In this document: in pieces, positions 1 to 64,000 of the stretch
Position numbering within the stretch: the stretch's first letter is position 1
How the letters are laid out: the number at the start of each line of letters is the position of its first letter
Assembly (NCBI RefSeq): GCF_011290685.1
Contig: NZ_JAANYN010000001.1
Location: 293,325 to 357,324, forward strand
Direction of reading: 5' to 3'
DNA: 64,000 bases
From: Cyclobacterium plantarum
GTDB taxonomy: Bacteria > Bacteroidota > Bacteroidia > Cytophagales > Cyclobacteriaceae
Program-made: the position numbers and the translations under genes
Notes under the pieces: generated by a model
The model's input: the letters and a program-made list of their open reading frames with translations, nothing else
Told to the model about the DNA's origin: nothing
The model's database searches: none

Positions 1-981
1 AGATTCATAAAGGAAAATTACCTGGATTGGTTGAACGTTCCCAATATCAGTAAACCTGTAATGTCTCATCAGGTAATGAAGGAACATGTTTTTCCAAAGA
101 TCAAGGAAGGTAAGCCTTTATTTTTTATCGTGATAGACAACCTGCGCCTCGATCAATGGGAAATGATTGAAAATCAACTGGGAGATTATTTTACAGTCAA
201 AGAGGACAAAACCTATTATAGTATTTTGCCTACCACTACTGCGTTTTCCAGAAATGCTTTGTTCAGCGGATTGATGCCAATGGATATGGCTAAATACCAT
301 CCTGATCTTTGGGAAGGAGAGGAAACGGATGAAGGGAAAAACAATAACGAAGCGGAATTTTTGAAAGTGAACCTGAAAAAAAACAGGCTTTCTATTCGTT
401 CAAGCTATCATAAAATATTGCAGACCAATCAGGGAAAAGCCGTTTTGGATCAATTTCCCAATTTGATGAAAAACGAGCTGAATGTCTTGGTTTATAATTT
501 CGTGGATATGATGTCACATGCCCGAACAGATATGAAGATGATCCGTGAACTTGCCCCTGATGAGTCGGCCTATCGCTCTCTTACCAATAGTTGGTTTTTA
601 CACAGCTCCCTATTTGAACTATTTAAAAAAATCAGTTCGGCGGGTGCGGAGGTAATCGTAACCACTGACCACGGTACCAAGCGGGTAAACAAACCCTATA
701 AAATTGTAGGTGATCGAAATGTGACCACAAACCTGAGGTACAAACAAGGCAAAAACCTTAATTTTGAATCAGGAAAAGTATTTGAAATCAAAAAACCCGG
801 TGAAGCCAAACTCCCCCAACTGAACATCTCTTCCAGTTATGTGTTCGCTGTGGAAGATTATTTCTTTGCTTACCCCAACAACTACAATTATTATGTGAAT
901 TTCTACAAAGATACCTTTCAGCATGGGGGGGTTTCTTTAGAAGAAATGATTATTCCAATAGTGCATTTACAGCCAAAATAA
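1..981 (+). CDS. porX: PorX-like T9SS response regulator, C-terminal PglZ part (5' truncated by window edge)
   Basis: The reading frame is open from base 1, so this is the 3' part of a longer gene; about 326 codons are visible and full-length PorX proteins are about 520 residues. The visible part is a PglZ domain of the alkaline-phosphatase superfamily: a metal-ligand strand FFIVIDNLRLDQW, a TTTAFSRNALFSG segment holding the predicted Thr ligand, and a TTDHGTKR motif near the end. In characterised PorX the missing N-terminus is a receiver plus helical domain, and the protein links the PorY kinase to type IX secretion genes and cleaves oligonucleotides through its PglZ domain. A TTG at base 31 is not the start, because the frame continues upstream with PorX-like sequence. 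It heads a run with tsaE and ald. Confidence 0.85.
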   Translation, partial: RFIKENYLDWLNVPNISKPVMSHQVMKEHVFPKIKEGKPLFFIVIDNLRLDQWEMIENQLGDYFTVKEDKTYYSILPTTTAFSRNALFSGLMPMDMAKYHPDLWEGEETDEGKNNNEAEFLKVNLKKNRLSIRSSYHKILQTNQGKAVLDQFPNLMKNELNVLVYNFVDMMSHARTDMKMIRELAPDESAYRSLTNSWFLHSSLFELFKKISSAGAEVIVTTDHGTKRVNKPYKIVGDRNVTTNLRYKQGKNLNFESGKVFEIKKPGEAKLPQLNISSSYVFAVEDYFFAYPNNYNYYVNFYKDTFQHGGVSLEEMIIPIVHLQPK

Positions 982-988
982 ACCCTTT

Positions 989-1417
989 TTGAAAACAATA
1001 CATTGCAATCATTTAAATGAAATTTCAAATTCCGCAGAATTAATCCTAGATTTATGCAGGGGAATTGATGTTTGGGTGTTTAAAGGGGAGATGGGGGCAG
1101 GCAAGACCACCTTGATCAAGGCTATCTCGGCCGTACTTGAAGTCAATGACCCGGTAAGTAGTCCCACATTTTCAATAGTGAATGAATATGCTACCAAGGA
1201 TGCCGGAATGATCTATCACTTCGACTTTTATAGGGTTGAAGATCCTATGGAGGCCGTTGAAATAGGTGTTGAGGAGTATTTTGACAGCGGGCACTATTGT
1301 TTTGTAGAATGGGCAGAAAAAATCCCCTCGTTTTTGCCAGATGAATTTGCTTTGATTGAAATTGAAAAAGGGGAAAAGGAAATGAGAGAAATAAGTGTAA
1401 AAATAATCCATCAATGA
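989..1417 (+). CDS. tsaE: tRNA threonylcarbamoyladenosine biosynthesis ATPase TsaE
   Basis: TsaE is the small P-loop ATPase that works with TsaB and TsaD to make the t6A modification at position 37 of ANN-decoding tRNAs. The 142-residue protein has the family length and a Walker A motif GEMGAGKTT at about residues 33-41, followed by the SSPTFSIVNEY segment and a HFDFYR motif typical of the family. No in-frame ATG precedes the Walker A, so the TTG at 989 is taken as the start, 7 nt after the porX stop. Its stop overlaps the ald start by an ATGA, so translation of the two is probably coupled. The neighbours are functionally unrelated housekeeping genes. Confidence 0.9.
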   Translation: MKTIHCNHLNEISNSAELILDLCRGIDVWVFKGEMGAGKTTLIKAISAVLEVNDPVSSPTFSIVNEYATKDAGMIYHFDFYRVEDPMEAVEIGVEEYFDSGHYCFVEWAEKIPSFLPDEFALIEIEKGEKEMREISVKIIHQ

Positions 1418-2634
1418 TAGGGGGATCAGGATTTTCCGAAATAGCCAGAGAAACGGGAGTGTTCACTCAAGAGGCTGTGGCCAGGGTGAAAAAAAAAGGT
1501 TCGCAGGTTTTGATCGGTATTCCCCGGGAAACGGCGGAGCAGGAAAACAGAGTAGTCCTTACACCTGAGGCAGTGGGTCTTTTGGTAAATAATGGACAAA
1601 GGGTAAAAGTTGAAACAAATGCGGGTATTTTATCCAAGTTTTCTGACAAGGATTATTCTGATGCCGGAGCATCCGTTGTCTACTCCAGCAAGGAGGTGTT
1701 TGATGCAGACGTGGTATTGAAGGTAGAGCCTCCGGTGGCGGAAGAAATAGGCTACATGCGGCAGGGTGCTTGTCTGATATCGGCACTTCAGCTGGGCAAA
1801 CAAAAAGCTGCTTTTATTCAACAATTAAACCAAAAGAAGATCACGGCGGTGGCCTTTGAACACCTTGAAGATAAAGTAGGTGGAATGCCGGTAGTAAGGG
1901 CCATGAGTGAAATAGCAGGTAGTACGGTAATGCTGATTGCAGCTGAATACCTGAGCAGTGTGAGTGAGGGTAAAGGAATGATTTTGGGAGGAATCACCGG
2001 TGTGCCTCCCACCCAGGTGGTCATCATCGGTGCTGGAACAGTTGCCGAGTATGCTGCAAGAACAGCCCTGGGCCTGGGCGCAAACATCAAAATTTTTGAC
2101 AACCACATTTATAAACTAAGGCGGATAAAACAAGTATTGGGCCAGCAGGTTTTTACTTCAACTATCGATAATTATGTCCTGGGACAAGCGCTGAAGGAAG
2201 CAGATGTGGTGATTGGTGCCTTAAGGGCTGAAAAGGGTAGGCCAAAGTTGGTGGTTTCTGAAGAAATGGTTTCCCAAATGATGGAAGATAGTATCGTTAT
2301 CGATGTCAGCATTGATCAGGGAGGCTGCATAGCCACTGCAGAGATGACTAGCCACAATGAACCCGTATATAAGAAGCATGGTGTGATTCATTACTGTGTG
2401 CCCAATATTCCCTCACGTGTATCGAGAACAGCCTCCTACTCCCTCAGCAATATTTTCACACCGATCCTTTTGCAAATGGCAGACCTGGGAGGCGCAGAAG
2501 AAATGATCTTCAATTACAAATGGTTCATGAAGGGGGTTTATACCTATAGGGGTAGCCTGACCAATGCCCACCTGGGCAGAAAGTTTCAAATGGCTCACAA
2601 AGAATTACAGCTTTTGCTGGCAGCAAGATACTAA
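1414..2634 (+). CDS. ald: Alanine dehydrogenase (AlaDH/PNT family)
   Basis: Catalyses the reversible NAD-dependent oxidative deamination of L-alanine to pyruvate and ammonia in the cytoplasm. The protein has 406 residues, starting with a roughly 30-residue lead-in before the AlaDH/PNT N-terminal domain (IGIPRETAEQENRVVLTPE, like other members). A Rossmann segment VVIIGAGTVAEYAARTA lies near residue 210, followed by the acidic IKIFD strand expected to bind NAD ribose. The C-terminus lacks the membrane part of transhydrogenase alpha subunits, which favours alanine dehydrogenase, although a transhydrogenase-related enzyme is not excluded by sequence alone. The start overlaps the tsaE stop (ATGA), giving a porX-tsaE-ald transcriptional unit. 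It converges on the response regulator gene downstream with only 11 nt between stops. Confidence 0.85.
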   Translation: MIGGSGFSEIARETGVFTQEAVARVKKKGSQVLIGIPRETAEQENRVVLTPEAVGLLVNNGQRVKVETNAGILSKFSDKDYSDAGASVVYSSKEVFDADVVLKVEPPVAEEIGYMRQGACLISALQLGKQKAAFIQQLNQKKITAVAFEHLEDKVGGMPVVRAMSEIAGSTVMLIAAEYLSSVSEGKGMILGGITGVPPTQVVIIGAGTVAEYAARTALGLGANIKIFDNHIYKLRRIKQVLGQQVFTSTIDNYVLGQALKEADVVIGALRAEKGRPKLVVSEEMVSQMMEDSIVIDVSIDQGGCIATAEMTSHNEPVYKKHGVIHYCVPNIPSRVSRTASYSLSNIFTPILLQMADLGGAEEMIFNYKWFMKGVYTYRGSLTNAHLGRKFQMAHKELQLLLAARY

Positions 2635-2645
2635 AGGAAAAATCC

Positions 2646-3110
2646 TCAGGAAAGCAGATTTTGTCTGAGGAGAAACTCCAGTTGATCATTGGCTTTCAGT
2701 AAACTATCTGTAAGTTGTTTGTTCTCCCTTCTCAGGGAGTACACTTCAAAAGCATTTTTCACTACCGTTCTTAGGTAATCTTCTTCCCAGGGCTTGGTCA
2801 GGTAATGGTAGACCTTACCTTTATTGATGGCATCTATCACAGCCTGAATATCGGTATATCCGGTAAGTAAAATCCTCATCGGATCAGGGTGCATGGGGAT
2901 GATAGACTCCAAAAAATCCACTCCATTTTCCTTGGGCATCCTTTGATCTGTAATAATGATGTCTATATCTTCCTGGAGCAAAATATCCCTTCCCTCGTCA
3001 GCAGATTCAGCCATAAATATTTTGTAATCCCTCCTAAAAGTAGCTTTAAAAGCTTTAAGGTTATTGACTTCATCATCTACATAAAGTATCCTAATCTTAT
3101 CTTTTTCCAT
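2646..3110 (-). CDS. Single-domain response regulator (receiver with C-terminal coiled coil)
   Basis: A 154-residue protein made of one receiver domain and a short helical tail without DNA-binding domain. The acidic pair D12/D13, phosphoacceptor D55 (ITDQRMP), T83 and K106 of the receiver active site are all present. The receiver is strikingly like the receiver of the gene at 7308-8396 (shared DQRMP, NPDP/HPDP, RILLTGY, VIDAIN and KPW blocks), so the two are paralogues. It is transcribed away from the ThiF/GNAT/kinase operon with 261 bp between start codons. Inferred role: an alternative phosphoacceptor for the kinases of that operon, acting by protein-protein contact. Receivers of this ILLTGY/KPW type often precede HD-GYP or kinase output domains, which are absent here. 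Confidence 0.85.
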   Translation of the reverse strand: MEKDKIRILYVDDEVNNLKAFKATFRRDYKIFMAESADEGRDILLQEDIDIIITDQRMPKENGVDFLESIIPMHPDPMRILLTGYTDIQAVIDAINKGKVYHYLTKPWEEDYLRTVVKNAFEVYSLRRENKQLTDSLLKANDQLEFLLRQNLLS

Positions 3111-3303
3111 GCCTTAAATATCGTAATAACCTATTGATTTGTTAAGAATAAGAAATTGAATTTTAATTTTAAATAAAATATCGTTCTTTTTCAATTAATA
3201 TTCATTAGTTTAATCGTATTATATTTATATTCAAAAGTTTATTTTATAAATTAAAGAATTAAACCTTAAATACAAAAAAAAATATAATAAATTAATTCTG
3301 TAT

Positions 3304-3338
3304 TTTTGATTGTTTATTACTACAAAAATATAACTTTA
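3304..3338 (+). promoter_or_regulatory. Possible Bacteroidota-type promoter of the ThiF/GNAT/kinase operon
   Basis: In the very AT-rich divergent gap (3111-3371) a TTTTG (3304-3308) is followed 22 nt later by TAACTTTA (3331-3338), close to the Bacteroidota -33 TTTG / -7 TAnnTTTG consensus, about 34 nt before the ATG at 3372. The match is imperfect. Nothing else was recognised in this gap beyond long A/T runs. Confidence 0.3.
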
Positions 3339-3371
3339 CCCATATTATAACCTTTTTTAGGCAGTAAAATT

Positions 3372-4481
3372 ATGGAAAACTCAAATAAAAAATCTGAGTT
3401 TATGCATCCCTACAAACCCTTAATCTTTTCTCCTTATGTTCAGGAGGATATGAATACAATGGGAAAATTGAAGGACACAGGTAAAGTTCTGTTTTTCGAC
3501 ACTTTTGAACTTCAATTGACGGAGCTCATTAAAATGGAAAACCCAAAAAGAAAACTATCTTTAGAGGAGTTGTCGGAAAAAAAAGCAGATTATTACACCG
3601 CATCTGAAAAAAATGCCTCGGAAAATGGCAATTGGGTCTATTACCCCTGGAGAAATACCGTGGTCAGAATTTTAGAGGAAAAAGATTTCATCAGGTTGCG
3701 AACAGTCAGGAACAAGTACAAGATCAACGGGAAGGAACAGGAGCAGCTACAACAACAGGTGATTGGGGTGATCGGGCTTTCTGTTGGTCAAAGCGTTGCA
3801 TTGAGTTTGGCCATGGAAAGGTGCTTTGGCGAGCTTAGGATAGCAGATTTTGACACGCTGGACTTAAGCAACATGAATAGAATAAGAACGGGTTTATTTA
3901 ACCTTGGTCTAAAGAAAACCTGGATTGTTGCCAGAGAAATTGCGGAAATTGATCCCTATCTGAAAGTAACACTGTACGATGAAGGTACTACTGAGGCCAA
4001 CATTGATGACTTCCTGACGAAAGGGGGCAAGATGGATCTATTGATTGAGGAATGCGATAGTTTACCAATAAAAATTTTAAGCAGGATAAAGGCGAGAAGC
4101 TCAGGTATTCCTGTGATGATGGATACCAGTGATAGGGGTATGATGGATATTGAAAGGTTTGATCTGGAGCCTGAAAGACCCATTTTCCATGGATTGTTGT
4201 CGGACTATGGAGAAGAAAGGGAATTATTGAAGATGCTTCCGGAAAAGGGAAGAGAAATAATGATTTCACTATTGGAGTTTGAAAAATTGTCTGATAGGGT
4301 TAAATACAGTTTTGGGGAACTAGGTAAAACCATAACCTCATGGCCACAGTTGGCATCCTCTGTTTTACTGGGGGGGGCAGCCTGTTGCCATTACGCCAGA
4401 ATGTTACTTCTAGGCCAGGAGGTAAAATCCGGCAGATTTTATGTTGATTTGGACAAGATACTCAATTTGAATGAAAGTTAG
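3372..4481 (+). CDS. ThiF/E1-like adenylyltransferase (stand-alone), first gene of signalling-like operon
   Basis: A 369-residue protein with a ThiF/MoeB-type nucleotide-binding fold preceded by about 125 residues of unassigned sequence. Seen: the dinucleotide-binding loop VIGVIGLSVGQSVALSLA (about 130-147), the acidic strand ADFDTLDLSNMNR (158-170) that matches the Asp, Asn and Arg ATP-binding positions of MoeB, and EECDS around C228. E1-like enzymes adenylate a C-terminal or small-molecule carboxylate; the substrate here is unknown. No ubiquitin-like partner, CxxC zinc motifs or rhodanese domain is encoded with it. It resembles proteins annotated as the Rv1355c family but lacks the nitroreductase-like half. 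Its end overlaps the next gene by 11 nt. Product function is inference; fold assignment is fairly secure. Confidence 0.75.
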   Translation: MENSNKKSEFMHPYKPLIFSPYVQEDMNTMGKLKDTGKVLFFDTFELQLTELIKMENPKRKLSLEELSEKKADYYTASEKNASENGNWVYYPWRNTVVRILEEKDFIRLRTVRNKYKINGKEQEQLQQQVIGVIGLSVGQSVALSLAMERCFGELRIADFDTLDLSNMNRIRTGLFNLGLKKTWIVAREIAEIDPYLKVTLYDEGTTEANIDDFLTKGGKMDLLIEECDSLPIKILSRIKARSSGIPVMMDTSDRGMMDIERFDLEPERPIFHGLLSDYGEERELLKMLPEKGREIMISLLEFEKLSDRVKYSFGELGKTITSWPQLASSVLLGGAACCHYARMLLLGQEVKSGRFYVDLDKILNLNES

Positions 4482-5172
4482 AGTTAGGATAGTTAGGGCT
4501 ATAGATGATATTGATGCCACAGAAAAGTATATTTTTGGCCACCATAAGGTATTGGAATCTTATGGTATTACGAAAGTGACTTCTGCGGACCGTTCCTGGG
4601 CTCTTAATCCCCATGTATACCTGATACTCTTTGAGTCAGTAGAGGATTTGAGAATTTTAGGTGGAGGAAGAATACAGCTCAGAACAGAAAATTTCCCCCT
4701 TCCTTTTGAGTTGGCCATAAAAGAAATAGATCCGAAAATTACGGATTACATGGCTGATTTTAAGGATCTTGAAGTAGCTGAATATTGTGGGCTTTGGAAC
4801 AGCAGGGAAGTAGCAGGTTATGGGATAGGGAGTATTTATTTGGTACGGGTAGGTATAGCTATTCTGCCCCAGTTGAATTTAAAAAAGCTTTTTGGATTAA
4901 GTTCCCCGGTGACATTGAGCATTTCCAAGAGTGTAGGATACCAGGTAATTTCGGTATTAGGGGATAATGGTTCGTTTTATTATCCCAAAGAAGGGCTGAT
5001 CGCCACTGCTTTGGAAATAAATGATATCAACGAACTCTCACATGCTCAATTGGCTGAAAGGGACTATATTTTTGAGCTAAGGAAAAAAATCAATTTCAAC
5101 ACCGTAGAAAGTGGTCCTAAAGGAGAAATGGAATTGCAATTTGAACTTCAAATACCTAAACCTGATAAATGA
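4471..5172 (+). CDS. GNAT/autoinducer-synthase-like protein (putative N-acyltransferase)
   Basis: A 233-residue protein with no motif I can name with certainty. Its layout recalls the acyl-homoserine-lactone synthase / FeeM N-acyl-amino-acid synthase branch of the GNAT superfamily: a tryptophan-containing N-terminal part, a strand ending in LGGGRIQLR (63-71, compare the G-x-RL/P strand of these enzymes), a LPFELAI segment, then VAEYCGLWNSREV (102-114), similar in position to the E-x-SR motif, and a helix-rich C-terminal half with GYQVISVLGDNGSFYYPKEG. It overlaps the ThiF-like gene (11 nt) and the kinase gene (ATGA), so all are translated together. If correct, it would transfer an acyl group to an amine, perhaps on the molecule activated by the upstream E1-like enzyme. 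The fold call is tentative. Confidence 0.45.
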   Translation: MKVRVRIVRAIDDIDATEKYIFGHHKVLESYGITKVTSADRSWALNPHVYLILFESVEDLRILGGGRIQLRTENFPLPFELAIKEIDPKITDYMADFKDLEVAEYCGLWNSREVAGYGIGSIYLVRVGIAILPQLNLKKLFGLSSPVTLSISKSVGYQVISVLGDNGSFYYPKEGLIATALEINDINELSHAQLAERDYIFELRKKINFNTVESGPKGEMELQFELQIPKPDK

Positions 5173-7301
5173 AAAACTTTTATATGTATTTAAGAAGCAT
5201 AGGCTTGTCCTTGTTTTTGATTTTATTTGTCACCCTGCCCATCATTTACTATTTAGGTATTTTCAGTCAGGATGAAGGTCTGAGGTTTGAAAAATATGCC
5301 TATTTTGTTTCTGATAAAAACCTTGGAACCGAAACTTTGAAATTGGATCAATTTCAATATGAAGCCTATCAAAAAATTGATTTGGGTGTAATTGATGAGA
5401 ATTTGTATGTCAAAGTTGATTTGGAGGATTTAAATGGGTTGGTAAAGGACAGCCTTTACATTGTGGAAATAAGCAACCCTTCTTTCAGGGAAGTAGAACT
5501 GATGAGATATGATGGTTCAGGGAATTTGGTTTCCAAACAAACTTCCGGAACAGCTTTTTCCAAAACCAACCCATTAAAGAACCCCAATCCTTTTTTCAGG
5601 CTCCGGATGGAGGAAGCCTACAGCTCCATATTGGTTTTCAAAATCAGGTCGAATGTTCCCCTGGAATTTGATGCTGCCATATCTCCCTCTGATTCCTTTT
5701 TTCAAAACTACAGCCTGAGACTGATAATAATCAGTTCTTATTTCGGCATAATGATTGCCTTGTTCCTGTACAATTTCATACTCTATTTCTCGGTTAAGGA
5801 CAAAGTATATCTTTTTTACTGCTTTTATATTCTTTTCATCGCTTTGGCCCAACTTTCCCTTTCGGGGTATTCTTACTTTTTCCTGATGGAAAACGCTTAC
5901 CTATATGAAGTGAGCATCATTGGCTTTACCACGCTTTCAAGCATTTTTGTGATTCCTTTCATCCAGTTATTTTTAAAAACCAAAGTATACGTTCCCAAAT
6001 ACAATCAATGGCTTTACCTTATACCCGTATCCTATTTTGTTACCCTGGTATTCAGGATATCCGGTTTTGTGGAGTTGAGTTATTCCTTGACAGATTTGAA
6101 TGGAATGATTTTAGCGATTTGCTTTTTCACGATAGGAATCATAGCGGCGAGAAAAGGCTACAGATCGGCTTATTTTTTCCTTTTGGCATGGAGTTTTTTA
6201 TTGTTTGGGCTAGTGGTCTACATATTGCACAATCAGCGGATTATTGATCTGGGATCCTATGCCAACTTCCCTCTTTTGGCGGGCACGGCTATTGAAGCCT
6301 TATTGCTTTCCTTTGCTTTGGCCGACAAGATCAATATATTGAAAAAAGAAAAGGAAAAGGAGCAATTGGATAAACTGGAAGCCCTTAAGGAAAATGAAAG
6401 GCTGATAAAGGAGCAGAATTTATATTTGGAAGATATGGTCAAATCAAGGACAGAGGAGCTTGAAATGACATTGAAAAATCTTCAAAATACACAAACTCAA
6501 CTTGTCAACCAGGAAAAAATGGCTTCATTGGGTCAGTTGACTGCCGGGATTGCACACGAAATCAATAACCCCATTAATTTTGTCAGCTCCAATATCTCAC
6601 CACTTAAGAGAGACCTTAAGGATATACGTGAATTGATGGAAGTATATAGGGAGAAGGGGAAAGAGGAATTTTCTGAAGAAAGTAAATCCGAAATCTCCGA
6701 TTTGGAAGAAGACATAGAGATTGATTATTTATTGGAGGAAGTTGAGCAATTGCTTAATGGAATGGAGGATGGTGCCAAGAGGACAGTAGAGATCGTCCGC
6801 GGTCTGAAATTATTTTCAAGGGTAGATGAACAAGATGTCAAGGAGGTTGATATTCATGATGGGATAGACAGCACACTGATCTTGCTCAATAGTACCATGT
6901 CCGGGAAAATTAAATTAACCAAAAATTATGGATCCATTCCGCAGGTTGAATGCCTTGCAGGGAAAATGAATCAGGTATTCATGAATATCATCAGCAATGC
7001 CATTCATGCACTTCTGGATCACCCAATGGAGGGAAGAGAACCTGAATTGACCATCACTACCTTTTTTCAAAATGAAAGGGTGGTAATTAAGATTGGAGAC
7101 AATGGACCGGGCATGCCGGCACAAGTTCGGGAAAAGATTTTTGAACCTTTTTTTACAACCAAACCGGTTGGTAAAGGTACTGGGTTGGGATTATCCATTG
7201 TTTATACGATTATTGAAAACCATAAAGGGAATATTAAAGTTGACTCGGAAGATAAAATGGGTACTACTTTTACCATTGAATTACCGACCAATCAAAATTA
7301 A
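5169..7301 (+). CDS. 7TMR-DISM sensor histidine kinase
   Basis: A 710-residue membrane kinase. An N-terminal hydrophobic helix (about 10-30) leads to a periplasmic 7TMR-DISMED2-type domain (about 30-180), then seven hydrophobic helices (about 185-385), a coiled coil rich in E and K (about 388-440), and a kinase core. The phosphoacceptor is H463 in [12 protein letters not shown], followed by an HATPase with N-box [22 protein letters not shown] and [10 protein letters not shown]. The insertion between the DHp helices is acidic. Family knowledge: DISMED2 domains are thought to bind small ligands, often carbohydrates, and the 7TM module passes the signal inward. It starts inside the previous gene (ATGA) and ends 6 nt before the receiver-kinase gene, so it probably phosphorylates that partner and perhaps the lone regulator at 2646-3110. 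Confidence 0.9.
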
Positions 7302-7307
7302 CAGCTA

Positions 7308-8396
7308 ATGACAAAGAAAATCAATGTGCTGTACATAGATGATGAGGATAACAACCTCAATTCTTTTAAGGCTGCATTGCGTAGGGATTTTAAGGTTCAT
7401 ACTGCTTTGGATGCAGCCGAAGGATTGAAGATTGCTGAAACCAGAGAATTCGAAGTTGTTATTGCCGACCAGAGAATGCCAGGCATTACCGGGGTGGAGT
7501 TTTTTGAAAGGTTAGTGAAAATTAACCCAGACCCCATCCGTATTTTGCTTACAGGGTATTCTGATATTTCGAGTGTAATTGATGCTATCAACAGGGGAGA
7601 GGTTTATCGTTTTATTGATAAGCCATGGAACCTTGAGCAGATCAAAAATGCCGTCATCAATGCAGCAGAAATATACTATGCGAGAAAGGAACTTAAAGAA
7701 AAAAATGAGCGGCTGGAAAAACTGCATTCTGAAATGAACCAGTTTGTTTACAGTTTATCTCATGAACTAAGAGGGCCCTTAATGAGTATTTCAGGCATAT
7801 CGAAACTCGCTAAAATGGAAGTTAATGAGCCTGGAATCGTAGAGTATTTTGAGATGATTGATTCGGCGACTCTCAAACTCGATGATTTTATTTATAAAAT
7901 GCTTGATTTTTACAGGTCCACAAAAATTGAAAACAAAATAGTTTCCATCGATTTTAAGGGGATTTTTGATCAATTGATGAAGGATTATCAACTAAAATGG
8001 GATTTGAGTGAAATTGAGCTGAGTTTTGATATTTCCCAGGAAGAACCCTTTTATTCTGATGAGTCTAAAATCCGTGTAATCCTCAATAACCTTTTTAGTA
8101 ATGCGTATAAATTTCAGAAAGAAAATGGCAATAGGTGGATCCACATATGCATAAAAGTCAGCCGAAATAAGGCTTATTTGGAGCTAGCGGATAATGGTAT
8201 TGGAATAGAGGAAAAACATCAGTCGGATGTGTTTAATCTTTTTCACAGGGCTACTCAAAGGAATGTGGGCTCGGGACTTGGTCTGTACATGGTCAAAGAA
8301 TCGGTAGAACAACTGAAGGGGAATGTAGTATTGAAATCAGATGTAGGGAAAGGGACTTCTGTACAGGTGCACCTGCCTGATTTGAATAATAATTAA
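7308..8396 (+). CDS. Receiver-histidine kinase hybrid (REC-HisKA-HATPase)
   Basis: A 362-residue cytoplasmic protein with an N-terminal receiver (phosphoacceptor D54 in IADQRMPG, with conserved Thr and KPW), a coiled-coil linker (about 125-145), a HisKA domain with H152 in SHELRGPL, and an HATPase with NNLFSNAYKFQ, LADNGIGIEE and GSGLGLYMV. The order REC first, kinase second suggests that phosphorylation of the receiver by the upstream 7TMR-DISM kinase controls its own kinase, with an unknown final acceptor. The receiver is a close paralogue of the lone regulator at 2646-3110, a good candidate for that acceptor. Last gene of the four-gene operon; no clear terminator follows, only a T-rich stretch near 8400. 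Confidence 0.9.
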   Translation: MTKKINVLYIDDEDNNLNSFKAALRRDFKVHTALDAAEGLKIAETREFEVVIADQRMPGITGVEFFERLVKINPDPIRILLTGYSDISSVIDAINRGEVYRFIDKPWNLEQIKNAVINAAEIYYARKELKEKNERLEKLHSEMNQFVYSLSHELRGPLMSISGISKLAKMEVNEPGIVEYFEMIDSATLKLDDFIYKMLDFYRSTKIENKIVSIDFKGIFDQLMKDYQLKWDLSEIELSFDISQEEPFYSDESKIRVILNNLFSNAYKFQKENGNRWIHICIKVSRNKAYLELADNGIGIEEKHQSDVFNLFHRATQRNVGSGLGLYMVKESVEQLKGNVVLKSDVGKGTSVQVHLPDLNNN

Positions 8397-8593
8397 GTTA
8401 TTTTTTATCCACAACCTGCGATAACCTGCCTTTTACTTTTATTTTTTCGATAGCCCTTATTTAATTGTCTGATTCATTAAATCCGGTGACTTGGCTAATT
8501 TGAGATGGGCCAAAAATTTCTTTTTTTCCTTTGTTCAGATATAAAATGGAGGTAATTTGCACTTCAATTAATAGTAATTAAAATGTTTTTTAT

Positions 8594-9139
8594 ATGATTA
8601 ATCCTTGGCATGATGTAAGCATAGGTGAAGATTTGCCCGACTATGTAATGGGCATTATTGAAATACCCAAAGGAAGTAAAGGAAAGTATGAACTTGACAA
8701 GAAATCAGGCATGCTACTTTTGGACAGGGTGCTGTTTTCAGCAGTGCATTACCCGGCAAATTACGGGTTTATTCCCCAGACTTTCTGTGAAGACCATGAT
8801 CCATTGGATATATTGATCATATCTCAAATTGATATTCCTTCCATGACCTTGGTAAAGGCCAAAGTTATTGGTGTGATGAGAATGGTGGATGGCGGAGAGG
8901 CCGATGACAAAATCATTGCTGTAGCTGCTGAAGACCAATCTGTTAACCATATTGAAGATATTTCCGAGCTTCCTCCCCACCTGATGAAGGAAACCCACCG
9001 GTTTTTTGAGGACTATAAAAAACTCGAAAACAAGGAAGTAAAAGTTGAGGATTTTTTGGGTAAAAAAGATGCCACCAGAATCATAAATGACGCGATTGAA
9101 CTTTATGATAAGACATTCAGAACCCTGAAGCAGAAATAA
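8594..9139 (+). CDS. ppa: Inorganic pyrophosphatase (family I)
   Basis: Hydrolyses pyrophosphate to two phosphates and so pulls biosynthetic reactions forward; soluble, cytoplasmic, Mg-dependent. The 181-residue length fits family I. The signature DHDPLDILI (about 72-80) supplies three metal-binding aspartates, and [12 protein letters not shown] just before it matches the conserved substrate-binding strand. The 197-bp gap upstream contains no gene; a TAATTTG about 40 nt before the ATG with a TTTG about 18 nt further upstream is a weak promoter candidate. It is monocistronic and converges on valS across a 20-bp perfect hairpin. Confidence 0.95.
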
Positions 9140-9188
9140 CCTGTATATTTGGGACTTGTCTTAAGCAGATTGTTGCTGGCTTTCTAAT

Positions 9189-9230
9189 GGACCATGGCAA
9201 AAGGATTGACCAATCCTTTTGCCATGGTCC
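9189..9230. terminator. Perfect 20-bp hairpin between convergent ppa and valS
   Basis: Bases 9189-9208 and 9211-9230 are exact reverse complements with a 2-nt spacer (effective loop about 6 nt). It sits 6 nt past the valS stop and 50 nt past the ppa stop. Neither direction has a U-tract directly after the stem: plus reads AAAAAA, minus reads CCATTAG. It probably ends or protects both transcripts, but it is not a textbook intrinsic terminator. Confidence 0.6.
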
Positions 9231-9236
9231 AAAAAA

Positions 9237-11873
9237 TTAAAACATTTGATCCAGTTTTTTTAGACTTTCTTCAAGTGCATTTATTTTTGACTGCGCATCA
9301 GTCATTTTTTTCTTTTCCTTTAGGACTACAGCCTCAGGAGCATTGTTGACAAATCTTTCATTTTCCAGCTTCCTGGATACCGCATTATAAAAGCCTCTTG
9401 TATATTCCAGTTCCTTTTGCAGAATCTCTTTTTCCTGTTCGGGATCTATCTGTTCTTTGATTGGAATAAAAATTTCATCCGCCTTTACCACAAAGCTTAC
9501 TGCATTTTCTTCCTTCTCTGCAAAACTTATCGACCGGATATTGGCCAGTTTTTTAATAATCCCACCAAACTGCAGGTACAAATCCTCATTTTTGGTGTTA
9601 ATGGTCATTTCCAATGTTTCCTTTGGAGAGATCCCTTTTGATGCCCGGATATTTCTGACTTGAGAAACCACCTCAAATACCTGCTGGGCCTTTGATATAA
9701 TAATTTCGTCAAATTCTTTTAGTTTAGGCCAGTCAGCACACATCAGGGCCTCTCCTTCTTCTCTTTTATTGATCTGCTGCCACAACTCCTCTGTGATAAA
9801 AGGCATAAAGGGATGTAACATTTTCAGCAGGCTTTCAAAAAACACGAGGGTTTTTTCCTTGGTTGCCTGGTCTATTGGTTGCTGATAATCAGGTTTGATC
9901 ATTTCCAGATACCATGAACAGAAATCATCCCAAATCAACTTGTAAACAGTCATCAAGGCATCAGAAATCCGAAATTTCTCAAAATGATCGGTCAATTCTG
10001 ACAAAGCTTGATTAAACCGGCTTTCAAACCAGAGAATAGCCGTTTCATTGGGAAGGCCCGTTGCTTTTTTTACTTCCCAACCCTCAATTAAGCGGTAGGC
10101 ATTCCATATTTTATTGCTAAAATTCCTTCCCTGTTCGACTAATTTTTCATCAAATGGGAGGTCATTTCCCGCAGGACTGCTGAACAGCATACCGGTCCTC
10201 ACCCCATCTGCTCCATAGGTATCTATCAAGGCCAGGGGGTCTGGAGAGTTGCCCAGAGATTTGGACATTTTCCTGCCCATTTTATCTCTTACGATTCCTG
10301 TCAGATACACATTTCTGAAGGGCTTTTCGCCCGTATATTCATATCCAGCGATGATCATCCTGGCTACCCAAAAGAAAAGAATCTCCGGGGCTGTCACCAA
10401 ATCATTGGTAGGGTAGTAATAACTTAAATCCTTATTTTTCTTTCCTGTTTTGAAAAATTCCGGGTCAAAAACAGAAATGGGCCAAAGCCAGGAGGAAAAC
10501 CAGGTATCCAATACATCTTCATCCTGTTTTAAATCATTGGCGGTAAATTGTTGGTCGTATTGTTTATTGGCCAGTTGAACTGCCTCTTCCGGGGAAGCAG
10601 CCACTACATAAGATCCATTGGGCAAGTAATAGGCCGGTATGCGGTGCCCCCACCAAAGCTGCCTGGAAATGCACCAATCACGTACATTTTCCATCCAACT
10701 TTTGTACATGTTTTTGAACTTTGGAGGGAATAACCGTACAGCATCATCCATTACTGCCTTGAGCGCAGGTTGGGTGATTTCTTCCATTTTCAAAAACCAT
10801 TGCATGGAAAGTCTTGGCTCAATGACAGCGTCTGTTCTTTCCGAATGCCCCACATTGGAGGCGTAATCTTCTTCTTTTGGAAGCTGACCGGCTTTTTGGA
10901 GTAATTTTGCGATTTTTTTTCTTGCAATAAAACGGTCTTCACCTACCAGTAATCCGGCCTTTTCATTAAGGGTACCATCGTCATTTAAAATGTCGATCAC
11001 CTCCAGTTGGTGTCTCATACCAATCTCATAATCATTGATATCGTGGGCAGGTGTAATTTTTAGGCAACCTGTTCCAAATGTCATGTCCACATAGGTGTCT
11101 TCTATGATAGGGATGGGCTTATTGATCAATGGGATCAATGCTTTTTTTCCTTTCAGATGAGCATATCTGGAGTCTTCGGGATGCACACAAATCGCAACAT
11201 CGGCCATGATGGTTTCAGGACGGGTGGTCGCAATAGTAAGTGTTTCTTCTGTCCCTTCAATTTGATAGGCAATGTGATAAAGTTTGGAAGCTACTTCCTT
11301 AAAGATTACCTCATCATCCGAAAGGGCTGTTTTCCCCTTAGGGTCCCAATTGACCATTCGAATGCCCCGGTAGATTTTTCCTTTTTGGTGCAGATCTACG
11401 AATACCTGAATAACGGCCTCGCTCAGGTCTTTATCCATGGTGAATCTGGTCCTTTCCCAATCGCAGGAGGCCCCCAGCTTTTTGAGTTGTTCAAGGATTA
11501 TTCCGCCGTATTTTTCTTTCCATTCCCAGGCATATTTCAGAAATTCCTCCCTGCTAATGGATTTTTTTTCAATCCCCTTCTCTTTTAGCATGGCCACCAC
11601 CTTGGCCTCTGTAGCAATAGACGCATGGTCGGTGCCTGGGACCCAACAGGCGTTTTTCCCTTCCATTCGTGCCTTTCTTACCAATATATCCTGAATGGTG
11701 TTGTTCAGCATGTGGCCCATGTGAAGTACTCCAGTTACATTAGGAGGGGGGATCACTATTGAATAGGCTTCCTTTTGATCATTTGGTTCTGAATGAAACA
11801 TACCATGATCCATCCAGTATTGGTACCATTTAGATTCAGCGTTTCTGGGATTATATTTGGTTGAGCGTGCCAT
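9237..11873 (-). CDS. valS: Valyl-tRNA synthetase
   Basis: Class I aminoacyl-tRNA synthetase that charges tRNA-Val. With the ATG at 11873 the product has 878 residues. The HIGH-type motif is HMGH (51-54) after PPPNVTGVL, the editing (CP1) domain carries the TTRPETIMADVA segment, and KMSKS lies at 535-539. An anticodon-binding helical domain follows and the last 65 or so residues form the usual Val-specific coiled-coil arm. The frame extends 8 codons upstream to a TTG, but the ATG beginning MARSTKYNP fits the family better. The gene lies between a hairpin at its end and the terminator of the upstream minus-strand gene. Confidence 0.97.
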   Translation of the reverse strand: MARSTKYNPRNAESKWYQYWMDHGMFHSEPNDQKEAYSIVIPPPNVTGVLHMGHMLNNTIQDILVRKARMEGKNACWVPGTDHASIATEAKVVAMLKEKGIEKKSISREEFLKYAWEWKEKYGGIILEQLKKLGASCDWERTRFTMDKDLSEAVIQVFVDLHQKGKIYRGIRMVNWDPKGKTALSDDEVIFKEVASKLYHIAYQIEGTEETLTIATTRPETIMADVAICVHPEDSRYAHLKGKKALIPLINKPIPIIEDTYVDMTFGTGCLKITPAHDINDYEIGMRHQLEVIDILNDDGTLNEKAGLLVGEDRFIARKKIAKLLQKAGQLPKEEDYASNVGHSERTDAVIEPRLSMQWFLKMEEITQPALKAVMDDAVRLFPPKFKNMYKSWMENVRDWCISRQLWWGHRIPAYYLPNGSYVVAASPEEAVQLANKQYDQQFTANDLKQDEDVLDTWFSSWLWPISVFDPEFFKTGKKNKDLSYYYPTNDLVTAPEILFFWVARMIIAGYEYTGEKPFRNVYLTGIVRDKMGRKMSKSLGNSPDPLALIDTYGADGVRTGMLFSSPAGNDLPFDEKLVEQGRNFSNKIWNAYRLIEGWEVKKATGLPNETAILWFESRFNQALSELTDHFEKFRISDALMTVYKLIWDDFCSWYLEMIKPDYQQPIDQATKEKTLVFFESLLKMLHPFMPFITEELWQQINKREEGEALMCADWPKLKEFDEIIISKAQQVFEVVSQVRNIRASKGISPKETLEMTINTKNEDLYLQFGGIIKKLANIRSISFAEKEENAVSFVVKADEIFIPIKEQIDPEQEKEILQKELEYTRGFYNAVSRKLENERFVNNAPEAVVLKEKKKMTDAQSKINALEESLKKLDQMF

Positions 11874-11942
11874 GCGATTTTTAAATTTGAAGGGCAAAAT
11901 TAATACATTATGGCTGAAGGTATGCCATTTGCTCCGGCTAAT

Positions 11943-11972
11943 TAAAAAAAAAGGAAAACCACCGGATTTTCC
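11943..11972 (-). terminator. Rho-independent terminator of the EEP-family gene
   Basis: Read on the minus strand, a stem of about 8 bp (GGAAAA..CC with GG..TTTTCC, one bulged T) is followed by nine T residues. It starts 23 nt past the stop at 11996 and ends transcription before valS. Confidence 0.7.
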
Positions 11973-11995
11973 CGCAGGAAGAAAATTCGATAGGT

Positions 11996-12853
11996 TTATT
12001 CCCGAAACATGAGCCGAACCATTACCGGAAAATGATCTGAGGGATACTTTTTCCCATAATTGTCGGTAAGCGTGGCATGGTGGGAAATGGTGAAATCGTC
12101 GCTGATAAAAACATAGTCAATCCTCCTGTCGGGAAACAAATCCCAATTGAAAGCATTAAATGTACCATGAGTACCATGTGATGGGGTTTTGGAGGCATCT
12201 TTGCTATCTTTCAGACGACCATCTTTAAGGAGTTCTTTGTATGCGGGATTATCAGCTTCTACATTGAAATCACCCGTTAGTATACAAGGCAAATTTTCTG
12301 TATTGATTTCCTGGATTTTTTTCAGTAATAATTTACTACTTTCTTCCCTGGCTTTTTGTCCTATATGGTCATAATGCACATTGAAAACATAAAATTCATT
12401 TCCTTCCTCTGTTTGAAATTTCCCCCAGGAACAAACCCGATTGAGGGCCGCATCCCATCCCTTGGAGGGTTTATCTGGAGTTGGCGAGAGCCAAAAGGTA
12501 TTTTTATCCAGCAGTTCAAACTTGTCAGGATTGTAAAAAACAGCGCTGAACTCCCCTTCATTTCCACCCGTATCCCGACCAACGCCAATGTATGGATACT
12601 GTAAGTCCTTACTGATATCCTCCAATTGGGTATACAGGCCTTCCTGGGTTCCAATAATATCCATTTCATGAAAGCGGATCAGATTGATTAAGTGCGGCGA
12701 GCGGTCTTTCCAAAGATTGCCTTCATCTCCCGGGTTATCAAACCTTATATTATAGGTGGCGATATTGTAGGTTTCCTGGGCATATAAATCAACCTGTAAA
12801 GGGAAGATCAAAAAAGAAAATGCTGCCAGGAAGTTTATCAGTAATGAATTCAT
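11996..12853 (-). CDS. Secreted endonuclease/exonuclease/phosphatase family hydrolase
   Basis: A 285-residue protein with an N-terminal signal peptide (hydrophobic stretch ending at LYAQ-ET, about residue 26). The rest is an EEP (DNase I-like) fold: ATYNIRFDNPGD, IGTQEG with the metal-binding Glu, LTGDFNVEADNP with the catalytic Asp/Asn, RRIDYVFIS and SDHFPVMV with the Asp/His pair. Members act on phosphodiester or phosphate-ester bonds; the exact substrate cannot be read from sequence. It lies downstream of sppA on the same strand, separated by 64 bp that include a TTTGTTAACAAA palindrome, so it may be co-transcribed or have its own promoter. A terminator follows at 11943-11972. Confidence 0.85.
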   Translation of the reverse strand: MNSLLINFLAAFSFLIFPLQVDLYAQETYNIATYNIRFDNPGDEGNLWKDRSPHLINLIRFHEMDIIGTQEGLYTQLEDISKDLQYPYIGVGRDTGGNEGEFSAVFYNPDKFELLDKNTFWLSPTPDKPSKGWDAALNRVCSWGKFQTEEGNEFYVFNVHYDHIGQKAREESSKLLLKKIQEINTENLPCILTGDFNVEADNPAYKELLKDGRLKDSKDASKTPSHGTHGTFNAFNWDLFPDRRIDYVFISDDFTISHHATLTDNYGKKYPSDHFPVMVRLMFRE

Positions 12854-12917
12854 TGCAGTATTTTGAATATATTTAATACTATTAAAATTGGTAAATTTAA
12901 TTTTGTTAACAAATTAT

Positions 12918-14675
12918 TTAGTCAATTTCTAACTGAAAAGGTAGAATAGTCATTTTTCCCTGCAATCTATTCACCCTTTCCAGGGTCTGAAACAGTTCAT
13001 ATGAATATCCCATTGTAATTCGCTGATAGGTTCCTTGTACATCAGCCCCAAAATCTGATAGCAGTTGTTCCAACAAACTTTTTTGTTTTGGGTACATGAC
13101 GACCCGGTAGTCTTCATCAAGTCCGGCTTTTTTGGCAGCAATACCAATGGCATCCTTAAAATCTCCCAATACATCCACCAGACCAGCCTCTTTGGCTCTT
13201 TTGCCAGACCATACCCTTCCGCCCGCTACTTCAATTACCTGTTCCCTGCTCATTCCCCTTCCTTCTGCTACCCTGTTGATAAAGGTGTCATAAATTTTCT
13301 CAACGGAATTTTGCATGATAGCCATTTCATTTTCTGACATCTCTTTGGTAGGATTTAAAAAATCAGAGTAAGTACCCGTGCTGACTGCATCAGTGGTGAT
13401 GCCAAGCTTATTGTTCAGTAATCCCTGTGTGTTGAACATAATGCCAAATACACCTATTGAGCCTGTAATGGTATTGGGTTGGGCCACAATGGTATCGGCA
13501 GCTGCAGCAATATAATAACCTCCGGAAGCAGCGTAATTGGACATGGAAACGATCAAGGGTTTTTCTTTTTGGGCCTCCGATAATTCTCTCCAAATGACCT
13601 CCGATGCAACAGCCGAGCCTCCTGGAGAATTGACCCGCAGCACAATGGCTTTCACATCTTCGTTTTTCCTCGCTTTTCGGATTTCCTTTAAAAAGACTTC
13701 CGAACTGATTTGATTAGGGGCATTTCCGCCAACGATCTCCCCATCGGCCATGATTATGGCGATCTGATTTCTTGATAACCTGTTCTTTTCTTTGGTTGTT
13801 TGATTAAGGCCTGATATGTTTATACTGTTGATATCATCGTCTTCCTCCAGGCCCAATTTTTCCCTTAGCTTGTTTTTCACCTGATCATCGTACCAAAGGG
13901 CATCTACCAATCCTAAATCCACAGCGTCCTGACTGGTTCTGACCAGCATGTTATCATTTATTTCCTGTACTTTATCCTCCGGGATCATACGGCTCCTGGC
14001 CACTTCTGCTACCAAAACCTCATTCAGGTCTTCCAGATAAACACTGGTTTGAAGCCGGTTTTCTTCGCTCATTTTTTCCAAAATAAATGGCTCAATGGCA
14101 CTTTTAAATTCCCCAACACGAAAAATAACCGGTTTAACTTCTATTTTTTCAAAAAGGCCTTTAAGGAAAATACTGTTGGCTGCGAAGCCATTGAATTCCA
14201 GGTCTCCGATAGGATTGAGATAAATTTCGTTAGCAACAGAGCAAAGAAAATAACCTGATTCCGAAAAATATTCCCCATAGGCAACAATGAATTTCCCACT
14301 GTCTTTAAAATCTTCCAAAGCTTTTCTGATTTCTAGAATATGAGATTGCCCGGCCGCAATTAGACCGCTTTCCAGATAAATACCCTTAATATCCTCATTT
14401 TCCTCTGCTGCCTCTATGGCGTTCAGGATTTGGTTTAATCCCACATTGGCTACTTCACCCAAAAAAGGAAGTGGCGGTAAAGAAAAATCATCTTCGGGAG
14501 CCCTTTCAACGATGTTTACCCCATTTAAATTGATGTGTAAAAGGGAGTTTTCCTTAACAGTAACTTCTTGTGAACCCGCACTGATGGCGATAATTCCCGC
14601 GATAATAAAAAATGCGAGCACCCAGAAAACTAGTAACCCTACAATTACTGCCAAAACATTGCTCAAAAATTTCAT
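12918..14675 (-). CDS. sppA: Signal peptide peptidase SppA, 67K type
   Basis: A 585-residue inner-membrane serine protease that digests signal peptides left after secretion. One N-terminal membrane helix (about 8-32) anchors two tandem SppA domains, as in the E. coli long form. The Ser/Lys dyad is visible: K191 in RVGEFKSAIEP (matching E. coli K209) and S384 in YAASGGYYIA (matching S409). The second domain also keeps RVNSPGGSAVAS and TGSIGVFG. It is transcribed divergently from folK with 80 bp between start codons. No unusual feature. Confidence 0.95.
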   Translation of the reverse strand: MKFLSNVLAVIVGLLVFWVLAFFIIAGIIAISAGSQEVTVKENSLLHINLNGVNIVERAPEDDFSLPPLPFLGEVANVGLNQILNAIEAAEENEDIKGIYLESGLIAAGQSHILEIRKALEDFKDSGKFIVAYGEYFSESGYFLCSVANEIYLNPIGDLEFNGFAANSIFLKGLFEKIEVKPVIFRVGEFKSAIEPFILEKMSEENRLQTSVYLEDLNEVLVAEVARSRMIPEDKVQEINDNMLVRTSQDAVDLGLVDALWYDDQVKNKLREKLGLEEDDDINSINISGLNQTTKEKNRLSRNQIAIIMADGEIVGGNAPNQISSEVFLKEIRKARKNEDVKAIVLRVNSPGGSAVASEVIWRELSEAQKEKPLIVSMSNYAASGGYYIAAAADTIVAQPNTITGSIGVFGIMFNTQGLLNNKLGITTDAVSTGTYSDFLNPTKEMSENEMAIMQNSVEKIYDTFINRVAEGRGMSREQVIEVAGGRVWSGKRAKEAGLVDVLGDFKDAIGIAAKKAGLDEDYRVVMYPKQKSLLEQLLSDFGADVQGTYQRITMGYSYELFQTLERVNRLQGKMTILPFQLEID

Positions 14676-14755
14676 AAATATTATCCGTTTTATTAAGTTC
14701 CAAAATTAACCTATTTTTGATAAAACTGGGGTATTTCGGAACAATAAAATTTGCT

Positions 14756-15241
14756 ATGCACAGGGTGGTTTTGAGTTTGGGCGGAAATGTGGGAGACAGG
14801 CTTGCTTTAATCAGGAAAGCACTGGAATTACTGGTTAGGGAAATGAAACTGCTCCATGCTTCTCAAATCTATGAGACTGCAGCCTGGGGTGGGAATTCAG
14901 AGGCAGCATTTCTCAATCAAGTACTTGTTTTGCACACTTCCATGGATGCAGAGTCAACATTGGACTTTATTCAGGAAATAGAAAACCGATTGGGGAGAAA
15001 AAGGGTTTTGAAATGGGGAGACAGGACCATGGATATTGATATCCTATATTTTGATAATAGCATCATTCAGACAGACCGGCTTCAGGTGCCTCACAGGCTG
15101 ATGCTTTCCAGGAATTTTATTTTAATCCCATTGGCAGAGATTTTGCCTGAGGAACAACACCCTGTAAATAAATTAACTCACCGTGAATTACTAGAGAGAT
15201 GTGAAGACCGATTAACCGTCAGACCAGTGTCTGACGGTTAA
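14756..15241 (+). CDS. folK: 2-amino-4-hydroxy-6-hydroxymethyldihydropteridine pyrophosphokinase (HPPK)
   Basis: Transfers pyrophosphate from ATP to 6-hydroxymethyl-7,8-dihydropterin in folate synthesis. The ATG at 14756 gives 161 residues starting MHRVVLSLGGNVGDR, which places the SLGGNxGDR motif where the family has it; the frame extends upstream to a TTG at 14717 with non-family sequence. Other motifs: AAWGG near the pterin site, EIENRLGRKR, the metal-binding WGDRTMDIDILYFD, and PHRLMLSRNFILIPLAEI. It ends in a hairpin that includes its last codons and stop. It converges on fabD with 9 nt between stops. Confidence 0.95.
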   Translation: MHRVVLSLGGNVGDRLALIRKALELLVREMKLLHASQIYETAAWGGNSEAAFLNQVLVLHTSMDAESTLDFIQEIENRLGRKRVLKWGDRTMDIDILYFDNSIIQTDRLQVPHRLMLSRNFILIPLAEILPEEQHPVNKLTHRELLERCEDRLTVRPVSDG

Positions 15242-15242
15242 T
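15211..15242. terminator. 14-bp perfect hairpin containing the folK stop codon
   Basis: ATTAACCGTCAGAC (15211-15224), loop CAGT, then its exact reverse complement (15229-15242). The folK stop TAA (15239-15241) is inside the right arm, so the last ten codons of folK form the hairpin. It lies 8 nt past the fabD stop on the other strand, so it can serve both genes. No U-tract follows in either direction. Confidence 0.6.
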
Positions 15243-15250
15243 CTGGCGCA

Positions 15251-16129
15251 TCATTCCAGGGCACCTACTTCTGCTTCCTTATGAATTTTCTTGACCAATC
15301 CCTGAAGGACTTTTCCTGGCCCACATTCAATGAATTTTAAGGCACCATCTTTAACCATGTTTTGTACAGATTGGGTCCATTTTACAGGAGCAGTCAATTG
15401 GGCATTCAGGTTTTCTTTGATGGTTGCAATATCCAATACCGCCGCACTGCTTACATTCTGGTAAACCGGACAAATAGGTGCGGAGAATGTGGTATTGTTG
15501 ATGGCCGTTTCAAGCTTCACCCTGGCAGGTTCCATTAGCGGAGAGTGAAATGCTCCTCCAACAGGTAAGGGAAGGGCCCTTTTTGCCCCTGCTGCTTTCA
15601 TTTTTTCACAGGCGATTTGTATGCCTTCCAGACTGCCTGATATGACCAACTGGCCGGGACAGTTGTAATTGGCGGGCACCACTATCTGGTCTGTGATGGA
15701 GGCGCAGATGGTTTCCACCTGCTCATCCTCAAGGCCCAGTATTGCCGCCATGGTAGAGGGGTTGATTTCGCAAGCCTCTTGCATGGCAAGGGCTCTATGG
15801 TGTACGAGCTGCAGTCCATCTTCAAATTTTAGTACCCCATTGGCTACCAATGCGGAAAACTCACCCAATGAATGACCTGCCACCATATCGGGATGGAAAG
15901 TCTCTGAAGTGAGTGCTGCAATAACAGAATGAAGAAATACTGCGGGTTGGGTGACATTGGTTTGCTTCAGGGCTTCAGCTGTGCCTTCAAACATGATGTC
16001 TGTTATTTTGAAACCTAAAATCTCATTGGCTTGATCAAATAATTTTTTGGCTTCAGACCTGTTTTCGTAAAGATCTTTTCCCATACCGGGAAATTGGGCT
16101 CCCTGGCCCGGAAATACATAAGCTACCAT
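15251..16129 (-). CDS. fabD: Malonyl-CoA:ACP transacylase
   Basis: Loads malonyl groups onto acyl carrier protein for type II fatty acid synthesis. Start chosen at the ATG giving MVAYVFPGQGAQ (292 residues); an upstream frame extension of 9 codons has no family similarity. Seen: the FPGQGAQ start motif, nucleophile S87 in GHSLGE, the arginine region in HHRALAMQEA, the GGAFHSPLM motif with the catalytic His, and a final CGPGKVLQGLVKK. It follows the carbonic anhydrase gene on the same strand, but a terminator lies between them, so it is probably transcribed on its own. Confidence 0.96.
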   Translation of the reverse strand: MVAYVFPGQGAQFPGMGKDLYENRSEAKKLFDQANEILGFKITDIMFEGTAEALKQTNVTQPAVFLHSVIAALTSETFHPDMVAGHSLGEFSALVANGVLKFEDGLQLVHHRALAMQEACEINPSTMAAILGLEDEQVETICASITDQIVVPANYNCPGQLVISGSLEGIQIACEKMKAAGAKRALPLPVGGAFHSPLMEPARVKLETAINNTTFSAPICPVYQNVSSAAVLDIATIKENLNAQLTAPVKWTQSVQNMVKDGALKFIECGPGKVLQGLVKKIHKEAEVGALE

Positions 16130-16170
16130 GATAAAAAGATGTTTTTGTTGGTTCAACCTCCAAATATAAG

Positions 16171-16212
16171 CAAAAAAATAAGGCAGGTTGAAACCATGGG
16201 TTTCCCTGCCTT
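16171..16212 (-). terminator. Rho-independent terminator of the carbonic anhydrase gene
   Basis: On the minus strand AAGGCAG (16212-16206) pairs with CTGCCTT (16186-16180), enclosing a weaker GGAAACC/GGTTTC inner stem, and is followed by ATTTTTTT. It lies 25 nt past the stop at 16237. The plus strand has no T-run, so it acts on minus-strand transcripts. Confidence 0.75.
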
Positions 16213-16236
16213 ATCTGTTCACCTTTTTGGGTATTG

Positions 16237-16860
16237 CTAATCTTCAAAAAAAGTAACCAGGCCGGTTTCTACATCATACACCGCACCAACCACTTTGATT
16301 TTACCTTCTTTTTCAAGACCATTGATAATGGTACTTCTTTCCCTGATTTCATCCATGGCTTCAAATACATTCAATTCAGCCACTTTTTCAATGAACTCCG
16401 GACTATCTACCTCGGCCCGGGTCTCTTTAGATGCCCTGTCAATTGCGGGCTTTATTTTATGTAATAATGCCGTAATATTCCCATCTTTGACTTTTTTACA
16501 GGCACTTGTTACTGCGCCGCACTTGGTATGACCAAGCACCAGCACCAACTTTGATCCTGCATATTTTATGGCATACTCCATGCTACCTAAAATGTCTTCG
16601 TTGACCACATTCCCAGCTACTCTGGCGCTGAAAATATCCCCTAATCCCTGGTCAAAAATCAACTCTGCTGAAGTCCGGGAGTCAATACAGCTTAATACTA
16701 CTGCAAATGGCCACTGTCCATCCCTGGTTTCATTCACCATTTGAAGCAGATTCCTGTTGGTCCTGAGGTTTTTAAGAAACCGCTCATTGCCTTCCTTTAA
16801 AATGGTCAATGCCCCTTCGGGGCTTAAGCTATCCTGGGTCGTTTTAGTGTGGGCTCTCAT
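16237..16860 (-). CDS. Beta-class carbonic anhydrase
   Basis: Interconverts CO2 and bicarbonate in the cytoplasm with a zinc ion. The 207-residue protein has the beta-class metal site: C58 in SCIDSR (with the D60/R62 dyad), H111 and C114 in LGHTKCGAV. Family features ARVAGNVVNEDILGSMEYA and a short C-terminal YDVETGLVTFFE are present. No signal peptide was seen. The gene is monocistronic with its own terminator. Bicarbonate supply for carboxylases such as acetyl-CoA carboxylase would fit the neighbouring fabD, but that is inference. Confidence 0.93.
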   Translation of the reverse strand: MRAHTKTTQDSLSPEGALTILKEGNERFLKNLRTNRNLLQMVNETRDGQWPFAVVLSCIDSRTSAELIFDQGLGDIFSARVAGNVVNEDILGSMEYAIKYAGSKLVLVLGHTKCGAVTSACKKVKDGNITALLHKIKPAIDRASKETRAEVDSPEFIEKVAELNVFEAMDEIRERSTIINGLEKEGKIKVVGAVYDVETGLVTFFED

Positions 16861-17009
16861 AATTAATATTTATTGTTTTACTCGCTTAAATTATTTCAAA
16901 AATCATTTTTGTCTACACAATCATTTTTAAGGCCATAACTTCCACCGCAACGGAGTCCCGAATAGCCCGTCCCGGCCTGCCGTAACCGATTTCGGGAAAT
17001 TGATTCGGA

Positions 17010-17070
17010 GGAGTCTCACAATGGTAATCACTTCTTTGAGGATCGCTCTCCTCAGTCTCGATTTATTATC
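17010..17070. repeat. Copy 1 of a degenerate ~60-bp intergenic repeat
   Basis: The plus strand reads GGAGTCTCACAATGGTAATC ... CAGTCTCGATTTATTA. It aligns with copies at 19986-20049, 31261-31320 and 31350-31408, sharing GGA(A/G)TCTC, ATG-x-TAATCA and CTCGATTT blocks. Directly left is AAATTGATTCGG, as in the 19.98-kb copy. It is downstream of the secreted T9SS protein gene on the minus strand. Confidence 0.55.
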
Positions 17071-17106
17071 CATTTAAGGGTTCAAAAAACCCATTAAATT
17101 GCTGGG

Positions 17107-19884
17107 TCATTTCATCAGCTGAATGGTCCCTTTTATTTTTCTTTGCCGTTGGCTTTCATCCAGTACATTGAATTGGATGGTCGCCTCATAATAATAGGTA
17201 CCTGAGGGAAGTAAATTGCCCTCGGTGTCTCGTCCATCCCAGTTGATATAAATGTTATTCTCCGCAGCCAGAGTGCTATTGTACTGGTGTACTTTTACAC
17301 CCCATCGGTTGTAAATATTTATGTCCACAGCTTCAACAAACCTCGGGCATTTGTCATAAGGATTGTCAAAAGCCTGAAAGGTTTCATTGATATTGTCTCC
17401 ATCAGGGGTAAATACATTTGGAAGCTCATAATTGGGACAATTATCCACGCAAACGATATTGCTCGGTTCACTTTCGTTGCCCGACCTGTCAATCGCTGTA
17501 ATATAATAACAGCCTTTTAACTCTAACAATCCATCGATCCGGGTATCCGTATTGATGACGGAAACATTGCTTACAAGATTAAAAGTTCCTTCCTCCCCTG
17601 TTTCGGAAAAGTAGATCCGGTAACCATTGAGTTCGGTATCACAATTGCCGGAGAAATCTGGCTCCCAGCTTAGATCATGATAAAAATCACTGAAATTACA
17701 GGGTTTGTCTGCCAGAAAAGCTTCACATTCAGGTCCGTCATAGGTCAATACAGGCGGACAGGGAAGGCGGTCATCATCAGGCCTGGCACAAACCACCTGT
17801 GATTTATTGGCCAAAGGATAAGTTAAAATATCCAGGTTATAATTGCCATTGGTTACAATGTAATAACAATATTCCTTTTCTGTATCCAATGGAATTCCAT
17901 TGTGGCTTCCATCATCCAGATAGACAAATCCCTCCTGGGTAACATTTACTTCAGCAATCAGGCTAAAATTTTCAGTGTCATTTGCCTCCGGGTCAGTCCT
18001 GTTTCTGTAAACCAAATGGGGGAAAGAACTGACTTCATTGTTCCAGGGAACGTTAAAACTCCAATTGAGCTCAATGGCTTCGTTGATAATGGTAGGTTCT
18101 ACCCTAACTGAGGAGGCAATGCTGCTTGTATCAATTTTTTCATCCTCCGAAATCAGGATTACTTTGTAATTATAAACCAGATTTTCTGTGTTCAAATCTG
18201 TATCTGTAAATACCGTATCAGAAGTGGTAATCAGGGAAGTGGTATTGCTCTGGCCCATAAATCCCTGGTTTCGAATCAATTCATAAGAATAAGGCCCTGG
18301 ATAAAGGTCGGTGTCAATATCGTAAGGAGGTGTCCATCTTACAAGCATTTCTCCCGACTCAGGATCAGTATTCTCTACACTTACATTGGTAATGATCGGG
18401 ACATCCACATCTACAGTGATGCAAATTTCTTCAGAAACATAACTTTCTCCACTTCTTGGAGCTGGGAAGGCTGCCACCAATCGGTAACAATAGGTGTTAC
18501 CCGGACTAAGTCCCATATCCTCATTGGTGTCGATGAAACTAATTTCTTCTATATTGGTAGTGCCTACCAATTCATAACCGGGTCTTATACCGGTTTCACA
18601 GGAATCCGGTTCATAGGGATCGCTATTGATCCTACGCCATACCTGCATGTTTTCTGCCCCATTGGAACAGATATACGGGTCCCATTCCAGTTCAGCAGAT
18701 CTTCCCTGTTGCTGCTCAATGGCAAAGGGAACTGGCGGTGGTGCCACTATAGTAATGTTCCAGGTTTGAATATCAACAAGGGAAGGCCCTGATTGGGGTT
18801 GGTCCCGGATACGTACCCTTACCTGATAATTTCTTGCCCGAACATGGTTACATATGGTTTGCCATTCAAAGTTGATGATTCCGGGAGAAGGCTGGAAAAT
18901 GGATTCAGGATTATAAGCAGCAGGAGAAGAGGTGATTTCAATAGGGTCACCAAACACTTCGATCATGATAGGATCTCCATCCGGATCAAAGCCTTGAAAT
19001 ATCTCGGTAATATTGGTTCCGGCCTCTACACAAATATCATCTGGCATGATTAATTCGGGCCTTCGGTTATCGGTATTTTCTATTATGATCTGCATATCCC
19101 TCAATACGTATCCTATGCGGACCCATTCTCCTGCAACAAACCGCCACTCCTCTATCCGAAAGGCCACATTGTACTGACCTGCAATGCCTGGTGCGTCCCA
19201 GACTAAATCTCCGGTCACCGGATCAAGTTCAAGAAACGGGGGAGTCGTGCCATCCTGCCTGGTGAAACTGAATTCCCCGGAAGCCGGGCTTCTGTAGTTG
19301 TTTACTTCCCTTTGAAAAGCTTGTTTTGGGACATCCAGCACATAAGCCAAGCTGTCTCCATCCGGATCGTAAGCTCCGGGATTATGGATATAGGTTTGGT
19401 TCACAGCCCCATTGTCCACAGGAGCGATGGTCAGTATGGGAGAATTATTGACTCCCAAAAAAGGATCAATTCTGATCATCGTTTCAATGTAAAACGGCGT
19501 ATCCACCGATTGATCCATGTTTAAGGTATTGGCATTCCGGTTGAACTCCATAAAACGAATGGTGTAATTACCAGGTCCCTGATAGGTATGCGTAATCACG
19601 AAAATATTCTTTTCTATGTTGTCGCCGAGACTTTCTGTTACATTAAAATCACTTTCAGTATTTAAGACTTCTTTTCGGCCATCTCCAAAATCAATTTCCC
19701 CAGGACCAAATATTACCGTGGAACGGGTATCTGTATATCCCACCACAGTAATTTTATACGTTAAGGTTTGAGTAGAAATTCTTTCAGCAATAATCTCCCC
19801 GGCTCTGATGTGGGTAGCCCAGGTGGTAGAAATTGAGGCGATCATTATGCCGAGTAACCCCAAAAGAAAATAACAGTATTTCAT
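17107..19884 (-). CDS. Large secreted protein with gliding-motility-associated C-terminal (T9SS type B sorting) domain
   Basis: With the ATG at 19884 the product has 925 residues and begins with a signal peptide (MKYCYFLLGLLG...STTWA). The body is a string of beta-sandwich repeats: early Asp-rich segments such as YDPDGDSLAYVLDVP, and mid-protein stretches resembling fibronectin type III domains (MLVRWTPPYD, ELNWSFNVPW). It ends with the CHU_C module: NVFTPDGDNINETFQ, INIYNRWGVKVHQ, NWDGRDTEGNLLPSGTYYY and a final KGTIQLMK, the type B sorting signal for the type IX system and surface attachment. Role is likely surface adhesion or gliding. An upstream in-frame ATG at 19926 gives a non-signal N-terminus and was not chosen. 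Flanked by two copies of the 60-bp repeat. Confidence 0.9.
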   Translation of the reverse strand: MKYCYFLLGLLGIMIASISTTWATHIRAGEIIAERISTQTLTYKITVVGYTDTRSTVIFGPGEIDFGDGRKEVLNTESDFNVTESLGDNIEKNIFVITHTYQGPGNYTIRFMEFNRNANTLNMDQSVDTPFYIETMIRIDPFLGVNNSPILTIAPVDNGAVNQTYIHNPGAYDPDGDSLAYVLDVPKQAFQREVNNYRSPASGEFSFTRQDGTTPPFLELDPVTGDLVWDAPGIAGQYNVAFRIEEWRFVAGEWVRIGYVLRDMQIIIENTDNRRPELIMPDDICVEAGTNITEIFQGFDPDGDPIMIEVFGDPIEITSSPAAYNPESIFQPSPGIINFEWQTICNHVRARNYQVRVRIRDQPQSGPSLVDIQTWNITIVAPPPVPFAIEQQQGRSAELEWDPYICSNGAENMQVWRRINSDPYEPDSCETGIRPGYELVGTTNIEEISFIDTNEDMGLSPGNTYCYRLVAAFPAPRSGESYVSEEICITVDVDVPIITNVSVENTDPESGEMLVRWTPPYDIDTDLYPGPYSYELIRNQGFMGQSNTTSLITTSDTVFTDTDLNTENLVYNYKVILISEDEKIDTSSIASSVRVEPTIINEAIELNWSFNVPWNNEVSSFPHLVYRNRTDPEANDTENFSLIAEVNVTQEGFVYLDDGSHNGIPLDTEKEYCYYIVTNGNYNLDILTYPLANKSQVVCARPDDDRLPCPPVLTYDGPECEAFLADKPCNFSDFYHDLSWEPDFSGNCDTELNGYRIYFSETGEEGTFNLVSNVSVINTDTRIDGLLELKGCYYITAIDRSGNESEPSNIVCVDNCPNYELPNVFTPDGDNINETFQAFDNPYDKCPRFVEAVDINIYNRWGVKVHQYNSTLAAENNIYINWDGRDTEGNLLPSGTYYYEATIQFNVLDESQRQRKIKGTIQLMK

Positions 19885-19957
19885 AAATTTATAATTGTCT
19901 TTTAGCGGCCAAATCTTGTTCCGCAATAAAGGTAAGGATAACCTGTCCCAACCTGCT

Positions 19958-20049
19958 CCGAATCAATTTTCCTGAAATTGATTCGGTAGAACCCGGCATA
20001 TTGCATAATCCTCCCTTTCTGTGTCGCTTGCTCCATGCTTGATTTCAAG
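19958..20049. repeat. Inverted repeat plus copy 2 of the ~60-bp intergenic repeat
   Basis: CCGAATCAATTT (19958-19969) and AAATTGATTCGG (19975-19986) form a 12-bp stem with a 5-nt loop. It is joined to a 60-bp repeat copy (19986-20049) ending CCATGCTTGATTTCAAG, which matches GTCATGCTCGATTTCATG at 31.3 kb. It lies upstream of the secreted protein gene. Confidence 0.55.
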
Positions 20050-20570
20050 TTTCGCATTTATTTCTGCCTTTTGAACTACAATGCGCTCAGAAGGATTTGT
20101 TAAAATTGTAGTCTGCTTTACCCCAATACAACTATGCCTAACAACAAAACGTTTTTGTTTTTTCAATGGTTACCCTAAATTATATCTTTATTAGGAATAT
20201 TTCATTTTCTTTGAAAATTTATTTAAGCAGATAGTTGGAAAGGGAACCTGAATCAGACCTGTTTTCTGTTAACGCTCCTTGCAGCATACTATTTTCTGAT
20301 TGTTTATTTTGTTGGGTAACAGTATCTCAAGAATGGATTTAACTTGTTATACCGTTACTGTTACCTTTTAATTTCACTTTCCGGATGTTTATTGATTTTA
20401 ATGAACAAAGCCCGTGTTGCTTTGGTTAGATTTTTTGAAAAAGAGATACATTTATTTAGAACTATTTAAAATAAGAGCATTGATTATGGTTTGATTGTTT
20501 GCTATTGATTCCAAATGTAAATTTGGCTTTAATAAATAACTTTGATCAAACCATAATAATAAAAAATTAT
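20050..20570. other. Gene-free region and structured leader upstream of sdhCAB
   Basis: No gene was recognised here. The right end holds a 13-bp perfect inverted repeat, ATTATGGTTTGAT (20483-20495) with ATCAAACCATAAT (20545-20557), enclosing a small hairpin CCAAAT-GTAA-ATTTGG (20511-20526). It ends 13 nt before the sdhC ATG, so it would lie in the mRNA leader or be a regulator site. A TACATTTA near 20448 is a weak -7 candidate. Confidence 0.45.
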
Positions 20571-21254
20571 ATGAGTTGGGTATTTAAAACCTTAAATAGT
20601 ACACTGGGCAAAAAATTGTTAATGGCCCTTACGGGATTATTTCTGATTTTGTTTTTAGTGGTCCATTTAGCGGGGAATTTACAATTGCTGATTCCTGATG
20701 GGGGAAAATCCTTCAATATTTACGCTGAAACCATGGCAAGTAATCCGTTGATCAGGATAGTAGGTATTGTGAATTTTGGTTTCATAGCTTTGCACGCAAT
20801 TTATTCCGCCATCCTTACAAGATACAACAAAAAATCCCGCCCGGTGGGCTATGCCGTTACCAAGAGCTCTGCCAACAGCACCTGGAGTTCCAGAAACATG
20901 GGAATTCTTGGGTCTTTAATCTTGATTTTTATCCTGATCCATTTGAGGGGTTTTTGGTATGAATTTAAGTTTGGTGAAATGCCTTATGTCACTTACGATG
21001 GGGTAACCTACAAAGATGGTTTTGCTATCGTTTCGGCAGCATTTGGAAATATTATTTACGTGATCTTTTATGTGTTCAGTATGGCAGTTTTGGCTTTCCA
21101 TCTGTCTCATGGATTTTCCAGCGCATTTCAAACATTGGGTGTAAACCATAAAAAATATACACCTTTTATCCAAAAACTGGGAATAGGCTTTGCCATCATC
21201 GTTCCTGCCTTATTTGCCTTGATACCAATAGTCATGTTTTTACAAAGCAATTAA
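20571..21254 (+). CDS. sdhC: Succinate dehydrogenase cytochrome b subunit (b558 type)
   Basis: Membrane anchor of complex II, which takes electrons from SdhB to menaquinone. The ATG at 20571 gives 227 residues starting MSWVFKTLNSTLGKK. About five membrane helices are visible (near 15-40, 60-80, 110-128, 155-180, 200-222), and the histidines VVHLAGNLQ, FIALHAIYS, LIHLRGFWY and AFHLSHGFSS are the expected heme b ligands and neighbours. One long cytochrome subunit instead of separate C and D subunits is the Bacteroidota/Bacillus/Wolinella arrangement. First gene of sdhCAB, 44 nt before sdhA. Confidence 0.93.
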   Translation: MSWVFKTLNSTLGKKLLMALTGLFLILFLVVHLAGNLQLLIPDGGKSFNIYAETMASNPLIRIVGIVNFGFIALHAIYSAILTRYNKKSRPVGYAVTKSSANSTWSSRNMGILGSLILIFILIHLRGFWYEFKFGEMPYVTYDGVTYKDGFAIVSAAFGNIIYVIFYVFSMAVLAFHLSHGFSSAFQTLGVNHKKYTPFIQKLGIGFAIIVPALFALIPIVMFLQSN

Positions 21255-21298
21255 CTGACTGAAAATAGAAAATAAAGGGAATTTAAATTTGAATATTA

Positions 21299-23233
21299 AT
21301 GAAACTTGATTCAAAAATACCCAGTGGTCCTTTGGCTGAGAAGTGGACCAAGCATAAATTTAATGTAAAATTGGTCAATCCTGCCAATAAAAGAAAATAT
21401 GAAATTATTGTGGTTGGAACCGGCCTTGCGGGGGCCTCTGCTGCTGCTTCACTTGCGGAGTTGGGATACAATGTAAAGGCATTTTGTTTCCAGGACAGTC
21501 CCCGAAGGGCCCATTCCATTGCGGCTCAGGGGGGCATCAATGCAGCAAAAAATTACCAGAATGATGGAGATTCTGTTTTCCGGTTGTTTTATGATACCAT
21601 TAAAGGAGGTGATTATCGGTCCAGAGAAGGTAATGTTTTCAGATTGGCGGAGGTATCGGTAAATATCATCGATCAATGCGTAGCACAGGGAGTTCCTTTT
21701 GCCCGGGAGTATGGCGGTCTATTGGCCAACAGGTCTTTTGGGGGAGCTCAGGTATCCCGGACTTTTTATGCCCGTGGCCAAACCGGACAGCAGTTGTTGC
21801 TCGGTGCTTATTCTGCACTTAGCAGACAGGTAGCAAACGGAAAGGTAAAGTTATATCCCAGGACAGAGATGATGGATGTAGTGGTTGTAGATGGTAAGGC
21901 CAGGGGAATCATTACCCGAAACCTTATCACCGGAGCCATTGAATCACATAGTGCCCATGCGGTATTGCTTTGTACCGGGGGGTATGGGAATGTGTTTTTT
22001 CTTTCTACCAATGCCATGGGTTCCAATGTGACCGCAGCATGGAGGGCACATAAAAAGGGAGCTTTTTTCAGCAACCCCTGCTATACACAGATTCACCCAA
22101 CATGTATTCCTGTTTCCGGAGACCATCAATCAAAACTGACCTTGATGTCGGAGTCTTTAAGAAATGATGGCCGGGTTTGGGTTCCAAAAACCCGGGAAAT
22201 GGCAGAAAAGCTCAGGAAAAAGGAAATTGCACCAAAAGATATTAAAGAAGAAGAACGCGATTATTATCTGGAAACCAAATATCCTTCATTCGGTAACCTT
22301 GTACCCAGGGATGTGGCTTCCAGAAACGCCAAATATGTATGTGATGAAGGCCGGGGTGTAAATGAAACCGGGGAGGCTGTTTTTTTGGATTTTCGGGATG
22401 CCATTAAGAGGGATGGTGAGGATGCTGTAAGGGGTAAGTATGGTAATCTTTTTGATATGTATCAACAAATTACCGGCGAAAATCCTTACCAAACACCAAT
22501 GAAGATTTATCCCGCGGTACATTATACCATGGGGGGGCTTTGGGTAGATTATAACCTGATGACATCTGTTCCCGGACTTTATGCACTTGGTGAGGCTAAT
22601 TTTTCAGATCATGGAGCCAACCGTCTGGGGGCTTCTGCCCTCATGCAGGGTTTGGCTGATGGCTATTTCGTTGCTCCTTATACCGTTGGAGATTATTTGG
22701 CCAATTTACCTTATGAAAAAATTGCCGAAGATCATCCCGAATTTAAAAAAGCAGAGGAAGAAGTAAAAGCAAGGGTAAAACAACTGCTTACCATAAATGG
22801 AGACAAAACAGTTGACCACTTTCACAAAAAGCTGGGAAAGATCATGTGGAATCACTGCGGGATGGCCAGAAATGCAGCAGGCCTTACCAAAGCAAAAGAA
22901 ATGATACGGTCACTGAAGGAAGAATTCTGGTCCAATGTAAAAGTGCTGGGGACCGGAGAAGAGTTAAACTTATCCCTTGAAAAAGCGCATAGGGTAGCTG
23001 ACTTTCTGGAGTTGGGCGAGTTGATGATTGATGATGCCTTACACCGAAATGAGTCCTGTGGAGGTCATTTCCGGGATGAATACCAGACACCTGAAGGCGA
23101 AGCTTTGCGGGATGATGAAAATTTTGCATATGTAGCTGCCTGGGAATACCAGGGAGATGGTAAAGATGAAGTTTTGCACAAAGAAGAGCTGGTATTTGAA
23201 AATGTCAAACTAACCCAAAGAAGCTACAAATAA
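21299..23233 (+). CDS. sdhA: Succinate dehydrogenase/fumarate reductase flavoprotein subunit
   Basis: Catalytic subunit of complex II, oxidising succinate to fumarate. The 644-residue protein has an FAD dinucleotide fold [20 protein letters not shown] (about 36-55), the covalent FAD histidine H72 in [15 protein letters not shown], the active-site HPT segment ([11 protein letters not shown]), and the C-terminal [21 protein letters not shown] region where a substrate-binding Arg/His lies. Its length fits the longer epsilon-proteobacteria/Bacteroidota type. It is 27 nt before sdhB. Whether it runs mainly as dehydrogenase or reductase cannot be told from sequence; an aerobic marine lifestyle suggests dehydrogenase. 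Confidence 0.96.
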
Positions 23234-23260
23234 TTGATTGTAACCTAAAATTCATAAAAA

Positions 23261-24010
23261 ATGAACCTTACTTTAAAAGTTTGGAGACAAAGAAATCCAT
23301 CTGAAAAGGGTGGTTTTAAAACATATAAAATTAGTGGGATTTCTGCTGACATGTCTTTTTTGGAAATGTTGGATGTGCTGAATGAGGATCTTTCCGACAA
23401 AGGTGAAGATCCGGTACATTTCGACCATGACTGTCGTGAGGGTATTTGCGGAATGTGCTCCCTTTATATCAACGGACAGCCCCATGGACCCCATCAAACG
23501 ACCACATGCCAGTTACACATGCGGTCTTTTAAGGATGGAGACACCATCACCATCGAACCCTGGCGTGCCAATGCCTTTCCCATTGTAAAGGATTTGGTCG
23601 TAGACAGAAGTTCATTTGACCGGATCATCCAGTCAGGAGGATATGTGTCAGTCAATACAGGGGGCGTTCCTGATGCCAATGAAATACCCATACCTAAAGT
23701 GATAGCTGACGAATCCTTTGATGCCGCAACCTGCATTGGTTGTGGAGCCTGCGTGGCTGCCTGCAAAAATGCCTCTGCCATGTTGTTTGTATCAGCAAAA
23801 ATTTCTCAGTTGGCTTTATTGCCACAGGGTAAAGTGGAGAAAAGAGAAAGAGCAGAGAAAATGGTTGCCCAAATGGACAAAGAGGGTTTTGGCGCATGTA
23901 CCAATACCGGAGCATGTTCCGCTGAATGTCCGAAAGAAATCAAACTGAGCAACATCGCGAGGATGAACAGGGAATATTTCTCAGCATCTCTGAGCACGGA
24001 GAATGTCTGA
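23261..24010 (+). CDS. sdhB: Succinate dehydrogenase/fumarate reductase iron-sulfur subunit
   Basis: Carries electrons from FAD to the cytochrome through three Fe-S clusters. The 249-residue protein shows the [2Fe-2S] ligands in [16 protein letters not shown] and a later Cys in TTTCQLH, the first ferredoxin set [15 protein letters not shown] and the second [16 protein letters not shown]. Start ATG at 23261 gives [11 protein letters not shown], typical of the family. Last gene of sdhCAB, followed 18 nt later by a strong terminator. Confidence 0.96.
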
Positions 24011-24028
24011 AAACTCAATAAATACTTT

Positions 24029-24056
24029 AAAAGACCGGAATTCCGGTCTTTTTTTT
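24029..24056 (+). terminator. Rho-independent terminator of sdhCAB
   Basis: AAAAGACCGG (24029-24038), loop AATT, CCGGTCTTTT (24043-24052), then more T residues to 24056. The perfect 10-bp stem with a T-run lies 19 nt past the sdhB stop. Confidence 0.9.
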
Positions 24057-24170
24057 ATCCCATTCTGAGTGTGTCCAGCCTTTTTCCTAGCTATCATTTT
24101 GCTCAGGATTAGGATTTTTAAAATTTTATTGTTTTCATAAGAAGCAATTTATAGACCTAACCAAAGAAAA

Positions 24171-25580
24171 ATGTCTTATATAGATTTATCTATTTTCATA
24201 GTTTACATGATTTTGATGCTCGGGGTAGGGTTTTATTTCATGAGGAAAAATTCCGGACAAGATGACTATTACGTAGGCGGTAGAAACATAGGAAGTTGGC
24301 ACATAGGACTTTCTGTAGTAGCCACAGATGTTGGTGGAGGTTTTTCTGTAGGGCTGGGCGGATTAGGTTTTTTGATGGGTTTGTCCGGCAGTTGGATGTT
24401 GTTTACCGGACTGTTGGGCGCATGGATGGCTGCCGTGTTGCTCATTCCAAGGGTTAGATCCAACCCGGACTTTGAAAAATTTTATACCCTACCACAGATT
24501 TTTCAACACATTTTTGACAGGAAGGTGGGAATTCTGGCTGCGGTCATTTGTTTTGTCGGCTACCTTGGATTCACCTCTTCTCAGCTTTTGGCGGGCGCCA
24601 AATTAGCGGCAGGGACTTTCAAACCACTGGATCTCAATGTAGCTCTTTTGATCATGGGAATTATTGCTGTGGTCTATACTGTCTTGGGAGGACTAAAGGC
24701 CGTCATTTATACCGATACGGTTCAATGGATTGTCCTTATGGCTGGGTTTATTTTTATTGGTCTTCCGGTTTCTTATTTTCATGTTGGAGGTTGGGAAGCC
24801 ATTAGAGAAACATTGCCGGCTGAATATTTTTCCCTGGCCAATCTGCGTTGGCAAGACCTGGCCAATTGGGGGATTACGATTTTACCCATTTGGTTTGTGG
24901 GAATGACTTTGTATCAACGGATTTTTGCCAGTACAGATGTCAAATCTGCTAAAAAGGCCTGGTTTATTGCCGGATTATTCGAGTGGCCCATCATGGCCTT
25001 CATGGGTGTCTCATTAGGACTTTTGGCCAAGGTTGCATTTGAGCAGGGGCTTATTGCAGTCAGTCAGGACGACCTGGATCCAGAGATGGGGCTTCCCATA
25101 TTATTGAGCACTGTATTGCCACCAGGAATCATGGGTTTGATGATGTCTGCTTATTTTTCCGCAGTGCTGTCTACTGCTGATTCCTGTCTGATGGCAGCTT
25201 CCGGAAACCTCACCACGGATATATTCGGGAGATACCTGAAAACAAAAAATGACGGCTTTGTCATGCGAATGAGTCAGTTATTTACCTTAATTATTGGTGC
25301 GTTGGCCCTGGTCATTGCCATTCAAATGACAAATGTTTTGGAATTGATGTTGTATTCCTATGCTTTTATGGTGTCAGGCTTACTGGTACCCATCATAGCA
25401 GGACTTTTCTGGAATATGCGGTCCCCTGTGGCTGCCATGGCCTCAATGATCATCGGGGGAGGCATCACTGCCGGGCTATCCATGTTTGACCTGAACCTGC
25501 CATTTGGTCTGGATCCCAACTTTTTCGGGGTTTTTTCATCTTTAGCAGTGTTTTTGCTTGTTTATAAGCTACGAAAGTAA
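24171..25580 (+). CDS. Sodium:solute symporter (SSS/SLC5 family)
   Basis: A 469-residue inner-membrane transporter with about 13 hydrophobic helices. The start (MSYIDLSIFIVYMILMLGVGFYFMRKNSGQDDYYVGGRNIGSWHIGLSVVATDVGGG) is the classic SSS N-terminus with the GGR motif and the following helix that holds Na+ ligands. Helix 8 region SAYFSAVLSTADSCLMAASGN carries the S-T-x-D-S motif of the Na2 site. The substrate is unknown; the family includes proline, pantothenate, sugars and others. It is 31 nt upstream of a GNAT gene and then an amino-acid racemase, so an amino acid or derivative is a reasonable guess. Confidence 0.88.
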   Translation: MSYIDLSIFIVYMILMLGVGFYFMRKNSGQDDYYVGGRNIGSWHIGLSVVATDVGGGFSVGLGGLGFLMGLSGSWMLFTGLLGAWMAAVLLIPRVRSNPDFEKFYTLPQIFQHIFDRKVGILAAVICFVGYLGFTSSQLLAGAKLAAGTFKPLDLNVALLIMGIIAVVYTVLGGLKAVIYTDTVQWIVLMAGFIFIGLPVSYFHVGGWEAIRETLPAEYFSLANLRWQDLANWGITILPIWFVGMTLYQRIFASTDVKSAKKAWFIAGLFEWPIMAFMGVSLGLLAKVAFEQGLIAVSQDDLDPEMGLPILLSTVLPPGIMGLMMSAYFSAVLSTADSCLMAASGNLTTDIFGRYLKTKNDGFVMRMSQLFTLIIGALALVIAIQMTNVLELMLYSYAFMVSGLLVPIIAGLFWNMRSPVAAMASMIIGGGITAGLSMFDLNLPFGLDPNFFGVFSSLAVFLLVYKLRK

Positions 25581-25611
25581 GTTACATATTAAATAACAAA
25601 ATATAAGGTAA

Positions 25612-26052
25612 ATGTCTACTATTGAAACACTTTCAGCAATTGATAATGCCACCTATTTACAAAAAAACGAAATAGCTGATTTTTTATTCCAACATTTGGA
25701 TCAATACGGCGATCCTAAGACGCATATCATGCGTTGCCTGGATTACGCCCTGGACCAGGCCGGGGATAAAGGGGGATTCGTCGTGATGGCCAGAGAAGAG
25801 GGCAAGATCGTTGGGACTGTAGTCGTAAATAAAACCGGAATGTCGGGCTATATTCCTGAAAATATCCTCGTTTACATAGCTGTTGATGCTTCTCAGAGGG
25901 GGAAAGGATTAGGAAAAAAATTGATGCAAACAGCAATAGATATGGCTCATGGTGACATCGCTTTACATGTTGAGCCGGATAATCCCGCTAAATTTCTTTA
26001 TGAGAAACTGGGGTTTACAAACAAATATCTTGAAATGAGACTAAAAAAATAA
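25612..26052 (+). CDS. GNAT family N-acetyltransferase
   Basis: A 146-residue GNAT enzyme. The acetyl-CoA pyrophosphate loop QRGKGLGKKLM (about 97-107) follows the strand ILVYIAVDAS, and the C-terminal NPAKFLYEKLGFTNKYLEMRLKK is the usual end of the fold. The substrate cannot be read from sequence. One nucleotide separates its stop from the start of the racemase gene, and the SSS transporter gene precedes it by 31 nt, so the three very probably form an operon handling one imported compound. The small size and internal start MSTIETLSAIDN show no export signal. Confidence 0.85.
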   Translation: MSTIETLSAIDNATYLQKNEIADFLFQHLDQYGDPKTHIMRCLDYALDQAGDKGGFVVMAREEGKIVGTVVVNKTGMSGYIPENILVYIAVDASQRGKGLGKKLMQTAIDMAHGDIALHVEPDNPAKFLYEKLGFTNKYLEMRLKK

Positions 26053-26053
26053 A

Positions 26054-27124
26054 ATGGCGTTTCTAAACCTATATCGTGATAAGCTAAGGGAAAACTTCGA
26101 ATTTTTGAAAAAAGAATTCGATGATAATGATGTGTCCTGGGGAGTGGTTTCTAAAATTCTCTGCGGTAATAGAAAATATATCAAAGAGTTGATTGATATG
26201 GGGGCCGATGAGATTCATGACTCCCGGATCAGTAATCTTGCAAAGGTGAAGGAAATAAATCCCAGTGTTCAAACGGTTTATATCAAACCTCCTTCCAAGA
26301 GGAATATTTCGGATATGGTTCGGTACGCTGATGTAAGTCTGAACAGCGAATTGAATACCATACGGTGGATCAGTGAAGAAGCAGTCAAACAGGATAAAAA
26401 ACACAAAATAATCATTATGGTAGAGACGGGCGACCTCAGGGAGGGTGTCATGGGTGACCATTTGATTGATTTTTATGCCAAGGTTTTTGACCTGCCAAAT
26501 CTTGAAGTAATCGGATTGGGTACCAATCTCAATTGTTTGAATGGGGTGATGCCTTCAGCAGACAAACTTATTCAACTTTCTCTTTACAAACAGATCATAG
26601 AACTAAAATTCAATAAGAAAATCCCCTGGGTATCAGCAGGTACTTCCGTGACAATTCCACTGATGCTGCACCAACAGCTCCCCAAAGGCGTCAATCACTT
26701 CAGGGTAGGTGAGACATTGTATTTTGGAGCAGACCTATTTGAGGAAAAGACCATTGAAGGGATGAATCCGAATGTTTTTGAATTGTTTACAGAGATCATT
26801 GAAATGCAGGAAAAACCCCTGCTTCCTACAGGAAGCCTGGCCACAAATCCGCAGGGAGAGGTGGCAGAGATAGATGAATCTTTGTATGGAAAATCTTCCT
26901 TTCGAGCCATTTTGGACCTGGGATTATTGGATGTAGATCCCAAATACCTGATTGCAGGAGATGGGGATTTTGAGATACTGGGAGCCAGTTCAGATATGCT
27001 GATCATCAATCTGGGGGAAAACCCGAAAAATTACAAGGTGGGAGACCTGATCAAATTTCACCTTAAATACATGGGGGCTTTGGCCATACTAAATTCCAGT
27101 TATATAGAAAAAAGGGTAGTGTAA
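26054..27124 (+). CDS. PLP-dependent alanine/ornithine racemase-family protein
   Basis: A 356-residue fold-type III PLP enzyme, like ornithine racemase and its relatives. The PLP lysine is in WGVVSKILCGN (about K35), followed by the MGADEIHDSRISN segment of the alanine racemase N-terminal barrel. VETGDLREGVM and AGTSVTIPLM match family barrel strands, and HFRVGETLYFG marks the phosphate-binding region. The C-terminal beta domain of classical alanine racemase is shortened. It is translationally linked to the GNAT gene (1 nt gap). Inferred role: converting a D- or L-amino acid before or after N-acetylation. The substrate is unknown. Confidence 0.8.
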   Translation: MAFLNLYRDKLRENFEFLKKEFDDNDVSWGVVSKILCGNRKYIKELIDMGADEIHDSRISNLAKVKEINPSVQTVYIKPPSKRNISDMVRYADVSLNSELNTIRWISEEAVKQDKKHKIIIMVETGDLREGVMGDHLIDFYAKVFDLPNLEVIGLGTNLNCLNGVMPSADKLIQLSLYKQIIELKFNKKIPWVSAGTSVTIPLMLHQQLPKGVNHFRVGETLYFGADLFEEKTIEGMNPNVFELFTEIIEMQEKPLLPTGSLATNPQGEVAEIDESLYGKSSFRAILDLGLLDVDPKYLIAGDGDFEILGASSDMLIINLGENPKNYKVGDLIKFHLKYMGALAILNSSYIEKRVV

Positions 27125-27276
27125 TTCCTGAAAAATCCTGGGCAATTGCCAATTAAACTTTTAAATTTATGTATTCAGCTCATTTTTAGAGGTTTGAATG
27201 TGGATTCAGTGAACTAGCGATTTTTGGCATCAAATTGGTAACCTGTAGTAAGTGATTAACCAACTTATTATTTACC

Positions 27277-27870
27277 ATGAAAAAGATCGTATTATTATTT
27301 TCATTGCTTGTCTCATCTATGGCCATTGTTCAGGCACAGAATGATACAAGTAAGTCAGGATTCGGGATCCGTGGAGGAGCCAGTTTATTCAATTGGAGTG
27401 GATCCGACATCAGTAGCAATGACTACACCAATCGGGTGGGATTTCATGCCGGAATTTATGGAAACAGCTTCCTGGGAGATAGGTTCTCAATTGAGCCAGG
27501 CTTGTATTACTCCGTTAAAGGAACTCAAAATGACGACATGGTCAACTCCAGGGCGGTGTTGAATTATTTGGATTTGCCAGTTTTGTTTCGATTTTATGCC
27601 ACCGAAGGAGTAAATTTTTTTGTAGGTCCTCAGGCGTCGTTATTATTGAATTCCACCTTTGAAGCTGATGCATTGGGCAATACTTATGGCTGGGAAACGG
27701 AAAGCATCAATGACCTGGATGCAGGATTGGTAATTGGATTGGGGTATAACTTACCTGTGGGCTTGAATCTGCAGGCGAGTTACGACCTAGGTCTGACACC
27801 GGTTTTCAAGGATTCTGATGCAGATGTCTATAACAGGGGATTCAAGCTATCCGCAGGTATCAGCTTTTAA
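27277..27870 (+). CDS. Outer-membrane beta-barrel protein (PorT/OmpX-like)
   Basis: A 197-residue exported protein with a clear signal peptide (MKKIVLLFSLLVSSMAIVQAQ). The mature part is made of alternating beta strands with aromatic girdles: FGIRGGASLFNWSG, VGFHAGIYGNSFL, FSIEPGLYYSVKG, DLPVLFRFYA, NFFVGPQASLLL, DAGLVIGLGYNL, NLQASYDLGLTPV and a terminal strand ending in GISF, the usual C-terminal Phe of barrels. This is the Bacteroidota porin-family/PorT-like barrel of eight or so strands. No specific function can be given. It is monocistronic, 152 bp after the racemase gene. Confidence 0.85.
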   Translation: MKKIVLLFSLLVSSMAIVQAQNDTSKSGFGIRGGASLFNWSGSDISSNDYTNRVGFHAGIYGNSFLGDRFSIEPGLYYSVKGTQNDDMVNSRAVLNYLDLPVLFRFYATEGVNFFVGPQASLLLNSTFEADALGNTYGWETESINDLDAGLVIGLGYNLPVGLNLQASYDLGLTPVFKDSDADVYNRGFKLSAGISF

Positions 27871-28124
27871 TCCGATTCATGCCATCAGGGTTTCTGACAG
27901 TCTCTCCCGAACAAAATCGGGAATGGATTAAGAAGCAAGAAAATCAGTCGCTTTGGAGGCTGAGGCTTGGGCAACATTAAGCTGAACCCGATATGAGAAG
28001 TGATGTGGTTGATTTTAAAGTGTTTTTAGACCGCAGTAGAAATTCTAATGCATATTTCGGATGTAACACGAAACCAGGATTGCAGGTTTATCAACTATTT
28101 TGGTTTGCCTAAAGATGCATTCAG
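27871..28124. other. Intergenic region, degenerate, no gene seen
   Basis: No reading frame could be supported. A small inverted repeat CCCGA/TCGGG (about 27908-27924) is present. The region precedes a plus-strand terminator at 28125, so some plus-strand transcript, perhaps read-through from the beta-barrel gene, ends here. Confidence 0.3.
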
Positions 28125-28166
28125 ACCCGAAGACAAATTTATTTTTAAATTGTTTTCGGGTTTTTT
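28125..28166 (+). terminator. Rho-independent terminator (plus strand)
   Basis: ACCCGAAGACAAATTTA pairs with TAAATTGTTTTCGGGT (one bulge, one mismatch) and is followed by TTTTTT (28161-28166). It is oriented for plus-strand transcripts, 255 nt past the beta-barrel gene, and sits 3 nt from the end of the PfkB kinase gene on the other strand. Confidence 0.65.
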
Positions 28167-28168
28167 GT

Positions 28169-29050
28169 TTACAGGTCCTTTATCTTGCCGATGTCCGATT
28201 CGTTATACTGCGGAGTTCCTCCACTGAATGTAGCCACCAAAGCGCCCAGTGCACAGGCAAAATCGAGGATTTTTTCCGGCGATTCCCGGGAAAGGTATTT
28301 GCTCACAAAACCTGCTAAAAATGCATCTCCGGAGCCAACGGTATCTTTTACAGCTACTGGATATCCCGGATGGCTGATTATTTCACCCTCCTGGTAAATG
28401 GCAGCACCTTTACTGCCTAAGGTGATACAAATCATGTCAAATTCGAAAAGTTCTGTTAATTTTTCAAGCGCAGCCTCCATCTTATTGGGAAGGTCATAAA
28501 AATCTGCCAGCAAGGTAAGCTCATCCTCGTTTAACTTGAGAATATCCGCCTTTTTCAGCAGGTATTCCAACAAATCTGCAGTGTAAAATGGCGGTCTGAG
28601 GTTGATGTCAAATACCTTTAGCGCTGGTGTTTCCAGGAGTTTTTCAAGTGTAGCCTTGCTTGTCTCATTTCTCGCCCCTAGAGTGCCGAAAATAAAGGCA
28701 TCTGCATTCCTGACCGCTTTGTCCATTTCTTCAGACCATAGGATGTAATCCCATGCGGCTGGTTTAACTATTTCATATTTTATATTTTCCTTATCCCTGT
28801 CATCCACATTCACCGTTCCGGTGGGATAAGTTGCATTTATTTGAATAAAATCTTCTGAAAGCCCGAATTTTCTAATAAATGACAGCAATTTCTTGCCCAA
28901 TTTATCCTCACCAATGGCAGATATCATTTTAACATCCATTCCCAGATGTGCCAAATGAAGGGCCACATTCATAGGCGCACCTCCGGCGATACTCTCTTTT
29001 GGAAAAATATCCCATAGCATTTCTCCGAAACAGATTATTTTTTTATGCAT
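28169..29050 (-). CDS. PfkB-family carbohydrate kinase (fructokinase-like)
   Basis: A 293-residue sugar kinase of the ribokinase/PfkB family, cytoplasmic. It begins KKIICFGEMLWDIFPKESIAGGAPMNVALHLAHLG, the N-terminal PfkB signature with the sugar-binding GGAPxN, and has the C-terminal signature DTVGSGDAFLAGF with the catalytic Asp. The length and the GAPMN motif point to fructokinase, but ribokinase-like substrates remain possible. Its start overlaps the end of the sugar-porter gene by 8 nt, so importer and kinase are made together: sugar enters through the MFS porter and is trapped by phosphorylation. Confidence 0.88.
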   Translation of the reverse strand: MHKKIICFGEMLWDIFPKESIAGGAPMNVALHLAHLGMDVKMISAIGEDKLGKKLLSFIRKFGLSEDFIQINATYPTGTVNVDDRDKENIKYEIVKPAAWDYILWSEEMDKAVRNADAFIFGTLGARNETSKATLEKLLETPALKVFDINLRPPFYTADLLEYLLKKADILKLNEDELTLLADFYDLPNKMEAALEKLTELFEFDMICITLGSKGAAIYQEGEIISHPGYPVAVKDTVGSGDAFLAGFVSKYLSRESPEKILDFACALGALVATFSGGTPQYNESDIGKIKDL

Positions 29051-30386
29051 TTTTTGTGATAAAATCTTTTTGAATTTCTTCCAGCGACCTGCCTTTTGTT
29101 TCCGGCATTTTGAAAGTTACCCATAACAACTGCAGCACCATCATCAGGGCGAAGAAACCAAAGATGATTACCGGACCGAATTGATTGGCAAGTAACGGAA
29201 ATACGTTGGCGATGATGGCTGCTAGGATCCAATGCGTGAAGCTGCCGATGGATTGCCCGTAAGCCCTGAGCTCGTTTGGGAAAATCTCAGAAATAAACAC
29301 CCATATTACAGCTCCCTGACCAATGGCATGAGAAGCAATAAACATGAAAACGAAAATGGGTAAAAATGCACTGCTGATTTGTCCTCCGGAAAAAGAATAA
29401 GCAATCAATATCAAGGAAATGATATAGCCTACAGAACCCATATACATGAGTTTTTTCCTGCCGATGCGGTCAATTAAGTAAAGGCCAAGCATGGTAGCGA
29501 CCATATTCACTGCTCCAATCCCTACGGTGGATAGCAATGCACTTTCCGCACTTATGCCTGCCATTTCAAATATCCTTGGTGCAAAATAAATGATGGCATT
29601 AATCCCTGATAATTGATTGAAAAGTGCTATCAATATGGCCAGCATGGTAATTTTAATGTATTTGGAATGAAATAACGCCATGAAGCCTACTTTAACCCTG
29701 GTTAATTTTTTCTCTTCAAGGGCTAACCTGATGGCTTCATCCACCCCTTCGGGATCAGTCCTCTGTAGTATTTTTTCTGCGGTTTCGAAATCATCTTTTT
29801 TAGCAATCAGCCACCTTGGACTTTGCGGTACCTTCAATACCAGTAGGGTATAAATCAAGGCTGGAATGGCTTCTACGCCCAACATCCATCGCCAGCTATT
29901 GACGGTAATACTGATATCGATCAGGTAGTTGGAAAAGTAGGCCACCAAAATCCCAAAAACAAGGTTAAACTGAAATAAGGCCACCAGCTGTCCCCTGTTC
30001 TTTGCAGGGGATATTTCGCTGATATACATGGGGGCTACCACAGAAGAAGCTCCAACCCCTATTCCTCCGATAAAACGGAAGAACATAAAGGAATTAACTT
30101 CAGGGGCAACTGCAGATCCCAAAGCAGAAACAAAATACAGGACACCTATCCATATCAACGATGTTTTTCTTCCATATCGGTCTGCTGGTATGCCTCCAAA
30201 AAGGGCTCCGATAACTGTGCCGTAAAGGGCTATGGCCACTGCCAGGCCATGGCTCCAGTCACTTAAATTCCAAACTTCCTGAATCTGCCTTTCGGCTCCT
30301 GATATAACCGCGGTATCAAAACCGAATAAAAATCCTCCCAAAGCCGCAACCAAAGAAAGAAATAACACATAACTGTTGATTTTCAT
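29043..30386 (-). CDS. MFS sugar porter family transporter
   Basis: A 447-residue inner-membrane sugar:H+ symporter of the major facilitator superfamily, with twelve hydrophobic helices. Sugar porter signatures are clear: GFLFGFDTAVISGAE in helix 1, DRYGRKTSLIW after helix 2, RFIGGIGVGASSVVAPMYISEI in helix 4, VPQSPRWLIAKK before the central loop, DRIGRKKLMYMG after helix 8 and PETKGRSLEEIQ at the end. It matches xylose/glucose/fructose porters; the substrate is best guessed from the overlapping fructokinase-like gene. No regulator is next to it. Confidence 0.93.
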   Translation of the reverse strand: MKINSYVLFLSLVAALGGFLFGFDTAVISGAERQIQEVWNLSDWSHGLAVAIALYGTVIGALFGGIPADRYGRKTSLIWIGVLYFVSALGSAVAPEVNSFMFFRFIGGIGVGASSVVAPMYISEISPAKNRGQLVALFQFNLVFGILVAYFSNYLIDISITVNSWRWMLGVEAIPALIYTLLVLKVPQSPRWLIAKKDDFETAEKILQRTDPEGVDEAIRLALEEKKLTRVKVGFMALFHSKYIKITMLAILIALFNQLSGINAIIYFAPRIFEMAGISAESALLSTVGIGAVNMVATMLGLYLIDRIGRKKLMYMGSVGYIISLILIAYSFSGGQISSAFLPIFVFMFIASHAIGQGAVIWVFISEIFPNELRAYGQSIGSFTHWILAAIIANVFPLLANQFGPVIIFGFFALMMVLQLLWVTFKMPETKGRSLEEIQKDFITKNA

Positions 30387-30515
30387 AAAGTAATCGCTAT
30401 AGACAATAACTTTTAAATCTAAACAGATATGGGCTTTTTAAAAAATTTAAATGAAAATTAAATACCAAATGATAATTTTTTAACCTATCCGCAGGCTGTT
30501 TGTCAGTTCACAGAA

Positions 30516-31202
30516 TTATTTTCCAATAAAAATCCTGTAGAAAAATTGAAATTGCATCAGCATATCGGATTTAATTCTTTTTTGTTGCTGATCATTTCCT
30601 TCCAATTCAGAAAAAGGACTCACCACTAAAGTTGCTTCCAACCCTATATCAGCATCTGATTGGAGATCTTTGTATATTCCCAATCTAAATGGCAGATAAA
30701 TTCCGGAATCAGAAGCGGAATAAGTTTCAGTTCTTCTTAAAGGGTCATTCAGAATCAATCTTTCATCGGTTCTTTGAGAGTAAAAATAGCCCAGCCCCAA
30801 TCCGGTATAAACTTTAATCAAAGAAGGAAGGTATCCACTCTGATTTGGATTAATGTGATATACAGGCATGACATCTGCATAATATATGTTTCCCCTAAAA
30901 GCATGAGGTAAATTGGATTCAGCGATTTTGTCTATTTGTTCGGTATTGTAAAAATCTCCACTATTCACCATCTGCCATCCTAATGTTGCCTTAACATCGA
31001 AGTTGGTTTCAATCTTTTTGTTGTAATCGAGGGATAAAACAGGAAGTACTTTAAATTTGAACTTACTGTGTACGCCCGTGTTATCACCGTACATTTTGGC
31101 GGGTCCAATCCCGATCCCCAACCTGTCTGTTCTGTCATCCTGGGCATGTGAAATGCCGGCAGTGAACAAAAAACTTATAAAAAGGAATAAGAGTGCTTTC
31201 AT
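30516..31202 (-). CDS. Outer-membrane beta-barrel protein of unknown function
   Basis: A 228-residue exported protein. Start chosen at the ATG giving MKALLFLFISFLFTAGISHAQ, a good signal peptide; the frame runs 39 codons further upstream through a repeated intergenic sequence (31261-31320) and that extension is not credible. The mature part consists of amphipathic strands such as VLPVLSLDYNKKIE, DVKATLGWQMV, IKVYTGLGLGYFYS, YLPFRLGIYK and MLMQFQFFYRIFIGK. It resembles PorT/outer-membrane beta-barrel families of Bacteroidota, but no specific family is recognised. It is monocistronic. Confidence 0.75.
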   Translation of the reverse strand: MKALLFLFISFLFTAGISHAQDDRTDRLGIGIGPAKMYGDNTGVHSKFKFKVLPVLSLDYNKKIETNFDVKATLGWQMVNSGDFYNTEQIDKIAESNLPHAFRGNIYYADVMPVYHINPNQSGYLPSLIKVYTGLGLGYFYSQRTDERLILNDPLRRTETYSASDSGIYLPFRLGIYKDLQSDADIGLEATLVVSPFSELEGNDQQQKRIKSDMLMQFQFFYRIFIGK

Positions 31203-31604
31203 CTGTTTATAATTTGATTTTTTATGGTCAGATGCCCGCCCGGCTGACGCCAGTCGGACTGGGAATCTCGCTATGATAATCATCCCACTGTGTGACGTTT
31301 TCGTCATGCTCGATTTCATGTGATTATAATTGTCTTTAAGTGGTCATATGGAATCTCACCATGACATTCATCCCTCTGTACGCCACCCCCTTCATGCTGG
31401 ATTTGATGTATTTATTAGTTTCAAAATGCAAGTTAATAAAATGACCTAATGTAGAAAAGAATATGTCATTGAAACCCAAAAATTTGAATTAAGGTTTAAT
31501 TAATTGTTTGGATTCAATCAGGCCTTTGGGTAAGTAATTTACGCAAAGTAACATGAAATGGATCGATTAATTTTTAAATGGGTGCAAAAGGTCCTTTTAT
31601 TCAC
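31203..31604. repeat. Gene-free region with copies 3 and 4 of the ~60-bp intergenic repeat
   Basis: Two neighbouring copies lie at 31261-31320 and 31350-31408, in the same orientation, about 40 of 60 positions identical by eye, separated by TGATTATAATTGTCTTTAAG. That spacer also resembles the sequence just upstream of the secreted protein gene (ATAATTGTCTTTTAGCGG at 19891). GCCAGTCGGACTG at 31250-31262 recurs at about 45384. The rest (31410-31604) shows no feature. Confidence 0.55.
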
Positions 31605-32120
31605 TCATTGATTGTCTTCCTCTTCCTGATCCTGTTTGGTATTTTCCACCGGCTTCAGGTTATCAGGAATAGCTGGATTAAGCTCCTCATCGTCTTTTTC
31701 GTAAGGAAATATTTCCACAATAGGGCTTTCTGTTACTTCAGGTACATTGAAGCTGACCAGCATGTTGTTCAGGCTTTCATAGATCCGCTCGTAGGCTTCC
31801 TTGACATGATGAGCTGTGACCAGCATGTATTGTGTGACCTTTTTTTCCTTCCCACTATCCGCATCTGCCACTATATAGGTGATCTTGCATTTGTGCCAAA
31901 CATCTACATCTTCGTAAAAAAACACATCTACGATATTACTTTTGCCTATGCTGGTCACCTGAAAATCCCCTCTGATCACGCTGCCTAACATGTCATATAT
32001 TCTGGCTTCGGCCTCGGTGAAAGAAACGGCATCTACCAGGTATTGCTCAGATACATTTTTGAGCAGGCCCTGCTCGTTTTCTTTGGCATACTTTACTTTA
32101 CACAAAAACCAGGTTCTCAT
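31605..32120 (-). CDS. DUF4494 family protein
   Basis: A 171-residue cytoplasmic protein of a family found almost only in Bacteroidota. Residues 1-125 form the conserved domain, starting MRTWFLCKVKYAKENEQG and containing VDAVSFTEAEARI, VIRGDFQVTSIGKSNI, HKCKITYIVAD and KKVTQYMLVTAHHVKEAYERI. The last 45 residues are acidic and proline-rich and probably disordered. No catalytic motif is visible and no function is known. It stands alone, with gene-free DNA on both sides. Confidence 0.85.
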   Translation of the reverse strand: MRTWFLCKVKYAKENEQGLLKNVSEQYLVDAVSFTEAEARIYDMLGSVIRGDFQVTSIGKSNIVDVFFYEDVDVWHKCKITYIVADADSGKEKKVTQYMLVTAHHVKEAYERIYESLNNMLVSFNVPEVTESPIVEIFPYEKDDEELNPAIPDNLKPVENTKQDQEEEDNQ

Positions 32121-32342
32121 AATTCGATTGCTTCACAATTTCTTTAAAAGCACGAAGGTAATCTGAAATCCCTGAAACAAAAAAGGCTTTTTTAGAATTC
32201 AGTCCCTTCACAATGAATACCTAACCATTATGGCTTAACTCTGCCTGACCTCTGCAGGTTTCAGGATCATAATTGGGAAAAATTTTCTGAGTTCTTGAAA
32301 AATCCCTTTATTTTAGGTTTTTACAACAAACAACATCCTGAG

Positions 32343-33815
32343 ATGAACTTGTCAACAAATAAAGAAAATCTAAATCCTTCTTCTTTTTTGGGGCTTTTTC
32401 TGGGACCTTTCATTTTTTTGATGGTGTTGTTTGCTGCCTTTCTGCTATCATGGGAATCAGGACCTGCCACAAAGGTTTTGGCGCTGGCGGCCTGGATGCT
32501 TTGCTGGTGGGTGACAGAGGCAGTGCCCATTCCTGTAACCGCACTGCTGCCCATGATTTTATTACCCTTGCTGGGTATTTTTGACATGGCTGAAGCCACG
32601 GCCCCTTACTCCAATCCCATTATTTATCTTTTTATGGGAGGGTTTATCATTGCCCTGGCCATGGAAAAGAACAAATTACACCTGCGCATTGCACTGAACC
32701 TGATCAAAATCACCGGTACCAGGCCCGATGGCATCATTTTGGGGTTCTACCTGGCTACCGTATTTCTGAGCATGTGGATCAGCAATACTGCCACTGCGGT
32801 GATGATGCTGCCCATTGCCATGTCGATTGTACAGCTGATTGAGGCCAATAACCCTTCTTTGGCCAGAGAAAAAGGCTTTTCCAATTTTGCCTTTGCGTTG
32901 ATGCTGGGTATTGCCTACTCAGCAAATATTGGAGGGGTGATCACCATCATTGGAACACCACCCAATGTCGTTTTGGTGGGTTACATGCAGGAGTTATATG
33001 ATTTCTCTCTCGATTTTAACCGATGGCTTTTGGTAGGTTTGCCAGTTGCTGCTTTCATGATGCTGTTTATGTTTGTGCTTCTGGTAAAAATATTATACCC
33101 CAGCAGGTTGGGCAATTTGGCCGGGTCGGCCGAAGTGATACAGGAGCAATTGCATGCCCTGGGACCTGTCAGGTCTGCAGAAACCAGAACTGCCGGAGTT
33201 CTCATCCTAACTGCCCTGCTTTGGATTTTCAGAAACCCGATCAACCAAATACTCCCATCCCCGCTGTTGAATGACACCCTTATTGCCATGTCAGGAGGAA
33301 TCCTGATGTTTCTTGTGCCGGCTTCAGATTATAAAGGGGCAAAACTGCTAAATTGGAAAAGCATGCAGCGGCTGCCATGGGGGATTTTATTGCTTTTTGG
33401 TGGAGGGATGACCCTGGCCAAAAGCATGGAGGCAGCAGGAATCATTCAGGGAATTGGGGTTTACATTGCCGATAACCAACTGCTTTCAGTGGCCCTTTTG
33501 GTACTTGCCCTTACAGCTGTTTCTTTGTTTTTGACAGAAGTAATGAGTAATGTGGCACTCGTCACCATTTTTCTACCGGTAGTCATGGCCATAGCAGATG
33601 GTATGGGGGAAGAAGTGTTGGTATTTGCCATACCCGTGACCATGGCCAGTAGTTTTGCTTTTATGCTGCCCATTTCCACTCCTCCAAATGCCATATTGTT
33701 TTCCAGTGGCTTTATCCGTATCAAGGAAATGATGAAAGTGGGGATATGGTTGAATCTTATGGCGATCCTTTTATTGTGGTTAGCGGCTTTTACGCTGATC
33801 AAATGGGTTTATTGA
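32343..33815 (+). CDS. SLC13/DASS family anion transporter
   Basis: A 490-residue inner-membrane carrier for di- or tricarboxylates or sulfate. Start set at the ATG beginning MNLSTNKENLN, since the frame upstream reaches only a TTG. About eleven to twelve hydrophobic segments are visible, with two inverted halves. Each half has the re-entrant hairpin with the SNT motif: SMWISNTATAVMMLPIAMSI and TEVMSNVALVTIFLPVVMAIA. GVITIIGTPPNVVLVG and MLPISTPPNAILFSSGF are the TPPN/STPPN sodium-site motifs. SNT in the first half favours carboxylate (succinate or citrate) over sulfate. No partner genes are adjacent. Confidence 0.9.
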   Translation: MNLSTNKENLNPSSFLGLFLGPFIFLMVLFAAFLLSWESGPATKVLALAAWMLCWWVTEAVPIPVTALLPMILLPLLGIFDMAEATAPYSNPIIYLFMGGFIIALAMEKNKLHLRIALNLIKITGTRPDGIILGFYLATVFLSMWISNTATAVMMLPIAMSIVQLIEANNPSLAREKGFSNFAFALMLGIAYSANIGGVITIIGTPPNVVLVGYMQELYDFSLDFNRWLLVGLPVAAFMMLFMFVLLVKILYPSRLGNLAGSAEVIQEQLHALGPVRSAETRTAGVLILTALLWIFRNPINQILPSPLLNDTLIAMSGGILMFLVPASDYKGAKLLNWKSMQRLPWGILLLFGGGMTLAKSMEAAGIIQGIGVYIADNQLLSVALLVLALTAVSLFLTEVMSNVALVTIFLPVVMAIADGMGEEVLVFAIPVTMASSFAFMLPISTPPNAILFSSGFIRIKEMMKVGIWLNLMAILLLWLAAFTLIKWVY

Positions 33816-33848
33816 AAAAAAAATCGGTATTCCAGTTACATTCCAAGC

Positions 33849-33935
33849 CAGAAGGCAGGGTTAATCTTCTGCGTCCCCCTTTCCATTTATCCCATCGCTG
33901 ACCTGGACCAGGTTGCATTGCCGGGATTAACCCTG
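33849..33935. other. Structured convergent intergenic element with alternative pairings, overlapping the truA stop
   Basis: CAGGGTTAATC (33856-33866) and GATTAACCCTG (33925-33935) form a perfect 11-bp outer stem enclosing 58 nt with an ACCTGG-A-CCAGGT palindrome (33901-33913). A competing 6-bp stem, CAGAAG (33849-33854) with CTTCTG (33866-33871), uses the same left arm. The truA stop codon lies inside the right arm. A simple long-stem terminator or a small structured RNA are both possible. Confidence 0.4.
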
Positions 33936-34727
33936 ATTTAATTTTTCCATATGAAAAGAAATCGATTCCAGTACCAGCCCATTTGCCGGTGCCTTGTGGC
34001 TCAGGGGGCTTTTGTCTTCACTGAGCAGGGCATTTTTTAGTTCGTCCAGGCTAAGCAGGTCTTTACCCAGAAGAAAAAGGGAGGCCACCATCCTTCGCAC
34101 CTGATGCATGAGGAATCCCTTTCCCCTGACCCTGAAAACCCAGGCCCCTTCAGCGGGCAAGAAAGAAAGCTCAGCTGCTGCCGGGCATATAGCAGCAAAA
34201 TTTATTTCCCGGATAAAATCACTGGTATTTCTACCCTGGCTGCAGAAGCGCCTGAAATCATGTTTACCAGCAAAAAGGGAGGCAGCTTGCTGCATGGATT
34301 CCAGGTCCAATTCATCTCCCCCATAGGCCAGGTTTCCGGCCAGAAAAGGGTGGGGCTTTTCTCCGAAGGCGAAATAATAACCATATTGTTTGCACTGCAC
34401 GTCCTGGATCACGTTAAATGCAGCAGATACCGGTTGACAACTCAACAGGCGGATATCTGAAGGTAGGTTTTCATTTGTATCGGCTAAAAAACGTTGGATA
34501 TCCAGAGCTTGCCTGAGAAATAACTCAAAGGCACCCTCCAGGCAGGATACGCCACTGTCGGTCCTGCTGGCTCCAAGCAGGTTAAAGTCCTCGTGTCCCA
34601 GTACGTATCGGATGCTTCTTTCCAGTGTTCCCTGTACGGTTTTCACTCCTTTTTGTACCTGCCAGCCATGGTAGCGCAGACCCAGGTATTGAATGCGAAA
34701 CAGGTATGTGTAGGGGCGGGTTTTCAT
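33927..34727 (-). CDS. truA: tRNA pseudouridine(38-40) synthase
   Basis: Makes pseudouridine at positions 38-40 of tRNA anticodon arms. The 266-residue protein has the family length. The catalytic aspartate is D57 in ASRTDSGV, preceded by YLGLRYHGWQVQKGVKTVQGTLE, and the later motifs RRFCSQGRNTSD, RVRGKGFLMHQVRRMVASLFLLG and LAPANGL-type HKAPANGLVLESI are present. Its last codons and stop form one arm of a long hairpin at 33856-33935. The upstream side is an 845-bp gene-free region, so it has its own promoter. Confidence 0.95.
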   Translation of the reverse strand: MKTRPYTYLFRIQYLGLRYHGWQVQKGVKTVQGTLERSIRYVLGHEDFNLLGASRTDSGVSCLEGAFELFLRQALDIQRFLADTNENLPSDIRLLSCQPVSAAFNVIQDVQCKQYGYYFAFGEKPHPFLAGNLAYGGDELDLESMQQAASLFAGKHDFRRFCSQGRNTSDFIREINFAAICPAAAELSFLPAEGAWVFRVRGKGFLMHQVRRMVASLFLLGKDLLSLDELKNALLSEDKSPLSHKAPANGLVLESISFHMEKLNQG

Positions 34728-35572
34728 GATATAAAGCTACGGTTTGGTAAGAAAGGGTGCAAGGATAATCGTAAGGTTTGCGTTTGCCATTTTTCCGAAT
34801 ACAGCGTTCCTATTGAAATATTTTTTTTCTGTCCGGGACCCGCAAAAAAGGAAACGATCTTTTTCAAGTATATCTTGGAAAAGTTGCTTTGTTTCGATGT
34901 TCGGAAAAGCATGTATATGGTCCGGTATCCGATTTTTGAAGAATATCCACATATACAATTTCAATATCTTCTACTCAGTCTGCCTCAAGATCAAATGCTG
35001 ATCTTGAGAAATCAAAAAATTCCCCTTTCAGAAACTAACGCCATGCATTTTGAAACCGAAATTCCTTGTATTTTCTATCCCATTTTTTGATGCGTATAAT
35101 TCGTTTTAGGGTATGACCTGCAAATGAAGCAACTACTAACCTGGATAGATGGTAAAAAAATATTCAACCTGAAAATTTCTCTATCCTTTGTAAAGAGTAA
35201 CCATTGACTTGCCCTGAGAAAATTTCATAAAGGAGCTTTAGGTCAACATAAAAGCCAATAGGCTTAACGATAAAAAACCAAATTTATTGACAGAAATAAC
35301 ACAAACTTTGACAAAGCCAGTTCGTTTTTTAGTGAAAAAAATCTGCCCAGCCCTCTTCAAACGATTGGCGCGTATCCCGGCTCCATTCCCTGGAATGAAA
35401 ATAGACCTTTAATGTTTCGTTTATCGGAGAGATGGACACTTTTTCCACTTCATATTGAGGGGAACTTGAACCTTAATTTTATGGATAAGAAGAACTGATA
35501 AAAAGTTTAACAAATACTTTTTATGAGGGATAAAACTTTTCTTATTGTTCTTGAGTATGTAAATTTAAGAGA
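34728..35572. other. Gene-free region with possible gene remnant
   Basis: No intact gene is supported in these 845 bases. On the minus strand 35472-35329 is an open stretch of 47 codons without a start, reading ...QYEVEKVSISPINETLKVYF ... FEEGWADFFH then stop. Its composition is protein-like and its end recalls the last helix of SRPBCC-type proteins, but this is weak. It may be the tail of a decayed gene. The remainder is AT-rich without clear repeats. Confidence 0.3.
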
Positions 35573-36994
35573 TTAATAAGTTTCCATTTCCGGATGAAAG
35601 GTATTCAGGTAATGGATTATTCCTCCTTTTAAATTATACAAATTGCTAAATCCAAATTGCTCTTCCAGTGCCCGGATAGCCTTTTCACTTCTGCCTCCAA
35701 CCTTGCAAAGAACAACTACCTTTTTATCCCTTTCGATTTTCTCACCTTGAGAAATAATAGTACCCAAGGGGATCAATTCTCCTCCAATATTCGCAATCTC
35801 GAATTCGTGAGGCTCACGTACATCGATCAATTGGAAGGCTTCCTCTCTTTCCTGGAGCTGCCTGAATTCCTCGGCCGAAATTTCCTTGATTTTGGATTCT
35901 ATTTTGCCTACACTGCAAAATTCCTCATAATCAATCAACTCTTTGATGCTTGGGTTTTCCCCATTTAATGGATTGCTCTTTTTTCTCCCTACTTTAAAAG
36001 TCCGGGATTGAAAACTTAAGGCATCGAATGTGTATAACTTGCCGCTGAGCACCTCACCAATGCCTGTAATGACTTTCAATACTTCTAATGCCTGCAGACT
36101 GCCGATGATTCCGGGCAATACGCCCAATACCCCACCTTCTGCACAACTCGGCACCAGCCCGGGAGGCGGAGGGGTTTCATACAGGTCCCGGTAGTTTGGT
36201 CCGAACACCCCATTTGCCTGATAATTGAAAACTGATACCTGCCCTTCAAACTGGTAAATGGAAGCATAAACATTGGTTTTATTTGACAGGACACAGGCAT
36301 CATTCACCAGGTATCTGGTAGGGAAATTATCCGTGCCATCTGCTACAAGGTCGTAGTCTCCAATTAGCCGCATGGCGTTTTCTTTGGTGAACCTTTCATT
36401 ATATACATTTATCTGGATATAAGGGTTGATCTCCAGAAGCCTTTTTTTAGCAGCCTCAACTTTCGGTATGCCTAATTCGGAAACGCCAAAAATTACTTGC
36501 CGGTGGAGGTTACTGTCTTCTACTACATCAAAATCCACGATACCCAGCGTACCCACTCCTGCTGCTGCCAGATAGAGAAGCAGTGGACTACCAAGGCCTC
36601 CGGAACCAATGACCAGTACCCTGGCTTTTTTTAGTTTTTTTTGGGCTTCCAATCCGAATTCCGGGATGATGATATGGCGATTGTACCTGGCCAATTCTTC
36701 CTTACTGAAGCTAATATCGTCTGTACCCCCTGCTATTGCAGGAACAATGCTTACCACACTTCCGCTTTTGATTTTGGAATGCTCCATTTCCAGATTCTGA
36801 ATATCCTCCTCGTCAATAAAAATATTTATAAAGGAAGGTATATTCCCATCCGGCGTGTATAAATACCTTTTTAGCTCAGGAAATTTTTTCGAAAGCTCGT
36901 CCAACATTTCCTTTATCGTTTCTGCTTCAATTTCTGTTTTGGCTGCATTTGCAGTGAACTTACGTAAAGGGGTAGGGATGAATATTGTTGCCAT
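35573..36994 (-). CDS. Ubiquitin-like/MoaD-ThiF(E1)-rhodanese fusion protein
   Basis: A 473-residue three-domain protein, starting at MATIFIPTPLRKF (a frame extension of 12 codons was rejected because it would overlap the upstream stop). Residues 1-90: MoaD/CysO-like beta-grasp domain ending in AIAGG (G89-G90), not at a free C-terminus. Residues 95-340: MoeB/ThiF E1 domain with VLVIGSGGLGSPLLLYLAAAGVG (127-149), DFDVVEDSNLHRQ (154-166) and C284 in PSCAEGGVLG. Residues 370-473: rhodanese with active C430 in VVVLCKVGGRSEKA. The CxxC zinc pairs of MoeB are missing. Such domains adenylate the Gly-Gly tail and load sulfur on it for cysteine, thiamine, molybdopterin or thio-sugar synthesis. It begins 4 nt after a JAMM peptidase gene. 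Confidence 0.88.
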   Translation of the reverse strand: MATIFIPTPLRKFTANAAKTEIEAETIKEMLDELSKKFPELKRYLYTPDGNIPSFINIFIDEEDIQNLEMEHSKIKSGSVVSIVPAIAGGTDDISFSKEELARYNRHIIIPEFGLEAQKKLKKARVLVIGSGGLGSPLLLYLAAAGVGTLGIVDFDVVEDSNLHRQVIFGVSELGIPKVEAAKKRLLEINPYIQINVYNERFTKENAMRLIGDYDLVADGTDNFPTRYLVNDACVLSNKTNVYASIYQFEGQVSVFNYQANGVFGPNYRDLYETPPPPGLVPSCAEGGVLGVLPGIIGSLQALEVLKVITGIGEVLSGKLYTFDALSFQSRTFKVGRKKSNPLNGENPSIKELIDYEEFCSVGKIESKIKEISAEEFRQLQEREEAFQLIDVREPHEFEIANIGGELIPLGTIISQGEKIERDKKVVVLCKVGGRSEKAIRALEEQFGFSNLYNLKGGIIHYLNTFHPEMETY

Positions 36995-36998
36995 AATT

Positions 36999-37418
36999 TT
37001 ATTCGGTAATAATGTGAAATTTTTCTTCAATAAATTGATTGGTATCGTTCAATCGCCAGGATTTTATGTCTGAAAAGCGAAGGTTATTCAAGGAAATAAT
37101 TACATAAGATACATTCGGGAAGGCTGAAAGGAGGTCAGTTTCAGATGGAATAGCAGGCCAATCCAGATGCGTGTGGTAAATACCTATCATTTGAGTTTGA
37201 GTTTTCATGGCCAAAGCTTCCGCTTGCAAATAATCCTTTGGATGAATAAGATAATGTCGATCCCTGTTTTGGTCACTGACATTTTTTACGGGTATATAAT
37301 TTAAGATATTATTTTTATTTCTGCTAGTTTTTCCCAACAAAAACCCGCAGGATTCCTCCGGAACGGTTTCGACCTCCTGTACCAAACTAGCGACTAAAGA
37401 TGCTGCAATACAAATCAT
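36999..37418 (-). CDS. JAMM/MPN+ metallopeptidase (Mov34/Mec+-like)
   Basis: A 139-residue zinc isopeptidase-type protein. The JAMM site is complete: E22 in VPEESCGFLLG, H82 and H84 in IYHTHLD, and S92/D95 in IPSETDLL. Bacterial relatives such as Mec+ cut behind the Gly-Gly of ubiquitin-like sulfur carriers, releasing cysteine; others process carrier precursors. Start at the ATG 37418; the frame reaches a TTG 3 codons earlier, immediately next to the stop of the upstream SDR gene. With the ubiquitin-like/E1/rhodanese fusion starting 4 nt downstream, an action on that protein is likely: cutting after its internal Gly-Gly or after a Gly-Gly adduct. This is inference from context. Confidence 0.88.
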   Translation of the reverse strand: MICIAASLVASLVQEVETVPEESCGFLLGKTSRNKNNILNYIPVKNVSDQNRDRHYLIHPKDYLQAEALAMKTQTQMIGIYHTHLDWPAIPSETDLLSAFPNVSYVIISLNNLRFSDIKSWRLNDTNQFIEEKFHIITE

Positions 37419-37427
37419 AAAATACAA

Positions 37428-38828
37428 TTAACAGGGCGATTCGAAAGCATCCTTTAGTTCTTTTTCAAAAGGAGTTTCCGATAAGGAACGCATCATGATG
37501 GGAATCATATCCCCAAAATCCGAGGGCGTTAAACCGTCTTGCTTCAGGTGATTTTGATCCAGCCCCCATTTTAGAATTTCCATGGTCTGGGAGGCGGGAA
37601 CATGAGCCAGGGAATCTTCAAATAAATCTTTCAGTCCCTTCAAAAGAACAGTTTTTGCCTCCTGGTCGGTGCTTACTTTTTTCAAAGCACTGATCAGGTG
37701 ATCAAGAAGTTTATGGGAGGTGGGTACCAGGGTTGAAATAATGATATCTTCTGCTCTATTGATTTCCCTTTTTCGATTTTCATAGACATTTATCAATAAA
37801 TTTAACTCAAGTGGATTTTTCCAGTCTAATTGTCCGCGGAAAAATTTCTCTCCATATCCCTTGGGATTCCCGGTAAAAATAATGGGTATTTTTCGTTTAA
37901 ATTCCTGGATGTAGTAGAGGGCCAATTCAAGGCTTTCTACCGGCCATTCCAGGTTTTTTACCAATAAAAATCGAGCGATTCCTTTTTCTGAATGAATCAA
38001 AGCGTTTAGCAATAACAGGGCTGCTTCGTTTACGTTTTGAGCGGTGACAAATTTACCCGGTGAATGAATAGGAATGAAATCCCCATGTTTAGCATATTCC
38101 ATGATTTGCTTGTCCATCAGGCTGTTGTCGACTATATGCGTAAACCGTACCATACTATATATTTTGGAACCGTTTCTGGAAAAGTCATCTAGCAACATTT
38201 CGCAAACCTTCTTGGTAGCCGCATAAATTTCATTGGTAAGATACCTGCTTGCTTTACCAGTGGAGGTAAACACGCATTGGCTCACCGATGGCGTCTTTTC
38301 GCAGGCAGTCAGCACCGCTAAAGTACCCAATATATTAGTTTTAACAGTGTCTAAGATGGATTTCTCTGCCAGACCGGGGTTTCTTTGTGCGGCGGTATGA
38401 AATACAAATTCCGGCCGATAGGTTCTGAATATTTCTTCCAATCCATTTTCGTCCAGAATGTCATGCTGTCTGAATTCAATTTGCTCTGATTCCGGCAGTT
38501 GATAGCTACTTTCCTGCGGGGATACCTTGTCCACTACCACTATTTTTGCCGGCCCATGTTCCAAAAGTGCCCGAACCAACGAGGAGCCCACACATCCCAA
38601 ACCGCCTGTTACAAGTATGGAAGACTGATTTAGGATTTGCTTCAGGTCTTCAGCTGGGACCGAAAGGGTTCTTTTTCTGGATGATGCGAGGGGGTTATTT
38701 TCAATTCTTCCCTGCTCACGATACAATTCAATAAGCTTTTCGGATAAACTGGTCAAACGTTGATACCCTGTTTTATCTGAGATCTTTCCGGAGAGCTCCC
38801 AGATCTTTTTCATGATTCCAGTTTCCAT
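37428..38828 (-). CDS. CapD-like extended SDR (NAD-dependent sugar-nucleotide epimerase/dehydratase-like) with extra C-terminal domain
   Basis: A 466-residue protein. After about 70 N-terminal residues comes a Rossmann fold SILVTGGLGCVGSSLVRALLEHG with a following VVVDK strand, HTAAQRNPG, a Ser/Thr-rich FTSTGKASRY segment and the catalytic YxxxK in EIYAATKK. This resembles CapD/FnlA-type UDP-sugar 4,6-dehydratases or C5-epimerases, but the N-terminus has no membrane helices and about 150 C-terminal residues are helical and unassigned. It ends in ...DAFESPC. It is the first gene of a tight operon with the JAMM peptidase (9 nt gap) and the ubiquitin-like/E1 fusion. Substrate unknown; the adjoining nucleotide-sugar genes suggest a sugar nucleotide. 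Confidence 0.7.
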   Translation of the reverse strand: METGIMKKIWELSGKISDKTGYQRLTSLSEKLIELYREQGRIENNPLASSRKRTLSVPAEDLKQILNQSSILVTGGLGCVGSSLVRALLEHGPAKIVVVDKVSPQESSYQLPESEQIEFRQHDILDENGLEEIFRTYRPEFVFHTAAQRNPGLAEKSILDTVKTNILGTLAVLTACEKTPSVSQCVFTSTGKASRYLTNEIYAATKKVCEMLLDDFSRNGSKIYSMVRFTHIVDNSLMDKQIMEYAKHGDFIPIHSPGKFVTAQNVNEAALLLLNALIHSEKGIARFLLVKNLEWPVESLELALYYIQEFKRKIPIIFTGNPKGYGEKFFRGQLDWKNPLELNLLINVYENRKREINRAEDIIISTLVPTSHKLLDHLISALKKVSTDQEAKTVLLKGLKDLFEDSLAHVPASQTMEILKWGLDQNHLKQDGLTPSDFGDMIPIMMRSLSETPFEKELKDAFESPC

Positions 38829-38998
38829 AGCGGTTCTTTACTGATTCGGCAAAAGTTTTAAATGCATTTAATTGCATTAGAATGGCAAAAATATACATTT
38901 GAAAATAATCATGTAAAATTAAATTTCTTTTTTTACAATCGAAATATATTTGGGAGATATTTTTCTTTATAAATAGCTTATTTTGGTTTAGGTAACGC

Positions 38999-39047
38999 CG
39001 AAATACCGGGATTAATGTTTTTTTGTTTGATTAATCCGTATATTTCG
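38999..39047 (+). promoter_or_regulatory. Long interrupted inverted repeat in the rfbC leader
   Basis: CGAAATA-ccg-GGATTAAT (38999-39016) faces ATTAATCC-gta-TATTTCG (39030-39047): 15 of 18 positions pair, with a 13-nt T-rich loop and a 3-nt internal mismatch. It ends 18 nt before the rfbC start, between divergent operons. It could be an operator or a leader hairpin controlling transcription into the sugar genes. Confidence 0.5.
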
Positions 39048-39065
39048 TTCAAATTTTGAAATAGC

Positions 39066-39596
39066 ATGATTTTTACCGAGACGGAATTAAAAGGAGCCTT
39101 TATCCTTGAAGTAGAAAGAATAGTAGACGAAAGAGGTTTTTTTGGACGAACCTTTTGTCAGAAAGAATTTGAAAAACATGGGCTTGAAACCGGGATTGCC
39201 CAGGCCAACATGTCCTATAACAAAAAAAAGGGAACCGTACGGGGGATGCATTACCAGGTAGCCCCTTATCAGGAGACCAAACTTGTAAAATGCACTTCAG
39301 GGGCTATCTATGATATCATTATTGATCTCAGGGAAGATTCATCCACTTATGGGAAATGGATTGGTGTGGAACTTTCAGGGGAAAACAACAGAATGCTGTA
39401 TGTTCCCAAAGATTTCGCCCACGGTTTCATTACTTTAGAGGACAATACTTCCATTCAATACCTTGTTTCACAGTTTTATACTCCGGGTTCCGAAAGGGGA
39501 ATCAAATGGGATGACCCCAAGTTTGATTTAAAGTGGCCCATTGAGGTGTCGGTTATTTCTGAAAAAGACAATTCTCATCCTTATTTTACCTCCTAA
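39066..39596 (+). CDS. rfbC: dTDP-4-dehydrorhamnose 3,5-epimerase family protein
   Basis: A 176-residue cupin-fold epimerase of nucleotide-linked 4-keto-6-deoxy sugars. Family blocks: GAFILEVERIVDERGFFGRTFCQKEF, IAQANMSYNKKKGTVRGMHYQ with the catalytic His in RGMHYQ, KLVKCTSGAIYDIIIDLREDSSTYGKW, LYVPKDFAHGFITLEDNT with the second His, and YTPGSERGIKWDDP. All active-site positions appear conserved. Without an rfbA or rfbB gene nearby and with an rfbF cytidylyltransferase close by, its substrate may be a CDP- rather than dTDP-linked sugar. It is 8 nt upstream of the next gene. Confidence 0.9.
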   Translation: MIFTETELKGAFILEVERIVDERGFFGRTFCQKEFEKHGLETGIAQANMSYNKKKGTVRGMHYQVAPYQETKLVKCTSGAIYDIIIDLREDSSTYGKWIGVELSGENNRMLYVPKDFAHGFITLEDNTSIQYLVSQFYTPGSERGIKWDDPKFDLKWPIEVSVISEKDNSHPYFTS

Positions 39597-39604
39597 TTAT
39601 AGTC

Positions 39605-40903
39605 ATGATACTTATAGATAGTGCGCTTCAGAAACGTGAAGAAGAAAATAACCCCATAAGAGTAGGGATGATTGGTGCCGGTTTTATGGCGAAAGGAATT
39701 GCCATTCAGATGGAGATGTACACCCCGGGAATGAAATTAGTGGCCATTGCTAACCGGACGCTACCCAAAGCCAGGGAAGTATTTCAAAATGCCGGGCATA
39801 AGCAGGCCGAGGAAGTTACTAACCTGAGTCAGTTGGAATCCGCACTAAAAGCCGACAAAAAGGCAATCAGCACGGATCCCTTATTGCTCTGTCAGGCAAG
39901 CGGCATTGATGCCATTATTGAAGTTACCGGAGCGGTAGAATTTGGAGCAAGGGTTGCACTGGAGGCGATTGACCATGGGAAACACCTGATCATGATGAAC
40001 GCAGAAGCCGACGGAACATTCGGCCCCATATTAAAAGTGTATGCGGATAAAAAAGGCGTGATTTTTACCAATGCAGATGGAGATCAACCGGGGGTAACAT
40101 TGAACCTTTATCGATATGTCAGGCAAATTGGACTTAAGCCGGTATTATGTGGTAATATAAAGGGCTTGCATGACCCCTACCGAAACCCCACCACCCAGGA
40201 AGGGTTTGCCAAAAAATGGAACCAAAACCCGGTCATGGTTACCTCTTTTGCCGATGGTAGTAAGATCTCATTTGAGCAAGCCATAACAGCAAATGCTACC
40301 GGAATGAAGGTTGCCAAAAGAGGCATGCATGGCCCTACAGTGGAATCAGGAAAACATGTTCGGGATTGTTTGGATCAGTATCCGGCAGAAGATTTGCTCA
40401 AAGGAGATGGTATCGTTGATTATATCGTCGGAGCAAGCCCGGGACCCGGGGTTTTTGTTCTGGGTACCATGGACCATCCCATTCAAAAAACCTATCTTAA
40501 TCTGTACAAAGTTGGAGAAGGTCCTTTTTATTGTTTCTACAATCCCTATCATTTGTGTCACTTTGAAGTTCCCATCACGGTTGCAAGAGCTGTTTTGTTT
40601 CACGATGCCACCATTGCGCCTGTCAAACCAATGGTGGATGTGGTGGCTACGGCGAAAAAGGATCTCAAAAAGGGAGAAGTGCTTGATGGTATTGGCCAAT
40701 ACATGATGTACGGGCTATGTGAAAACATGCCGGTTTCCATGGAAGAGCGCTTGCTTCCACTTGGATTGGCTGGAGGATGTGTGCTCAAAAGAGATGTTCC
40801 AAAAGATCAGGTGATTACCTACGATGACGTTCAGGTTCCTGAGGGAAGGATAAGTGACCGTCTTCGGGCAGAGCAGAATGCCTATTTCTTTCCAAAGGCA
40901 TAA
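39605..40903 (+). CDS. NAD(P)-dependent oxidoreductase, homoserine-dehydrogenase-like with C-terminal SAF domain (COG4091 type)
   Basis: A 432-residue protein with an N-terminal Rossmann domain (VGMIGAGFMAKGIAIQ, about 20-35, then VAIANRT), a middle catalytic part (VIEVTGAVEFGARVALEAIDHGKHLIMMNAEADGTFG) and a C-terminal SAF domain (KKDLKKGEVLDGIGQYMMYG ... VPKDQVITYDDV). This matches the predicted homoserine dehydrogenase group with SAF, several of which sit in polysaccharide or branched-sugar gene clusters rather than in amino-acid pathways. The reaction is unknown. It follows rfbC by 8 nt and the two form a plus-strand operon that converges on an SDR gene. Confidence 0.8.
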   Translation: MILIDSALQKREEENNPIRVGMIGAGFMAKGIAIQMEMYTPGMKLVAIANRTLPKAREVFQNAGHKQAEEVTNLSQLESALKADKKAISTDPLLLCQASGIDAIIEVTGAVEFGARVALEAIDHGKHLIMMNAEADGTFGPILKVYADKKGVIFTNADGDQPGVTLNLYRYVRQIGLKPVLCGNIKGLHDPYRNPTTQEGFAKKWNQNPVMVTSFADGSKISFEQAITANATGMKVAKRGMHGPTVESGKHVRDCLDQYPAEDLLKGDGIVDYIVGASPGPGVFVLGTMDHPIQKTYLNLYKVGEGPFYCFYNPYHLCHFEVPITVARAVLFHDATIAPVKPMVDVVATAKKDLKKGEVLDGIGQYMMYGLCENMPVSMEERLLPLGLAGGCVLKRDVPKDQVITYDDVQVPEGRISDRLRAEQNAYFFPKA

Positions 40904-40960
40904 ACTTCCCTGGAAACACAAATCGGAAGTATGACATTTGCAGTTCTCTGCTGAGGATAC

Positions 40961-42025
40961 CTATGTCTTGGATGCTGCTATCGGGAGCCAGGACAAATCC
41001 TGGTCCAGGATTCGTTTTTGTTGAAACCGATTTAAAACCTTTAGGCGGATCAGGCTCGATTCCCTAAAATGGGGATCATTAAAACCGATTCCTGTAAGCC
41101 CCTCCTGAAGGTCCTTAATAGTTCGTTCCAAATTAAAATGCGGCTGGAAATCAGGTGCCAACTGTTCGAACTTGCTAAAATTAACCCTGTAGGACCGCTT
41201 ATCTGCCGGGGCGTCTTCGTTTAAGGAAACTTGGGTTTCCGGAATTAATTTCTGGACTTCCAGGGCCACAGTTTTGATTTGGTGGTTCCAGGCATTACTT
41301 CCCACATTTACAGCTACGAAGGTTCCACCATTTTCTCTGGCCCGTATAGAGGCCCATTCGATAGCTCTGGACATGTCCTTTACATGTATCATGGCTCTCC
41401 AGGGAGTGCCGTCACTTAGTATATTGATCTTTTTTGAGGTGATAGCACCGGCTACAAAATCATTTAAAACCAGATCCAACCTAAGTCTTGGGCTAAACCC
41501 ACAGGCGGTTGAAAACCTTAGACAAGTGATCAGGAAATTTTCCCGGGCAAGGGCTTGTAAGTCCTTTTCAGCAAATACCTTCGAACGGGCATAGGCAGTC
41601 AGAGGGTTTAAAGTTGCTTCTTCGGTTTTGGGAAAATCGTCTGCAGCCCCATACATACTGCAGCTGGAAGCATAAACAAAATGTTTGACTCCTGCTTGCC
41701 TGGCCTTCTTTGCCAGATTTATACAAGAGCGGTAATTGATCTCCAGGGTGATATCTTCAAAAGTTTTCCCCATAGGATCATTGGAAATGGCCGCAAGGTT
41801 AATTACCACATCGATCCCCTCCAAAAGTTCATCCGGGAAATGGCGTATGTCACCAAATACTTGTTTGTCGATCATGATTTCCGGCAAGGGGCCTGTAGTG
41901 GTTAGGCAATGAGAAAAATAGCCTATATCAAAACCAATGATCCGGGAATCGGGGTAGTTGTTTTTCAGGTGTTGTACCAACACGGGACCGATGTATCCCA
42001 TATTGCCAGCGATGAGTATGTTCAT
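40961..42025 (-). CDS. NAD-dependent epimerase/dehydratase (extended SDR)
   Basis: A 354-residue extended SDR. Start at the ATG giving MNILIAGNMGYIGPVLVQHLKN; the frame runs 46 codons upstream through the end of the rfbF gene and was not used. Seen: the nucleotide loop AGNMGYIG (variant of GxxGxxG, with Asn-Met in the middle), VINLAAISNDPMG, the catalytic ASSCSMYG serine strand, and YARSKVFAE with the YxxxK pair. The fold acts on nucleotide sugars; oxidoreductase, epimerase or 4,6-dehydratase activity cannot be separated. It follows rfbF (22 nt) and so probably acts on the CDP-sugar made by it. Confidence 0.85.
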   Translation of the reverse strand: MNILIAGNMGYIGPVLVQHLKNNYPDSRIIGFDIGYFSHCLTTTGPLPEIMIDKQVFGDIRHFPDELLEGIDVVINLAAISNDPMGKTFEDITLEINYRSCINLAKKARQAGVKHFVYASSCSMYGAADDFPKTEEATLNPLTAYARSKVFAEKDLQALARENFLITCLRFSTACGFSPRLRLDLVLNDFVAGAITSKKINILSDGTPWRAMIHVKDMSRAIEWASIRARENGGTFVAVNVGSNAWNHQIKTVALEVQKLIPETQVSLNEDAPADKRSYRVNFSKFEQLAPDFQPHFNLERTIKDLQEGLTGIGFNDPHFRESSLIRLKVLNRFQQKRILDQDLSWLPIAASKT

Positions 42026-42047
42026 AATTTTTCTTTTTATCGATAGA

Positions 42048-42830
42048 TTACCAAACTTTCCAGGGAGCCTTCCCGGAAGACCAGAGTGTTTCCAGATAAT
42101 TTTTGTCACGAAGGGAATCCATGGCCTGCCAAAATCCGTGATGGACATAAGCGGCCATTTCATTGTTAATGGTTAGCTTTTCCATAGGTTCTCGCTCCCA
42201 TACAGTTTCATCGTCTTCAATCAGGTCAAAAACCGAGGGTTCTAGTACAAAAAAACCACCATTGATCATCGCACCCTCCGTGCCATCCCCTTGTGGTTTT
42301 TCCCTAAATTGTTGAATGCGTGTCCCGGGTGAGGAAAGAACGAAGGCTCCAAATCTCCCGGGTTGCCTTACCGCCGTAAGCGTGGCTGCTACACCTTCCT
42401 TTTTATGAAATTGAATACTCTCCCGGATGTTGACATTCGAAACGCCATCCCCGTAGGTCATGCAAAAAGTTTCATTCCCTATGTACTCTTTTATCCTTTT
42501 CAGACGACCCCCTGTCATGGTCTCCAATCCTGTGTCCACGAGGGTAACTTTCCATGGGGTGGCATGCTGTTGATGGACTTTCACCTCGTTTGTGTCAAGG
42601 TTTACGGTAAAATCAGAATGCATGAGGTGGTAGTTGATAAAGTAATCCTTAATAACATGGCCTTTATAGCCACAGCAAATGATAAAATCACTTATGCCGT
42701 GATGGGCGTACATTTTCATGATATGCCACAAAATCGGCTTATCACCAATTTCCACCATTGGCTTGGGGCGAACGGTACTTTCTTCACTGATCCTTGTGCC
42801 GAAACCACCGGCTAAAATTACTGCCTTCAT
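42048..42830 (-). CDS. rfbF: Glucose-1-phosphate cytidylyltransferase
   Basis: Makes CDP-glucose from CTP and glucose 1-phosphate, the entry to CDP-3,6-dideoxyhexoses and some branched sugars. The 260-residue protein begins [38 protein letters not shown], the nucleotidyltransferase signature with the extended RxSEES loop typical of RfbF, and has [22 protein letters not shown]-like [13 protein letters not shown], and [10 protein letters not shown] with the metal-binding Asp. The usual partner CDP-glucose 4,6-dehydratase (rfbG) is not next to it; instead an extended SDR follows. It is downstream of a glycosyltransferase gene on the same strand. Confidence 0.93.
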
Positions 42831-42900
42831 AGCTTATTCAGGGTTTAAAATATTCGCATTCGCGAAAAGTTTGCGACCAATAGGCACGCACTGTGTGAAA

Positions 42901-44085
42901 TCAAATGTCATTTCCTTTCTGGAATGGCTGATTTTTATAACTCGGTGTAAGACTCTCAACATGCTCGATTTTATCCTTCAAGTTTGATTTTTCCTGAAAT
43001 GTAGCCAATAGCACTTTTTCCAGATGTGCCGCAAAAACTTCAGAGTTGAACTTGGTTTTAAATAATAAACGGGAGTTTTCGCTCATTTTTTCCCAAGATG
43101 CCTTATTGCTGGCAAAGACCGTTAATTGCTTTTTCCAGCCCTGTACGTCATACATGTCTACGTATTTGCCTACCCCTTCTTTTTCAATATCCAGATTCAA
43201 ACAAGGATTGCGCGTCATAATAACCGGTTTGCTGAAGGAAACCACATCTTGCAAGCTAGTCATTCCCTGGCAACCTTCCTTATGCTCCGGGTATTTTAGA
43301 GGAATCAGAATGGCAATCGATTTTTGATAATATGGAATCAGGTCATAGGACCTAATAATTTCCCAATTTACCTGCACATTTGGGGGAATATCGGTGGTTT
43401 TAGGGATGGAGTCAGGTGTACAAAATATCCATAATTTATAATCCAGACCCCTAAAAGCTTCAATCAGCGTCTCAAAATCCCTGTCCGTATGTCCGGCACT
43501 GATGAAATAGTCACAGGATTCAAAAGGAAGGTGTTTACGGCTAAATTTATCCAGATAGGTTATATCCGGCCCCCACTGTGTAAGGCTGAACTTTTTATTT
43601 GCGTCTTTCTCTGAAATGTTTAACAGCGAAACCGTTTTTTTCATAAGTGGTTCACTCAAAAAAATGCAGGCATCGTAGCTTAGGATGTAATGTCTTGAAA
43701 GGAACCTATACAGGGGGTTTTCATTTTTTCCTTGCCAAAACGGCTGATGAATAGTGACGACGATGGGTTTTCTGAATAAACCCAAAACCTTAAGCAGAAC
43801 CAACAATTTGGTATTAGATGAAGAATAGGGGGAATACAGGATATCGAATTTTTTGAGGTTGCGTAAAAGTCGGATTTGCTGGTCCAGATGCCCAATGCCA
43901 AAGAACGCTCCGATTTTATTCAAAAGGGGGTACCGTTCGTGAGGGAAGATACTCATGTCCACCTTACCTTTTTTATCCAGTTCTACTTTTCCCCAAACGT
44001 GATGGCTTCCGCTCAAACCTTTTTCCCAAAGAGAATAGGCGTTTTCCATGGAGTAATTATTAATTAAAAAGACACGAGGCTTCAT
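42901..44085 (-). CDS. Glycosyltransferase (GT-B, family 1/4-like)
   Basis: A 394-residue predicted glycosyltransferase. It starts MKPRVFLINNYSMENAYSLWEKGLSGSH and has a GT-B layout: an N-terminal acceptor half with FDILYSPYSSSNT and PIVVTIHQPFW, a linker, and a C-terminal donor half with YFISAGHTDRDFETLIEAF, AILIPLKYPEHKEGCQGMTSLQDVVSFSKPVIMTRNP (the E-G-x-G-M-T-SLQDV loop is a variant of the GT4 EGFGL/E-x7-E nucleotide-sugar site), and a helical C-terminal end. No membrane helix was seen. Donor and acceptor are unknown; it precedes rfbF and the SDR in the same operon, pointing to transfer of the CDP-derived sugar. Confidence 0.75.
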   Translation of the reverse strand: MKPRVFLINNYSMENAYSLWEKGLSGSHHVWGKVELDKKGKVDMSIFPHERYPLLNKIGAFFGIGHLDQQIRLLRNLKKFDILYSPYSSSNTKLLVLLKVLGLFRKPIVVTIHQPFWQGKNENPLYRFLSRHYILSYDACIFLSEPLMKKTVSLLNISEKDANKKFSLTQWGPDITYLDKFSRKHLPFESCDYFISAGHTDRDFETLIEAFRGLDYKLWIFCTPDSIPKTTDIPPNVQVNWEIIRSYDLIPYYQKSIAILIPLKYPEHKEGCQGMTSLQDVVSFSKPVIMTRNPCLNLDIEKEGVGKYVDMYDVQGWKKQLTVFASNKASWEKMSENSRLLFKTKFNSEVFAAHLEKVLLATFQEKSNLKDKIEHVESLTPSYKNQPFQKGNDI

Positions 44086-44365
44086 CCAAATCCAAAAATA
44101 TTGTTAAAATTGACTCATGCAAAATAGAGGATTTTTTGTTCTTTTCGAAATCGTTTGGTTAAGTTTTTATGATTAGTGGATTTAGAGTGGGGATTGTTGT
44201 CTATTTGACCCGGACAAAAGCTTCGAAAATCAGTTGCTAACCTGGTGTTTTGGAATAGAAAAATCCTTTTGTGAATGGGAGTTACCTTGCAAGCGGATCG
44301 GTACAAGCCTGAGACTTTTACTATACTCATATGTTGGTGAGCTTTTAGTTGTCATTGATGCCTGG

Positions 44366-45301
44366 CTAAGTTACGAAGGCTTTTTCTTTTTCCTCTGAAT
44401 TTGAAACCAATATGTACCCCAATATATATCCATAAAGGAAATTGGAAATTCCCACTTCAAAGAAATGGCCTATCCGAACGTATCCAGGCATCAACTCGTT
44501 GGGGGGAATCAATGGCGCTATTCCACCTAGTACCGAAAACAACATGGCTATAAGCAGGGCAGTTTTTGGTTTTGCCAATAGGCAGGATCGGAGTACCACT
44601 ATCGCTATCCCCATAAATAGAAAGGAACGAATTATTTGAACGCCGGCTATTCGGGAAAATGATGGAATTTTTCCTTTATAAAATTCCAGAAATTCCGGAT
44701 AGCTTGCTTGTAATACAAAGCCGGCTAGGCCATAAATGAACAAATAAAGAAATACACCTGATAGTAATCCGAGAGGACGAATCCGGAATCTCACAGGGTA
44801 GTCCGTGTTGGATTTTATGGGCTCTTTTCGAACTGGAAATAACCGGACCAAAATTAATGAAATAAGAAGTACAATGAAAAACCCTCTGGCCATTTCCAGA
44901 ATAGTCATGTTCAGGTCACTAACATCAAACAAATACGCCTCAATCAGAATGGAGAAATGACCGATAAAAAAATATATGGCAACGACCGACAGGTACCGCT
45001 TCCAATTTTTCAGCCTAGTTGAGTGAAGGTAGATGCCCAATAATAAGATTATCAGGAAATTAGCTACCGTTTGCCAGACATACTGACTGAAAGATAAACC
45101 AGAACCCACTAACAAGTCAGCTGCATAAAACAAACAGGTGGTAAGTAATGCTGCAGTCAGGGTTTTAATGAAGAATGCACGAATCAAATTTGCTCCTGTT
45201 GTCTTTGGTGATTTTTCCGGCATGGCCAATCTTCCAGCTGCAAATCGTCTAAGCCTCTCCCAGATTTCGATTTTGTATTTGATCCAACTGCTGTTTCCCA
45301 T
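44366..45301 (-). CDS. Multi-pass membrane protein of unknown function
   Basis: A 311-residue protein with a basic N-terminus (about 45 residues) and about eight hydrophobic helices (near 48-66, 78-95, 106-124, 136-155, 182-205, 225-243, 248-268, 280-300). Two conserved-looking charged loops, LFPVRKEPIKSNTDYPVRFRIR and IPPNELMPGYVRIGHFFEVG, lie between helices. I do not recognise the family. It stands between the glycosyltransferase cluster and the enolase-superfamily cluster with gene-free gaps of about 280 and 135 bp, so it is probably transcribed alone. Confidence 0.7.
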   Translation of the reverse strand: MGNSSWIKYKIEIWERLRRFAAGRLAMPEKSPKTTGANLIRAFFIKTLTAALLTTCLFYAADLLVGSGLSFSQYVWQTVANFLIILLLGIYLHSTRLKNWKRYLSVVAIYFFIGHFSILIEAYLFDVSDLNMTILEMARGFFIVLLISLILVRLFPVRKEPIKSNTDYPVRFRIRPLGLLSGVFLYLFIYGLAGFVLQASYPEFLEFYKGKIPSFSRIAGVQIIRSFLFMGIAIVVLRSCLLAKPKTALLIAMLFSVLGGIAPLIPPNELMPGYVRIGHFFEVGISNFLYGYILGYILVSNSEEKEKAFVT

Positions 45302-45435
45302 TTTAATTGAATTTAAGATTAGTAATGTCTATTCCAGCAAAAACTTAAATTTTCTGTCAATCTGTTGCCCGTAGTGTCCGGGCCAGTCGGACTGAATAAA
45401 GATCAACCTAAATAGGTAGCTTGCCGAAGGCCAAC

Positions 45436-46788
45436 TTAAGGCCGGATAATCGTGCCGTCAAACTTCCTTACCGTCCAGTTGGAACGGGTGTGCATGGGGT
45501 ATTTGGCTGCCAGCTCCTCATTGATATCCACTCCCAGGCCCGGAGCCTCGTTTACCCACATGTAGCCATCTTTCATGACAGGTGATCCCGGGAAAATCTC
45601 ACGGGAAAGGTCTGAAATCCGGGCCGCCTCCTGAATACCGAAATTCCATACCGCCAGGTCAATATGAGCATTGGCGGCATGCCCTACCGGGGAGACATCT
45701 CCCGGGCCATGCCAGGCAGTCTTTATTCCGTAAAATTCCCCCAGCCGGGCCACTTTCATCGAAGGACTGATACCTCCTATCTGGGAAATATGGATGCGGA
45801 TGTAATCAAACATCCGGTTGGTAATCGGCTCCTTAAATTCGTTGATGTTGTTGAAGAGTTCTCCCATGGCCAGAGGCACAGTGGTAGCTTCACGCAAGGC
45901 CTGAAACCATTCCATCTGCTCAGGCGAAAAGGGATCTTCGATAAAAAAGGGATGGTAAGGCTCGGTACTTTTGACTACCCGGATGGCATCCATGGGTTCC
46001 AGCCGCTCGTGGATATCGTGCAACAATTCCACTTCTTCACCACATTGCCGCCGGACAGTTTCAAAAAGCTTTGGTACATCCCGTATGTATTTGCCCTGGT
46101 CCATATACTGGTCGCTTTCCCGGCCATAACCTTGCTTTTTGAAATCAGGCTCTCCGGTAAGACCTGTACCCCCATATCCCCCCTGCTGAATCCGTACGTA
46201 GCGGTAGCCTTCTTCCATATATCCGGATACCTGATCAGCGGCCGCTTCAGGCGTACTGCCACTGGCATGGGTATAACAGGGAACTGCAAAACGGCTTTTT
46301 CCCCCCAGCAACTGGTAAAGGGGCATGTTGGCACGTTTACCTTTAATGTCCCAGAGAGCCTGGTCCAGGCCACTGATGGCATTGTTCAGCACCGGGCCGT
46401 TGCGCCAATAGGAGCTCACAAAGGCAGATTGCCACATGTCTTCAATATTGTCTACATCTTTGCCTACACAGAAATCCTGCAGGTATTTTTCTATGGCTGT
46501 AATGACAGCAAAGGCTCTTTGGGTAAAGGTGGCACAGCCCAGACCATAGAGTCCGGGCTCGGAGGTCTCTACCTTAACCACAATCAGGTTGGAGCCACTG
46601 GGAGCGGTACCTATGGCTTTGACATTGGTAATTTTCAAAGGAGGAAGGCCATTCAGGAAGGCGGGTTTTTCATTTGCTGTTTCAGCAGATGCAGGTGAAC
46701 CGGAATAAAGGCCCATAAAACCGGTCATGGCTCCCAGGCCAAGTCCTTTCAATAGTTTTCGTCTCGAATTATTGTTTTTTGTAGGCAT
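45436..46788 (-). CDS. Exported enolase-superfamily dehydratase, mannonate-dehydratase (ManD/RspA)-like
   Basis: A 450-residue enolase-superfamily enzyme with a Tat-type signal (NNNSRRKLLKGLGLGAMTGFMG ... ASA). The metal and acid/base set is complete: D258, H260, E284, E310, H360 and E387. Relative to characterised ManD (D210, H212, E236, E262, H312, E339 as I recall them) all are shifted by 48, about the length of the added signal region. Motifs: HDIHERLEP, FFIEDPF, LAMGELFNN, TAWHGPGDVSPVGHAA and NFGIQE. ManD converts D-mannonate to 2-keto-3-deoxygluconate, or has low activity on several sugar acids. A periplasmic location is unusual for the family. Third gene of a three-gene run. Confidence 0.88.
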   Translation of the reverse strand: MPTKNNNSRRKLLKGLGLGAMTGFMGLYSGSPASAETANEKPAFLNGLPPLKITNVKAIGTAPSGSNLIVVKVETSEPGLYGLGCATFTQRAFAVITAIEKYLQDFCVGKDVDNIEDMWQSAFVSSYWRNGPVLNNAISGLDQALWDIKGKRANMPLYQLLGGKSRFAVPCYTHASGSTPEAAADQVSGYMEEGYRYVRIQQGGYGGTGLTGEPDFKKQGYGRESDQYMDQGKYIRDVPKLFETVRRQCGEEVELLHDIHERLEPMDAIRVVKSTEPYHPFFIEDPFSPEQMEWFQALREATTVPLAMGELFNNINEFKEPITNRMFDYIRIHISQIGGISPSMKVARLGEFYGIKTAWHGPGDVSPVGHAANAHIDLAVWNFGIQEAARISDLSREIFPGSPVMKDGYMWVNEAPGLGVDINEELAAKYPMHTRSNWTVRKFDGTIIRP

Positions 46789-46835
46789 GGATACAATTAA
46801 GTTTTTGGTTTAAAGTTTATTTCGGAAGACCAGGA

Positions 46836-48101
46836 TTACCAGTCTACTACGGATCCATCACGCGGGTCATAGCTTTCAGGATTGGCCCAATCATGGCCGA
46901 TTTTGTCCTGCAGGGCCTCTTCATCCAGTTCTATGCCCAATCCGGGCCCCTCGGGGATCAATACCGTTCCGTCAGATTGCAGGTTAAAGGGTTTTTTCAG
47001 GTAACCATTTCCCAGGGAAACCTGCTCCTGTACCAGGAAATTGGGAATGCTGGCCGCCAGGTGGAGGCCACAGGCCAGGGAAATGGGTCCCATGGGATTG
47101 TGCGGGGCGATGGCAGCATAGTAAGCTTCTGCCATGCCTGCAATGAGGCGACCTTCGGTCAGGCCGCCGGCATGACAAAGATCGGGTTGTAGTATACTGG
47201 CTGCCCCTTTCTCCAGTAATTCCCGGAATCCCCATTTGGTGAATATCCGTTCACCTGTCGCAATGGGTAAATGGGTGCCTCGGGCGATATCTACCAGTAC
47301 ATCCACATTCTGGGCCTGACAAGGTTCCTCAATAAACATGGGCTGGTAGGGCTCTAGTTCTTTGATCAGCAGTTTGGCGGTCTGCGGGGATATGGCGCCG
47401 TGAAAATCGATTCCGATATCCATTTCCGGTCCACCTGCCTCCCTGAGCGAAGCAAAATTTTCGGCTGCAAAGTCTATAAAAGCTGGATTTTCCACTATCC
47501 GGGCGACTTGTTTTTTGGCAACTCCGGTTTTGATTACTGTATAGCCTTCCGCCTTCCGTTTTTTCATGTCTTCGGCATTGCTGGCCCTACCGTAAATTCT
47601 CACCCGGTCCCTGGTAGGACCACCGAAAAGTTCATAGACCGGCACCCCCAGCAGTTTGCCTTTGATATCCCAAAGGGCCTGGTCAATGCCGCTGAGTGCC
47701 GAAGTTAAGATCGGTCCTCCCCTGTAAAAGGCATGTCGGTAAATGGCCTGCCAATGATGGACTACCCTGCGGGGATCTTTTCCGATCAGGTAAGGTTCAA
47801 TTTCCTTTATGGCGGTCTGAATGGTAAGTGCCCGACCCTCGAGCAGCGGCTCTCCCAGGCCGGTAACACCAGCATCGGTATGTATTTTCAGAAAAATCCA
47901 CCGGGGTTTGACCAGAAAGGTTTCCAGTTTGGTGATGCGTACCTCGTTTTTTCGCAGGTACAGAGGGTCGGGCTGCTGGGCATAGGAGGAAAGCGGAAGC
48001 ATCATGCCGGTTCCTGCCAACCCCAGAACAGATTGAATGGCGGCCCTTCGTGATAGAGTTGTAGAAGATTTTTTGCTTGTCTTCTTGACTTGATTTGGCA
48101 T
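46836..48101 (-). CDS. Exported enolase-superfamily dehydratase, D-galactonate-dehydratase (GalD/DgoD)-like
   Basis: A 421-residue enzyme with a Tat-like signal (basic MPNQVKKTSKKSSTTLSRRA, then AIQSVLGLAGTGMM ... SYAQQ). The residues D232, H234, E258, E284, H334 and E359 match E. coli GalD D183, H185, E209, E235, H285 and E310 at a constant offset of 49 (from memory of the family). Blocks: IGIDFHGAISPQTAKLLIKELEPYQPMFIEEP, ATGERIFTKWGF, ILQPDLCHAGGLTEG and IAPHNPMGPISLA. GalD converts D-galactonate to 2-keto-3-deoxygalactonate; closely related sugar acids are possible. Middle gene of the run, 45-47 nt from its neighbours, so probably one operon. Confidence 0.88.
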   Translation of the reverse strand: MPNQVKKTSKKSSTTLSRRAAIQSVLGLAGTGMMLPLSSYAQQPDPLYLRKNEVRITKLETFLVKPRWIFLKIHTDAGVTGLGEPLLEGRALTIQTAIKEIEPYLIGKDPRRVVHHWQAIYRHAFYRGGPILTSALSGIDQALWDIKGKLLGVPVYELFGGPTRDRVRIYGRASNAEDMKKRKAEGYTVIKTGVAKKQVARIVENPAFIDFAAENFASLREAGGPEMDIGIDFHGAISPQTAKLLIKELEPYQPMFIEEPCQAQNVDVLVDIARGTHLPIATGERIFTKWGFRELLEKGAASILQPDLCHAGGLTEGRLIAGMAEAYYAAIAPHNPMGPISLACGLHLAASIPNFLVQEQVSLGNGYLKKPFNLQSDGTVLIPEGPGLGIELDEEALQDKIGHDWANPESYDPRDGSVVDW

Positions 48102-48146
48102 AAGGCTGGATATATTTGGGATTAAATGGTCTGGATGTTTTTTAGA

Positions 48147-49385
48147 TTACCAATTATGAATGGCTCCATCCGGACTTTTGAGATAGGGATGGGTAAATTC
48201 CGTGTTTTTAGTAACCTCAAACAGGAATTCCGCTTTACGAGGATCAAAACTGACCCCTAATCCGGGGCGGTCATTGACATGTACCTTTCCCTCTCTGAAA
48301 TCAATGAAGTCTTCGTTAAAGTAAGCCGGCTTTTCGGGCTCCCCGCCTGCCAGTTCGATCATGCAGCGGGTAGGACTGGAGGAGCCCAGCACATGTACCA
48401 GCGCAGCCGTGGAAAGGGGGCCGGTAAAGTGGGGAATGATGCCTACATAGTGGGTTTCTCCAATGGCGATAATTTTTTTCAATTCGGTAATGCCTCCCGT
48501 ATTGGGAAGGGTTACCCGACTGTAATCGATCAGGTGGTTCTCCATCAGTACATTGGTATCCCAGCGGTCACCAAATTGCTCTCCCACGGCTATAGGAACT
48601 TTGGTCAAGTTTCTGATAGTCTTGTAAACTTCCGGGTTTTCGGATCGGATGATGTCTTCTACAAAATAGGGTTCCAATTCCTCCAGGGCATCGCAAATCT
48701 TGATGGCCTCTGGGGTGTCAAATCGGGTATGCAGGTCCACGGCCCAGTTGCCGTTTCCTCCCACTGCCTTATCGAGTTGCTCACAAAGTGCAATGGTTTT
48801 TTTGCTGTGCTCGTAAAAATCAAAAGGCAAATCCCCATTTCCACCCGTAGGACCGATCCGGTAGCACCGCAGACCGGCTTCCAGACAGTCCTGTGCCCTT
48901 CCTTCCATGGTACTGGCGGTGGAATTCCGGAAACCTGTGGCATAGCATTCCACATAGTTGCGCGTTTTTCCGCCCAATAAGTCATAGACAGGTACATCCA
49001 GCGCTTTGCCTTTTAAGTCCCAAAGAGCCATTTCAATGGCACCAAGCCCGTGAAGTTTTTCCTTACCAGGCGGATAAAACATGCCCCGGTACAGGTATTG
49101 CCAGAGGTGTTCGATACGGAAGGGATCCTCCCCGATCAGCATTTCTGCGCATTGCCGGACCATATCAGGGGTGCCGCCTTCTCCTATTCCAATTAACCCC
49201 GAATCGGTCTCCACTTCCACGATCCCCCTTGCCTGGTTAAAGAGGGGTTTATTGTAGCCTGGAGCGCCATAGTAACGGATCTTTTTGATTTTTAAATCGG
49301 ATCTGGCATGGGATATAAAAGGGAATCCCGAAAATGCTGCCATGGAGCCAAGTGCCCCCAGTTTCATAAACTGTCTTCTTTGCAT
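48147..49385 (-). CDS. Exported enolase-superfamily protein (mandelate-racemase subgroup, substrate unknown)
   Basis: A 412-residue enolase-superfamily enzyme with an N-terminal signal (MQRRQFMKLGALGSMAAFSGFPFISHA); QRRQFMK looks Tat-like. Metal/catalytic set: D217 and H219 in AVDLHTRFD, E243 in YFVEDI, E269 in VGEQFGD and H319 in IIPHFTGPLS. LWDLKGKALDVPVYDLLGGK and the GEGGTPDMV capping-domain segment are typical for mandelate racemase/galactarate-type members. It is a sugar-acid dehydratase or racemase by family; the precise substrate is not known. First gene of the minus-strand run of three, with gene-free DNA (49386-49630) upstream that would hold the promoter. Confidence 0.85.
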   Translation of the reverse strand: MQRRQFMKLGALGSMAAFSGFPFISHARSDLKIKKIRYYGAPGYNKPLFNQARGIVEVETDSGLIGIGEGGTPDMVRQCAEMLIGEDPFRIEHLWQYLYRGMFYPPGKEKLHGLGAIEMALWDLKGKALDVPVYDLLGGKTRNYVECYATGFRNSTASTMEGRAQDCLEAGLRCYRIGPTGGNGDLPFDFYEHSKKTIALCEQLDKAVGGNGNWAVDLHTRFDTPEAIKICDALEELEPYFVEDIIRSENPEVYKTIRNLTKVPIAVGEQFGDRWDTNVLMENHLIDYSRVTLPNTGGITELKKIIAIGETHYVGIIPHFTGPLSTAALVHVLGSSSPTRCMIELAGGEPEKPAYFNEDFIDFREGKVHVNDRPGLGVSFDPRKAEFLFEVTKNTEFTHPYLKSPDGAIHNW

Positions 49386-49630
49386 GGGTTATCAGGGTAT
49401 TTGATAGAAAATTTTCTATAATCTTCTAATAAATCCTCAAAAAAGCAAATTCAATGTGGCAGGATTGGGCTGTCATGCCAAAGGAAGATGCATGTAAGTT
49501 GGTCACTATATTTATCCTTTGATTAAAAAACAGCCTGAGGATACGAAAAACATGCTTTGTCAGGGGGCAAGTAAAATAGGAAATCCATTAATATTTATTT
49601 AGTTTTAACCAACTCAAAAAGTTAGGTTTT

Positions 49631-49918
49631 ATGCGGCGCTTTTTTAATGGTTTCACCCTAATCAGCTGTATCACGCTTTTTGCGTGCAATACAGGTCTGA
49701 AGCAGAATGATTGGCATTTAAAGTTCATCGATGAAATTACTTTTGAAACCGATAGTTTGGTTCCCATCAATCCCAGTACCATAGCATTACTGGAGACGGA
49801 TTCTGTTTCCCAGTTGTTTTTTTACAATTATTTTGAGAGTAAATACCAGTTTCATCCGGATTATGATGAAAGTGTTTTCAGGTACCTGGTGGTGAGGTTT
49901 GAAAAAGGGGAGGAATGA
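49631..49918 (+). CDS. Small predicted lipoprotein, possibly truncated (DUF4221-like start)
   Basis: A 95-residue protein with a lipoprotein signal: MRRFFNGFTLISCITLFAC, with the lipobox LFAC and Cys at 19. The rest, WHLKFIDEITFETDSLVPINPSTIALLETD followed by a YNYFESKYQFHPDYDESVF segment, is short and recalls the N-terminal part of Bacteroidota lipoproteins of the DUF4221 kind, which are about 380 residues long. It may therefore be a truncated gene. Its stop codon is inside the first of two 25-bp direct repeats that flank a REP-like insertion (49894-50064). Tentative. Confidence 0.5.
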   Translation: MRRFFNGFTLISCITLFACNTGLKQNDWHLKFIDEITFETDSLVPINPSTIALLETDSVSQLFFYNYFESKYQFHPDYDESVFRYLVVRFEKGEE

Positions 49919-50064
49919 AATAAACTTATGGCTGGTTATTATTGCATTTCTATTGCTGGGCCGTGGTGCCTTTACGACCGGGGATTGCAAATCCCCTTTA
50001 TCTGTCCCACGGAATTGCAAATTCCGAGGAGCGAGGGGCGAGGTTTGAAAATGGGGAGGAATGA
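49894..50064. repeat. REP-like palindromic element between 25-bp direct repeats
   Basis: GAGGTTTGAAAAAGGGGAGG... (49894-49918) recurs at 50040-50064 with one mismatch in 25. Between them are two hairpins sharing a GCA loop: GGGGATT-GCA-AATCCCC (49980-49996) and CGGAATT-GCA-AATTCCG (50010-50026), and CCGTGG/CCACGG (49961-49966, 50008-50013). The arrangement is what insertion of a small REP unit with target duplication would leave. Confidence 0.6.
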
Positions 50065-50218
50065 CAAACCTAAACAATTAACCGATTAATCAATTAACCC
50101 TTAACAACCAGGGTTGAACCTAAAACAAGCCCAGTTGCCTAAATGCTGCTTTGAATACTACACCACGATAACAACCAATTAACCCTTAACCTTTCTTTTC
50201 CCTCATTCAGGATTACAA
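50065..50218. other. Short gene-free region with repeated TTAACC motifs
   Basis: AATTAACC and TTAACCCTTAAC-type words occur at 50077-50105 and 50167-50190 (CAATTAACCCTTAAC is nearly exact in both). No gene or terminator is clear. Confidence 0.3.
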
Positions 50219-50905
50219 CTAAAACAAATATTTAACTCCCACCGATGGCTGAATCATGTTAAAGGTTGAACTTTTTGGCGCCAGCATTAATTCTCCCTGC
50301 TCATTGTAGGTAGCACTGTCCCTGCTCAGGTAATTTATTTCCCCGGAATTCACATAATTTACCTTTAACTCCATAAAAGTATCCCTGCTGGAATTTACCG
50401 CAACCATTACTCCGGCACCTGCCTGCACCATCAGGGCCCAATCGTGGTGCTCAGTGCCTGAGGCAATGGGATCGGCCAACCTGTTTTCCCTGATGCGTGA
50501 CCTGGTAAAAGTATGGATTCCGCCAATCTGCCCTTCCAAAAAGGGACGAAATTTAGAATTCAAATCGGGCATCAACCTGACTAGGCCCATGAGGTTGACA
50601 ACATTATTGTTTCTTCTGATACGGAAGCGTTGGTTGACACCAGGGAAAATATCCCTTCTTCGGGTCACCGCTGTTCCATAGCGACCATAGCCCAGATCTG
50701 CGCCAACAAAGACCGGGCTGCCCTTGATGCCATAAAGTGCGCCAGCACTTAATTCTGAAACAACGTTTATTCCGGACGCCTGATGAAAGTCCCCGGTTGG
50801 AATTCCAGATTTGAAATGGATGCCTCCAATTAATTGCTGGGCATTTCCCCTTATATTTGCCAATGATGTAGAAATGAGTACGAGCAGTAGGAGTCGGACA
50901 TTCAT
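50219..50905 (-). CDS. Outer-membrane beta-barrel protein of unknown function
   Basis: A 228-residue exported protein: signal peptide MNVRLLLLVLISTSLANIRGNAQ, then repeating amphipathic strands (LIGGIHFKSGIPTGDF, FVGADLGYGRYGTAV, FRPFLEGQIGGIHTF, WALMVQAGAGVMVAV, TFMELKVNYVNSG) and a C-terminal strand MIQPSVGVKYLF ending in Phe. This is an outer-membrane barrel of the porin-like Bacteroidota type; no specific family is recognised. It is transcribed divergently from the first serpin gene with about 220 bp between starts. Confidence 0.75.
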   Translation of the reverse strand: MNVRLLLLVLISTSLANIRGNAQQLIGGIHFKSGIPTGDFHQASGINVVSELSAGALYGIKGSPVFVGADLGYGRYGTAVTRRRDIFPGVNQRFRIRRNNNVVNLMGLVRLMPDLNSKFRPFLEGQIGGIHTFTRSRIRENRLADPIASGTEHHDWALMVQAGAGVMVAVNSSRDTFMELKVNYVNSGEINYLSRDSATYNEQGELMLAPKSSTFNMIQPSVGVKYLF

Positions 50906-51123
50906 GATATACAGGGGTAGGGGTTTTTGAAAGTAATTTAATTTAAAAATTATACGGGTAAATTAGGTGGTTAGTTCTTTTTCAGGCAAGGATAAAAGAG
51001 ACTCAGAGAAAAAAATCTGGTTATTTTAATCAATTACCTTAAAGGAAAACCTCATCTTTTTGATGGGAGCATGTAGCATTTTTGGTCATCACTGCGTCTG
51101 GACAGGGAAATCAATCCCAAGTA

Positions 51124-52383
51124 ATGATGAACATGCGACTCAATCTGACTTTAGCCCTTATTGCTTTATTTTTGTTTGGCTCTTGTGATTGGGGAGGCAC
51201 AGAGGATGAATTGGTAAGCCCTAACCTCCGGGCTTTGCAGGCTCATGAGCAGGAAATGGTCCTATCCAGTTCCCGATTCGCCATGGACCTTTTTCATCAG
51301 TTTCAAAAAAAGGAGGTACCCAATCAGTTTTACAGTCCCTACAGCATCCATCAGGCCCTTTCCATGGCCATGAATGGCAACGAAGGAGAGGTTTTGGAAG
51401 AGTTTGTCCGGGTACTGAGGTATGAAGGGATGGGCCTGGAAGAGGCGAATGAAGCAGCACAATCCCTAACCAAATTTTTACTGGAGCTGGATCCCAAAGT
51501 CAGGCTGTCCATTGCCAATGCCATTTGGTACAAGCAGGAATGGGAAGTCAATCCGGATTTTGAAGAAACCGTAAGAAACAGCTTTGGTGCCGAAGTGGGC
51601 GGACTGGACATGGCCAATCCCCAATCTGTAAATGTGATCAATAATTGGATTGAACAAAACACGGAAGGCCTGATCAAAGACATGTTGGATGCCATTCCGC
51701 CCAATGCAGCTATGTACCTGGTCAATGCCATCTACTTCAAGGCGGATTGGAAGTACCGCTTCAATGCCTCCAATACACGGGAAGCACCTTTTTATGTCAG
51801 CCCCGGGAATGAAGTGGCCGTTGACATGATGCGAATGGAAGAAGCAGCATCGCTGAGGTATTTCAGCGATGGCGGACTGGAATATCTCGAAATACCTTAC
51901 AGCACCGGACAGTATAATATGGGCGTGATCATTTCAGATGATTTTGCCCTGGATGAAAAGTTACAGGGCTTTTCCTTTGAAGACCTGGAATACTGGCGGG
52001 AAAATGCGAATGAAGCCAATTTTATTCTGCAGATGCCCAAATTTAAGCTGCGGTACAAGATGGATAAAATGAATGAAGACCTGATGGCAATGGGCCTGGA
52101 AAAGCCCTTTCATCCGAGTCCCATGAACTTTACCAAACTCTTTGCCCATCCCACAGAACCCATGTACATCAGCAGGGTCATCCATGATGCGCTGATCGAA
52201 GTGGATGAAAGGGGAAGCGAGGCCGCAGCAGCCACCATCGTGGAAGTGAGTTACACTTCTGTAGGACCCCATCAGCCCAGGGTATTCGCCTTGGACAAAC
52301 CCTTTGTTTTCTTAATCCAGGACAAGCACAGCGGAGCCATTCTTTTTATGGGAAAACTGAGTGATCCTTCCTTGTTGGATTAA
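51124..52383 (+). CDS. Serpin family lipoprotein (protease inhibitor), copy 1
   Basis: A 419-residue serpin; start at the ATG 51124 (a second ATG follows 3 codons later), rejecting a frame extension of 14 codons. The lipobox LFGSC gives an outer-membrane lipoprotein. Serpin landmarks: FYSPYSIHQALSMAMNGNEGEVLEEF (helix B/C), NAIWYKQEW, the breach-region YLVNAIYFKADWKYRF, and hinge EVDERGSEAAAATIVEVSY. The GSEAAAAT hinge is of the inhibitory kind. Counting from the hinge puts the P1-P1' bond at Thr-Ser (SYT/S); this is only a prediction. It has a near-paralogue at 53797-55041. Role: trapping serine or cysteine proteases at the cell surface. Confidence 0.93.
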   Translation: MMNMRLNLTLALIALFLFGSCDWGGTEDELVSPNLRALQAHEQEMVLSSSRFAMDLFHQFQKKEVPNQFYSPYSIHQALSMAMNGNEGEVLEEFVRVLRYEGMGLEEANEAAQSLTKFLLELDPKVRLSIANAIWYKQEWEVNPDFEETVRNSFGAEVGGLDMANPQSVNVINNWIEQNTEGLIKDMLDAIPPNAAMYLVNAIYFKADWKYRFNASNTREAPFYVSPGNEVAVDMMRMEEAASLRYFSDGGLEYLEIPYSTGQYNMGVIISDDFALDEKLQGFSFEDLEYWRENANEANFILQMPKFKLRYKMDKMNEDLMAMGLEKPFHPSPMNFTKLFAHPTEPMYISRVIHDALIEVDERGSEAAAATIVEVSYTSVGPHQPRVFALDKPFVFLIQDKHSGAILFMGKLSDPSLLD

Positions 52384-52537
52384 ATCAGGTATTCCATTAA
52401 ATGGTTAGATCATAAGGTTGGACTGATATTTTTTTAAGCAGGCCTGAATCATTCAGAACAAGAAAAGGGTTATGTGCCAAACTTAACATAGGTCAATGCA
52501 GGGGCCAATGGGCATGCTTTAATTTGTATCAAATTAA

Positions 52538-52834
52538 ATGGATGAAAGAATGATGCATTTTAAATTCAGTACCGGAAATTTACCTTTTTGGCCAGTTATC
52601 AGTGCTGTCCTTTGGCTTTTGATCGGCTATTCATTGGGTACAGGAGTTTATGACTGGCTTCTCCATCAGCGGCACCTGGATTGGCACGAACAGCTTGATT
52701 TTATCATGCTTAATGGGTTGACTGATGCAGTAGGTTTTTTTTCAGTCTGGATATTTTTAAGGTGGATAGCGGATAAACTGATGAATAAATCTATCGAATT
52801 AACCGTTAAGCCATCGGAGCCTGAAGAACATTAG
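52538..52834 (+). CDS. Small two-helix membrane protein of unknown function
   Basis: A 98-residue protein with two hydrophobic segments (about 20-38, WPVISAVLWLLIGYSLGTGV, and about 58-76, GLTDAVGFFSVWIFLRW) and a charged C-terminus ending PSEPEEH. A second ATG lies 4 codons later. Length and composition look like a real gene but no family is recognised. It lies between the two serpin genes, 154 bp past the first. Confidence 0.6.
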   Translation: MDERMMHFKFSTGNLPFWPVISAVLWLLIGYSLGTGVYDWLLHQRHLDWHEQLDFIMLNGLTDAVGFFSVWIFLRWIADKLMNKSIELTVKPSEPEEH

Positions 52835-53796
52835 GGCTTTTAAAAAAAATGCCTTCGTTATTATTGCATTGCATTTCCATTACCGATGACGTGTATGTTA
52901 ATTTACTGTAAATCAACGTTTTAAAAAATAAACAATTTCATCCTGATTTGTGTAATTGCTAAATGCTAAGCCTACCTGTGAAGTAATTGAATCAGTTGTT
53001 TTTATAAAAGAAACCCTAAAGAATCTGTAAAATAAAGAAGGAATAGGATTTAATACTAAAAGAGCGCTGGCCAGACAAAAAACCGAGCCTGTCCCGATTT
53101 TTTTCGGGAGGGTGCGGGAGGATTGCGGGGGGAAGGGTTTTTTTGTTCCCGATAAAAAATCGGGACCAAAAGTACAATAAAAATACGTTAAAACACCAAA
53201 AATAACCTTCAAATCACCATTATCTATTAAAAAATGAAAATTTTATATTAACATATAATACAAAAACCTATCGTCATCCCGATTACTGCATTTTTTAAAA
53301 AGTTAGGTCTACCGATGACAGATTTAAAACTGATTGCTTTAAGGTATTACTTAAGAAAAATTTTAAAATAGAAAAACTATATTTTAAATGCCCAAAGCGC
53401 GCTGGCCCGACAAAAAGCCGAGCCTGCCCCGATTTTTCTAGGGAGATGTGCAGCAGGTTTGTGGGGAGAAGCATTTTTTGTTTTGATCATTTGGTTAAAT
53501 CAAAAAAATACAATAATAAAAGGTTTAAATTCCAAAAATAACCTTTAACTCCCAATTGGTCATTTAATAATGATTTTGATTATATCCTCCCATTGATGAT
53601 TTTCAGTCCTGGTGCCACGAACAGCCCTAAATTTCCATGTTTTGAAAACAAAACATTGTCATCCGGATTTCTTCGTTTAATAAAATGTTAGGTCTTGCAG
53701 GAAAAAGAGTGATCATGAACGTTACTTTTTCCGATAAGCATTGTAGCAGATGAGGTTTATTTTGCGTCTGGGTAATAACCAAATTCGGATGCTACC
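52835..53796. repeat. Gene-free region with tandem noncoding repeats between the serpin genes
   Basis: Two long degenerate units repeat in order. GCGCTGGCC-x-GACAAAAA-x-CCGAGCCTG occurs at 53064 and 53399; CCAAAAATAACCTT at 53196 and 53532 (offset about 335); GTCATCC-x-GATT...GTTAGGTCT at 53273-53310 and 53658-53695 (offset 385), with a weaker relative near 52936. Each unit has an inverted repeat such as CCCGAT/ATCGGG (53151-53165). The right end (53720-53796) resembles the sequence upstream of copy 1 (TGCGTCTGG at both 51094 and 53763). Confidence 0.6.
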
Positions 53797-55041
53797 ATGA
53801 AATCGACACAATGCTATCTTTTTGTTTCTCTTTGTTGCTTGTTCTGGTCCTGTAATGGTTGGAGTGGAAAGGACGAACCGTTGGAGCCCAATATCCGGAC
53901 ACTCCAAATGGCTGAGCATTCTCTGGTAAACAGCAGCTCTTCTTTTGCAATGGATCTCTTTAGCCAGCTACAAACCCAGGAAGCACCCAACCAGTTTTTC
54001 AGCCCTTACAGCGTTCACCTCGCACTTGCCATGGCCATGAATGGAAATGAGGGGGAGACTTTAGAGCAATTCAGGCAGGTTCTCCATTTTGAGGGTATGG
54101 ATATAGAAGAGGCAAACGAAGCGGCCGGAACCCTTACCCGATTTTTGATGGAACTGGATCCAAAGGTCCGTTTATCCATCGCCAATGCCATTTGGTACAA
54201 GCAAGGCTATACCCTGGATGAAGGTTTTGCCAGTAGTCTTCGTGAATCCTATGGGGCCGAATTGGCTTCCCTGGACATGGCCAATCCTCAGGCAGCCGAC
54301 ATCATCAATCGGTGGATTGAAACGAATACGGAAGGACTGATCAAGGATATGTTGGATCAGGTCCCGGCCAGTGCGGTCATGTACCTGGTCAATGCCATCT
54401 ACTTCAAGGCAGACTGGAAGTACCGATTCGATGAGAGTCAAACCAAAAAAGCTCCTTTCACCACCTCCGATGGGGCTGAGGTGCAGGTCGATATGATGCA
54501 GTTGGCTGAGGCCACAACCCTGAAATTCCACACGGAAGGTGGTTTGGACTACCTGGAAATCCCATACAGCACCGGGCAGTATAGTCTTGGGATTTTGACC
54601 TCGGATGAAGGATTGCAGGAAAAGCTGGAGGGACTGGATCTGGAGGTGTTGGAGCAGTTCCGGGAAGAGGCCAGGGAAGTGAATCTGCTACTGCACATGC
54701 CGAAGTTCAAAATGCGCTATAAAGTAGATAATCTGAAAAATGACCTGATAGACATGGGGCTTACACTTCCTTTTCAAAGTCACCCAGGTAATTTTACCCG
54801 TTTGTTTGCCAATGCTACCGGTCCTTTGAAAATTAGCCGGGTAATCCATGAGGCCTTGATTGAAGTAGATGAAAAAGGAAGTGAGGCAGCCGCTGCTACT
54901 ATTGTAGAAATCAGAGAAACAAGTCTCCCATCTTACTCAGAATATAAGCTGAATAAGCCTTTTGTCTTCTTTATTCAGGAAAAACACAGCGGTGCCATTC
55001 TTTTTATGGGAAAATTGGGAGACCCATCATTATTGGATTGA
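53797..55041 (+). CDS. Serpin family lipoprotein (protease inhibitor), copy 2
   Basis: A 414-residue paralogue of the serpin at 51124-52383, probably a tandem duplicate. Signal MKSTQCYLFVSLCCLFWSC gives a lipobox (FWSC). The same landmarks are present: FFSPYSVHLALAMAMNGNEGETLEQF, NAIWYKQGY, YLVNAIYFKADWKYRF and the inhibitory hinge EVDEKGSEAAAATIVEIRE. The two proteins are near identical in the core (for example MYLVNAIYFKADWKYRF and HSGAILFMGKL) but differ in the signal peptide and just after the hinge (EVSYTSVGPHQP against EIRETSLPSYSE), where target protease specificity is set. Same Thr-Ser at the predicted P1-P1'. Fully intact. Confidence 0.93.
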   Translation: MKSTQCYLFVSLCCLFWSCNGWSGKDEPLEPNIRTLQMAEHSLVNSSSSFAMDLFSQLQTQEAPNQFFSPYSVHLALAMAMNGNEGETLEQFRQVLHFEGMDIEEANEAAGTLTRFLMELDPKVRLSIANAIWYKQGYTLDEGFASSLRESYGAELASLDMANPQAADIINRWIETNTEGLIKDMLDQVPASAVMYLVNAIYFKADWKYRFDESQTKKAPFTTSDGAEVQVDMMQLAEATTLKFHTEGGLDYLEIPYSTGQYSLGILTSDEGLQEKLEGLDLEVLEQFREEAREVNLLLHMPKFKMRYKVDNLKNDLIDMGLTLPFQSHPGNFTRLFANATGPLKISRVIHEALIEVDEKGSEAAAATIVEIRETSLPSYSEYKLNKPFVFFIQEKHSGAILFMGKLGDPSLLD

Positions 55042-55053
55042 ATCCCGACCTGT

Positions 55054-55389
55054 TTATAGTGCAGAGAAAAAGTCTGTTTTTTCCCGCTCGATGGCCTCCA
55101 GTTTTTTCTTCAGGTCAGAGACAAGTTGTGGCTGGTCTACCCGGATATTTTGATGGGGCAGGGGTTGCTCCCGGTTATCAAACAGATTGATTTCCAGGGT
55201 GTCTCCGCTTGCTTTGTCGATGTTCGGTGTATGTACGTAGTCAACGCCATAACAACCCAATTCCGGACGTAAATCGTCTACGGCAATGAAAAGCACATTG
55301 GGTTTTTTGTTTTTTGCCTCCCGGCTTTCACAAGCGAAGAAAGTGAGGGTGCCTAGCATCAGGCTGCTGAGAAGTATTCGGAGGCTCAT
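55054..55389 (-). pseudogene. Sulfatase remnant with large internal in-frame deletion
   Basis: A 111-residue reading frame that begins like a sulfatase lipoprotein ([20 protein letters not shown], then [21 protein letters not shown] ... HTPNID, the N-terminal metal-binding strand) and ends like a sulfatase tail ([18 protein letters not shown] ... [12 protein letters not shown], compare LYDL-x-xDP-x-E-x-xN). The roughly 350 residues between, including the C/S-x-P-S-R formylglycine site, are missing; the joint is near residue 60 (about base 55205). The frame has stayed open. It cannot be an active sulfatase. A frame extension of 26 codons upstream was not used. Confidence 0.75.
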
Positions 55390-55474
55390 AAATCCTTTGG
55401 GTCGTTTTCCGGGGCTAAATGCATTCATTTGACTTTGGCAGGTAGTGCTGCGCAGATAAGCTCTCATGGGTGTT

Positions 55475-55516
55475 AAAAAAAACCCGGATCGGATAAAATA
55501 GCCCGGTCCGGGTTTC
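55475..55516 (-). terminator. Rho-independent terminator of the formaldehyde-dehydrogenase-like gene
   Basis: Read on the minus strand, AAACCCGGACCGGG pairs with the run TCCGATCCGGGTTT (stem of 9-13 bp, loop about 10) and is followed by TTTTTTAA. It lies about 60 nt past the stop at 55577 and ends that transcript before the sulfatase remnant. Confidence 0.75.
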
Positions 55517-55576
55517 TGTTGTTTTCTTACAGGTAAAAATACCTTTCAGGCCATCGCAGAACGGTAGCCGATTCGA

Positions 55577-56767
55577 TCAATTTGGGATCAAACCATGTGG
55601 ATCGATTACAAATTTCTTGGCCGCACCCCCGTCAAAGTCCTTGTATCCCTGCACCGATTCCTGCAAGGATATCACTTGTACATTGACTGCCTTGGCTATC
55701 TGTACCTTATCATACAGGATGGCCTGCATCAGTTGCCGGTGGTATTTCATCACGGGGCATTGTCCGGTATGAAAACTATGAGACTTGGCCCATCCCAGTC
55801 CCAGGCGGATACTCAGACTTCCTTTTTTGGCAGCTGCGTCAATTCCTCCCGGGTCTCCGGTGACGTAAAGGCCGGGAATGCCAATGCTTCCGCCGGCACG
55901 GGTAATATCCATCACGGAATTCAGTACGGTGGCCGGAGCTTCCTTGTCGGCATCTGCACCATGGCCTTTGGCTTCAAATCCCACGCAATCCACGGCACAG
56001 TCTACCTCGGGCACACCCACGATTTCGGCGATGGCATCGGCAAGCGGGGTTTTATTCCTCAGGTCAATGGTTTCACAGCCAAAGCTTTTGGCCTGAGCCA
56101 ATCGTTCGGGAATCATATCGCCCACAATCACTACGGCTGCTCCAAGCAAATGGCAGGAAGCCGCACAGGCAAGCCCTACCGGGCCGGCACCTGCCACATA
56201 CACAATTGAGCCGGGGCCAACTCCTGCCGTAACTGCTCCATGATAGCCGGTGGGGAAGATATCTGAAAGCAAGGTCAGGTCCCTGATTTTTTCCATGGCC
56301 TGATCCTTATCGGGGAATTTCAACAGGTTAAAATCAGCATAAGGCACCATCACATATTCCGACTGGCCGCCTACCCAGCCCCCCATGTCCACATAGCCAT
56401 AAGCAGCACCTGGCCTTGCAGGGTTTACATTGAGGCAAATGCCAGTTTTACCTTCTTTGCAGTTGCGGCAGCGTCCGCAGGCAATATTGAAAGGAACGGA
56501 TACCAGGTCACCCTCTTTGATAAATTCCACATCCCGGCCGGCTTCAATGACGAGTCCGGTAATTTCGTGTCCAAGAATCAAGCCTTCAGGAGCTGTGGTA
56601 CGGCCCCGGACCATATGCTGGTCACTTCCGCAAATGTTGGTGGAAACGATCTTGAGGATGACCCCATGATGGCACTTTCGGTCACCTAAGGCCAGTTTGG
56701 GATAGTCAATCTCTCTGACTTCTACTTCTCCGGGTTTGACGTAAGCTACGCCGTGGTTTTTACACAT
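55577..56767 (-). CDS. fdhA: Zinc-dependent alcohol dehydrogenase, glutathione-independent formaldehyde dehydrogenase-like
   Basis: A 396-residue medium-chain dehydrogenase close to Pseudomonas putida formaldehyde dehydrogenase (dismutase) in length and motifs. Catalytic zinc site: C in STNICGSDQH and HE in LILGHEITG; structural zinc: the cysteine lobe ACGRCRNCKEGKTGIC. The NAD fold has VYVAGAGPVGLACAASCHLLGA followed by VVIVGD. The long insertion DVGFEAKGHGADADKEAP and the LGLGWAKSHSFHTGQCPV segment are typical of the formaldehyde-dehydrogenase group. It oxidises formaldehyde or another aldehyde/alcohol in the cytoplasm. It stands alone between two minus-strand terminators. Confidence 0.88.
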   Translation of the reverse strand: MCKNHGVAYVKPGEVEVREIDYPKLALGDRKCHHGVILKIVSTNICGSDQHMVRGRTTAPEGLILGHEITGLVIEAGRDVEFIKEGDLVSVPFNIACGRCRNCKEGKTGICLNVNPARPGAAYGYVDMGGWVGGQSEYVMVPYADFNLLKFPDKDQAMEKIRDLTLLSDIFPTGYHGAVTAGVGPGSIVYVAGAGPVGLACAASCHLLGAAVVIVGDMIPERLAQAKSFGCETIDLRNKTPLADAIAEIVGVPEVDCAVDCVGFEAKGHGADADKEAPATVLNSVMDITRAGGSIGIPGLYVTGDPGGIDAAAKKGSLSIRLGLGWAKSHSFHTGQCPVMKYHRQLMQAILYDKVQIAKAVNVQVISLQESVQGYKDFDGGAAKKFVIDPHGLIPN

Positions 56768-57075
56768 GGTTATTTGGTTTTGGTTTAAAATTGAATTTAT
56801 TGAATCGATTACTGAAATCGAAAATTAGGCATATAATTAATATAGGAGATTAATGTAATGATTTTCACCAAAAATCCCAATGATATATATAGAATAAAGC
56901 ATGAAAAATTAAATGTTGACCACATCCAAATAAAAAAGACCGGAAAAACCCTTCCTGCGGAATATGCCGACGGTATGGGTGTCCGGTCTGTTCGGTTGAT
57001 CGATTGCCCATTTGGAATACCAGTGGGCAACGATTGAATTGGAAGTTTTTATTATCTGTCGATTGCCATCAATAA
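56768..57075 (-). terminator. Gene-free region with terminator of the DoxX gene (core 56932-56988)
   Basis: Read on the minus strand GACCGGACACCC (from 56988) pairs with GGGTTTTTCCGGTC (to 56938) across a long loop and is followed by TTTTTTATTTGG. It lies about 90 nt past the DoxX stop. The rest of this 308-bp stretch is AT-rich and would hold the promoter of the dehydrogenase gene. Confidence 0.6.
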
Positions 57076-57474
57076 CTATCCGGCAGCGGGTGATTTTTTA
57101 TTCCCATCCACGCTCCATATACCGGAACCTGATGCAGCAATAAACAGGAAGAGGAAACAATAGATCACTGCTTTTTCACCACCATTCATCAGGGGATTCC
57201 AACCCTGGGGAGCATGGGCCATAAAAAAGGCTACAGCCATCTGACCACTGGAGATAAAAGCTGCTATGCTTCCCAAAAGGCCAATCATGATAAGGATACC
57301 ACCCACTAGTTCCACTATTCCTGCAAACCCCATCATGGAAAATAATTCTTTGGGTTCATCGCCTCCCGGCCAGCCGACTAACTTCTGGGATCCGTGCATG
57401 GCAAAACAAAAGCCCGCTACAATTCTCAAAATGGCATACAGTTGTGGTGCAAATTTTCCAAGGTACTTTTCCAT
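57076..57474 (-). CDS. DoxX family membrane protein
   Basis: A 132-residue inner-membrane protein with four helices. Start at the ATG giving MEKYLGKFAPQLYAILRIVAGFCFAMHGSQKL, the usual DoxX beginning; the frame extends 22 codons upstream. Motifs: ILRIVAGFCFAMHGSQKLVGW with the conserved HG-x-QK, MMGFAGIVELVGGILIMIGLLG, and SGQMAVAFFMAHAPQGWNPLMNGGEKAVIYCFLFLFIA. DoxX proteins are linked to redox or sulfur metabolism in some bacteria, but most have no known function. It is transcribed away from the glycoside hydrolase gene and ends in the terminator at 56932-56988. Confidence 0.9.
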   Translation of the reverse strand: MEKYLGKFAPQLYAILRIVAGFCFAMHGSQKLVGWPGGDEPKELFSMMGFAGIVELVGGILIMIGLLGSIAAFISSGQMAVAFFMAHAPQGWNPLMNGGEKAVIYCFLFLFIAASGSGIWSVDGNKKSPAAG

Positions 57475-57676
57475 AGTTTTTATTGTTTTTTGATTAGATG
57501 AATGAATGAATTTAATAAATATCTGGCAATAACCAATCAATCAACGGGTAAAACCTTAAAAGATAGAAATGTGGTCAATTTCGGGAATTGGGGATTGGTT
57601 GGCGTAGATTCATAAAATTAACTTGCTGTGATTTGGTTTTACAATTGCTTAACTTGAGCGAAAAACCCAATAAACC

Positions 57677-59428
57677 ATGAAGCATTTGGCTACTTTCTTG
57701 TTTTTGTCATTGACCATTTCTGTAACATTATTTGCCCAGCAGGCCAAAATATCTGGGGAATTAAAGGCTTACCAAAAACTGACGTTTTCCTGGGAAGGGC
57801 CCCATGCAGCGGAAGAAGAAAAGACATTTTTGGATTACAGGCTGCAGGTGGTTTTTACCGGCCCGGATGGACAGAAGATGCGTATTCCGGGCTACTTTGC
57901 CGGGGATGGAATAGCGGGTGAGACTGGAGTTTCAGCAGGAAATATTTGGCGGGCCCACTTATTACCTCTTGTCCCGGGAGAATGGACCTTTGAAGCCAGG
58001 TTTATTCAAGGGGAACAAGTAGCCATCAGTCAGGATCCTGATTGGTCACAGGGATCGGCTTTTCATGGTGATACCGGCAGCTTTGACATACTGCCTCCTG
58101 ATGCCTCAGCACCTGGTTTTTTGAGCAAAGGCAAACTCCAGTATGTAGGGGAGCACTTCTTACAGTTTACCGACGAAAGCTATTTTTTGAAGATGGGAGC
58201 CAATTCCCCGGAAGTATTTTTGGAATATGAGGAATTTGATGGAACAAGCTCTGAGCGGTCTTATGCCACACATGTCAAGGATTGGAAAAGTGGCGATCCG
58301 CTCTGGCACGAAAATAAGGGAAAGGGGATCATCGGGGTAATCAACTATCTGAAAAGCCAGGGGATCAATGCTCATTATTTCATGTTGATGAATGCCTACG
58401 GGGATGGCAAGCAGGCTTTTCCCTGGACCGGGCATGATGCTTATTATCAATACGACCTTTCCAAGCTGGATCAATGGCAGCTGCTCTTTGACCACATGAT
58501 GACGGAAGGTGTGATGCCCCAATTGGTGCTTTCCGAGCAGGAAAACCAATCCTATTTCGAACACAAGGAGGGTGGGGAATTTGCCACTGCCAGAAAGATT
58601 TTTTACCGGGAAATGGCAGCCCGGTTTGGATACCTGAATGCCGTCACCTGGAATATCGGAGAGGAAAGTGGCTGGGACAATGAGCCTACTTACGGAAAAG
58701 GCAATACTACTGCCCAACGCAGGCAATTTGCAGCTTATTTGAAACAATTATTGCCCTATTCTGAGTTGATCGTCGTGCACAACGGACCATCTGATACGGA
58801 TGCTATTTTTGAAGGTCTTGTCGGTGATAGCGCCTATTCAGGCATCAGCTATCAGGGAAACTTTGAAGATCCATACTATGGTTATGAACGCATTTTACAT
58901 TGGAAGGAAGAATCTGCCAGGAGTGGCAAGCCATGGGTAGTAAGCTATGATGAGCCCTATACCAATCCTGAATTTCCGGATCTGGAGACCTGGAGCAAAA
59001 ATTCCCTCTGGGCGGCCTTGATGGCCGGAGCAGCGGGTGTTGAATTTTATATTGGAAAGGGAAGGGACCTGAGTATAGAAGATTACCAGCTGTACGAGGC
59101 TTACTGGCAGGCAATGACAGGGGCCAAATCATTTTTTCTGGACAACGATATCCCTTTTCAGCATTTGAAGCCTTTTGAGGTACAGGATGCTGAAATATGG
59201 GGACTAACCGATGAAAATCAACACCATGTTTTGTATTTAAGGGAAGGGGGAGAGGCCAATTTGCGGCTCTCCGAAGGCCAATACATGCTGCGTTGGTTTG
59301 ATCCTGCACTGGGGGAAAGCTATACCACAGGCGCACCGGTAGGGGTACCGGAAGCAGGTCTGGTACACTTGGGTCATCCTCCCACTGCAAATGATAAATC
59401 CTGGGTACTTTGGCTCCAAAGGCAATAG
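57677..59428 (+). CDS. Secreted DUF5060-containing glycoside hydrolase-like protein
   Basis: A 583-residue exported protein (signal MKHLATFLFLSLTISVTLFAQ). Residues about 25-130 form a DUF5060 beta-sandwich (YQKLTFSWEGPHAAEEEKTFLDYRLQVVFTGPDGQKMRIPGYFAGD). A TIM-barrel-like domain follows (about 160-480) with YFLKMGANSPEVFLEYEEFDG, DLSKLDQWQLLFDHMMTEGVMPQLVLSEQENQ, and TWNIGEESGWDN, where NIGEE probably holds a catalytic Glu, and VSYDEPYTNPE another. The last 90 residues resemble the putative collagen-binding domain found in these proteins. Family knowledge links DUF5060 proteins to polysaccharide breakdown; the substrate is unknown. No susC/susD pair is adjacent. Confidence 0.82.
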   Translation: MKHLATFLFLSLTISVTLFAQQAKISGELKAYQKLTFSWEGPHAAEEEKTFLDYRLQVVFTGPDGQKMRIPGYFAGDGIAGETGVSAGNIWRAHLLPLVPGEWTFEARFIQGEQVAISQDPDWSQGSAFHGDTGSFDILPPDASAPGFLSKGKLQYVGEHFLQFTDESYFLKMGANSPEVFLEYEEFDGTSSERSYATHVKDWKSGDPLWHENKGKGIIGVINYLKSQGINAHYFMLMNAYGDGKQAFPWTGHDAYYQYDLSKLDQWQLLFDHMMTEGVMPQLVLSEQENQSYFEHKEGGEFATARKIFYREMAARFGYLNAVTWNIGEESGWDNEPTYGKGNTTAQRRQFAAYLKQLLPYSELIVVHNGPSDTDAIFEGLVGDSAYSGISYQGNFEDPYYGYERILHWKEESARSGKPWVVSYDEPYTNPEFPDLETWSKNSLWAALMAGAAGVEFYIGKGRDLSIEDYQLYEAYWQAMTGAKSFFLDNDIPFQHLKPFEVQDAEIWGLTDENQHHVLYLREGGEANLRLSEGQYMLRWFDPALGESYTTGAPVGVPEAGLVHLGHPPTANDKSWVLWLQRQ

Positions 59429-59518
59429 CTTTATTTTTTGGGCATCAACAAAATCCGAAAGGTATTTCTCCCCTTAATCCACCATATAATCTAATATTCA
59501 ACTAATTGGGAAAGAGTA

Positions 59519-59610
59519 AAACCTGACAGGTTTGCGGATTTTGGGTTGTAAGAAAATTTTGATTTACCCTAATTAATGATGGCGAAATTTGATGCAAACC
59601 TTTAAGGTTT
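59519..59610. repeat. Two AAACCT...AGGTTT palindromes upstream of the DUF2807 gene
   Basis: AAACCTGACAGGTTT (59519-59533) and AAACCTTTAAGGTTT (59596-59610) are short perfect palindromes with 3-7 nt centres, 62 bp apart, in the gap 59429-59666. Similar words are scattered in many Bacteroidota genomes. A TTTTGAATAAAATTTG near 59623 is a weak promoter candidate for the next gene. Confidence 0.4.
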
Positions 59611-59666
59611 TAATGGTCTTTTTTGAATAAAATTTGTAAATTTAGAAACATCAATATCCTATTGTT

Positions 59667-60359
59667 ATGAGACCTGCCCTGCTTTCCGGATTATTTATTG
59701 CCCTGATTTTTCCCTTTTTGCTCTGCGCTCAGCAACAAGAAACCAGAGAACTTGCTCCCTTCACCGGGTTAAAGACATCCGGGAGCTGGAATTTGATCAT
59801 GAAACAGGGCGAACAGCCATCCGCCACCCTGACAGCCTCTAATATTGAATTGGAAAAGGTATTGACGGAAGTTAAAGATCAGGTTTTAGCAATCAAATTG
59901 GACAAAGGGAAATTCAAAAAACACCAGGTTGAGATAACGGTAGTATATACAGGTTTACAGGCGATAAGCACGGAAGGTTCCGGAGATATTCTCTTCCTGG
60001 ATCCGCTGGAGCTGGACCAGGAAATGAACATTGATGTTTCAGGCTCTGGAAATTTGGATATTCCGGGCTTATATTCACCCCAATTAAATATCAACCAGTC
60101 CGGCTCGGGAATCCTTAGTATCCATGAGGGAAATGTAAACCAGATTCGGGTCAACCAATCTGGAGCTGGTGACTTCCTGGCTGGAAACCTGCGCGCCAAT
60201 GAGGTAGTGGTAAAAAAATCCGGCTCGGGAAATACAGCCCTCGGAGAGGTGATGGCACTGACTGTGGATGCATCTGGTTCCGGAGACATTGTTTACCAGG
60301 GCGATCCCAAAGTAGAACAAATTAAGATGTCCGGTTCCGGTACCCTGATCCAGGAATAA
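59667..60359 (+). CDS. Secreted DUF2807 (head GIN domain) protein
   Basis: A 230-residue exported protein (signal MRPALLSGLFIALIFPFLLCAQ). The rest is a right-handed beta-helix with the DUF2807 pattern: repeated GSGN/GSGD turns (STEGSGDILFL, VSGSGNLDIPG, QSGSGILSIHE, QSGAGDFLAGNL, KSGSGNTALGE, ASGSGDIVYQG), one per helical rung, about ten times. The start ELAPFTGLKTSGSWNLIMKQGEQPS fits the family. Function is unknown; these periplasmic or outer-surface proteins often accompany two-component or transport genes. It lies 86 bp before the transporter gene. Confidence 0.88.
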   Translation: MRPALLSGLFIALIFPFLLCAQQQETRELAPFTGLKTSGSWNLIMKQGEQPSATLTASNIELEKVLTEVKDQVLAIKLDKGKFKKHQVEITVVYTGLQAISTEGSGDILFLDPLELDQEMNIDVSGSGNLDIPGLYSPQLNINQSGSGILSIHEGNVNQIRVNQSGAGDFLAGNLRANEVVVKKSGSGNTALGEVMALTVDASGSGDIVYQGDPKVEQIKMSGSGTLIQE

Positions 60360-60444
60360 GGCAAACGACCAGGTAAGGGATTAACTTCCCGGATTTGGGA
60401 AATGGTATTTTTTTTCTCTTTTTTGGCCTTTCAAACCAAGGGAT

Positions 60445-62637
60445 ATGCCAGGGAAGAGGGACAAAAGTAAATCAAGTCACAAATTGGGTACTTTTGGAGG
60501 GGTATTTACCCCTTCCCTTTTGACCATATTGGGTGTTATCATGTACCTGAGGTTTGGTTGGGTGGTAGGTAATGTGGGCCTTATCGGTACATTGCTAATT
60601 GTCACGCTATCCACTGCCATCACTTTTCTGACTTCACTCTCCATATCAGCCATTGCTACCAATGCGCCTGTCAAGGGGGGAGGGGCCTATTTCCTGATCA
60701 GCCGGTCTTTGGGGGCAGAAATCGGTGGAGCAGTGGGTATCCCGCTTTATTTGGCCCAGGCCTTATCCGTTTCCCTGTATATCATAGGGTTTTCTGAAAG
60801 TTTATCGGCTGTGTTCCCGGGTCTGGAGATCCGCTGGATCAGCATCTGTACCACCCTGGTTTTAGGTGGCCTGGCCTTGTTTTCCACTCAGGCTACCATT
60901 AAGGCACAATATGTTATTATGGTGCTGATAGGACTATCGCTGGTTTCCCTGGTACTGGGAAGTCCGCTGGAAGAATCAAGGATCGAGTTATGGGGTGTAC
61001 CTGCCGCTCAGTCTGTGGGTTTCTGGCAGGTATTTGCCATTTTTTTTCCTGCCGTTACCGGGATCATGACAGGTGTCAACATGTCCGGAGATTTGAAGGA
61101 TCCAGCCAGGTCCATTCCCAAAGGCACCTTTATGGCGGTAGGTGTGGGATATGTGATCTACATGCTTTTGCCGATCATTTTAGCAGGCAGGGCAGATGCG
61201 GCGACCCTGGTGGAGGATCCAATGATCATGCAACGTATTGCGATATGGGGTGGAGCCATCCTGCTGGGAATCTGGGGAGCCACCTTATCCAGCGCAACAG
61301 GCAGTCTGCTAGGAGCCCCAAGGGTGCTTCAGGCATTGGCAAATGATAAAATCCTGCCGAAATGGGCTGGTTTTTTCAGTAAAGTGGCCGGAAAGGAGAA
61401 AATCCCAAAGGCAGCTACTTTGTTTACCATTGCCCTGACTCTGGTGACGGTTTACTTTGGAGACCTTAACCTGATTGCACCTGTACTGACCATGTTTTTC
61501 CTGACTACTTATGCGGTTTTAAACATTACCGCAGGCATAGAAAGGTTACTGAAAAACCCTTCATTCAGGCCCAAGTTCAAGGTACATTGGATTTTTTCAT
61601 TGTTGGGTGCCCTGGGATGTGCGGGAGTGATGTTTTTAATCAATCCGCTGGCCACCATTGCCGCATTTCTGGTCATTGCCATTATTTTTATCTGGTTGAA
61701 AAGAAGAAAAATAACCGCCACATGGGGCGGATTGGGCAGAGGGGTTTTGTCTTCTATAATCCGTTATGCTATTCTGAGGCTGGAAAAGGAAGGGGATGCC
61801 AAAAGCTGGCGGCCCAATATCCTGGTATTGTCAGGCTCTCCGGTAAAACGCTGGAGACTGATAGAACTTGCGGATGATATTACCAATGGAAATGCCCTTT
61901 TTACTGTCAGCACCATCATTTCTGAGTCTAATGTTCCGCAGGAAAAGGTGAAGGATTATGAAACTCAGATCATGGATTTTCTGGGCAACAAAAATATTCA
62001 GGCCCTGGTGCGGGTACTCCGGGCACCCGACCCATTTACCGGCGGCACCCAGCTGGTGAATGCCTATGGGCTGGGTCAATTGGTGCCCAATACCATTTTG
62101 TTGGGAGATACCAGGGAAGCAGGACACCTGCGGCCTTATTCGAAAATGATCGGACATTTTTTTAAATCGAAAAAGAATGTAATAATCGTTCAGGATGATA
62201 ATAACCAGGGCTTTAAAAAGAAAGAGGTGATTGACATTTGGTGGGGTGGTCTGAAAAAAAACGGGAGTCTGATGATCATACTGGCCTACCTGCTCAAAAA
62301 TAGCAGGGAGTGGCAACAGGCGGAAGTAAATGTGAAAATGGTGGTACCCACTCAGGAAGCCTACAATGGGGCAAAGGAAAATCTGGACAATATCTTTGCC
62401 GGCATGCGTACCGGTTTTGCTTACCAGATCCTCGTGGCCCAGGGCCTGGATTTTTGGGAGATTATGGCCAGAGAATCCAGAAAAAGTGATCTTGTAATGA
62501 TGGGATTGGCTGTACCGGAGCAAGGGGATGGCTTTGAGGAGTATTATCGTTCTTTAAAAGAAAAGACCAAAGCCCTTCCTACCAAGGTGTTTGTTTTGGC
62601 CGCACAGGAGGTAGCATTTGATCAGGTGCTGCGGTAA
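60445..62637 (+). CDS. Cation-chloride-cotransporter-like (SLC12/APC superfamily) permease
   Basis: A 730-residue inner-membrane transporter. A short charged N-terminus leads to KLGTFGGVFTPSLLTILGVIMYLRFGWVVG, the diagnostic start of the Na-K-Cl/K-Cl cotransporter group, then twelve hydrophobic helices (to about residue 425) with GVNMSGDLKDPARSIPKGT and the ATLSSATGSLLGAPRVLQALANDKILP motif typical of SLC12. The last 300 residues form a cytoplasmic domain with two alpha/beta halves (NILVLSGSPVKRWRLIELAD; KMVVPTQEAYNGAKENL), similar to the C-terminal domain of the eukaryotic proteins. The substrate ions are unknown; chloride with K+ and/or Na+ is likely. Single gene, ended by a palindrome at 62643-62660. 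Confidence 0.88.
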   Translation: MPGKRDKSKSSHKLGTFGGVFTPSLLTILGVIMYLRFGWVVGNVGLIGTLLIVTLSTAITFLTSLSISAIATNAPVKGGGAYFLISRSLGAEIGGAVGIPLYLAQALSVSLYIIGFSESLSAVFPGLEIRWISICTTLVLGGLALFSTQATIKAQYVIMVLIGLSLVSLVLGSPLEESRIELWGVPAAQSVGFWQVFAIFFPAVTGIMTGVNMSGDLKDPARSIPKGTFMAVGVGYVIYMLLPIILAGRADAATLVEDPMIMQRIAIWGGAILLGIWGATLSSATGSLLGAPRVLQALANDKILPKWAGFFSKVAGKEKIPKAATLFTIALTLVTVYFGDLNLIAPVLTMFFLTTYAVLNITAGIERLLKNPSFRPKFKVHWIFSLLGALGCAGVMFLINPLATIAAFLVIAIIFIWLKRRKITATWGGLGRGVLSSIIRYAILRLEKEGDAKSWRPNILVLSGSPVKRWRLIELADDITNGNALFTVSTIISESNVPQEKVKDYETQIMDFLGNKNIQALVRVLRAPDPFTGGTQLVNAYGLGQLVPNTILLGDTREAGHLRPYSKMIGHFFKSKKNVIIVQDDNNQGFKKKEVIDIWWGGLKKNGSLMIILAYLLKNSREWQQAEVNVKMVVPTQEAYNGAKENLDNIFAGMRTGFAYQILVAQGLDFWEIMARESRKSDLVMMGLAVPEQGDGFEEYYRSLKEKTKALPTKVFVLAAQEVAFDQVLR

Positions 62638-62642
62638 TGGAT

Positions 62643-62660
62643 AGCGGAATATATTCCGCT
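62643..62660. terminator. Perfect 18-bp palindrome after the cotransporter gene
   Basis: AGCGGAATATATTCCGCT is exactly palindromic (9-bp arms) and starts 5 nt after the stop at 62637. It is followed by CTTCC rather than a T-run, so it is a hairpin of the same unusual, U-tract-poor kind as those at 9189 and 15211. Confidence 0.45.
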
Positions 62661-62689
62661 CTTCCAGGACTTGGGATCCGGTAGGGGAT

Positions 62690-62910
62690 GCTATCACAGG
62701 GCTTCACCCTGTGCTTAGATATGGCGCACTTTCAGTGCTTGGGTACCCGTTCGTATTCCATTCAGCCAAGAAACACTTTTGAAATAAATACATTCCATCC
62801 CAAAGAGCTTATACAAAATTCCAGCCCTGAAAGGGCGAAATCTCCCAGCGATGGGTGCAGCCCATCGTAAAAGGGTGACTCGTGTTTTTCCAGCCCTGAA
62901 AGGGTGGGAT
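62690..62910. repeat. Left REP array of the RAYT element
   Basis: Contains ACAGGGCTTCACCCTGT-GCTT, GCGCACTTTCAGTGCTTGG, a TTTGAAATAAATACATTCCAT segment ending CAAAGAGCTT, CCAGCCCTGAAAGGGCG (twice, near 62821 and 62890) and GCGATGGG-TGCAG-CCCATCG. Nearly all recur in the same order at 63603-63955, on the other side of the transposase gene. Confidence 0.75.
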
Positions 62911-63059
62911 ATGTTACTCTTTTCGCAATCCCGTTAAAAATTAATTGATCCTTGACAACCAAATTTGCGATTAAATCAAAAATGAAATATTTTTATAAGG
63001 GATAAGTTATCAGATATTTACCCATTCCTCTTCAAATGGAGGCATTTAATATACGCATT

Positions 63060-63512
63060 ATGGGACAGTCTCACGTTAGAAATTATATCCATATTATTTT
63101 TAGTACAAAAAACCGAATGCCATTGATTAGAAATGAGGTTGAAGATGCGCTCCATCGTTATCTGGGAGGGATTTGTAATAACATGGAATGTCCCGTAAAA
63201 AAAATTGGTGGTTACACCGACCATGTTCACATTCTCTGCTTGCTATCAAAAAAGAGGGCATTGGTAGATTTAATGGAGGATTTAAAAAGTCATTCCTCAA
63301 AATGGGTGAAGACACAAGGAGCAGGATTGGAAAACTTTTATTGGCAAAAGGGTTACGGTGCCTTTTCAGTAAAACCCACTGAGGTGGACACCGTAATCCA
63401 ATACATTTCCAACCAACATACCCACCATGCCAAAAGGACATTCCAGGAAGAGTACCGGGCGTTTTTAAAAAAATATAATGTTGAATACGATGAGAGATAT
63501 GTTTGGGATTAG
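63060..63512 (+). mobile_element. REP-associated tyrosine transposase (TnpA_REP/RAYT, IS200-like Y1)
   Basis: A 150-residue Y1-HUH single-strand transposase. Start at the ATG giving MGQSHVRNYIHIIFSTKNRMPLI (an extension of 8 codons to 63036 is not credible). The HUH motif is H55-V-H57 in TDHVHILCLL and the likely catalytic tyrosine is Y115 in VIQYISNQHTHH, matching the IS608 TnpA helix motif as I recall it. WQKGYGAFSV and the terminal EEYRAFLKKYNVEYDERYVW are typical of this group. RAYTs bind and move REP sequences; here it is centred between two REP arrays (62690-62910 and 63603-63955). The frame is intact. Its expression signal was not identified. Confidence 0.92.
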
Positions 63513-63602
63513 GGGAAATGGGCTTGTAAATTTTTGGTTTTATTGAGATAAATAGGTTTCATGTATTTTTTATTTGGTTGAGTATTATCTTCTTGTCGGT
63601 TT

Positions 63603-63955
63603 ATTTCGCCCCTACGGGGCTTGGGTTGGCATTATCCATTTTCACAGGGCTTCACCCTGTGCTTGGATATTACGCACTTTCAGTGCTTGGATTTCGAGCA
63701 ATTTTTATTCTGATATGTCCCAAAAATAGTCTATGGATTTAAGATTTCTTTATTATATAGTTCTACCCCAGATTTACATTCAACTAAACTTTTTCGGCAC
63801 AAAACACATTTGAAATAAATGCATTCCATCTCAAAGAGCTTACCCATAATTCCAGCCCTACAAGGGCGTGATACCTCAGCGATGGCTGCAGCCCCATCGT
63901 AAAAGGAGGTCACAGAATGTTTTGAGCCCTGTCGGGGCGGTATATTTTCTTCTCA
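63603..63955. repeat. Right REP array of the RAYT element
   Basis: Contains CGCCCCTACGGGGCTTGGG (63609), CACAGGGCTTCACCCTGTGC (63643), ACGCACTTTCAGTGCTTGG, TTTGAAATAAATGCATTCCAT followed by CAAAGAGCTT, CCAGCCCTACAAGGGCG, GCGATGGC-TGCAGC-CCCATCG and AGCCCTGTCGGGGCGG. It mirrors the left array as a direct, not inverted, repeat. Bases 63513-63602 and 63690-63790 show nothing else. Confidence 0.75.
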
Positions 63956-64000
63956 GAGATAATAGGTCAGATTCATCGACCAAACCCGGTGAACCAATCG

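Follow-up and report, generated by a model that had tools for sequence, protein, structure and literature searches.

The question raised by this locus is why two enzymes of biosynthetic appearance share an operon with a membrane sensor kinase. The window, a stretch of 64,000 nucleotides from Cyclobacterium plantarum, was reported in a preliminary description to hold a four-gene operon, and the open reading frame list confirms all four genes, with overlaps of 11 nt and 4 nt and then a 6-nt gap. A divergent receiver gene upstream was overlooked in that description. The features are as follows.

2646-3110, minus strand: divergent stand-alone receiver (REC), 154 aa, phospho-acceptor Asp55 (Pfam Response_reg, E 8.6e-19)
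3111-3371, no strand: divergent intergenic region, presumed from sequence and gene orientation to hold the promoters of both transcripts
3372-4481, plus strand: cyclase of ThiF/E1 type, Rv1355c/TrzS/OxzB family, lacking the C-terminal flavin-dependent oxidase, 369 aa
4471-5172, plus strand: N-acyltransferase of FeeM/LuxI fold, putative N-acyl amino acid synthase, 233 aa
5169-7301, plus strand: 7TMR-DISM sensor histidine kinase, phospho-acceptor His463, 710 aa (Pfam)
about 5169-6368, plus strand: sensor half of this kinase (residues 1-400), its border taken from swap breakpoints and the correlation profile
about 6369-7301, plus strand: kinase half, border placed in the same way
7308-8396, plus strand: REC-HisKA-HATPase protein (REC-kinase), Asp54 and His152, 362 aa (Pfam)
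4150-6400, plus strand: approximate equivalent, by homology mapping, of the block swapped as a unit in relatives (C-terminal part of ThiF, acyltransferase, and ECD and 7TM of the kinase)

The gene grouping is not a matter of chance, since the same genes are adjacent in most of the loci examined. Among the named loci, which are the best 80 of 428 relatives among genome contigs (surveyed for ORFs of at least 80 aa), a 7TMR kinase lies in the acyltransferase operon within about 3 kb downstream in 78, and the divergent REC gene is present in 79. Flanking genes vary from locus to locus, the enzyme order occurs both ways round, and no further gene recurs between the enzymes and the kinase inside the unit. 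Enzymes and kinase, the separation of which in related genomes would have spoken against the preliminary description, are thus co-inherited in most loci. The exceptions are five distant acyltransferase relatives with neither 7TMR kinase nor ThiF, and a ThiF homologue (L119, genome G059) with neither acyltransferase nor 7TMR kinase beside it; four named loci (L154, L159, L160 and L162) have no REC-kinase. In L113 and L114 a protein of a carboxyl-methyltransferase family occupies the ThiF position, which is consistent with the carboxylate of an N-acyl amino acid being the substrate.

The ThiF fold suggested for the 369-aa protein is upheld by both family and structural comparisons. Pfam ThiF matches at E 6e-14 and NCBIfam NF005901 at E 8e-132; the latter match covers positions 1-340 of 722 of the profile and its score, 440.9 bits, is under the curated cut-off of 476. 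The protein has the ThiF cyclase domain of the Rv1355c/TrzS/OxzB subfamily and stops after it, so that neither the full-length profile nor the fused flavin-dependent oxidase is represented. Actinobacterial relatives carried on plasmids (13 records) are 40-46% identical to it. The predicted model is closest to AclA, ThiF and MoeB, AclA being the best fold match, and a literature search on AclA gave nothing relevant. Residues D159, D161, N169, R170, K182 and D229, which from general knowledge of E1/ThiF proteins we take to form the nucleotide site, are invariant in alignments of 14 and of 31 rows and are also kept in three actinobacterial relatives; D229 is presumably the counterpart of the published Asp217. 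By analogy with the characterized homologues TrzS, OxzB and TyzB, the protein is predicted to be an oxazolone-forming cyclase. A ubiquitin-like or defense E1 identity was considered and dropped, the PADLOC E1-E2 matches being weak (best 8.3e-08 among the 22 listed) against the NF005901 value for the Rv1355c family.

For the 233-aa protein nothing above cut-off was found in Pfam, the autoinducer synthase family included, in NCBIfam or in PDB-sequence searches, and its fold was therefore identified through structure. FeeM is the best match of the predicted structure, which has the LuxI/FeeM-type GNAT fold; the GNAT-like assignment of the preliminary description stands, and no other fold emerged for 4471-5172. 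From this fold and the neighboring ThiF enzyme, the protein is presumed to be an N-acyl amino acid synthase. A search for the acyltransferase on plasmids gave no match, nor did hhalign comparison of it (A4) with three individual proteins encoded next to ThiF genes of actinobacteria, not all of them necessarily true TrzA. The arrangement is not that of LuxI/LuxR, since there is neither a Pfam autoinducer synthase nor an adjacent LuxR-type receptor and the operon partner is a histidine kinase.

That kinase has 7TMR-DISM_7TM (PF07695, 1.4e-36), 7TMR-DISMED2 (PF07696), HisKA (PF00512) and HATPase_c (PF02518) domains, all above cut-off, and is thus a 7TMR-DISM histidine kinase with 7TM, extracellular and catalytic parts. 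The 362-aa protein combines Response_reg, HisKA and HATPase_c. The phospho-acceptor His of the 7TMR kinase, both Asp54 and His152 of the REC-kinase and the phospho-acceptor Asp of the divergent REC are each kept in 44 of 44 loci. No gene for a DNA-binding output was seen within the four-gene unit.

The most informative evidence on how these parts belong together comes from replacement among relatives. Between the Echinicola loci L158 and L098, an alanine dehydrogenase-like gene (96%), the kinase half (93%) and the REC-kinase (93%) are conserved and the acyltransferase (41%), the ECD (18%) and the 7TM (33%) have diverged, with clear DNA breakpoints at the edges of the swap; the ECD evolves fast even among loci of one type (34% between Echinicola L158 and L161). 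Similar swaps occur in Litoribacter and Algoriphagus, and in the three genera the replaced block stops close to where sensor and kinase meet (residues about 360-460); none was seen within the window's own genus. In partial Mantel tests against acyltransferase distance (44 loci), the value for the 7TM is 0.91, for the REC-kinase 0.13 and for the pyrophosphatase −0.01. With control for the flanking genes alone, the REC (0.71), the REC-kinase (0.54) and the kinase half (0.46) correlate with the acyltransferase, as they do in the 35 oxidase-less loci under the same control (0.83, 0.59 and 0.64). In the nine oxidase-bearing loci alone the 7TM still correlates (0.82), but so does the pyrophosphatase control (0.56), and the ECD (0.36) and ThiF-C (−0.01) are non-significant.

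Presence of the oxidase requires one change on the acyltransferase, 7TM, ECD and ThiF-C trees, and 4-6 on those of the kinase half, REC-kinase, REC, alanine dehydrogenase and pyrophosphatase; on a wider acyltransferase tree of 100 rows, enzyme type requires 8 changes. A change of the second enzyme, a single event, separates L181 (ThiF-oxidase) from L192 (FAD oxidase), where the acyltransferase is 87% and the kinase half 78% identical and the ECD and 7TM fall to 26% and 50%; in the same-enzyme control (L181 and L199) the values are 87%, 79%, 48% and 71%. Among 48 same-enzyme pairs with acyltransferase identity of 80-92%, none has a 7TM at or below 50%. The analysis establishes the genes themselves, with their folds and conserved sites, as well as their co-inheritance and the co-replacement of enzymes and sensor. 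The replacement follows a pherotype-like pattern, in which the signal genes and the sensor half are replaced jointly and the kinase half is conserved, with the caveat of linkage: the swapped genes are contiguous, so that one recombination moves them together, and co-variation by itself is insufficient proof of recognition. We infer that synthase and sensor constitute a specificity cassette that relatives exchange, with the kinase module left in place, comparable to quorum-sensing pherotypes. Joint exchange of maker and sensor between close relatives is what would be expected of a private bacterial signaling channel.

Of the two proposals in the preliminary description, that the enzymes make an acylated or adenylate-activated molecule read by the kinase, or that the kinase controls the output of the pair, the co-replacement of sensor and synthase favors the former. 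The operon is probably a self-contained small-molecule signaling unit in which the enzymes make an acyl-oxazolone and the sensor half of the 7TMR kinase reads it, and many Bacteroidota carry an operon of this kind, which seems to produce a small ring of fatty-acyl amino-acid type and to detect it through a membrane kinase of its own. The substrates, product, ligand binding, output and cell-to-cell role are predictions. The 233-aa protein would acylate an amino acid, with acyl-CoA or acyl-ACP as the donor, and the ThiF protein would adenylate the carboxylate and cyclize the molecule to a 2-alkyl-5(4H)-oxazolone. Recognition of the product by the ECD and 7TM of the co-transcribed kinase would alter phosphorylation, with phosphate passing to the receiver of the REC-kinase, the divergent REC protein, or both. 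Oxazolones are chemically labile (PMC12856293), and what the kinase actually reads could therefore be a ring-opened form. More tentatively, and with the chances slightly against so broad a statement, the operons may form a widespread Bacteroidota quorum-sensing family with signals that are N-acyl amino acids, their carboxylate masked, read by the 7TM/ECD half, with synthase and sensor as the pherotype cassette; the swapped second enzyme would set the masked form as saturated oxazolone, dehydro-oxazolone or methyl ester.

The ring in the window would be saturated, since no flavin oxidase of the TrzS type was found by the oxidase query elsewhere in the genome, which has two nitroreductase-family ORFs (213 and 236 aa). 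The query matched 7 of 7 genomes with a ThiF-oxidase fusion and 0 of 28 without, although it shares only 22-35% identity with the oxidase parts that it matched in named fused proteins, one 746-aa protein (L164) gave no match, and a divergent oxidase could escape. In the published pathway, impairment of the oxidase leads to a build-up of the saturated ring (PMC12856293). The desaturated form would be expected from relatives that have the fusion.

Enzyme-sensor co-replacement would also fit a kinase that senses the product as an internal or envelope metabolite, such as an antimicrobial or stress lipid, and adjusts the amount of it or the tolerance to it without cell-to-cell signaling. Related N-acyl tyrosines are reportedly antimicrobial and oxazolones have been linked to stress (PMC12856293). 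Against this, the unit holds no further recurring gene between enzymes and kinase, though an exporter is possible among the flanking ORFs. Allelic replacement between sister species is also more typical of signaling systems, and we consider this explanation unlikely, if the strongest of the competitors. It is less probable still that the kinase responds to an unrelated external cue and does no more than regulate the two enzymes. Contiguity of the genes and the moderate correlation of the whole operon under flank-only control would suit co-variation from linkage, but in three genera the block stops at about the sensor/kinase border, the downstream REC-kinase hardly follows the acyltransferase, and a change of tailoring enzyme is accompanied by sensor divergence beyond that of same-enzyme controls; the linkage-only reading is thereby weakened. 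Modification of a protein or other macromolecule by the E1-like and GNAT proteins in signal transduction, by ubiquitin-like conjugation or protein acylation, is very improbable: the E1/ThiF fold and the weak E1-E2 defense matches would agree with it, but membership of the Rv1355c branch extends across the whole ThiF half and FeeM is the best fold match of the second gene.

The claim that no such system had been described holds for the kinase partnership, of which no description was found, but not for the enzyme pair, which resembles OxzAB, TyzACB and TrzAS (PMC10404671, PMC12856293). TrzAS (Rv1356c/Rv1355c; tryptazolone; mycobacteria and Rhodococcus) likewise has a ThiF cyclase of the same family adjoining an N-acyltransferase; TrzS differs in its fused flavin oxidase, the saturated ring intermediate was detected when the oxidase was limited, and in M. 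tuberculosis the genes adjoin predicted c-di-GMP turnover genes and not a 7TMR-DISM kinase (PMC12856293). OxzAB of Pseudoalteromonas rubra and TyzACB of Mycobacterium also pair an N-acyltransferase with a ThiF cyclase for acyl-oxazolones (PMC10404671), but unlike the window operon include an oxidase. The terms "histidine kinase" and "two-component" are absent from both JBC papers on oxazolone pathways, and our literature search found neither a co-mention of 7TMR-DISM and the oxazolone pathway nor a paper on the enzyme pair with a kinase. The TrzAS authors regard the physiological role of oxazolones as a major unresolved question (PMC12856293); in this operon the pathway comes with a natural partner, the kinase, the sensor half of which varies in step with the synthase.

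A synthase adjoining a membrane kinase is known from CqsA/CqsS of Vibrio and ComQXPA of Bacillus, and in ComQXPA the signal genes and kinase sensor half co-vary, though chemistry and protein families differ from those here. FeeM and the LuxI-type AHL synthases share the fold of the 233-aa protein, which differs in having no Pfam family above cut-off and a membrane kinase, not LuxR, as partner. A limited and narrow literature search found no Bacteroidota acyl-signal channel on the LuxI-type fold described, and the operon would provide a candidate. The naturally occurring pairs of alleles in Echinicola, Litoribacter and Algoriphagus could serve directly as tests of specificity. The NasY-ThiF-nitroreductase clusters for N-acyl dehydrotyrosines also join an N-acyl amino acid synthase to ThiF; they contain a nitroreductase, unlike the window operon, and the term "kinase" is absent from that paper, in which some clusters have a methyltransferase (PMC12479983).

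The preliminary description had proposed four genes, and all four were borne out as open reading frames, with junctions, in order, of an 11-nt overlap, a 4-nt overlap and a 6-nt gap. A fifth gene is counted here as part of the unit:

2646-3110, divergent receiver protein, 154 aa
3372-4481, + strand, gene 1, ThiF
4471-5172, + strand, gene 2, acyltransferase
5169-7301, + strand, gene 3, 7TMR-DISM histidine kinase
7308-8396, + strand, gene 4, receiver-kinase

Before the unit lie the C-terminal part of porX, tsaE and a gene for an alanine dehydrogenase-like protein, which scores under its curated cut-off; after it lies a pyrophosphatase gene, named by eye. These neighbors recur across Cyclobacteriaceae. 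PorX, a type IX secretion response regulator, adjoins the unit (window 31-981; L098:4256-5869 in Echinicola), and any link between them is tentative because groups outside Cyclobacteriaceae have different neighbors.

Counting the window's own genome both times, the acyltransferase was found in 36 of 148 Cyclobacteriaceae genomes and in 14 of 395 from the phylum; one of the 14 (G429) is a weak match (2.2e-4), with no acyltransferase gene found at the locus. By hand count, strong acyltransferase (E < 1e-50) and strong ThiF (E < 1e-100) matches occupy the identical 31 family genomes. A 32nd genome (G059) has a ThiF homologue 37–38% identical (L119:9454-10560), which neither an acyltransferase nor a 7TMR kinase adjoins. 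Among the best 80 of 428 relatives by acyltransferase, of which Cyclobacterium species are the nearest (98% identity), the 7TMR kinase follows the acyltransferase in 78 loci; 79 loci have the divergent receiver, 74 the receiver-kinase and 78 a ThiF protein, 38 of these being fused to an oxidase (> 600 aa); contigs L163 and L168 end ahead of the kinase and L182 begins within the unit. L192 has a different enzyme in the place of ThiF. The L181 record bears the title of a proteobacterial MAG (Azovibrio), but it and the uncultured Bacteroides MAG L183 have identical acyltransferases. In a partly overlapping set of 46 loci the acyltransferase is present in 44, together with the 7TMR kinase in 39, the receiver-kinase in 35 and the divergent receiver in 36. 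The five loci that lack the 7TMR kinase (L104-L108) form a distant acyltransferase branch (26–32% identical); an FAD oxidase of ~520 aa takes the place of ThiF in four of them, and all five have an adjoining divergent kinase-like gene, annotated in four (L104, L105, L107, L108) as a PAS-type histidine kinase. The flanking genes and the order of acyltransferase and second enzyme differ from group to group. In the draft genome of Cyclobacterium qasimii (L131) the ThiF gene appears split into two ORFs.

Gene 3 has 39 matches in its own genome including itself, and the best other match covering the membrane part is 25% identical; operon kinases outside Cyclobacteriaceae (L164-L203) are 37–46% identical to it. 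By sequence comparison, the window kinase stands apart from the others in its genome. The phospho-acceptor His and Asp of genes 3 and 4, and the Asp of the divergent receiver, are kept in 44/44 loci. Synthase and 7TMR kinase are kept and the receiver-kinase is absent in four loci of Arthrospiribacter, Mongoliibacter and Indibacter (L154, L159, L160, L162). Many Dyadobacter and related units have an extra downstream gene of ~130 aa, which the window lacks; two that are annotated are receivers (L165:14015-14404; L109:15226-15636).

Echinicola salinicaeni L158 (no oxidase) and L098 (fused oxidase), which shares its genus code with the E. arenosa genome G146, occupy the same locus. They agree closely in the alanine dehydrogenase-like protein (96%), receiver (96%), kinase half (93%), receiver-kinase (93%) and pyrophosphatase (96%), and poorly in ThiF (68%), acyltransferase (41%) and the two parts of the sensor half, ECD (18%) and 7TM (33%). 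Along the DNA, identity drops from 76–81% to 35–65% within ThiF at about residue 250 and recovers to 75–90% at about residue 400 of the kinase. Two oxidase-less Echinicola loci, L158 and L161 (E. arenosa), share 79% in acyltransferase, 72% in 7TM and 83% in the kinase half, and only 34% in ECD, so the ECD is fast-varying in any case. Similar blocks, with left edges at ThiF ~256-310 and right edges at kinase ~360-460 (gradual in Litoribacter), were found in Litoribacter (L141 vs L145: alanine dehydrogenase-like 98%, kinase half 94%, acyltransferase 55%, ECD 23%, 7TM 56%) and Algoriphagus (L140 vs L148: 97, 87, 57, 29 and 51%, respectively). As read from these identities, synthase and sensor are replaced together.

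Partial correlations with acyltransferase distance were calculated over 44 Cyclobacteriaceae loci, with the alanine dehydrogenase-like protein, receiver and kinase half as controls. The 7TM had the highest value (0.91), followed by ThiF-C (0.69), ECD (0.59) and ThiF-N (0.32); the receiver-kinase reached 0.13 (p 0.066) and the pyrophosphatase −0.01. A profile in 40-residue windows, controlled by the two flanking genes, gave 0.55–0.71 for kinase residues 1-160, 0.81–0.90 for 161-400, 0.52 for 401-440 and 0.06–0.54 beyond; the receiver gave 0.45–0.57, ThiF 0.07–0.78 (peak at 281-320) and the receiver-kinase 0.09–0.53. With flanking-gene controls only, correlation with the acyltransferase extends to the receiver (0.71 over the 44 loci, 0.83 over the 35 oxidase-less ones), the receiver-kinase (0.54 and 0.59) and the kinase half (0.46 and 0.64). 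Within the nine oxidase loci 7TM still tracks the acyltransferase (0.82), no significant correlation was seen for ECD (0.36) or ThiF-C (−0.01), and the pyrophosphatase control correlates too (0.56). On FastTree trees (9 loci with the oxidase, 35 without), one change in oxidase presence suffices for the acyltransferase, 7TM, ECD and ThiF-C; ThiF-N needs two, the receiver-kinase and receiver four each, the alanine dehydrogenase-like protein and pyrophosphatase five each and the kinase half six. For the alanine dehydrogenase-like protein, at least 3 changes are forced by branches with good support.

Ahead of the kinase, the acyltransferase is paired with ThiF, either alone or fused to the oxidase, with a methyltransferase (L113, L114; Pfam ICMT 1.5e-19 and 3.5e-18, PEMT a close second, NCBIfam isoprenylcysteine methyltransferase under cut-off) or, in L192, with an FAD_binding_4 oxidase. 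Enzyme type requires 8 changes on a larger acyltransferase tree (100 rows). Either reaction suggested by these families, cyclisation or methyl esterification, would leave an N-acyl amino acid with its carboxylate masked, although belonging to a family does not prove the reaction. Against L192, the ThiF-oxidase loci L181/L183 share 87% in acyltransferase and 78% in the kinase half, but 26% in ECD and 50% in 7TM; for L199/L200 the values are 86, 81–82, 32–33 and 49%. This change of sensor along with the enzyme is a single evolutionary event; the same-enzyme comparison of L181/L183 with L199/L200 gave 87, 79, 47–48 and 71%. Among 48 same-enzyme pairs with acyltransferase identity of 80–92%, drawn from 36 fused loci of the 80, 7TM identity was never 50% or less (minimum 59), and ECD identity was 33% or less in one pair.

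The unit genes adjoin, and therefore a single recombination moves them together. Two things point to probable recognition rather than mere linkage: blocks that stop close to where sensor and kinase meet, and the L192 case. Most likely, genes 1 and 2 would make an N-acyl oxazolone or related masked N-acyl amino acid, which the sensor half of gene 3 would read and signal onward via the receivers. A lipid-like ligand in the membrane part would fit the 7TM link being tighter than that of the ECD; this is speculation, because the ECD may merely be saturated with changes.

A query made from the oxidase half of one fused relative matched in 7/7 genomes with a known fusion and in 0/28 without, the window's own included; that genome has two nitroreductase-family ORFs (213 and 236 aa). 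In the published enzyme the saturated ring builds up under limiting oxygen or oxidase (PMC12856293), so an oxidase-less cyclase is chemically sensible, and the window's product may be the saturated ring.

The preliminary description knew of no such system. This holds for the joining of the enzyme pair to a 7TMR-DISM kinase, as we found no open-access paper tying the two together or describing co-replacement; the enzyme pair itself is known. In mycobacteria c-di-GMP genes adjoin it, and a possible signalling role was noted (PMC12856293); on a Rhodococcus plasmid a GGDEF gene lies two genes upstream of the Rv1355c-type gene. Streptomyces plasmids (L122:5917-7715, L123:5122-8036) carry an oxidase-less Rv1355c-type ThiF with a GNAT protein (MerR regulator upstream), and ThiF with a beta-ketoacyl-ACP synthase 3. 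The genome's other ThiF-family match, at 35573-37030 (− strand, 485 aa), resembles by eye a sulfur-carrier/ThiF/rhodanese fusion, and two similar genes close together in the window (51082-52383 and 53797-55041) are serpin-like by eye.
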